A stretch of DNA of 34,271 bases from Bacteroidales bacterium (GTDB lineage: Bacteria > Bacteroidota > Bacteroidia > Bacteroidales > ML635J-15): the NCBI GenBank assembly GCA_028686735.1, contig JAQUBO010000018.1:1-34271 (forward strand), written 5' to 3'. The translations under genes and the position numbers were made by a program. Within the stretch, counting starts at the first letter, position 1. Every line of letters starts with the position of its first letter. The notes beneath the pieces are model-generated. The model was not told the DNA's origin and did no database searches. It worked only from the letters and a program-made list of their open reading frames with translations. Below are positions 1-34,271 of this stretch, one piece after another.

Positions 1-213
1 GCATTATTCATCGCATTATTCTTAGTTGGCTTATAATAAAATATTAGTCAGGGGATTGGCAAGGTGTTTATGGTTTTATTATTAGCCAAATTTTGAGAGA
101 GCTTACAATTATCTTTGTGCATCTGCTACGTTGCGAAACTCTTGAAATATAAGGATATATCTGCAAGTTTCGACGCCTACCAGCTACACAAAGCTAATCG
201 TATGAATAATGCG
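1..213. repeat. Nested inverted-repeat (MITE-like) element
   Basis: Outer arms gcattattcat (1-11) / atgaataatgc (202-212), with a second copy of the left arm, cgcattattc (12-21), complementary to 204-213. Inner ~28-bp imperfect arms ctttgtgcatctgctacgttgcgaaact (113-140) / agtttcgacgcctaccagctacacaaag (166-193), about 21/28 complementary. The left end may extend outside the window. Confidence 0.5.
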
Positions 214-240
214 GGTTAATTGACAATATGGATTACAAAT

Positions 241-840
241 TTAGGATTGGGAAAATATACGCTCATGAAAATAGTACTGTCAGGGCTAAAGCCCATTTAA
301 CTGTAGCTCCTATTTTACCCCGCCCTAAAAGACGGGGTTATAGGGCTATATTGTCACGAGATAGGAAGGACATCTAGTATCTACAGGCTCAAGATTAACC
401 CCTTCATTGTTAAGGTGGTAGCAAGAAAAGTGCTTGTCAAAGAGTCATTAACCCCGTCCTTTAGGATTGGGAAAATATACGCTCATAAATGAAAATAGTA
501 CTGTCAGGGCTAAAGCCCATTTAACTGTAGCTCCTATTTTACCCCGCCCTAAAGGACGGGGTTATAAGGCTATATTGTCACGAGATAGGAAGGACATCTA
601 GCATCTACCGGCTCAAGATTAACCCCTTCATTATTAAGGTGGTAGCAAGAAAAGTGCTTGTCAAAGAGTCATTAACCCCGTCCTTTAGATAGGAAGGATA
701 TCTAGCATCTACAGGGTCAAGATTAACCCCTTCATTATTAAGGTGGTAGCAAGAAAAGTGCTTGTCAAAGAGTCATTAACCCCGTCCTTTAGGGCGGGGT
801 AGTAAGAATGTGAGATATACGGGCTTTAGCCCTGACAAGT
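241..840. repeat. Cluster of tandem/duplicated palindromic intergenic repeats (~220-bp unit, ~2.5 copies) bounded by inverted ends
   Basis: Unit 1 at 241-460 is repeated at 461-686 (starts ttaggattgggaaaatatacgctcat). A partial third copy, 687-790, duplicates 583-686. tgtcagggctaaagccc at 278-294 and 502-518 is exactly inverted as gggctttagccctgaca at 821-837. accccgccctaaaggacggggtta at 541-564 is exactly inverted at 777-800. Confidence 0.85.
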
Positions 841-858
841 ATTTATGAAGCATAGTTC

Positions 859-991
859 ATAAAGTATTCCATTAAATTTGCAGTAGAACCAAAATTTATA
901 ATTATTGATGTGCGATTAAAATATGTAGTAGGCTCGAAAGGGACTTTAAAATTATAGGGTTAATAAAGTATTCCATCGAATTTGCTGTAGA
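859..991. repeat. Imperfect ~29-bp direct repeat pair
   Basis: ataaagtattccattaaatttgcagtagaa (from 859) and ataaagtattccatcgaatttgctgtagaa (from 963) differ at three positions. Confidence 0.7.
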
Positions 992-1027
992 ATTATATAT
1001 TTTTGATTTTTATCGGACAATAATGAT

Positions 1028-2773
1028 TTATAATGCAGTTTTTCTAACACTCTTTTTAGATATTTTTCGGAATTCGGAGGGCGACATTCCATAATAATCA
1101 CGAAAAAGTCGATAATAAGTAGAACGGGAGTTAAATCCAGCCTCTTCTCCAGCTACATCAGGCGAAATTTCCGAAGCCTCCAGAAGCAAATTCCCAGCAT
1201 AGACTAAGCGAATTCTGTTAATATATTCGTTAACACTCATACCATCACTACACTCCTTTATGGCATTAGCCAAATAGGTAGAATTGGTTCCTAGTAAATC
1301 AGACAAGTCTTTACGACTCAACTTGGGGTCGGTAAATGCGTGATTTTTGGTAAGTAAACTATTTAGCTTCCGAAATAGCAGTTGTTCTTTACTTAGCGAT
1401 TTTTCTGGTGCATGTTCAATAACTTTCTCGACCTGTGTTTCTGCTTGTTGCGTTTGTCTGATTTTCTCAAATAGAATTTTGTTTTTGCGGTTTAATCGAA
1501 CAGTATAAAATATGTACCCTACTACTAAAAGGACTAAGAAAATACTTATTATAAATAATATAATCAATCTAGATTTTGAGATTTTATTTTCTAATATTAA
1601 TTTATCCACTTCATATATAGTGCGCAACTCGTCGAGCTGAGCGGCCATGTTAAGATTGCGAAGCGAATCTTTAGCCATCATTACCGTTTCATACATCAGT
1701 GCTGCCTCCATTCCTTTGCCAGCTTTACGTAATATACGAGCTTTATTTTCTAGTACGGTCAAGCTACTAATACTATCACCAAAACTAAGCATTCTTTGGT
1801 AGTTGATATCTGCACATGCAATTGCTTTATCATATTGGCCCAGATGCTCAAACCAACGCGTTTGAACATGCACTAACTTAAATTGTGATATCATACTACG
1901 CCCTTCAGCAAGTTCTTCAGCAATATCTAAATAATACTCTGCTTGATCAGTATTACCACTTTTAAAATGCGCAATAACAAGTGACAAATAACAGTACATA
2001 TATCGACCGTTAAGCATGGGTGTGTATCCAAGCTTTTCGCTCTCAAGTTTGTAATTGTCAATTGTGGCTTCCCATTGTTTTGCTATGGTAAGCATCTGCT
2101 CGTACTGTTGGTTAGCATCTAGTGTTTCGCAAAAAACATTATAAGTACTTAAAAGCAAACTAATATTTTCCTCTTTAGTCAGTCGCTCAATGGCTTCGTT
2201 AAACGATTCTATCGCTAAGTCATAACGTTGCTGTGTTTGGTATAATATCCCAAGTGTATGTGCCGATACACCCAAACCATAATTATTATTGCGTAGCTTT
2301 GCGTCATCGTACATTAGCTGAGTTTCTCTTAATGCAGTTTGCGTTTTATCTGCATATATTAACAACTCAATTTTGGCTTCCCAACAGTTGTAATAATTAT
2401 CCCATTGTTTGTGTTTTGCCAGAAACTCGAGGTGGCCTGGCAATACCGCTTCAAGTTTATCAAACATATTGTAATTGTATAAGCAAAATATTTCTTTTTC
2501 GCGTGCCTGACTCTCGACATCTATATTGCCTTGTTGTGCAGCTTCCGATCTTAAATGTTCAATTGCTGTAAGTTCTGCATTCAAATCATCGCCCATAGCA
2601 ATTAGTGCCCAGATGTCGTTTAGCGCATTTAAACGATCCTCGCCTTCAAGTGTTGTAAGCGTTTTTTGTAAGGAATCAAGCGGGCTTTGTTCATTTGCGA
2701 TTGTAACACTTATGCAAAGCATTAAAATAAAATAACACAAGAAAACTTTTTTCCCGAAATATTTGTTAGTCAT
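1028..2773 (-). CDS. TPR-repeat, membrane-anchored AraC-type HTH regulator
   Basis: 581 aa: N-terminal hydrophobic segment, helical TPR-like repeats (GILYQTQQRYDLAIESFNEAI), a TM segment (LIILFIISIFLVLLVVGYIFYTV), and a C-terminal AraC-type HTH (VAGEEAGFNSRSTYYRLFRDYYGMSPSEFRK). Confidence 0.85.
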   Translation of the reverse strand: MTNKYFGKKVFLCYFILMLCISVTIANEQSPLDSLQKTLTTLEGEDRLNALNDIWALIAMGDDLNAELTAIEHLRSEAAQQGNIDVESQAREKEIFCLYNYNMFDKLEAVLPGHLEFLAKHKQWDNYYNCWEAKIELLIYADKTQTALRETQLMYDDAKLRNNNYGLGVSAHTLGILYQTQQRYDLAIESFNEAIERLTKEENISLLLSTYNVFCETLDANQQYEQMLTIAKQWEATIDNYKLESEKLGYTPMLNGRYMYCYLSLVIAHFKSGNTDQAEYYLDIAEELAEGRSMISQFKLVHVQTRWFEHLGQYDKAIACADINYQRMLSFGDSISSLTVLENKARILRKAGKGMEAALMYETVMMAKDSLRNLNMAAQLDELRTIYEVDKLILENKISKSRLIILFIISIFLVLLVVGYIFYTVRLNRKNKILFEKIRQTQQAETQVEKVIEHAPEKSLSKEQLLFRKLNSLLTKNHAFTDPKLSRKDLSDLLGTNSTYLANAIKECSDGMSVNEYINRIRLVYAGNLLLEASEISPDVAGEEAGFNSRSTYYRLFRDYYGMSPSEFRKISKKSVRKTAL

Positions 2774-3417
2774 CTATCTTTTCAATTAATTTTTAAACAT
2801 ATTTGTAAAGTTTCACTACGTTGTTATTGGAGTTAATTTCTCCTCTCTATACTCATTTCACTACGCTCCATGAACAATGGGAAGAAAGATTTAATGCCAA
2901 AATAATAATGTGCTTATTTTTGTAATATATAAAAACTAAAAATATGACGCAAGTATATCACTAAAACGCAACAGCAAATATAGAAATACGTTTGGACATA
3001 AACAAAAAAAAATACAAATTTGGAATCTCTGAGCCTATAGTTAGTAAATGGATAAAACAAAGAGACTTCTGTCGTTTAGGTCAGGGGTTAACCAGAGGTC
3101 TAGTATCTGTTTGCAGTAAATCAAGCTTTCAGCCTTTTGTATTACAATTTTTTCTTTGGTAAAATTAATGCGTACTCTAAATCAAGCGGATATTTTGGTT
3201 TACTTTAAGAAAATAATAATTAAAATATATTGTATGGCACAGATGATGTCGTTTAAAAAATCATACGATAGAATAAGTGATACCGAGACTAAATTACCTA
3301 ATTACAATCTTACGCTCAAGTAAAAACTGGTATAATTATAAATCCGATTGGAGCCATTGTTCTGAAGCTGCGTGGAATATTACGGGTTAGCAAATGAATG
3401 AGTAAAAAAATATTTAT

Positions 3418-3774
3418 TTAAAATGTTAAAATCTTATCGCTATCAACTACCCAATCAGCTAATTCGCCCATTGTTGATTTTTTGGCTCCATCAAAATACG
3501 GTTGATTTTTATATATTCCGCATCGTGCCATGCAAGTACCACAAACTTTAACTTGTACTCCGTTTGCAATTAAGTCTTTTAGCATTTGAGTTAAATCTTG
3601 GTCGTAATTTGCCGGGGCTTTACATGCATCTCTTGCCATGTCAACAGAGTCGTTCATTAAAAATATCCTAACTTCTTGACCACTTTCTCTAAGTGTTTTG
3701 GCTAATCTTAATCCATTCCAAGTAACATCTGTATTATCATAAGGTTCGCGATTAAAAATTATTAGTATTTTCAT
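3418..3774 (-). CDS. DsrE/DsrF-like family protein
   Basis: 118 aa: MKILIIFNREPYDNTDVTWNGLRLAKTLRESGQEVRIFLMNDSV... with CGTCMARCGI cysteines, typical of the DsrE-like fold. Confidence 0.75.
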   Translation of the reverse strand: MKILIIFNREPYDNTDVTWNGLRLAKTLRESGQEVRIFLMNDSVDMARDACKAPANYDQDLTQMLKDLIANGVQVKVCGTCMARCGIYKNQPYFDGAKKSTMGELADWVVDSDKILTF

Positions 3775-3808
3775 GTTTTTATATGTTTGTTATTTGTTTT
3801 GCAAAGAC

Positions 3809-4279
3809 TTATTGCATCTGTCCTCTTGGACCTTTGTATTTATGTAGCAGTTGTTTTCTAAAATCCTTATCTGCTTGATATAGTTTTGCAACTTTTTGTA
3901 TTGGGAGTATTTTCTTGTATTTTTGGTGATATTCATGTTCAAGGTTTGCTCTTTCTTGATTTATTTCCACCATTCTATCAAGTTTTATTGTTAGGTCTTT
4001 TTCGCTTATTGTTTCACAATTTATTCTGATAATTCTATGAATTCCTCTTTCCTCGTTAAATAGATCACTTATTTTATCATTCAATTCGTTATAAACAGGC
4101 CAAAATTGTTGAGCTTCATCAACAGTCAGATTAACTTGTTCTGTAATAAAAGCTACTTTTTCAGCTTGTATTTTTTGGTTGTCTATTGCTCTGTGTTGAT
4201 AACCCTTGCCTTGTGAAAAGGCAATAAGGCTAATACTGGTTAAAATTGTAGTTAGTGCTATTAGTCTAATATTTTTCAT
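3809..4279 (-). CDS. Spy/CpxP-like periplasmic protein of an ECF sigma locus
   Basis: The ORF extends to 4315, but the internal Met at 4279 gives a clean signal peptide (MKNIRLIALTTILTSISLIAFSQG). The rest is a charged helical protein with VDEAQQFWPVYNEL. Confidence 0.65.
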   Translation of the reverse strand: MKNIRLIALTTILTSISLIAFSQGKGYQHRAIDNQKIQAEKVAFITEQVNLTVDEAQQFWPVYNELNDKISDLFNEERGIHRIIRINCETISEKDLTIKLDRMVEINQERANLEHEYHQKYKKILPIQKVAKLYQADKDFRKQLLHKYKGPRGQMQ

Positions 4280-4289
4280 AATTTTTGGT

Positions 4290-4736
4290 TTATTCGTAAA
4301 GTAACTCATATTCAATATAATATTGGCTTAAATATTCTTCAATCTCTTCGTCTTTTATATTGTTGGCAGTATATAATTCTTCTGTATCGTTAAGATATTC
4401 GTAAAATACCATATCGTCAGCATATAGTTCATACAACAAATCGCTATTTTCGACATTTGCAATAGTTTCGCTATTTGAGACACCTATTTTTGGTTTTGGA
4501 TCCACAAAAGTATGTAAGCCGAATCTTATTCCTGAGGCTAATAATATTAATGAAGCAGCTATGTAAATATACGGTTTAAATATTTGAAAAAGTGGAGTGT
4601 TTTTTTGCTGAACATCGTTTTTTATTTTATCTTTTATTTCGTTGTTCAAAGCATCAAAGTAGCCATCTGGCGTTTTGAAATTGTTTTCTTTTTTTATGTC
4701 GTTTAATTTTTTCATAATCAATCTATTGTATGACAA
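4290..4736 (-). CDS. Putative anti-sigma factor (single-TM)
   Basis: 148 aa, cytoplasmic N-terminus (FKTPDGYFDALNNEI), one TM helix (YIYIAASLILLASGIRFGL), directly downstream of an ECF sigma factor. Confidence 0.6.
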   Translation of the reverse strand: MSYNRLIMKKLNDIKKENNFKTPDGYFDALNNEIKDKIKNDVQQKNTPLFQIFKPYIYIAASLILLASGIRFGLHTFVDPKPKIGVSNSETIANVENSDLLYELYADDMVFYEYLNDTEELYTANNIKDEEIEEYLSQYYIEYELLYE

Positions 4737-4753
4737 TATAATTGTTAAAAGGT

Positions 4754-5302
4754 TTAATCTTCGTTTATATATTTTTCAATTTTTTTTACTGCGTGATGGT
4801 ATGATGCTTTTAATCCTCCTTCAGATGTCTTTAATATTTCTGATATTTCGCTGTATTTTAAGTCATCATAGTATTTCATATTGAAGACTAATCGTTGTTT
4901 ATTCGGTAATGTAAGTATTGCCTTTTGCAATGTTTTTTGTAATTCGTCTCCATCAAAATAGGAGCTGCTCTCAATTTTATCTGCAAGAGAATCTTCGTAG
5001 CTTAATGCCGAAAAAGTGAACATTCTTTTTTTTCGTTCTAGGAAATTAAGGCAAGTGTTAGTTGCAATACGATATAACCAAGTGTAAATTGCGGCATCAA
5101 AACGAAACTTATCGAGATTTGTGTATGCTTTAATAAAACTGTCTTGAACAAGATCGTTTGCATCTTCGTGGTCTATTACCATTCTTCGAATATGATAATA
5201 TAGTTGTTGACTGTATTGATTGACGATGTCATTAAATCCTTCGTTTCTAGTTTCTAGATTACGAAGTTTATCAATTATTGCTTTATCGTCATTTTGTTTC
5301 AT
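4754..5302 (-). CDS. ECF-type RNA polymerase sigma factor (sigma-70 family)
   Basis: Sigma region 2 (DHEDANDLVQDSFIKAYTNLDKFRFDAAIYTWLYRIATNTCLNFLERKKR) and region 4 (LPNKQRLVFNMKYYDDLKYSEISEILKTSEGGLKASYHHAVKKIEKYI). Confidence 0.93.
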   Translation of the reverse strand: MKQNDDKAIIDKLRNLETRNEGFNDIVNQYSQQLYYHIRRMVIDHEDANDLVQDSFIKAYTNLDKFRFDAAIYTWLYRIATNTCLNFLERKKRMFTFSALSYEDSLADKIESSSYFDGDELQKTLQKAILTLPNKQRLVFNMKYYDDLKYSEISEILKTSEGGLKASYHHAVKKIEKYINED

Positions 5303-5303
5303 T

Positions 5304-6257
5304 TTATGATTTTCTACTAATCGCTTTTTCTACAGCTTTTACAATGTTTTCTGCTGTTAATCCGTATTTATCCATTAGTTCTTCGGGTTTTCCACTTTCG
5401 CCAAAAGTGTCCATAACTGCAACAGCGTCCATTGGAATCGGATAATTAAGTGCTACACATTGTGCCGCAGTGTCAAAAAGTCCTCCGTTAAGCATGTGTT
5501 CTTCGGCAGTTACCATCGCATTAGTTTTCTTCACAGACTTTAAGACAGTTTCTGTATCAAAAGGTTTAATTGTATGTATATTAAACAAATCTGCATTTAT
5601 GCCTTTTTTTGCTAATATTTCGCAGGCTTCTATAGCTTTCCAAACCAGATGTCCAGTTGCGAGAATAGTGATGTCATTACCTTCATATAATTGTTCTGCT
5701 TTGCCAATTTCAAATTTTTGATTTGGATCAGTAAAGTTTGGTACCGCAGGTCTTCCAAATCGTAGATAAACTGGTCCATCATATTCAGCAATTGCCATAG
5801 TGGCAGCTTTAGTTTGATTATAATCGCAAGTGCAAATAACAGTCATGTTTGGTAACATTTTCATCAAACCTATGTCTTCTAATATTTGATGCGTAGCTCC
5901 GTCTTCTCCAAGAGTTATCCCAGCATGAGAAGCACATATTTTTACATTTTTGTTTGAGTAAGCTACGCTTTGCCGAACTTGATCATATACGCGCCCAGTG
6001 GCAAAAACTGCAAATGTTCCTGCAAATGGAATTTTTCCGCCTATTGTTAAACCTGCGGCAGTTCCTATCATATTTGCTTCGGCAATACCTGCTTGAAAAA
6101 ATCTTTCGGGAAATTCTTTTTGAAAATCACCCATTTTTAAAGAGCCAGTAAGGTCGGCACATAAGGCAACAATGTCTTTGTTTTTTTTAGCTGCTTCGTA
6201 CAGCCCAGCTCCAAAACCTGAGCGTGTGTCTTTTTTTTCGGTATAAGTGTATTTCAT
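5304..6257 (-). CDS. Transketolase, C-terminal subunit
   Basis: 317 aa: Pyr domain (VALCADLTGSLKMGDFQKEFPERFFQAGIAEANMIGTAAGLTIGGKIPFAGTFAVFATGRVYDQVRQS) and C-terminal transketolase domain. Confidence 0.93.
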   Translation of the reverse strand: MKYTYTEKKDTRSGFGAGLYEAAKKNKDIVALCADLTGSLKMGDFQKEFPERFFQAGIAEANMIGTAAGLTIGGKIPFAGTFAVFATGRVYDQVRQSVAYSNKNVKICASHAGITLGEDGATHQILEDIGLMKMLPNMTVICTCDYNQTKAATMAIAEYDGPVYLRFGRPAVPNFTDPNQKFEIGKAEQLYEGNDITILATGHLVWKAIEACEILAKKGINADLFNIHTIKPFDTETVLKSVKKTNAMVTAEEHMLNGGLFDTAAQCVALNYPIPMDAVAVMDTFGESGKPEELMDKYGLTAENIVKAVEKAISRKS

Positions 6258-6281
6258 TTGTTTATAATTTTTAATGTTTTT

Positions 6282-7670
6282 TTATAGATTTTCGATTTTA
6301 AAGTCTCCAGATTTTACCCTAAATTTTGTTTCGCCAGTATTTATGGACTTGTGTTTATTTTTTTCTCTGTAAACGATTCTGTAATAACCAGGTTGCAGCC
6401 TAAATTTATAGTGAGTTTGTCCGGGTTTAAAGTCGTATAGATTTGTCAAAATATCTCCATGTTCATGTAGTAGTGTCCCGTACGAAGGAGTTTTAAAGTT
6501 TATTATAACTTCTCCTGGTTCTGCTATAACAATGTGATTATACCCATTTTGTTCAATGTTTACTGCATCAAAATATAGACGTGGCATTGTTAAAACTTCG
6601 ATATTGTACAGCCCTGTAATTAGTTTTTGACGTTTATCTGCATCTAAAATATAAAGAGTTTCTGGAATTCCAGTATTTCGAACTATACACTTTATTTGTG
6701 AATTAATTGCTGTATCACCTAAAATGTCCACAAATAGTACTCCTTGAGGTGCTGGTACATTAATAATATTATGTACTCCTTCCTTTAATTTTATACTGTC
6801 TTTATATCTTGCCGGGATAGTATGCACTTTTAAATCGTAAATGGATAATAAATCAAGATAAACTGTGTCGGGTTGTCCTTCTGTATTCATGGTGTGCATA
6901 TAAGTATAGCGGATATCACCTGATAAGTTATCGTGAAACGACATTACTGCATTTGTTTCTAATGGCTTTCCATTTGTGTCAAGTAAGTTAACGGTAACGC
7001 TTGTCAGATTTGTAACTTGTGCAACAATAGTGTTTATTGCTTGTTTAAATTCTTGAGCATTTCCAGCATTAAAATAATTACCCATACAATCCAGCACATC
7101 GGTCAACTCAACTTTAATGTCAATCCCAATTATATATGGTTTTAGCACTACCCCTTTTTTTTGGAGAGCGAGACTCACTTCGCAGGGATCTCCGTGGCAC
7201 ATCTCAATTCCGTCAGTAATTAAGATTATGATATTGCGGCAATCGTCACATTTTGGGAAATCGGCTTCGGATTGTCCTAAGGAATAAGCAATTGGAGTAG
7301 TACCTTTTGGTACAATTGAGTTTAGTTTATCTCTTATTAATCCGATAGTATTTTCTCCAAAAGCGACTTCGAGTTTGGAGTCAAGGCAATCGGGTGGGGG
7401 TACAGGGCTTTGGTGTCCATAAACTCTTAGTGCAAGTTCCATGTTTTCTTGTTCCTGGATCATTTCAAGTGAATCCAAAAGCTCGAACATAAGTTCTTTT
7501 GCTCTATTAAATTTTTGGTCTCCTTCCCATCTTTCCATCATGCTTGTTGATGCATCAAAAATAAAAAGTATTCGCGTAAGAGGTTTTGGTGGCTCCTCAA
7601 AGTTTTTTATTTGTGCATTTGCAATTAAGCAGGTTGTTAAGATTAGTAATATTGATATTGTTGTTTTCAA
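6282..7670 (-). CDS. Secreted von Willebrand factor type A domain protein
   Basis: Signal peptide MKTTISILLILTTCLIANAQ; MIDAS-like LFIFDASTSMMERWEG plus IIILITDGIEMC. Confidence 0.87.
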   Translation of the reverse strand: MKTTISILLILTTCLIANAQIKNFEEPPKPLTRILFIFDASTSMMERWEGDQKFNRAKELMFELLDSLEMIQEQENMELALRVYGHQSPVPPPDCLDSKLEVAFGENTIGLIRDKLNSIVPKGTTPIAYSLGQSEADFPKCDDCRNIIILITDGIEMCHGDPCEVSLALQKKGVVLKPYIIGIDIKVELTDVLDCMGNYFNAGNAQEFKQAINTIVAQVTNLTSVTVNLLDTNGKPLETNAVMSFHDNLSGDIRYTYMHTMNTEGQPDTVYLDLLSIYDLKVHTIPARYKDSIKLKEGVHNIINVPAPQGVLFVDILGDTAINSQIKCIVRNTGIPETLYILDADKRQKLITGLYNIEVLTMPRLYFDAVNIEQNGYNHIVIAEPGEVIINFKTPSYGTLLHEHGDILTNLYDFKPGQTHYKFRLQPGYYRIVYREKNKHKSINTGETKFRVKSGDFKIENL

Positions 7671-7681
7671 AATATAATATT

Positions 7682-8527
7682 TTAATAATCGCCCAATGTT
7701 TCTTCGAGTTGCGAAAGGGCTTTTTGTAATTGATCATCGTTTGGGGCCACTCCGTGCCATTTGTGACTACCCATCATAAAGTCAACACCATTTCCCATTT
7801 CAGTTTTCATTATTATTACGATAGGCTTTTTATTTCCTGTTTTTTCTTTAGCTCTGCTAATGGTATCAATAACATCTGCTATAATATTTCCGTTACATTC
7901 CATTACTTCCCATCCAAAGGATTTCCATTTTTCACAAACTGCGTGCATTCCCAATACGTCAAAAGTTGTGCCGTCAATTTGTTGTCCGTTAAGATCAATA
8001 AAAGCGATTAGGTTATCAATTTTTCTTGCATTTGCAAAAAGAGCTGCTTCCCAAACCTGTCCTTCTTGGATTTCGCCATCTCCCATAAGACAATAAACGG
8101 TTTTATCGTCTTTGTTTAATTTTTTTGCCAATGCTGCACCAGATGCAACTGATAATCCTTGCCCAAGTGAACCTGATGCGATTCTGATTCCTTCTAATTT
8201 TTCGGCGGTAGCTGGGTGTCCTTGCAATCGTGAGTCGATTGCTCTAAAAGTACTTAACTCCTTAATTGGAAAGTATCCACTACGTGCAAGCACCGAATAC
8301 CACGCTGCTGACACATGTCCGATAGATAGGAAAAACAAGTCCTGATTTTTACCGTTCATGTCAAAGTTTTTGGGCGAATGCTCCATTATTTCAAAATACA
8401 AGCTTACTAATAAATCTGTAACACCAAGTGATCCACCAGGATGTCCCGATTGCTTTGCATGTATCATTCTAAGTAAATCGCGTCTAACTTGAGAAGCAAT
8501 CTTTTCTAGTCTTTCTATTTTTTCCAT
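7682..8527 (-). CDS. Transketolase, N-terminal (TPP-binding) subunit
   Basis: 281 aa: RRDLLRMIHAKQSGHPGGSLGVTDLL, GSLGQGLSVASGAALAKK, YCLMGDGEIQEGQVWEAALFA. Confidence 0.94.
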   Translation of the reverse strand: MEKIERLEKIASQVRRDLLRMIHAKQSGHPGGSLGVTDLLVSLYFEIMEHSPKNFDMNGKNQDLFFLSIGHVSAAWYSVLARSGYFPIKELSTFRAIDSRLQGHPATAEKLEGIRIASGSLGQGLSVASGAALAKKLNKDDKTVYCLMGDGEIQEGQVWEAALFANARKIDNLIAFIDLNGQQIDGTTFDVLGMHAVCEKWKSFGWEVMECNGNIIADVIDTISRAKEKTGNKKPIVIIMKTEMGNGVDFMMGSHKWHGVAPNDDQLQKALSQLEETLGDY

Positions 8528-8697
8528 TTGTTCTTTTTTTATTACAAAAATATAAATTTATGGGTAAACTCAATCAAATATTGCAATATACTTATTGAAT
8601 AGTTTATGAATTGGTTGGTTTTATGTTGTTATTTGCAATTTATTGTAATTTTTATTAAGTATATATTTAGTCCCTTGATTGTTGTAGGCCCTATTTT

Positions 8698-9882
8698 TCA
8701 ATGTGCTTTAAAGTTATAAAGTGGTTTTAATACATCAATTACATCTGCTGTGTCGGTTATTGCATTTTTAATTTCTGTGATTGATTTGTAAGCTTGTGGA
8801 GCTTCGTCAAGTGTAGTGTTGCCAATGCAAGAGCTATAGACATCTGCCATTGATTTTTTAAATTCTTTAATGTTTATTAATTGTTTGGCTTTTGTTCTAC
8901 TCATTAAACGACCAGCTCCGTGTGGTGCTGAATAATTCCAATCTGCATTGCCTTTTCCGATGCAAAGTAACGAACCATCACGCATGTTTATTGGAATTAA
9001 TAGTTTTTCTCCCTTTTCAGCCGAAACAGCACCTTTCCGTAAAATCATTCGCTTAAAATCAATATAATTGTGTATAGTTTCAAATCGCTCAACTTCTTGT
9101 AAATTAGCTTCTTTTAAAATAATATTAGCCATAGTTTCACGGTTTACACTTGCGAACTTTTGAACAATAGCCATATCATTTATGTAATCATCAAAATCCT
9201 GACCTGTTAAAAAAGCAAGTTCTCTATTGGGTATTGATCTCTGTAATTTTCTTAATTCTTTTTTAATGTCCTTTTCTCTGTTTTCGCTTCTTAGTCTTTC
9301 AATAAGCTCGTTTTTTTCTTCGTTAATTCCACTTGCCTTCATTATTGCTTTGTTTTGGTAATATTTGCATGTATCGCTGCCAAGTTTTCGACTTCCGGAA
9401 TGTATAATTAAGTAGATGCTACCATTTTCTTCGGATTTGCTTATCTCAATAAAATGATTGCCACCACCTAAAGAGCCTATTGATAAACTTGCACGTTGTA
9501 TGTCAACATGTTTTTTACATCGCAAATTCGAAAAATCAAATTCTTGCTTACTTCTTTTGTGTACTTTAAAGCCGCTTGGAATTTCTGTCTTAATAATCTC
9601 ATCAATTGTTTTAAAATCTATTTTTTCGTTTTTTAGTTTTACAGTAAGCATTCCACAGCCAATGTCAACGCCAACCAAATTTGGTGTTAGTTTGTCTGTA
9701 ATTGTCATTGTAGTGCCGATAGTACAGCCTTTGCCCGCATGTACATCTGGCATAATGCGAATTTTCTCGTTTTGATATGCTTCAAAATTAGCCAAGGTTT
9801 TTATTTGATTATACGCTTCTTGTTCTATAGTCTCAGCAAATATCAGTGTTTTAACTCTTATATTGTTTGTTATTGTTTTCAT
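8698..9882 (-). CDS. rtcB: RtcB-family RNA ligase
   Basis: RtcB motifs: MPDVHAGKGCTIGTTMTI, LVGVDIGCGM, SIGSLGGGNHFIEI, HSGSRKLG, KGAVSAEKGEKLLIPINMRDGSLLC, SAPHGAGRLMSR. Confidence 0.92.
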   Translation of the reverse strand: MKTITNNIRVKTLIFAETIEQEAYNQIKTLANFEAYQNEKIRIMPDVHAGKGCTIGTTMTITDKLTPNLVGVDIGCGMLTVKLKNEKIDFKTIDEIIKTEIPSGFKVHKRSKQEFDFSNLRCKKHVDIQRASLSIGSLGGGNHFIEISKSEENGSIYLIIHSGSRKLGSDTCKYYQNKAIMKASGINEEKNELIERLRSENREKDIKKELRKLQRSIPNRELAFLTGQDFDDYINDMAIVQKFASVNRETMANIILKEANLQEVERFETIHNYIDFKRMILRKGAVSAEKGEKLLIPINMRDGSLLCIGKGNADWNYSAPHGAGRLMSRTKAKQLINIKEFKKSMADVYSSCIGNTTLDEAPQAYKSITEIKNAITDTADVIDVLKPLYNFKAH

Positions 9883-9990
9883 ATTTAGACGTAAATTTAA
9901 TTATTCGTATTTTTTGGCGGTGTTTTTGACTCTCGCCTTGTTGTATTATATTCAAATATACAAAAATATTTGAAACTTGTTGGTTTTTGT

Positions 9991-10195
9991 CAGTCGCATC
10001 CTGTAGCCTAAGTCGGGACGCGACTTAGGTAAGGTTGAGGGTTGTAAGTCGCATCCCGACTTAGGTAAGGTTGAGGTTTGTAAGTCGCATCCTGTAAGCC
10101 AGTCGGGACGCGACTTAGGCAAGGTTGAGGTTTGTAAGTCGCATCCCGACTTAGGTAAGGTTGAGGGTTGTAAGTCGCATCCCGACTTAGGCAAG
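9991..10195. repeat. REP-like hairpin array with a 90-bp period (alternating 54-bp and 36-bp units)
   Basis: 54-bp units at 9991-10044 and 10081-10134; 36-bp units at 10045-10080 and 10135-10170; partial unit 10171-10195. Short units carry aagtcg-catcc-cgactt. The first long unit carries GTAG (10003-10006) followed by a perfect 9-bp stem cctaagtcg (10007-10015) / cgacttagg (10021-10029) with a 5-nt loop. Confidence 0.9.
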
Positions 10196-10573
10196 CCCGC
10201 ATTAGTCCAAAAAAACCTTAACAAGGATATTGGTATTATGCTAGCCTCTTATACACGAGCAATCAATATTCAAAAAGGTTTTACAGGATCGTTATTTCGT
10301 AAAAGAACAAAAGCAATATGTATTAATTGTCCTGATGGTTTAAGTCCTTCTTTTCATGATACAGAATTTGGTACAATGTTTTACAATAGTCAATATTTTG
10401 AACAATATCCACAGGTTTGTTTTAATTATATACACCAAAATCCTGTGAAAGCTAGACTTGTGCAAAAAGCGATTGATTGGGAGTTTTCTTCGGCGAGAGA
10501 TTATGCAGGGTTGAGAAAAGATACACTTGTTAATAAATCAACTGCAGGCGAGTATCTCGATACCTGTATTTAA
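10196..10573 (+). pseudogene. REP-associated tyrosine transposase (RAYT, Y1/HUH family), N-terminally truncated
   Basis: Frame reads GKPALVQKNLNKDIGIMLASYTRAINIQKGFTGSLFRKRTKA...YPQVCFNYIHQNPVKARLVQKAIDWEFSSARDYAGLR, the RAYT C-terminal signature. The N-terminal HUH motif is absent. The first Met is at 10238, but homologous-looking sequence continues upstream to the repeat edge. Confidence 0.8.
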
Positions 10574-10604
10574 TTTTAGGTAGTTTACTGCTAATATTAA
10601 GGAT

Positions 10605-10694
10605 ATGATAAAAAGAACACTTTATTTCGGTAGTGATGATTATTTGCACACTAAAGGTTGTATGACTTTTTTTGAAATTATTATAGTGTTTTAG
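10605..10694 (+). pseudogene. cas1: Vestigial N-terminal fragment resembling type II-C Cas1
   Basis: atgataaaaagaacactttatttcggt... encodes MIKRTLYFGSDDYLHTKGCMTFFEIIIVF*. The first ~18 residues resemble the N-terminus of Bacteroidetes type II-C Cas1 (MIK[RK]TLYFGNPAYL..K). The frame then terminates. Confidence 0.45.
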
Positions 10695-10730
10695 TGTTAA
10701 AAACTTCGTGTTTAATTAAAACAAATCAAA

Positions 10731-10864
10731 ATAAAAGCAATAAAATTAATTTTATTTGGCTTTTTACTAACCTTTTTTAAGTCTTATTTTCTGTAAATGT
10801 TGTTTGTCAAAATTGTAGATATGAAGTCAATGAAATAGACAAGTTCACAAACAAAAATAGTTGA
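10731..10864 (+). pseudogene. Frameshifted remnant of a small secreted protein
   Basis: Signal-peptide-like IKAIKLILFGFLLTFF in one frame. After a T-rich run the sense continues in another frame as LFSVNVVCQNCRYEVNEIDKFTNKNS*. No intact start codon (ATA where ATG would be expected). Confidence 0.4.
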
Positions 10865-10995
10865 TTTACATCAACAACGTTTTGAAACTTGACTGTTATT
10901 CATATTAAAAAGAGGAAATGTTGCAGTAACCAATTAAAGACAATTTAATAGTTATTTTAAGTAATGGTAAGTAAATAAAATTTGTTCGAGCTAAT

Positions 10996-11184
10996 ATGTA
11001 TCCTTCTAAAATGAGTTCAAAAGTAGGTGAGGCAATAATTGGATATGAGTATATTATTGCTCCAGAACAGCTAGGTTTACCTCAACAATTTGATATTACA
11101 GATGTTCGGGTTGAGGCTATAATGAATCCTTTTGATTTCCAAATCAATAAAAAGTCTCTACAATTAAAATTTACCAATGCTTAA
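10996..11184 (+). CDS. Short hypothetical protein (possibly a gene fragment)
   Basis: 62-aa ORF with reasonable composition; no family recognised. Confidence 0.3.
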   Translation: MYPSKMSSKVGEAIIGYEYIIAPEQLGLPQQFDITDVRVEAIMNPFDFQINKKSLQLKFTNA

Positions 11185-11377
11185 AATAATATATTTCACT
11201 TCTTTAGTTGAATATTTATAGACCTTTGTTTCGTGTATATTATTATATTTTAAATCTGTTTGTTATTGAGTTGTTTTAATAAAAATATCTGATATCCAAT
11301 AAGACATGTTATAATTAAATTGATATAATGTCATTTATGGTCTAAGATTTTTATTATTTTTACAAAAAAAAACAAAA

Positions 11378-12622
11378 TTGAATCTTGAGTTATTCATAGC
11401 AAAGCGTTTAGTTAGTAAACGACATTCAAAGGGTAGTTTTAGCCGTCCAATTGTTACTGTTGCTATTGTTGGTATTGCTATTGGTTTGGCTGTGATGATT
11501 CTTTCGGTGGCTATTGTAACTGGTTTTAAAAATGAGGTTTCTGAAAAGGTTATTGGGTTCGGAGCTCATTTGCAAATCGTTAATTATGATAATAACTCAT
11601 CTTACGAAACATTACCAATTACACAAAATCAAACTTGGCTGGGAGATTTAACTCAAGTAGAAGGAATTCGTTCAGTAAATAAATTTATTGTAAAGGCAGG
11701 TATTATTAAAACTGATGAATATCTTCATGGAGCCGTTTTTAAAGGTATTGATTATGATTACGATTGGAGTTTTTTTAAACAATATCTTGTTGAGGGGGAC
11801 ACCTTAAGCATTGATGATTCTATAAAGTCGGGTAATATTGTAGTCTCAGAATTTATTGCGAAAGCTTTGAAAATTCAGTTGGGAGATGACATAGGTGCAT
11901 ATTTTATTCAAGACCCACCACGAATGAGAAAGTTTACTGTTTGCGGAATATATAACACTCAACTTGCCGATCTTGATAAACTTTTTGTGCTTGTTGATAT
12001 TAAGCATTTACGCAAACTTAATAATTGGGAAGATGACCAAATAACTGGATTTGAAATTCAAGTGGATGATTTTTCTAATCTTATTGATTATGAAATAAAA
12101 GTTAATAAATTGGTAGGTTATGACTTTAGTCCCGATGGCAATGTTTTGAAGGTTCGAAGTATTAAAGAGGAGTATCCTGGTATTTTTGATTGGCTTTCGC
12201 TACTGGATGTTAATGTTTGGATAATTTTATTCTTGATGCTGGCGGTTGCCGGATTTAATATGGTATCAGGATTATTGGTGATTATTTTGGAACGGGTAAA
12301 TATGATTGGAGTTATGAAGAGTATGGGAGCTCGCAATATTCAAATTGAGAAAGTTTTTATTTATTTTGCTGGTTTCTTGATTAGTCGCGGATTATTATTT
12401 GGTAATATTATTGGAATAGGATTATGCCTTATTCAGATGTTTACTGGAGTTGTTACTTTGGATCCGGAGTCGTATTATCTGTCACAGGTACCTATAAATT
12501 TTAATATTTGGCATATTCTTATTTTAAATGTTGGGACAATGCTAAGTACTATTATTATAATGGTGTTACCTTCAAAGATAATATCAAAAATAAATCCGGT
12601 AGATTCTATGAGATTTAATTAA
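11378..12622 (+). CDS. ABC transporter permease, FtsX/LolC-LolE family
   Basis: 414 aa: LELFIAKRLVSKRHSKGSFSRPIVTVAIVGIAIGLAVMILSVAIVTGFKNEV and a C-terminal FtsX-like domain (VMKSMGARNIQIEKVFIY). The start appears to be TTG at 11378. Confidence 0.9.
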   Translation: MNLELFIAKRLVSKRHSKGSFSRPIVTVAIVGIAIGLAVMILSVAIVTGFKNEVSEKVIGFGAHLQIVNYDNNSSYETLPITQNQTWLGDLTQVEGIRSVNKFIVKAGIIKTDEYLHGAVFKGIDYDYDWSFFKQYLVEGDTLSIDDSIKSGNIVVSEFIAKALKIQLGDDIGAYFIQDPPRMRKFTVCGIYNTQLADLDKLFVLVDIKHLRKLNNWEDDQITGFEIQVDDFSNLIDYEIKVNKLVGYDFSPDGNVLKVRSIKEEYPGIFDWLSLLDVNVWIILFLMLAVAGFNMVSGLLVIILERVNMIGVMKSMGARNIQIEKVFIYFAGFLISRGLLFGNIIGIGLCLIQMFTGVVTLDPESYYLSQVPINFNIWHILILNVGTMLSTIIIMVLPSKIISKINPVDSMRFN

Positions 12623-12632
12623 AATTTAAATT

Positions 12633-13970
12633 ATGATATATGTTCAATTAGCAGTAGCACCAGTTGTAGTTATTTTGGCTTATATTTATTATAGAGATAA
12701 ATACAATAAAGAACCATTTTGGTTACTATTTCTTTTATTTGTTTCAGGGATGTTTTCTGTCTTGCCTGTGTTGGGAACAGGATATTTGTCAGACTTTTTT
12801 GTTGATCAATTTCAAGGTCTTTATCAGGTTGCATATACTGCGTTTATTCAGGCAGCGTTTATTGAGGAGTTTTGGAAATTACTTTTTACTTTTTTTATTG
12901 TTTGGTGGGCAAAGTCTTTCGATGAACGATTCGATGGAATTGTCTATGCTGTAACTGTTTCTATGGGTTTTGCCGTAGTAGAAAATATTTTATATGTTAC
13001 TGGCTATGGTTTCTCAACTGGACTTCTTAGAATGATTACTGCTGTTCCCGCTCATGCAATATTTGGTATTAGTATGGGGTATTATCTTGGACGGGCAAGA
13101 TTTGATAATCCAAAGGCAATGTATTTAATTCTTGCATTTGTTGTTCCTTGGTTAATGCATGGAATCTATGATTTTTTGATTATGTCTGGTGTAACATGGA
13201 TGGTAATTGTATTTATAGGATTTTTAATACTTATGTACATTTATGGTTTTATGCGATTAAAAAATTTATCAAAATATAAAGTAAAACCACAGCAGCAAAA
13301 TATTGCACAGACCTTGACCACTGAAACTTATATGGGATATAGTGTTAATCCAAATTCTTCTGATAGAGGTTTTGAGGCTAATGTGAATTCACAAAATAAC
13401 TCTTATATCATTAATACTGAGGATCAATATCAAAATGTAGGTTCTGAGTATTCTGGTCAAACTCATGCTCAACAAGAGCAACACGAATCATCATCAAGGG
13501 GGTTTCACCAAACTTATAATAATGAGCCAAATCAGACTCAAACTCAAGATAAAGGGTTTGACGATGATCAAGTATTTACACATTACCCTCCTAAAAATAA
13601 TCTTGAAACACTTGCAGTACTACATTATATTATGGGTGGCTTTAAATTGTTGTCATCTTTATTTGTTTTGATATATGTGTTAATGGGAGCTGGGATGATT
13701 GTTGGCGGGATATCTGAAAGTGAGGAGAGTTTGCAAATTCTTGGAGGTATATTCCTAATATTGGGATTGTTTGGTTTTGTTTTAGTTGTGGCATTTGGTA
13801 TTATGAGTATTTTAACTGGTAAGTTTCTTTCGCAGAAAAAGAATCGTATGTTTTGTTTAGTTATCTCAGTATTAGAATGCTTTAATACACCGTTTGGTAC
13901 CGTTTTAGGAATATTCACGATTGTAGAAATCGAAAAAGCAGAGGTTAAGAAATTATTTGAAACAGCTTAA
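12633..13970 (+). CDS. PrsW-family intramembrane metalloprotease with linker and C-terminal TM domain
   Basis: YYRDKYNKEPFWLLFLLF, AAFIEEFWKLLF, FAVVENILYV, AVPAHAIFGISMGYYLGRA, MHGIYDF. These are followed by a Q/N/S-rich linker and a second hydrophobic domain. Confidence 0.85.
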   Translation: MIYVQLAVAPVVVILAYIYYRDKYNKEPFWLLFLLFVSGMFSVLPVLGTGYLSDFFVDQFQGLYQVAYTAFIQAAFIEEFWKLLFTFFIVWWAKSFDERFDGIVYAVTVSMGFAVVENILYVTGYGFSTGLLRMITAVPAHAIFGISMGYYLGRARFDNPKAMYLILAFVVPWLMHGIYDFLIMSGVTWMVIVFIGFLILMYIYGFMRLKNLSKYKVKPQQQNIAQTLTTETYMGYSVNPNSSDRGFEANVNSQNNSYIINTEDQYQNVGSEYSGQTHAQQEQHESSSRGFHQTYNNEPNQTQTQDKGFDDDQVFTHYPPKNNLETLAVLHYIMGGFKLLSSLFVLIYVLMGAGMIVGGISESEESLQILGGIFLILGLFGFVLVVAFGIMSILTGKFLSQKKNRMFCLVISVLECFNTPFGTVLGIFTIVEIEKAEVKKLFETA

Positions 13971-14122
13971 AAATAAATGAGGCTTTCAGCCTTATTCCTA
14001 TAAATCTTTGAGTGATAAAAAAGATAGATAGACCTTATGTTGAATAAGTAATGTCAAGATTCTTAAAATGGGTAATCCTGTGTTTTTGTCTGAGTCTTAT
14101 AATAAGTTTTTGAAAATTTATA

Positions 14123-15295
14123 TTACTTTCTAATTTCTTTAAAAGCCCTTTCGATTAGTTCTGATATTTCGGTTTGTAGCGTTTTAGTGTCTTTATTACC
14201 GTCGAATGAAAATAGTTTATTTTGTTGTTTGTAGAAGTTGTAAATTTTCTCACTTTTCTCTTCAAAGACTTCTAGACGGCGAATAATTGTATCGGTATCC
14301 ATGTCGTATGAGCGGGCTTTAGAAGTGTTCGACCTTGCTGTAAGACGTTTTATGGATTGCAAGGTAGATGTTTTAACTTCTATCACTACAGAAACAGAAG
14401 TATCTAGTTTTCTTAATAATCCTCCTAGTATATATGCTTGCACAAGGGTCGAAGGGAATCCTTTAAAAATAAATCCTTTAATGTTTTTGTGTTCGGCAAT
14501 TTTTCTTTCAATAAGTCTAATAGCAATGTCATCGGGGACAATGTCTCCAGTTTTAAGATATGGTTCGGCAATTTTCCCTAATTCGGTTTGGTTTGAGACC
14601 TCTTCACGTATCATTTCACCAGTAGAAACATATACCATGTTAAATTTTTCTGCTAAATGTCTAGCTTGCGTGCCTTTTCCTGCTCCAGGAGGTCCAAAAA
14701 ACACGACATTTAATAAAGTTTGAGATAATATTTCTTCAATTTTATCTGTAAGCCTTTCAAAAATTATATCAACAGCACCTACTCCGTTAACGGGATAATA
14801 TTTTTGTTGATCTTTGTAAAAGTCAATTACTGGCACTGTTTTGTTTTCGTACTCACGTAATCTATTTTCAATGATTTCTTTTTTGTCGTCAGATCTGTTT
14901 TCTTTTTGAGCTCTTAACATCATCCGTCCTATAAGTTCTTTACGCGGAACTTCTAAGCTGAGCAGACATGATAGTTTAGTATTCATTTTTATGAGTAAGC
15001 CATCTATAATATATGCTTGTGCATAAGTACGTGGAAACCCGTCAAATAAAATACCGTTACTATCAGTATGCATATTAATGCTATTTTCAATAATTTGTAC
15101 AATAGTCTCGTCGCAAACAAGTCCTCCTTGCTCAATTACTGTTTTTGCTTGTAAGCCAAGTGGAGTGCCTTCTGCTATTTCTTTTCTTAGTATATCTCCA
15201 GTAGAAATGTAAGTGAGATTATATTTTTCGGCAAGCTTTTTTGCTTGTGTTCCTTTTCCTGCTCCTGGGGGGCCAAATAATGCAATATTTAACAT
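14123..15295 (-). CDS. adk: Tandem-fused adenylate kinase (two ADK domains)
   Basis: GPPGAGKGTQ P-loop occurs twice (NIALFGPPGAGKGTQAKKLAEKYNLTYISTGDILR and NVVFFGPPGAGKGTQARHLAEKFNMVYVSTGEMIR). Domain 1 has FDGFPRT; domain 2 has FKGFPST. Confidence 0.93.
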   Translation of the reverse strand: MLNIALFGPPGAGKGTQAKKLAEKYNLTYISTGDILRKEIAEGTPLGLQAKTVIEQGGLVCDETIVQIIENSINMHTDSNGILFDGFPRTYAQAYIIDGLLIKMNTKLSCLLSLEVPRKELIGRMMLRAQKENRSDDKKEIIENRLREYENKTVPVIDFYKDQQKYYPVNGVGAVDIIFERLTDKIEEILSQTLLNVVFFGPPGAGKGTQARHLAEKFNMVYVSTGEMIREEVSNQTELGKIAEPYLKTGDIVPDDIAIRLIERKIAEHKNIKGFIFKGFPSTLVQAYILGGLLRKLDTSVSVVIEVKTSTLQSIKRLTARSNTSKARSYDMDTDTIIRRLEVFEEKSEKIYNFYKQQNKLFSFDGNKDTKTLQTEISELIERAFKEIRK

Positions 15296-15297
15296 AA

Positions 15298-15837
15298 CTA
15301 TTCGCTTATTTTATATATATGTTTTAAGTTTCGTCCAAAACCATTATAATCTAATCCATATCCAATAATAAAATCGTTTGGAATATCAAAACAAAAATAG
15401 TCAATTTTATATAAATCATTATATACTTCTGATTTTATGAGCAAGCTGACAATTTTAATATCTGCTGGTTCATAACCTTTGAGTTGTTTAACAATATGAT
15501 CAATTGTAACTCCAGTGTCAATAATATCTTCGAGAATTACAACAGTTCGATCTTTTATATCCTCGTTAAGACCAATTAGCCTTTTAATCTTACCAGAGCT
15601 AGATGTTCCTTCGTAAGAGGCCAATTTTAAAAATGAAATACCACAATCTATATCAAGGTTTTTAAATAATTCACCAGCAAACATAAAAGAGCCATTTAAA
15701 ATTCCTAGAAACAAGGGTTTTTTACCTTTTAAGTCTTTACTAATACTATTAGCAAGGGTTTTAATTCTATTTTCTATTTCTTTGTTTGATATATATAATT
15801 TAAAGTCTTTGTCGTGTACCCTTACTTTGTCCATCAT
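15298..15837 (-). CDS. hpt: Hypoxanthine phosphoribosyltransferase
   Basis: PRPP-binding VVILEDIIDTGVTIDHIVKQL; LFLGILNGSFMFAGEL. Confidence 0.93.
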   Translation of the reverse strand: MMDKVRVHDKDFKLYISNKEIENRIKTLANSISKDLKGKKPLFLGILNGSFMFAGELFKNLDIDCGISFLKLASYEGTSSSGKIKRLIGLNEDIKDRTVVILEDIIDTGVTIDHIVKQLKGYEPADIKIVSLLIKSEVYNDLYKIDYFCFDIPNDFIIGYGLDYNGFGRNLKHIYKISE

Positions 15838-15988
15838 ATTAGTGATTTTAAGTTATTAATTCTAAATTTGTTTTTATTAAAAATTAATTATTAATTAACA
15901 TCAAAGGAATAAAAAAATATTTAAAAAAAAGAAAAAACTACGGGTTTTAAGTTTTTGTTATGTATTTTTACAAATTATAACTAAATTA

Positions 15989-16507
15989 ATGTTTGATATG
16001 AAAGCACAAGTTAGCATTATAATGGGATCTACCTCAGATTGGGATGTTATGCAAAAAGCAGCAAATCAGTTAAATGAATTGCAAATACCTTTTGAAATTA
16101 ACGCATTATCTGCTCATCGAACTCCTGAAGCTGTAGAGGCATTTGCCAAGTCTGCTTCAGAAAAAGGTGTTAAGGTTATTATTGCTGGAGCTGGAATGGC
16201 GGCTCATTTATGTGGGGTTATTGCTGCAATGACAACAATACCCGTTATTGGAGTTCCTATTAGTGCTAGTCTTGATGGGATGGATGCTTTGTTGGCAATT
16301 GTGCAAATGCCTCCAGGTATCCCAGTTGCAACTGTTGCAATTAATGGGGCACAAAATGCAGCTATTCTTGCGGCACAAATTATCGCAACAGGAGATGATA
16401 AACTAGCTGATAAGCTTTGCGAATTTAAATCAAATCTTAAACAAAAAATTGTTAAGGCAAATAAAGACCTCGAAGAGTATAAATTTGAATACCGAGTTAT
16501 TTCTTAG
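15989..16507 (+). CDS. purE: N5-carboxyaminoimidazole ribonucleotide mutase
   Basis: VSIIMGSTSDWDVMQKAANQL, LSAHRTPEAV, IAGAGMAAHLCGVIAAMTTIPVIGVP. Confidence 0.96.
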   Translation: MFDMKAQVSIIMGSTSDWDVMQKAANQLNELQIPFEINALSAHRTPEAVEAFAKSASEKGVKVIIAGAGMAAHLCGVIAAMTTIPVIGVPISASLDGMDALLAIVQMPPGIPVATVAINGAQNAAILAAQIIATGDDKLADKLCEFKSNLKQKIVKANKDLEEYKFEYRVIS

Positions 16508-16521
16508 CAAATAAGCACATT

Positions 16522-17340
16522 ATGATGAAAAACTATATATTAACATTATTTTTTATTGTCTTTGCAATACAGCTTTCGGCACAAACAGAGTCATCTTTTG
16601 CTGGTGGTCGTGCAGCTGGAATGGCAAATGCTGGAGTAACACTTTCTGATAGCTGGGCGGTATTTAATAATCCTGCTGCAATGTCGGGGATCGACCGCCC
16701 TGTTGCTGGTATTTTTTATGAAAATCGATGGTTGCTTAAAGAAACTGGATATGGTGCATTAGCATTTACTTCGCCTTTGTTGGGTGGTAATATTGGAATT
16801 GGAATTACAAATTTTGGTTACAGCCTTTTTCAATCTAATAAGTTCTCATTGGGATTCTCTCAACAATTATTTCAAAATTTTTCTATGGGAGTTATGATAG
16901 ACTATTTTTCTATGAGACAAAGTGGTAATTATGGAAACTTGAATGCAATTAATTTTGAAATTGGTTTGCTTTCACGCCCAACAGAGAATTTTGCTATAGG
17001 AGTACATGTCTTTAATCCATTAAATTTTTCGTATTTTGAAGATGCAGATTTAAAAATGCCAGTAGCTTTTAAATTAGGATTTTCTTATCTGTTTAGTAAG
17101 TCTTTACTTATTGCAGTCGAAACTGCAAAATCAATTAATGGATATGTTCCTATACTCCGAACCGGAGTTGAATATACCGTTAATAAGCAGTTCTCATTTC
17201 GTACTGGGGTCGCTGTTGCTCCTGTAGAATATACTTTTGGATTGGGGTATGATGTAGGAGACATACAATTTGACCTTGCTTATGCTTATCATGAGGTACT
17301 GGGATCTACACCTAAAATTTCTATTGTATATGCATTCTAA
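16522..17340 (+). CDS. PorV/PorQ-like outer membrane beta-barrel protein
   Basis: Signal peptide; SFAGGRAAGMANAGVTLSDSWAVFNNPAAMSGI; alternating beta-barrel pattern ending in aromatic YAF. Confidence 0.75.
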   Translation: MMKNYILTLFFIVFAIQLSAQTESSFAGGRAAGMANAGVTLSDSWAVFNNPAAMSGIDRPVAGIFYENRWLLKETGYGALAFTSPLLGGNIGIGITNFGYSLFQSNKFSLGFSQQLFQNFSMGVMIDYFSMRQSGNYGNLNAINFEIGLLSRPTENFAIGVHVFNPLNFSYFEDADLKMPVAFKLGFSYLFSKSLLIAVETAKSINGYVPILRTGVEYTVNKQFSFRTGVAVAPVEYTFGLGYDVGDIQFDLAYAYHEVLGSTPKISIVYAF

Positions 17341-19417
17341 ATTATTAGTATCCATATTATTGTTGTGTATAATAACTCTTTCGTCGCTTGTGGCACAAGA
17401 GGAGAATGCGATGAACTTTGATGAAATAATTGAGCAAATTGCTTCCTCGGTAGATGCTGAACTCGATTATACAACTTTGTTTAGTAATTTGGAAAATCTC
17501 TATTATTCGCCATTAGACCTTAATACTGCAACTGAAAGAGATTTTGAAAGAATAATCTTTTTAACTGAATATCAGATTTATTCTCTTGTTAAATATCGCC
17601 AGAAATATGGAGCATATCAAACTATTTATGAGTTGCAATATGTTGATGGTATGGATCCTTTAACTCTTAAATATTTATTGCCATTTGTAGAAGTTAGTAG
17701 TTTTGGTGAAGATAAAAAAGCGAATATTGGAAATATGTTTTCTTATGGCAGGCATTCGGTAATTGGACGTTATCAAAGATTATTACAAGAAAAAGCCGGT
17801 TATTTGCCTATTGCAGATAGTATATTAGAAATAAATCCTGATAAATCAAGATATTTAGGTAGCCCAGATAAAATATATTTGAGACATAAGTATCAGTATA
17901 AAGATAAACTTTATTATGGTTTAACCATGGAGAAAGATGATGGAGAGCAGTTTTTTAAAGGAGCTCAAAAATATGGTTTTGATTTTTATTCTGGCCATTT
18001 TCAAATAAATGATTTAGGAGTATTTAAGAAAATTATTGTTGGAGATTATATCGCTCAATTTGGACAAGGATTAACCATGTGGTCGGGGATGAGCTTTGGT
18101 AAGACATCTAGTACAACAAATGTTATAAAGAAAGCTCGCGGAGTAAATAAATACAGCTCCGTAAATGAATCTGCTTTTATGCGTGGCCAGGCAGTTACAT
18201 TGGGATTTGGAAATTTTGAATTTACAGAGTTCGTTTCTTATAAATCTATTGATGGTAGTATTTCTGTTGTGTCTGATTCTACTTTTGAAAATGAGGAACA
18301 GTATATATCGAGTTTCTTGGAATCGGGTTATCATCGTACGCCTTCAGAAATTGCTAAGCGTAAAACAGTAAAAGAATTTATTTCGGGTGGAAACCTAAAT
18401 TGGAGAGGAGAGCATTTTCGGATTGGTGCAACAGGTATTTATTATAGTTTTTCTGATTCTTTGCAACCTAACAATCAGGCATATAGGTATTTTGACTTTA
18501 GCGGTTATTCAAATGCTAATTTTGGAATTGATTATATGCTTACAATACCTAAGGTTAATTTCTTTGGCGAAACATCAGTAAGTCCTAATATGGGATATGC
18601 AAGTATCAATGGAGCAGTTCTCGATTTGGTTCCTGAATTTAAAATGTCAATGATTTATCGATATTACAGTCCTGATTATCAAAATATTTATGCTCAGCCG
18701 TTTTCGGAGGGTAATAAACCTTATAACGAAACGGGTTTGTTTATAGGATTTCAAGTGTTTCCTCGTAAATATTGGAAAATCGAAGCGTATTTTGATACAT
18801 GGAAATATCCTTGGCTAAGATATGGAGTAGGAGGACCCTCAACTGGAAATGAATATTTAATGCAAATAACACATTATCCAAACCGAAAACTCGACATGTA
18901 TTTTAGGTTAAAATATGAGACTAAGCAAAAAAATAATACAGATATTGAGTATGGAATAAGACCTCTAGATGCGTATGTGTCAGCAAAATATAGATACCAA
19001 ATCAATTACTCTCCAACAGATATCCTTAAATTAAAAAATCGTATTGAGATAGCTTCGTATAGTTTTGCTGGTGAGCAGGAGTGGGGGTATATGTTGTATC
19101 AGGATGTGCAGCTTAAACCCCAAAAAATACCTTTTGTTTTTACTGGACGAATTGCAATTTTTGAAACCGATTCGTGGAATACCCGAATTTATGCTTATGA
19201 ACCAGATGTTTTATATGCTTTCTCGGTGCCAGCATATTATAGTAAAGGTACCCGACTTGCTTTTATAGTAAAATATTCAGTCTTTGATAATTTGGATTTT
19301 TGGTTTAAAATAGCTAATACTTTTTATAATGATAAGGATGGTCTTGGAACTGGGCTTGATGCTATTGAAGGCAAAAATAGAACAGATATTAAACTGCAGT
19401 TTCGTTATAAATTTTAA
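17330..19417 (+). CDS. Outer membrane protein with N-terminal helix-hairpin-helix (ComEA-like) region
   Basis: ATG at 17330 gives signal peptide MHSKLLVSILLLCIITLSSLVAQ. HhH-like region LDLNTATERDFERIIFLTEYQIYSLVKYRQKYGAYQTIYELQYVDGMD; the remainder is beta-barrel-like with C-terminal RYKF. Confidence 0.75.
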   Translation: MHSKLLVSILLLCIITLSSLVAQEENAMNFDEIIEQIASSVDAELDYTTLFSNLENLYYSPLDLNTATERDFERIIFLTEYQIYSLVKYRQKYGAYQTIYELQYVDGMDPLTLKYLLPFVEVSSFGEDKKANIGNMFSYGRHSVIGRYQRLLQEKAGYLPIADSILEINPDKSRYLGSPDKIYLRHKYQYKDKLYYGLTMEKDDGEQFFKGAQKYGFDFYSGHFQINDLGVFKKIIVGDYIAQFGQGLTMWSGMSFGKTSSTTNVIKKARGVNKYSSVNESAFMRGQAVTLGFGNFEFTEFVSYKSIDGSISVVSDSTFENEEQYISSFLESGYHRTPSEIAKRKTVKEFISGGNLNWRGEHFRIGATGIYYSFSDSLQPNNQAYRYFDFSGYSNANFGIDYMLTIPKVNFFGETSVSPNMGYASINGAVLDLVPEFKMSMIYRYYSPDYQNIYAQPFSEGNKPYNETGLFIGFQVFPRKYWKIEAYFDTWKYPWLRYGVGGPSTGNEYLMQITHYPNRKLDMYFRLKYETKQKNNTDIEYGIRPLDAYVSAKYRYQINYSPTDILKLKNRIEIASYSFAGEQEWGYMLYQDVQLKPQKIPFVFTGRIAIFETDSWNTRIYAYEPDVLYAFSVPAYYSKGTRLAFIVKYSVFDNLDFWFKIANTFYNDKDGLGTGLDAIEGKNRTDIKLQFRYKF

Positions 19418-19419
19418 TT

Positions 19420-19926
19420 ATGGTAATTAATACTCCTGAAGAGCATATTTATTTTCTAGAAAATAGTGTACTTATCCCAATACGAAAAGTCTTAGATTCG
19501 CATGAAACGGTGTTTGGCTTTATGTTGATGGGACAAGCTATCGAAATTTTGGGCTCGTATCTTGATAATAAACCCATCAGAGCTAAGCAACAATCTGCTT
19601 CTCGTTTTTCGCTAGCTATTTATAAGTTGTTTCCTCCCAAATATGCAAAAATTAATAAAAATAATACTTTATACATACAGTTAAGGGCTTGCTTAACTCA
19701 TACATTTATACCTTCGGGTAATGTATCGCTTAATTTTGGACTTGATGAAAAAGAAAAACATCATTTGAAATTAGAAAATGATGTTTTATATATTTATTCA
19801 GAGAATCTTTATTCCGATTTAGTAAGAGCAATCAAGAAATTAATTACAAATATCCAGTTGTGCAAAGTACGATTAAAAAAGCTCTCAATCGGTGAGATAA
19901 ATCCTAACCAAACCCCCCAAGTTTAA
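19420..19926 (+). CDS. Hypothetical protein
   Basis: 168-aa ORF starting 2 nt after the preceding CDS; no family recognised. Confidence 0.65.
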   Translation: MVINTPEEHIYFLENSVLIPIRKVLDSHETVFGFMLMGQAIEILGSYLDNKPIRAKQQSASRFSLAIYKLFPPKYAKINKNNTLYIQLRACLTHTFIPSGNVSLNFGLDEKEKHHLKLENDVLYIYSENLYSDLVRAIKKLITNIQLCKVRLKKLSIGEINPNQTPQV

Positions 19927-20701
19927 TTATATCTGTACGTTTATTTACGCACATAATTGGGATTTTTTTATATAATTCGAGGTTTTCTGATTTTTTTAAT
20001 GCTTTTACATAAGACCTGTACTTGTCGGTCATAACTAATATTATATCGCTTTCGACCTTATTTGCATAAGTATATATTGAGTCGGCAAAGTTTTTTGGTG
20101 TATCTAGTATTTCTATTTCGTAGTCTATTAAGTTATTATCAAATTGGTTTTGAGCAAATAATATGTTGTTTTTTATAACTTTTGCTTTAAACTCATCTTT
20201 TGTATTATATGAAATAATAAATACTTTGCTTTCAAATATATTGTTTATATATCTAACCCATATTGTTTTAATTCTTGCATTTTTATCATGGTCAAGGGGG
20301 ATAACTATTCTATCATACTCTCCAAAAATAACAGGACTTTGGACAAGTATAAAAGGGATTTTCATAAACTTCTTCACTACTTTCATAGCTTTTTTTACAT
20401 TTTTTATGCCATGAGTTCCCATAACACCTAAATAAGCATCAATTTCAATACCATAGGTATATATCACTTTGTAAAGGTCTCCTGTTCTAACTTCGCATAT
20501 TACTTCAATATCTTTATCTTTTTTGAAATCATCTGCAATGTTTTGTAGCTTTTGCTTTGCACTATCTATTTGAGACTTCTTTTTAACAATGTGAATTAAA
20601 TGAATTGGACTCTGTGCAGTTTTTCCCACCATATATGCATGATCCATAGCGTAATTGCCAACTTCTGTAAAGTCATGAGGTACTATGATGCTCTTTTTCA
20701 T
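19904..20701 (-). CDS. Universal stress protein (UspA family, tandem domains)
   Basis: KKSIIVPHDFTEVGNYAMDHAYMVGKTAQSPIHLIHIV, YLGVMGTHGIKNVKKAMK, and a second domain (DRIVIPLDHDKNARIKTIWV). Confidence 0.82.
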   Translation of the reverse strand: MKKSIIVPHDFTEVGNYAMDHAYMVGKTAQSPIHLIHIVKKKSQIDSAKQKLQNIADDFKKDKDIEVICEVRTGDLYKVIYTYGIEIDAYLGVMGTHGIKNVKKAMKVVKKFMKIPFILVQSPVIFGEYDRIVIPLDHDKNARIKTIWVRYINNIFESKVFIISYNTKDEFKAKVIKNNILFAQNQFDNNLIDYEIEILDTPKNFADSIYTYANKVESDIILVMTDKYRSYVKALKKSENLELYKKIPIMCVNKRTDIIKLGGFG

Positions 20702-20836
20702 ATCTATTATATATTTGGTTAGTAATATTTACGTTTTAGTATAAACGTAAAACTCTCTAAAAGGTTGCTGTAGATGTATATTATTTTTTTTGAATAAGAA
20801 TAAAATCAAAAACTATGTATAGTTTCTGTCTAAAAT

Positions 20837-20961
20837 GTCCGATTTTTGCGTTACGCTTGCATTGGTAATCAGTTGTTCATTCGCTAACGGCATAAACTCT
20901 TGGTTGTCAGTGCTTTGTAAGTTTTTATTTTGAGCATTATAGCTCAGATATTTGACTTAAT
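20837..20961. repeat. Dispersed ~125-bp repeat, copy 1
   Basis: gtccgatttttgcgttacgcttgcattggtaatcagttg...taaactcttggttgtcag...cgtaag-like...tatagctcagat aligns with 22910-23030 in the same orientation. Confidence 0.65.
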
Positions 20962-20987
20962 TGACAGGCATTACATATTATTGCTTA

Positions 20988-22718
20988 CTATTCCTCATTT
21001 ATTTTTACGCTATGAATGTCTTTTATAAGTACTTGTAAAAAAGTTTGATTCATAAAGTGATTTTCGAAGATTTGGTAACATAGGTTAAACGCATTGTACT
21101 CTTTTATGTATTCAAAAAAGTGTCCAAAATTGAAGCCAATGCTATCTATACAGCGATTGTCTCCTAAATGTTGAATTAATTTTAGTTTAATGTGATCAGA
21201 GTTTTTTCCTACTAGTTTTGCACTACCGTTGTCGTAAACTCCCTTTGATACAAATGTAGGGGTCATGTTTCCAGGTCCAAAAGGGGCAAATTGTTTCAGT
21301 AATCGATAAAATTTTGGTGTAATATCTTTTATTTCAATTGTCATATCAGCATTTATTACTGGTATTCTTTGTTCTTCGGTAATTGTTTGTTTTACATAAT
21401 TTTCAAATTTTTGTTTAAACGGTTCTAAGTTTTCGATTTTTAGTGTTAAACCTGCTGCATACATGTGTCCTCCAAAGTTCTCTAGGAGGTCGCTACATGT
21501 TTCGATAGCTTCGTATAAATTATATCCAGGTACCGATCTTGCTGATCCTGTAATCATACCGTTGCTTTTTGTTAAAACTACAGTAGGACGATAATATGTT
21601 TCAGTAAGTCGTGATGCAACAATTCCGATTACTCCTTTATGCCAGTCTTCGGAATAAACGACAGTAGAATATGCGTTTTTTGAGATTTCACTTTCAGCAA
21701 TCATTTTTAATGCTTTGTCAGTGATGTTATGGTCAAGTTCTTTTCGGGTTGAGTTAATAACATTTATTTCTAAGCCTGTTTTTTCGGCAAATTTATCGTT
21801 TTCGGTTATTAGTAACTCTACTGCGGTTTTTCCAGATTCCATTCGTCCAGCTGCATTTATTCGAGGTCCTATTTTAAAAACAATGTCATTTACTTGAATT
21901 TCTTTATCGGTTAATCCAGTTATTGTAATTATACTTTTTAGTCCTGGACATGGGTCATTGTTTAGCTGTTGCAGACCATAGTATGATAATATCCGATTTT
22001 CTCCTGTAAGTGGCACAATATCTGAGCCTATGCTTACAACAACCAAGTCTAGGTTTTTATATAATACTTCGGGAGGTGCTTTTTTTGTTTGACAAAGTGC
22101 TTGCATTAGTTTAAATGCAACTCCTGCACCCGATAATTCTTTATAAGGATAGTCGCAGTCGGGTCTTTTGGGATCAAGAATTGCGTATGCCTCGGGGAGT
22201 TCTGCCCCAGGGTTGTGATGATCACAGATTATGAGGTCTATCTCTTTTTCGTTGGCATATTGGGTCTTTTCAATTGCTTTTATTCCACAGTCAACAGAAA
22301 TTACAAGACTACAATTGTTGTCTTTTGCATAGTCGATACCTTGAAATGAGATGCCATAACCTTCGTTATATCTGTCAGGAATATAAAACCAAAGTTTATC
22401 ATGAAATGTTTTTAAATAATTATAGACTACGGCTACTGCTGTTGTACCATCAACATCATAATCTCCATAAATTAGTATATGTTCATCATTTTCAATGGCC
22501 TTAGTGATGCGAGCCACTGCTTTGTCCATGTCTTTCATTAAAAATGGATCGTGAAGGTCACTTAATTCGGGTCTAAAAAAGACTCGGGCTTCTTCGTAGG
22601 TCTCAATGCCACGCTGTACTAATAAATTTCCAATTTTTTTATCAATATTTAATAAAGATGATAGTTTATCAACTTTTTTTGTGTCTGCTTTTTCCTTAAT
22701 TAACCAACGTTTTTCTAT
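20988..22718 (-). CDS. recJ: Single-stranded-DNA-specific exonuclease RecJ
   Basis: DHH-family motifs: ILIYGDYDVDGTTAVAVVYNYL, LVISVDCGIKAIE, LIICDHHNPG, FKIGPRINAAGRMESGKTAVELL, DWHKGVIGIVASRL, SARSVPGYNLYEAIE. The ORF extends to 22748; Met at 22718 is the likely start. Confidence 0.95.
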   Translation of the reverse strand: MEKRWLIKEKADTKKVDKLSSLLNIDKKIGNLLVQRGIETYEEARVFFRPELSDLHDPFLMKDMDKAVARITKAIENDEHILIYGDYDVDGTTAVAVVYNYLKTFHDKLWFYIPDRYNEGYGISFQGIDYAKDNNCSLVISVDCGIKAIEKTQYANEKEIDLIICDHHNPGAELPEAYAILDPKRPDCDYPYKELSGAGVAFKLMQALCQTKKAPPEVLYKNLDLVVVSIGSDIVPLTGENRILSYYGLQQLNNDPCPGLKSIITITGLTDKEIQVNDIVFKIGPRINAAGRMESGKTAVELLITENDKFAEKTGLEINVINSTRKELDHNITDKALKMIAESEISKNAYSTVVYSEDWHKGVIGIVASRLTETYYRPTVVLTKSNGMITGSARSVPGYNLYEAIETCSDLLENFGGHMYAAGLTLKIENLEPFKQKFENYVKQTITEEQRIPVINADMTIEIKDITPKFYRLLKQFAPFGPGNMTPTFVSKGVYDNGSAKLVGKNSDHIKLKLIQHLGDNRCIDSIGFNFGHFFEYIKEYNAFNLCYQIFENHFMNQTFLQVLIKDIHSVKINEE

Positions 22719-22909
22719 CATTTGATTTATTTCGTTTCTTTTGCACAATATTAGTAAATAAATATGTTATTCCCTCGATTTTTGTTGATTAGTTATAAAG
22801 AAGTGCTATTCAATTGATTCTTTTATTATGCTCGTGTTTAAATCTTTTACCTATTAGCTAATCTAGTAAACTCGGCTCTTGCAGAGACTATTTTGCGGCG
22901 GTCTATAAT

Positions 22910-23030
22910 GTATGATTTCTACGTTACATTGCATTGACAATCAGTTATCCTTTAGCTGCCGGAGTAAACTCATAGTTGCCAATTTTTCGTAAGCCTTGTA
23001 CTTAAACTTTATAGCTCAGACACTTGCTTT
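22910..23030. repeat. Dispersed ~125-bp repeat, copy 2
   Basis: gtatgatttctacgttacattgcattgacaatcagttatc...taaactcatagttgccaat...cgtaagc...tatagctcagac aligns with 20837-20961. Confidence 0.65.
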
Positions 23031-23078
23031 TGTTAATAAAAACTGTTTAAGTGTTTTCGTGCTTTTAAATTTTATTAT

Positions 23079-23112
23079 TTTGCTGATATTTAACACTTAT
23101 ATCTTATATTTG
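23079..23112 (+). promoter_or_regulatory. Bacteroidetes-type promoter upstream of lysS
   Basis: TTTG (23079-23082) and TATATTTG (23105-23112, consensus TAnnTTTG), 16 nt before the lysS ATG. Confidence 0.45.
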
Positions 23113-23128
23113 TCAAAAAAATGAATTT

Positions 23129-24859
23129 ATGGATTATACAGGATTAAGTGAACAGGAAATATTGCGTCGTGAAGCATTGACTAAATTAAACGAATTAGGT
23201 ATTGATGCCTATCCAGCAGCGGAGTATCCAGTAAATATTTACTCTACAGATATTTTGGCACAATTTAATGATGACTTTATGCCTGATAATTTAAAAGCTG
23301 TTTGTGTTTCTGGTAGAATTATGTCGCGTCGTATTATGGGTAATGCTTCGTTTGTGGAGTTGCAAGATAGTAAAGGACGAATTCAAATTTATTTTAAGCG
23401 TGATGATATTTGTCCTGAAGAGGATAAAACAATGTATAATATTGTTTTTAAGAGGTTATTGGATATTGGTGATATTATAGGTGTTAAAGGATATGCTTTT
23501 CGTACAAAAGTAGGAGAGATTTCTGTGCATGTAACTGAGTTTACTGTGTTGGCAAAGTCTTTACGCCCTTTACCAATAGTTAAAGAAAAGGACGGACAGG
23601 TGTATGATGCTTTTACTGATCCCGAAATGCGTTATAGACAGCGTTATGTTGATTTAATTGTAAATCCGCATATTAAAGATACATTTATAAAACGATCAAA
23701 AATTATGCATACTATGCGCGAGTTTTTTAATGAGAAAGATTATCTCGAAGTTGAAACTCCGATACTGCAACCAATAGCAGGCGGTGCTGCGGCTCGTCCG
23801 TTTGTAACTCATCATAATGCTTTGGATATCCCACTTTATCTCCGTATTGCTAACGAATTGTACCTTAAACGTTTAATTGTTGGGGGCTTTGACGGAGTTT
23901 ACGAATTTGCCAAAGATTTTCGTAATGAAGGAATGGATCGTACTCATAATCCTGAGTTTACTGTACTTGAGATATATGTCGCTTATAAGGATTATAATTG
24001 GATGATGAATTTTACCGAAGAAATGGTCGAAAGAGTAGCCCTTGCATTACATAATAAAACTAAATTAAAACTTGGCGAAAAAGAAATCGATTTTAAACGT
24101 CCATTTAAGCGTGTAACTATGTATGATGCCATTAAAGAATATACTGGATATGATATAGGAGGGAAATCGGAAGAGGAATTGCACCAAATTTGTAAGGAAC
24201 TGGGAATAGAGACAGATAAAACGATGGGAAAAGGGAAATTGATTGATGAGATATTTGGTGAAAAATGTGAAGCTAATCTTATTCAACCAACATTTATTAC
24301 TGATTATCCAGTAGAAATGTCGCCTTTAACAAAAAAACATCGTGAGGTTGATGGATTAACAGAGCGTTTTGAACTTTTCGTTAATGGGAAGGAGCTTGCT
24401 AATGCTTATTCAGAGCTTAACGATCCAATTGATCAGCGAAACAGATTTGAAGATCAAATGCGTTTGGCTGCAAAAGGAGATGACGAAGCTATGTTTATAG
24501 ATAAAGACTTTCTTAAAGCACTGGAATATGGTATGCCACCAACTGCTGGAATGGGCATTGGCATTGATAGATTAACAATGTTTATGACGGATAACGCTTC
24601 TATTCAAGATGTGCTCTTTTTTCCTCAGATGAGACCCGAGAAAAAGATTGAAGAAATTGATGATAGCATCTTTGTAGAAATTGGTGTTGAAGAAGATTGG
24701 GCAAAAGTGTTGGTGAAAACTGGAATTCATTCGGTTAAAGCCTTAAAAGAATCAAATCCTAATAAGTTGCATCAGACAATATGTGGATATAATAAAAAAA
24801 ATAAATTGGGGCTAACTAATCCTTCGCAAGAACAAGTAAAAGCCTGGGTAGAGTGTTGA
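23129..24859 (+). CDS. lysS: Lysyl-tRNA synthetase (class II)
   Basis: [129 protein letters not shown]. Confidence 0.97.
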
Positions 24860-26811
24860 TGAGTTTACTCAATAAAATATGTCTGTTGTTGTTGTTTAGT
24901 GCTTTGTGTGTAACAAATAGCTTTGGATTAACTAAATTACATGAAGTTAAAATAGAACCTGAATTTGCTGTTGTTAAAGGCATGGAGGCCGAAATTAAGC
25001 TATCCACTTTTGATAGTTTAGGCAATGCAATCCCTATAAATTGTTTTTCGTCTGTTTATGTAAATGATGAAAAAATTGATATTTACTTTAATGATGGATT
25101 AGCAGTTTTTGACTATACTTTTGAGGAGCCTAGTTTAATAAATATAAAATGTGCTGAAGTTGTTGCAAATAAAGAAATTAATCCAATCCCTTTATGGCTG
25201 TCAATATTACCACCTTTGATAGCTATTTTAGTTGCATTGCTTTTTAAAGAAGTGTTTTCGGCATTATTTTTAGGATTATTTAGCGGTACATTGATTATTT
25301 ATTTACATTCTGGAGTTAGCGTATTTAGTGCTTTTTTTAAATCTATTTTTTCGATTGTCGATAAGTATGTTATAGAAGCTTTATCGGAGCCAACACATAT
25401 TTCGATAATTGTTTTTTCAATGCTAATTGGCGGAACGGTGCATATTATTACCAAAAATGGCGGAATGCAAGGAGTGATTAGTGTTTTATCTAAATATGCT
25501 AAAACTGCACGCTCGGGGCAATTGGTTACATGGGTTTTGGGACTTTTGGTTTTTTTTGATGATTATGCAAATACATTAGTTGTTGGTAATACTATGCGTC
25601 CTGTAACTGATAAACTTAGGGTTTCGCGAGAAAAACTTGCTTATATTGTTGATAGTACTGCTGCTCCAGTGGCATCTATTGCGTTTGTTACTACTTGGAT
25701 AGGAGCGGAGTTAAGTTATATACAGTCAACTCTTGTTGATTTACAAATAAACGAAAGTGCATATAATATTTTCTTTGCGAGTTTAAAGTATTCTTTCTAT
25801 CCTATCCTTGCATTAGTTTTTGTGTTTTTATTGATTTGGTCTCGTAGAGATTTTGGTCCAATGTATCATAGCGAAAAACGTGCAAGAAGTAAAGGCGTAA
25901 ATGTTGCAAATTTAGAAAAGAAAATAGAACATGATTTAAAAGAGTTTGAAAGTGAAAGAAAAATAAAGCCGCGAGTGTTTAATGCTCTTATCCCTATTGC
26001 AGTAATAGTGTTTGGTACAATTGGAGGATTATTTTATACAGGTTGGGATGTAATCATCTGGAATGATGATTCTTTAAGTTTGTTAACAAAAATGTCGGGA
26101 ATTATTGGAAATTCTGATTCGTATAAATCCTTAATTTGGGCATCTCTTAGTGGGCTTCTTGTTGCTATTGTGCTAAGCTTGGTGCAAAAATTACTGAGAT
26201 TAAAAGAGGTTGCAGAAGGAATGATTGCTGGGTTTAAAACTATGTTAACCGCAATTTTGATTTTAACGCTTGCTTGGTCTTTGGCTGGACTTATAGGAGA
26301 TTTGCATACGGCAGATTTTATTACGCTCTCTATTAGTTCGACTAATATGAGTCCACAGTTTTTACCTTTTGTTAGCTTTCTTGTCTCTGGGTTAATAGCC
26401 TTTAGTACTGGATCGTCTTGGGGGACAATGGCAATTATGTATCCGCTTATTTTACCAGCGGCTTGGTCCTTAAGTGGTAACGCAGGATTACCTTATGATG
26501 AGTCTATTGGGATTTTTGCCCATGTTGTGTCAACTGTAATTGCAGGTTCGGTTTTTGGTGATCATTGTTCACCAATATCAGATACTACTATCCTAAGTTC
26601 TTTAGCATCATCGTGTAATCATATACAGCACGTAAAAACACAGTTGCCTTATGCAATTACTGTTGCTATTGTGGCTCTCGTTATTGGCACCTTGCCTATT
26701 GCTTATGGTGTAAGTGCTTTTGTTTTATATCCTGCGATGATTATTGTTGCTTGGCTGATAATTAGATTTGTTGGTAAAAAAACTGAACCTGAAATAAACA
26801 TTGGCAACTAA
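24859..26811 (+). CDS. Na+/H+ antiporter, NhaC family, with N-terminal extracytoplasmic domain
   Basis: NhaC-type core (FFDDYANTLVVGNTMRPVTDKLRVSREKLAYIVDSTAAPVASIAFVTTWIG; FSTGSSWGTMAIMYPL; VFGDHCSPISDTTILSS), preceded by a signal peptide and ~85-aa beta-rich region. ATG at 24859 overlaps the lysS stop (TGATG). Confidence 0.88.
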   Translation: MSLLNKICLLLLFSALCVTNSFGLTKLHEVKIEPEFAVVKGMEAEIKLSTFDSLGNAIPINCFSSVYVNDEKIDIYFNDGLAVFDYTFEEPSLINIKCAEVVANKEINPIPLWLSILPPLIAILVALLFKEVFSALFLGLFSGTLIIYLHSGVSVFSAFFKSIFSIVDKYVIEALSEPTHISIIVFSMLIGGTVHIITKNGGMQGVISVLSKYAKTARSGQLVTWVLGLLVFFDDYANTLVVGNTMRPVTDKLRVSREKLAYIVDSTAAPVASIAFVTTWIGAELSYIQSTLVDLQINESAYNIFFASLKYSFYPILALVFVFLLIWSRRDFGPMYHSEKRARSKGVNVANLEKKIEHDLKEFESERKIKPRVFNALIPIAVIVFGTIGGLFYTGWDVIIWNDDSLSLLTKMSGIIGNSDSYKSLIWASLSGLLVAIVLSLVQKLLRLKEVAEGMIAGFKTMLTAILILTLAWSLAGLIGDLHTADFITLSISSTNMSPQFLPFVSFLVSGLIAFSTGSSWGTMAIMYPLILPAAWSLSGNAGLPYDESIGIFAHVVSTVIAGSVFGDHCSPISDTTILSSLASSCNHIQHVKTQLPYAITVAIVALVIGTLPIAYGVSAFVLYPAMIIVAWLIIRFVGKKTEPEINIGN

Positions 26812-26830
26812 TATTTGTTATTTTTGTAAA

Positions 26831-27049
26831 ATGGAAATACTTAAACTTTTAATACCAGCCTTAATAATTTTAGTTGTTGTCGTGATTGGACTAGGAATTG
26901 GAATATTTTTTGGAAAGAAAAAGAAATTCCCTACAACGTCTATAAGTGGGAATAAAGAAATGGCAAAACGAAATATTACTTGTGCTTCACATGATGAAAG
27001 ACATGCTTGTGGAATTAAAGGTGGCTGTTGTGGAGGCGAAAATCATTAG
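26831..27049 (+). CDS. Small single-TM protein with Cys-rich C-terminus
   Basis: MEILKLLIPALIILVVVVIGLGIGIFFGKKKKFPTTSISGNKEMAKRNITCASHDERHACGIKGGCCGGENH. The ORF extends to 26801, but Met at 26831 gives a compact N-terminus. Confidence 0.6.
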   Translation: MEILKLLIPALIILVVVVIGLGIGIFFGKKKKFPTTSISGNKEMAKRNITCASHDERHACGIKGGCCGGENH

Positions 27050-27161
27050 ATTTAGTTTTTGAAATATAATAAAAACAATAAAATAATTTGTTTGTTGTTA
27101 AAATGTAAAGTATGTTTGTCTTTTAGTACACTTAACTTTACAGATATTAACTTTATTAACG

Positions 27162-27563
27162 ATGAATAAAACTCAAAAAGACTTAAAATTATTGCCTCCT
27201 ATTTTTAAGAAAATTGCTTATGGAATTATGTTTCTAATTATCTTGTTTGTAATTCTTTCTATAACAAAAATTCTTGCGATAGACAAACAAATTGCTAAGA
27301 CAATATCAATGTCATTTTTTCTTATTGCTTTGCTATTATTAGCGATGACTCGGAGTAAAATAGAAGATGAATTAACTTTAAGAATTAGATTAAAAGCCTT
27401 TGGTGCTTCATTTCTTTATGGGGTTGTTTTTGTGATAATTACACCATTTGTAAATTTGTTTTTTGATGGTTCATTTTTGTTAGATATTGGTGTGGAACAA
27501 CTTTTAATTAGTATGTTTCTATTTTATTTTATGATGATGTTTTTGATGAAAAGAAGTAGATAA
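27162..27563 (+). CDS. Four-TM hypothetical membrane protein
   Basis: 133 aa, four hydrophobic segments, start-stop overlapped by the downstream HTH gene (taATGa). Confidence 0.6.
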   Translation: MNKTQKDLKLLPPIFKKIAYGIMFLIILFVILSITKILAIDKQIAKTISMSFFLIALLLLAMTRSKIEDELTLRIRLKAFGASFLYGVVFVIITPFVNLFFDGSFLLDIGVEQLLISMFLFYFMMMFLMKRSR

Positions 27564-27763
27564 TGAAAAATACTATAAAAATACAAAGAGCTATCAACAA
27601 TTTGACACAGGAAGAACTTGCCAATAAAATTGGTGTTTCAAGACAAACTATAAACTCCATCGAAACGAATAGATATATTCCGTCAACATTACTTGCTATG
27701 AAAATATCAAAAGTGTTTAAAATGACTGTAAATGATATTTTCGAGTTAGAAGAAAACGATTAA
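27563..27763 (+). CDS. XRE-family HTH transcriptional regulator
   Basis: 66 aa: IKIQRAINNLTQEELANKIGVSRQTINSIETNRYIPSTLLAMKISKVFKMTVNDIFELEE. Confidence 0.92.
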   Translation: MKNTIKIQRAINNLTQEELANKIGVSRQTINSIETNRYIPSTLLAMKISKVFKMTVNDIFELEEND

Positions 27764-28854
27764 ATTACTTTTGTAAAGATTTCTTTTAATATTTTTTCCT
27801 CATTATTCCAATTTAACTCTTGAGCAGCTTTTTTACAGTTTTTGTGGAATCTATTTAATTGTTTATTTTCTGCCAAGATTGATTTTAAGTATTCGGCTAA
27901 TATTTGAGGTTCAGAAGTTTTAATATTTATTCCACAAACATATTTGTTTACAATTTTGCTCATTTCGGGCAAGTCAGAGCAAATAACTGGTACTCCTGCT
28001 TGAATATAGTCAAATATTTTATTTGGTAAACTGTATTTGTAATTCAAGCTTTCACCTTGTTCTAATGAGAAACCTAAACGTGCTGTTTTTGTGAGATTAT
28101 ATAAGGCATCAAAATTTAAATTGCCAGTAAATTGCACTTTGTTACTTAAATTAAGTTCATTTGTAAGCTGTTTTAATTCTTTTTCGAGGTCGCCTTTGCC
28201 GGCAATAACAAGTTTATAATCAGGGATGTATTGCATAATTTGTATCATAATTTCGATACCTCGTTCTTTGTTTAATGCACCTTGGTAAATCAACAATTTG
28301 GGACGTGTCTCGTAGTCATCTGGGAATGTTCGTAATTGCGGTAGATTTCTTATGACTTGCATATTTATGTCATAAAGTTTGTTGTAATAATCAGCAATAG
28401 GTTGGCACACTGTGTATGAGGCACTTGCACGATTGATGAATTTTTCTTCAATTCTTTTCCAGATTTTCTTTTTGCGGGGTTTGTTTTCTAATTCTGGGAC
28501 TTCTGTAAAAAGTTCATGTGAATCATATATTATTTTAATTTTTTTTAATTTTGATGCAACTCCAGCAGCTATAAGAGTATCTAAGTCGTTTGCTAAAATT
28601 AAATCTGCTTTGTTAAAAATATAGTAGCATAGCAGTCGGGCGTTTAGACAGGCGTAAAACATAATACCTTTGTTAAAAGGTAGTCTGAACCTTTTTGTTT
28701 TGTATTGTCTGTGTACTTTAGTGCTGTTATTGAGCTTTCGCCCACAAAGCACAATATCGTAGCCAAAATTTGTTAAACTATTACATATCCGATGTACACG
28801 TTGGTCATTGCTTAAATCGTTGGATACGCTAACTATAATTTTCTTATTTGGCAT
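27760..28854 (-). CDS. Glycosyltransferase (GT4-like)
   Basis: 364 aa: LIYQGALNKERGIEIMIQIMQYIPDYKLVIAGKGDLEKELKQL and KYSLPNKIFDYIQAGVPVICSDLPEMSKIV. Confidence 0.87.
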   Translation of the reverse strand: MPNKKIIVSVSNDLSNDQRVHRICNSLTNFGYDIVLCGRKLNNSTKVHRQYKTKRFRLPFNKGIMFYACLNARLLCYYIFNKADLILANDLDTLIAAGVASKLKKIKIIYDSHELFTEVPELENKPRKKKIWKRIEEKFINRASASYTVCQPIADYYNKLYDINMQVIRNLPQLRTFPDDYETRPKLLIYQGALNKERGIEIMIQIMQYIPDYKLVIAGKGDLEKELKQLTNELNLSNKVQFTGNLNFDALYNLTKTARLGFSLEQGESLNYKYSLPNKIFDYIQAGVPVICSDLPEMSKIVNKYVCGINIKTSEPQILAEYLKSILAENKQLNRFHKNCKKAAQELNWNNEEKILKEIFTKVI

Positions 28855-28867
28855 CTTATATTTTTTT

Positions 28868-28899
28868 CAAAGATAATATTTATTTATTTTTGTATCAAA
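28868..28899 (-). promoter_or_regulatory. Bacteroidetes-type promoter for the glycosyltransferase
   Basis: Minus strand TTTG (28899-28896), 20-nt spacer, TATCTTTG (28875-28868), 13 nt before the start codon. Confidence 0.5.
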
Positions 28900-28909
28900 T
28901 TACATTATA

Positions 28910-29926
28910 ATGAATGATATCCTGAATTATAGTCTCAAATCTTTAAATACATTTAAAATAGATGTTAATGCTGATAGGTTTATTAGTTTTGATAATCTTT
29001 ATGAGTTTTTAATATTTGCGAAAGAAAATAAAAATATATTTAAACAAAAATTTATTGTAACAGGAGAGGGGAGTAACTTACTTTTTACAAAAGATTATAA
29101 TGGAACAGTAATTCATCCTGAAACAAAAGTATTTGGAGTTTTAAATGAGACAGATACTCATTATATTGTGCAGTCAGAAGCTGGTTTAAAGTGGGACGAT
29201 TTTGTTGAAAATACGTTAAAGTTAGAGGCTTATGGTCTTGAGAATCTTTCACTTATTCCTGGTACAGTTGGGGCAAGTGTTGTTCAAAATATAGGTGCGT
29301 ATGGAGTTGAAGTGGGCGACTTTGTTGATAAGGTTAAATATATTTGCCTTGAAGATTTTGTAATTAAAACTATAACTGGTAATGATTGCCAGTTTTCGTA
29401 TCGTAATAGTATATTTAAAAATGAGTTAAAGAATAAAGCAATAGTTGTTGCAGTCGATTTTAAATTAAACAAAATACCAGAATGTAATACTAATTATGCA
29501 GATATTAAAAGGTGTATTTCTGATAATGTTGATATCACTCCTATGTTTATTCGTAAAGCGGTAATAGATATTCGTAATAAAAAATTACCCGATCCTGATA
29601 TTATTGGTAATGCTGGTTCGTTTTTTAAGAATCCAGTAATTGATAAAACTAAATTTGATGAATTATTGTTGAAATTTCCTGATTTAAGATATTATGATTT
29701 ACATAATGGTAAATATAAAATTGCAGCAGGTTGGTTAATTGATGTTTGTGGTTTTAAAGGTTTTGAGCATAAAGGTGCAGCGGTTCACGAGAAACAAGCA
29801 CTTGTTTTAATTAATAAGACAGGAAAAGCAGAGGGTAAAGATATTAAGGAGCTTGCCGATATTATTTTGAAAAAGCTTAAAGATAAATTTGGACTTAGTC
29901 TAGAGCCTGAAGTGATTATTTTATAG
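28910..29926 (+). CDS. murB: UDP-N-acetylenolpyruvoylglucosamine reductase
   Basis: VTGEGSNLLFTKDYNGTVI, LSLIPGTVGASVVQNIGAYGVEVGDFV, FSYRNSIFK, NAGSFFKNPVI, AAGWLIDVCGFKG. Confidence 0.95.
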   Translation: MNDILNYSLKSLNTFKIDVNADRFISFDNLYEFLIFAKENKNIFKQKFIVTGEGSNLLFTKDYNGTVIHPETKVFGVLNETDTHYIVQSEAGLKWDDFVENTLKLEAYGLENLSLIPGTVGASVVQNIGAYGVEVGDFVDKVKYICLEDFVIKTITGNDCQFSYRNSIFKNELKNKAIVVAVDFKLNKIPECNTNYADIKRCISDNVDITPMFIRKAVIDIRNKKLPDPDIIGNAGSFFKNPVIDKTKFDELLLKFPDLRYYDLHNGKYKIAAGWLIDVCGFKGFEHKGAAVHEKQALVLINKTGKAEGKDIKELADIILKKLKDKFGLSLEPEVIIL

Positions 29927-29952
29927 ATCCCGTCCAAATAACATTTCTTAAC

Positions 29953-29982
29953 AAAAAAAGCTACTATTGAGTAGCTTTTTTT
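29953..29982. terminator. Bidirectional rho-independent terminator between convergent murB and adhesin gene
   Basis: aaaaaaagctact-attg-agtagcttttttt; stem gctact/agtagc flanked by A and T tracts. Confidence 0.85.
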
Positions 29983-30015
29983 GTTTAATAGTTAATTTGT
30001 TGTTTTCGAGAAATT

Positions 30016-33000
30016 TTACTTGAATACTGTTACAGTTCCAGCATAGGTGTAGTCTTTTCCATACTTATCTCTTAATGTTACAACATAAGAGTAAACACCT
30101 TGAGGTACGTAATCTCCTTTATCTAAGTTATAGCGACCTTTCCAGTGAGTATTCCAGTCTTTAGTTGTAAATATCATTTCCCCCCAACGGTTATAAATAG
30201 TCATTTGGTAGTTTTCTTCATCAACTCCAACTCCAATAGGATAGAATTCGTTATTCCCTGGGCTACGTAAATTGATTGCTGTTGGGAAATAGATTCTATG
30301 GTCATCGATAATTTCTATTGTTTTTGTGATAGTATCTAGACAGCCTTCTTGACTATATACAGTAAGTGTAACAGGGAATTCTCCTTGTTGCATATAAACA
30401 TGAATTGGATTTTGACTACCTGATACTGTGCCGTCTCCAAATTCCCATTCCCACGCAATAGCGTCGATAGATTGGTCTTGGAAATCAATTTCTGGTTCAA
30501 ATAAACCAGTTGACCATGGAAAAGCAACAAAATTAGCTATCGGATTGTCATGAATGTTTAAAGATATACGTGTACTGTCAGTACATCCCATAGGTGTTGT
30601 TACAATTGCAAGTATATTATAAAGACCAGTTTCGTTAAATACGTGTGTAGGTCGTTTTAGGTCAGAATAATTATCTGTGTTAGAGTTCTCATCATCAAAA
30701 TCCCAATAGTATGTGTAGGTTAAATTATCGGTATTATTGTCAAATGTAATAGATAAAGGAGCACAACCAGTGTGTGGGTTTCTGCTAAGATGTACTTCTG
30801 GAGAAGGTGAAACTACTGCTGTTACATGAGCGGTGTCATGAGGAGTAGTACAACCATCAGAAACAATTACTGTAAAGTCAGTATTTGTGACGGGGCTGAT
30901 AGATAAAGTGTTTTCTGTTGTTATTATGCCGTTACCCCAATCATAAACGTAGTTTCCATCTCCACCTGTAGCGTTAGCTAAAAGAGTAGATACTTGTCCT
31001 TGGCATATTGCGTTTGGAGTTGTTACAACTAGTGATAAAGGTGGTAATACTTCAATTGAAACGCTTGCTGGTTCAGATGCACAATTTCGTGAGTCGTAGG
31101 CGATTACTTGATAATCTGTTGTTGTTGAAGGGTTTACCAAGTAAGATGTTCCGTTGCCTAAACCTGCCCACGACAGGGTATAAGGTGGAACGCCGCCAGC
31201 TGCACTTGCCGAAACAATTGCTTCTTGGCCAATGCAAATTGTACGTCCTGCTTCTGGATATACTATTACCTCTTCTGGACTGCTAATCGGAAATTGGGCA
31301 AACACAACACAACCATCCTGATCGGTAACCGTAACATTGTAAACTCCTGCATCTAATGTGTTAGAAAATGCCTGATCGGTAACATTTGGTCTCCAATTGT
31401 ATATGTAAGGTGTTGTTCCTCCAGATACAAATATTTGAGCAAATCCGTCATTGTCACCAAAACAAGTTACGCCGTTAAATAGTACATTATCTAAATTAAG
31501 CGAGTTAGTTGCATCGACAGTTACCGTATTACTAGTAGTGCAGTTATTTCCATCAGTTATAGTAACTGTGTATGTTCCGGGAGCTAAATTCTCTTGATGT
31601 CCACCTGACATGCTTCCAGGAGTCCAATGATATGTATAACTTCCTGTACCTCCAAATATTTGGTCTATATAGGCAACTCCATTGTCAAATCCACATGTTG
31701 AATTTTCGGTAGCAAAGCTTGCATTTATTGCCGCAGGTTCATTAACAATGAGAGTTTCTGTAATAAAGCAGCTTACATCACTAGCATCATAAAGAACAAC
31801 TGTGTAAGCCGCTGCTGAAAGTCCTTCAACAATGGCAGAGTTCTCTCCAATTTGTGGCCAATTTATTAAATAATTTCCAGTGCCTCCAGATGGATAAATA
31901 CTAATCATACCATCGTTACCCGAATTACAAAGAGTGTTTACAACATCGCTAGTAATTGATAGAGGAGTTGGTTCCGAGATAGTTACACTTGTGGTTGCTG
32001 TACAGCCATTGCCATCTGTTACAGTTAAAGTATAAACTCCAGCACATAAATTATCGGCTGTTACCAATCCTGCACCACTCGACCATGAGTAGGTGTATGG
32101 GGTTGTTCCGCCCGAAACAAGAGCAGTTGCAGTTCCATTACAAAAGCCAGAACAACTGACATCGGTATAACTTGCAATCGAGACTATTAGTGGGGTGGGT
32201 TCAGTTATACTTGCACTACCTACTGCCGAACATCCATTATCATCAGTAACTGTTACTGTGTAGTTTCCTTCGGCAAGGTTAATTGCTATAGCTGTTGGTT
32301 GACCATCATCCCATAATATTGTATTGTTGGTAGTTGTGCTTGTGAAAACAACTTCAGCCGTACCACTTACCTCACCATTACAGTTTACATTAGAGACTAT
32401 AATATCGGTAATTTGAGGACCTGTAATATCGCTTAATCCAATTGTTTGGCTAATACTACAATTATGACTGTCAGTAATAGTAACAGTATAACTGCCTGAT
32501 TGAAGATTGCTTAGAGTACTTGACGAACCTGATACAGGAGACCAACTGTAGTTAAAAGTAGGTGTGCCACCTGTTGCTCCTACGGTAATTGATCCATCAG
32601 ATCCACCGCAAACTGGTTCAGTAATGTTTTGTACACTTATACCTAATATGGCAGGACTGTTAATACTAGTGGATGAATAAGCTTCGCACCCATTACTATC
32701 GGTAATTGTTATATTATATACTCCTGCACAAAGGTTATTTATAGTTGGTGTTACTTCGCTGTTTGACCATAAGTATGAATATGTACCTGTACCTCCCGAA
32801 GGCATTGCAGTGATTGTTCCATCACATGCACCATTACACATTTCGTTGGTAGCATCTAATGTAACATCTAATACAGGAGGGACACCAACTAAGATACATG
32901 TGTCAATAGTACAGCCATTATTGTCTAGTACTGTTACACAATGTTGTCCTGGAGTAAGCCCAATAGGATTTGAGATAACTTGTCCATTATCCCATACGTA

Positions 33001-34271
33001 ATCGTAAGGAGGCGTACCACCAGTAATTGTAATACTTACACTTGCGTTGGTGCTTCCATTACATTGAGCATCATTTATTGTAATATCTGCAAAAAACATT
33101 TGTGTAGGTGAAGAAACATCAATTGAATTTGATGCTGTACAGCCGTTATTGTCAGTAACCATTACTGTATGCGTTCCAGTGCATAAACCTGTTGCTGTTG
33201 CTGTTGTTTGTCCTGTGCCACTCCATAAATAAAAATAAGGAGGCGTGCCACCAAATGGTGCAGCAGTTGCAGTTCCAGTACAGTTGCCGTTGCATGATGT
33301 CGCTGAACTAGTTAAAGGAACAGTTATAAAAGTAGGTTCTGTTATTGTATAATTTCTTGTTGCAATACAATTATTAGCATCTAAAATAATAACAGAATAG
33401 TTGCCGTCACAAAGTCCTGTTTGATCTTCGTTAGTTGGTGTTACTCCTATACCTGCCCAATTGTAGCTGTATGGCGGAGTGCCTCCAAAAGCAGTGATGT
33501 CGATGCTGCCGTCGCATGTGTTTTGACAACTTGCACTATTAATGACTTCAATTGCATCAAGAATGTTTGGTTCTGTTAGGTTTACGCCTGTACTTGCAGC
33601 ACAACCAGTATTTAAATCTGTTACAACTACGCTGTAGTTACCAGCACATAAATTAGTTGCAGTTGCAGTTGTTTGTGTAGGGGTGGAGTTCCAGTTGTAT
33701 TGATATAAACCGCTACCACCAGTTACACTTACTGTTGCAGTCCCATTACAAGTTCCGTTACAAGTAATATTATTATTGTTTGAGATTGTTGCAACTGGTC
33801 CATTCATATCACTAATTGGATAGCTTTCTATTAGTTGGCAGCCTTTGTTGTCTGTAATTGTTACAGTATAACTTCCTGCCGGGATGTTAAAGATATCTTC
33901 GGTTAATTCAGAACTACTCCATAGGTAGGTATATGGTTGAGACCCCCCACTTACGGTAAGATCTATCGCTCCATCAGATTGTGTGCAGTTTGATGGCGTA
34001 ATGGCTGCAGATGCAACAATTGGAAGTCCATCAACTAGGGTGGTATTAGCACTAATGCTACATCCATTATCATCGGTGGCTGTAACAGAATATGTACCTG
34101 CACTCAAGTTACTAGCTGTTTGTGTGATTTGTAAATCGCTCCAAATAAATGAGAACGGACTGGTTCCTCCGCTTACATTTGCAAAAGCATTACCGTTGTT
34201 GCCTCCATAACAATTAATAGGAGGTGCAACAATATTTAAGCTTAATCCTGCTGGTTGTCCAATTATTGCAC
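30016..34271 (-). CDS. Giant SprB-repeat / PKD adhesin with type IX secretion (CHU_C-type) C-terminal domain, partial at right edge
   Basis: At least 13 ~75-aa modules (e.g. SCNGNCTGTATAAPFGGTPPYFYLWSGTGQTTATATGLCTGTHTVMVTDNNGC), then PKD-like segments, then a gliding-motility-type C-terminus (IYFPTAINLRSPGNNEFYPIG...MTIYNRWGEMIFTTKDWNTHWKGRY...VPQGVYSYVVTLRDKYGKDYTYAGTVTVFK). The frame is open through 34271, so the listed 34107 start is not the real N-terminus. Confidence 0.92.
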   Translation of the reverse strand, partial: AIIGQPAGLSLNIVAPPINCYGGNNGNAFANVSGGTSPFSFIWSDLQITQTASNLSAGTYSVTATDDNGCSISANTTLVDGLPIVASAAITPSNCTQSDGAIDLTVSGGSQPYTYLWSSSELTEDIFNIPAGSYTVTITDNKGCQLIESYPISDMNGPVATISNNNNITCNGTCNGTATVSVTGGSGLYQYNWNSTPTQTTATATNLCAGNYSVVVTDLNTGCAASTGVNLTEPNILDAIEVINSASCQNTCDGSIDITAFGGTPPYSYNWAGIGVTPTNEDQTGLCDGNYSVIILDANNCIATRNYTITEPTFITVPLTSSATSCNGNCTGTATAAPFGGTPPYFYLWSGTGQTTATATGLCTGTHTVMVTDNNGCTASNSIDVSSPTQMFFADITINDAQCNGSTNASVSITITGGTPPYDYVWDNGQVISNPIGLTPGQHCVTVLDNNGCTIDTCILVGVPPVLDVTLDATNEMCNGACDGTITAMPSGGTGTYSYLWSNSEVTPTINNLCAGVYNITITDSNGCEAYSSTSINSPAILGISVQNITEPVCGGSDGSITVGATGGTPTFNYSWSPVSGSSSTLSNLQSGSYTVTITDSHNCSISQTIGLSDITGPQITDIIVSNVNCNGEVSGTAEVVFTSTTTNNTILWDDGQPTAIAINLAEGNYTVTVTDDNGCSAVGSASITEPTPLIVSIASYTDVSCSGFCNGTATALVSGGTTPYTYSWSSGAGLVTADNLCAGVYTLTVTDGNGCTATTSVTISEPTPLSITSDVVNTLCNSGNDGMISIYPSGGTGNYLINWPQIGENSAIVEGLSAAAYTVVLYDASDVSCFITETLIVNEPAAINASFATENSTCGFDNGVAYIDQIFGGTGSYTYHWTPGSMSGGHQENLAPGTYTVTITDGNNCTTSNTVTVDATNSLNLDNVLFNGVTCFGDNDGFAQIFVSGGTTPYIYNWRPNVTDQAFSNTLDAGVYNVTVTDQDGCVVFAQFPISSPEEVIVYPEAGRTICIGQEAIVSASAAGGVPPYTLSWAGLGNGTSYLVNPSTTTDYQVIAYDSRNCASEPASVSIEVLPPLSLVVTTPNAICQGQVSTLLANATGGDGNYVYDWGNGIITTENTLSISPVTNTDFTVIVSDGCTTPHDTAHVTAVVSPSPEVHLSRNPHTGCAPLSITFDNNTDNLTYTYYWDFDDENSNTDNYSDLKRPTHVFNETGLYNILAIVTTPMGCTDSTRISLNIHDNPIANFVAFPWSTGLFEPEIDFQDQSIDAIAWEWEFGDGTVSGSQNPIHVYMQQGEFPVTLTVYSQEGCLDTITKTIEIIDDHRIYFPTAINLRSPGNNEFYPIGVGVDEENYQMTIYNRWGEMIFTTKDWNTHWKGRYNLDKGDYVPQGVYSYVVTLRDKYGKDYTYAGTVTVFK

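What the first reader, a model, noticed from the sequence alone, without database searches (positions are those of the whole stretch)
9991..10573. REP-like hairpin array running in frame into a headless RAYT transposase
Seen: a 90-bp higher-order repeat (54+36 bp, all multiples of 3) abuts the C-terminal two-thirds of a RAYT. The first long unit contains GTAG followed by a perfect 9-bp hairpin (CCTAAGTCG-GGACG-CGACTTAGG), the arrangement established for REP substrates of RAYTs. The plus-strand frame stays open from 10007 through the repeats into the RAYT (…KSHPDLGKVEGCKSHPDLGKPALVQKNLNKDIGIMLASY…), with no ATG until 10238. The HUH-bearing N-terminus is gone while the SYTRAIN segment, which probably carries the catalytic Tyr, remains. 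Inference: array expansion or recombination replaced the transposase 5' end with its own cognate hairpins. Either this is a self-inactivated RAYT, or the repeats have been recruited as coding sequence.
Basis: partly seen in the sequence, partly recalled or inferred. Interest (0 to 1): 0.72.

Follow-up and report, generated by a model that had tools for sequence, protein, structure and literature searches.

The report
Transposase beheaded between its own hairpins
A bacterial RAYT enzyme gene (RAYTs are thought to spread small DNA hairpins called REPs) has lost its front half, most likely because matching hairpins lay both in front of the gene and inside its coding sequence and the DNA between them dropped out; in-gene REPs are already described, but this way of breaking the gene is not in the papers I found.

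Summary
A REP-like array (about 9990-10191) runs in one open frame from 10007 into the C-terminal part of a RAYT (10211-10573). No ATG, GTG or TTG occurs in frame before 10238, and the HuH half is absent here and from the own assembly. A syntenic relative (L026; same rtcB and FtsX-like neighbours) keeps the intact RAYT with a homologous array already inside its coding sequence, read in the same frame, in a disordered linker between HuH and helix alphaC. Related arrays also lie 5' and 3' of it. The repeats were therefore not newly recruited as coding sequence; the likely event is loss of the DNA between the 5' flanking array and the in-gene array. In-frame REPs inside tnpAREP genes are already published (Quentin 2018, subclass 2.4). 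Added here: 28 of 31 linker palindromes in a mostly order-wide sample share one phase, with strong two-sided covariation; three other relatives are broken at or near such palindromes. The catalytic Tyr is in FNYIHQNP, not SYTRAIN. The fragment keeps 35 of 36 conserved positions, so the loss is recent or the fragment is still constrained. An assembly collapse between repeats is not excluded.

The parts
8698..9882 (-). rtcB-like gene, 5' neighbour that anchors synteny (my name for it; 91.6% aa identity to L026)
9990..10006 (+). first, partial right-arm-like repeat (TCAGTCGCATCCTGTAG); ends in GTAG whose TAG is the in-frame stop; probably derived from the 5' flanking array
   Evidence: origin inferred from L026 alignment
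10007..10065 (+). full REP-like hairpin: left arm 10007-10025, 21-nt spacer 10026-10046, right arm 10047-10065
10062..10098 (+). half unit (spacer plus variant right arm AGTCGCATCCTGTAAG)
10099..10155 (+). second full hairpin: left arm 10099-10115 (17 nt), spacer, right arm 10137-10155
10152..10191 (+). second half unit (spacer 10152-10172, right arm 10173-10191)
10007..10573 (+). open frame (188 codons plus stop) through the array into the RAYT C-terminus; no ATG/GTG/TTG before 10238
10211..10570 (+). RAYT C-terminal part (alphaC helix SYTRAIN to C-terminus), 80% aa identity to intact L026; 35 of 36 family-conserved positions kept
10427..10429 (+). codon of the presumed catalytic Tyr (FNYIHQNP), aligned with Y115 of E. 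coli TnpAREP
11378..12622 (+). FtsX-like permease gene, 3' neighbour that anchors synteny (my name for it; 94% aa identity to L026)

Best explanation
This is a decayed RAYT (TnpAREP-type HuH/Y1 transposase) locus. Its ancestor was a full-length gene flanked by REP-like hairpins and carrying more of the same hairpin in frame inside its own coding sequence, in the floppy linker between the HuH strand and helix alphaC. The DNA between the 5' flanking array and the in-gene array (start codon, N-terminal sheet, HuH motif) was lost by exchange or replication slippage between the repeats. That fused the 5' flank to the linker array and left the catalytic-Tyr half in frame but without a start codon. 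Shown: array, open frame, absent head, intact syntenic gene with homologous in-gene and flanking arrays, same phase. Inferred: the exchange step and its exact junction (the repeats are interchangeable), loss of function, and that REPs are the substrate of the RAYT.
For: L026 is syntenic (rtcB 91.6%, FtsX-like 94%). It has an intact RAYT with array units at about 1568-1770 (5'), 2131-2254 (in gene) and 2633-2770 (3'). Window and L026 align up to the start of the 5' array and again from the 3' end of the linker array, with nothing of the about 0.5 kb between them in the window (blast segments 9701-10064 to 1262-1624 and 10210-10574 to 2268-2632). Left arm, spacer and right arm have the same codon phase in the window frame and in the intact L026 linker (0/1/1). 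The linker is disordered in the AlphaFold model (pLDDT < 50 for 67-91, 94-99, 101-107; core mostly > 90), whose best PDB match is TnpAREP 4er8. Family-wide linker palindromes with 5' and/or 3' copies. Other broken relatives at or near such palindromes: L239/L187 (second headless, REP upstream in frame), L221 (HuH segment missing, resumes at palindrome), L091 (alphaC segment missing from just after the linker palindrome). No head elsewhere in the assembly.
Against: The junction cannot be placed to the base. Window and L026 are diverged (C-terminal part dN 0.109, dS about 1.2), and the ancestor of the window had its own variant of the repeat, so the event is reconstructed from one syntenic relative. 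dS differs among neighbours (rtcB 0.29, FtsX-like 0.73), so strict vertical descent of the RAYT is not proved. L239 breaks beyond the linker, inside alphaC, so not every case fits a clean repeat-to-repeat loss.
Confidence: 0.74

Rival explanations
1. Assembly artefact: the gene is intact, and the assembler jumped from the 5' array to the near-identical in-gene array, dropping the head.
For: Fragmented assembly (404 contigs). Repeats of 82 nt at 96% identity. Related RAYT loci show contig breaks or N runs at or near the arrays (L026 contig begins inside a second RAYT copy; L093/L186 linker read as N). The fragment looks fully constrained.
Against: No orphan head contig of this family in the assembly (best E 0.02, to other RAYTs), though a piece under 1 kb could have been discarded. 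Other broken cases occur in other assemblies. The 1-2 nt differences between the two long units suggest they are not a simple collapse.
Confidence: 0.14
2. The headless ORF is a functional, domesticated C-terminal protein (for example a dominant-negative subunit or REP-binding regulator) translated through the array or from ATG 10238.
For: Frame open over 188 codons. 35 of 36 family-conserved positions intact, including the catalytic Tyr. dN/dS about 0.09 against L026.
Against: No ATG, GTG or TTG before 10238, and that start lies just before the alphaC motif SYTRAIN. The HuH metal site is gone. Constraint between window and L026 may mostly reflect the time before truncation. No relative found shares the same truncated form.
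Confidence: 0.05
3. The array or a RAYT-mobilised REP inserted next to or into the gene, and the head was lost by an unrelated deletion.
For: REPs are thought to be RAYT substrates (PMC8266576, PMC6006769). L239 breaks beyond the linker.
Against: The intact relative already has the array at the exact point where the window's RAYT resumes, in the same phase, and the 5' flank stops aligning at the point where its 5' array begins.
Confidence: 0.07

Closest known systems
TnpAREP/RAYT subclass 2.4 with REPs inside tnpAREP (Quentin et al. 2018, PMC6006769)
   Same: REP sequences flank the gene and are also inserted in frame between HuH and Y motifs, in a variable, peripheral linker; abundant in Bacteroidetes and Cyanobacteria.
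   Different: This family reads YIHQNP, not YIxNNP, and has a conserved SS after the core; the paper calls in-gene REPs unique to 2.4. Head loss at the in-gene REP was not found in the passages of the paper searched or read.
TnpAREP subclass 2.6 / Bertels group 5
   Same: Bacteroidetes, YIH[QN]NP motif, SS motif, flanked by atypical hairpins.
   Different: Here the HuH is NHFH rather than NH[LIV]H, and hairpins also lie inside the gene, which the paper does not report for 2.6.
E. coli TnpAREP (PDB 4er8) and its GTAG-tagged REPs
   Same: Best solved structure by sequence and by fold; catalytic Y115/N119 align with the retained FNYIHQNP.
   Different: Head absent here; GTAG foot present in only one of two long units; hairpin architecture different.
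REPs found inside unrelated genes (PMC3733652)
   Same: Palindromes translated as part of ORFs; TAG of the GTAG tag used as a stop codon.
   Different: Here the host gene is the RAYT itself and the array is followed by a truncated protein.

Membership tests
RAYT / TnpAREP (class 2 Y1 HuH) | HuH motif | tested here: not met
   Absent from the window fragment and from the own assembly for this family; present (NHFH) in the intact syntenic relative L026. The fragment is filed as a remnant, not as a complete RAYT.
RAYT / TnpAREP (class 2 Y1 HuH) | Single catalytic Tyr in a Y motif | tested here: met
   FNYIHQNP aligned to 4er8 Y115/N119; Y115F is the catalytic mutant in PMC8266576.
RAYT / TnpAREP (class 2 Y1 HuH) | Association with palindromic repeats dispersed in the genome | tested here: met
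   17 exact hits of the arm pattern, 0 in the control; flank sharing across the family.
RAYT / TnpAREP (class 2 Y1 HuH) | Cleaves or transfers cognate single-stranded REP | not testable with these tools
   Needs biochemistry.
Subclass 2.4 (Quentin 2018) | REPs inserted in frame between HuH and Y | tested here: met
   L026 and 31 of 43 ORFs in a mostly order-wide sample; 28 in one phase.
Subclass 2.4 (Quentin 2018) | Y motif YIxNNP | tested here: not met
   YIHQNP in all 37 aligned relatives and the window; a minority in the wider order sample read YIHNNP.
Subclass 2.4 (Quentin 2018) | W motif WQ | tested here: inconclusive
   The aligned position appears to be F of GSLF[RQK] (LF invariant); position matched by inference only.
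Subclass 2.6 (Quentin 2018) | YIH[QN]NP and SS motifs | tested here: met
   Both invariant in the family alignment.
Subclass 2.6 (Quentin 2018) | HuH motif NH[LIV]H | tested here: not met
   NHFH in nearly all relatives.
Double-foot GT[AG]G REP | GT[AG]G at the hairpin foot | tested here: inconclusive
   GTAG at one of two long units; GTAA at the other; feet of family palindromes mostly A[GC]T.

The most novel reading that the evidence does not exclude
In a large Bacteroidota RAYT group that does not fit a published subclass cleanly, an in-frame 33-nt palindrome in the transposase's own linker is maintained as DNA structure (arms change on both sides, nearly always one codon phase) and shares its sequence with REPs at the gene's ends in many loci. 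Each such gene then carries a built-in weak point: exchange with the flanking 5' REP removes the HuH half, or with the 3' REP the Tyr half. The window is a caught example.
Probability: 0.45. Interest if true: 0.6.

Novelty: new variant of a known kind. Interest (0 to 1): 0.42.

Why it matters
Why domesticated transposases carry their own substrate-like hairpins inside their coding sequence is open. The covarying, phase-locked linker palindromes make it testable whether they are kept for a reason (self-binding, autoregulation, target choice) or merely tolerated in a disordered loop. The headless locus shows the cost: the same repeats give the gene a ready route to inactivation, which may help explain genomes that hold REPs without a matching RAYT.

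Tried and rejected
Pfam gave no match to the fragment. Plasmid records hold no relative. The four other PF01797 hits of the own genome were examined as possible intact sources of the head. The ORFs recovered at C363, C270 and C379 belong to other RAYT types, the C250 hit was not typed further, and none yields this family's N-terminus. The idea that repeats were newly recruited as coding sequence was rejected on the intact relative. A GTAG-tagged canonical REP as the defining unit was not supported across the family. A first regex pass over the order-wide loci failed through a typing error and was redone. The flank-sharing analysis counts some paralogues and 5' in-frame REPs as 'elsewhere', so its 22 of 58 should be read as a lower bound of linker-flank sharing. 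The palindromes were chosen for being palindromic, so their 97% pairing is partly by construction; the independent supports are the two-sided changes, the single phase, and the in-ORF controls.

Full report
1. The observation. The array and frame are as described. Tandem repeats of 36 and 90 bp occupy 9986-10195, with copies at 36/90/36 spacing and 96% identity over 82 nt. The + frame is open from 10007 to the stop at 10571-10573, without ATG, GTG or TTG before 10238. The single strand folds far better than shuffles (z -7.8). Read as parts, the array is a left arm (CCTAAGTCGGGACGCGACT), a 21-nt spacer and a right arm (AGTCGCATCCCGACTTAGG); the '54+36' unit is a full hairpin followed by a half one. 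GTAG stands before the first full unit only, and its TAG is the in-frame stop.

2. The protein. The downstream part is a RAYT C-terminus (below the curated cut-off because it is partial). By alignment to E. coli TnpAREP (4er8) the catalytic Tyr lies in FNYIHQNP (codon 10427-10429), not in SYTRAIN. Y115 is the catalytic residue there (PMC8266576). SYTRAIN belongs to the long helix after the linker, which I equate with alphaC. The fragment retains 35 of 36 positions conserved in at least 90% of 37 relatives.

3. The intact relative. L026 (JAQVOR010000064, same genus as the window's genome, G014) has the same neighbours, rtcB (91.6%) and an FtsX-like permease (94%), and an intact RAYT. Array units of a related repeat lie 5' of it, 3' of it, and inside it, between LMPNHFH and LNKNIGIMLASYTRAIN. 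The repeat cores differ by two of 18 bases (AGTCGCAtCCCGAcTTAG and AGTCGCAcCCCGAaTTAG). Left arm, spacer and right arm have the same codon phase in the window's open frame as in the coding linker of L026. The window aligns with L026 up to the start of the 5' array and again from the 3' end of the linker array. The simplest history is loss of everything between the two arrays. The head of this family is found nowhere in the own assembly.

4. The family. Of 43 RAYT ORFs with recognisable HuH and alphaC from the fetched set (mostly an order-wide sample), 31 carry a 33-nt palindrome (at least 12 of 15 pairs) in the linker; 28 are in the same codon phase, three in another. Five ORF frames had such a palindrome elsewhere, some before the start codon. 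In an overlapping set, 34 palindromes show 149 two-sided changes against 42.5 expected from shuffles, covariation 0.775 against 0.198, and 0.14 or less when slid. They were selected as palindromes, so percentage pairing alone is not evidence. In many loci copies of the same palindrome lie just before the gene, just after it, or both (20 of 35; 15 of 31). In Alkaliflexus imshenetskii (L066) the palindrome occurs eight times: once in the gene, six times in an array beside it, once far away. The linker of L026 is predicted disordered, and the model's best solved match is TnpAREP.

5. Other broken members. L239/L187 (another genus of the family) is a second headless RAYT with REP units directly upstream in frame, though its break lies inside alphaC. 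L221 lacks the HuH segment and resumes at the linker palindrome. L091 lacks the alphaC segment between linker palindrome and EKQYPQ. These make repeat-associated breakage a recurrent outcome, from a small number of cases.

6. What is known. Quentin et al. 2018 (PMC6006769) state that in subclass 2.4 REPs lie inside the tnpAREP gene, in frame, between HuH and Y, and call this unique to 2.4. So in-gene REPs are not new. The present group shares that feature but reads YIHQNP and has the SS motif, as in 2.6, and NHFH, which 2.6 lacks in the published consensus. Its place is unresolved without their reference sequences. Head loss between flanking and in-gene REPs was not found in the papers searched, which are only open-licence ones.

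7. Weighing. An assembly collapse is the main rival: the assembly is fragmented and the repeats are near-identical. A functional headless protein is unlikely, since no start codon precedes alphaC and the metal site is gone. Low dN/dS against L026 (0.109/1.23) says that the protein was constrained for most of the time since the two split; it does not show that the fragment is constrained now.

8. Verdict. An ordinary kind of decay in an unusual kind of gene. The single locus is of modest interest; the family pattern it exposes, a phase-locked and covarying coding hairpin in the transposase's own linker, is the more interesting part and is partly published.

Noticed in passing
L026:1-160 and L026:1915-2628 (G014:C203): A second RAYT copy (last 52 codons, 2 nt differences over 156 nt) lies on the other side of rtcB, cut by the contig end: the RAYT with its arrays is duplicated around rtcB in this relative.
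   Followed up: partly
own genome C237, C335, C184 (two), C41 (loci L003-L007): The REP hairpin sits inside a larger conserved element of about 250-300 bp with similar flanks at five places, MITE-like in appearance.
   Followed up: partly
L216 and L195: The same palindrome (ACCGAGGGCTTCGCTCAAAGCGAAACCCTCGGT) is read in different codon phases in the linkers of two RAYTs, which points to conservation of the DNA and not of the peptide.
   Followed up: no
alignment A4, palindrome columns 9 and 25: One pair of the family palindrome is often T-G or C-A instead of a Watson-Crick pair (16 of 34), recalling the stem irregularities that E. coli TnpAREP needs.
   Followed up: no
window 240-792: Two further tandem repeats (periods 224 and 104, about two copies each) in the window, not examined for any link to the RAYT.
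   Followed up: no
window 14123-15295: An ORF on the minus strand reads as two fused adenylate-kinase-like halves (two GPPGAGKGTQA motifs).
   Followed up: no
L093/L186: The linker of this RAYT is a run of N in the public assembly; such arrays seem hard to assemble (or the stretch is masked).
   Followed up: no
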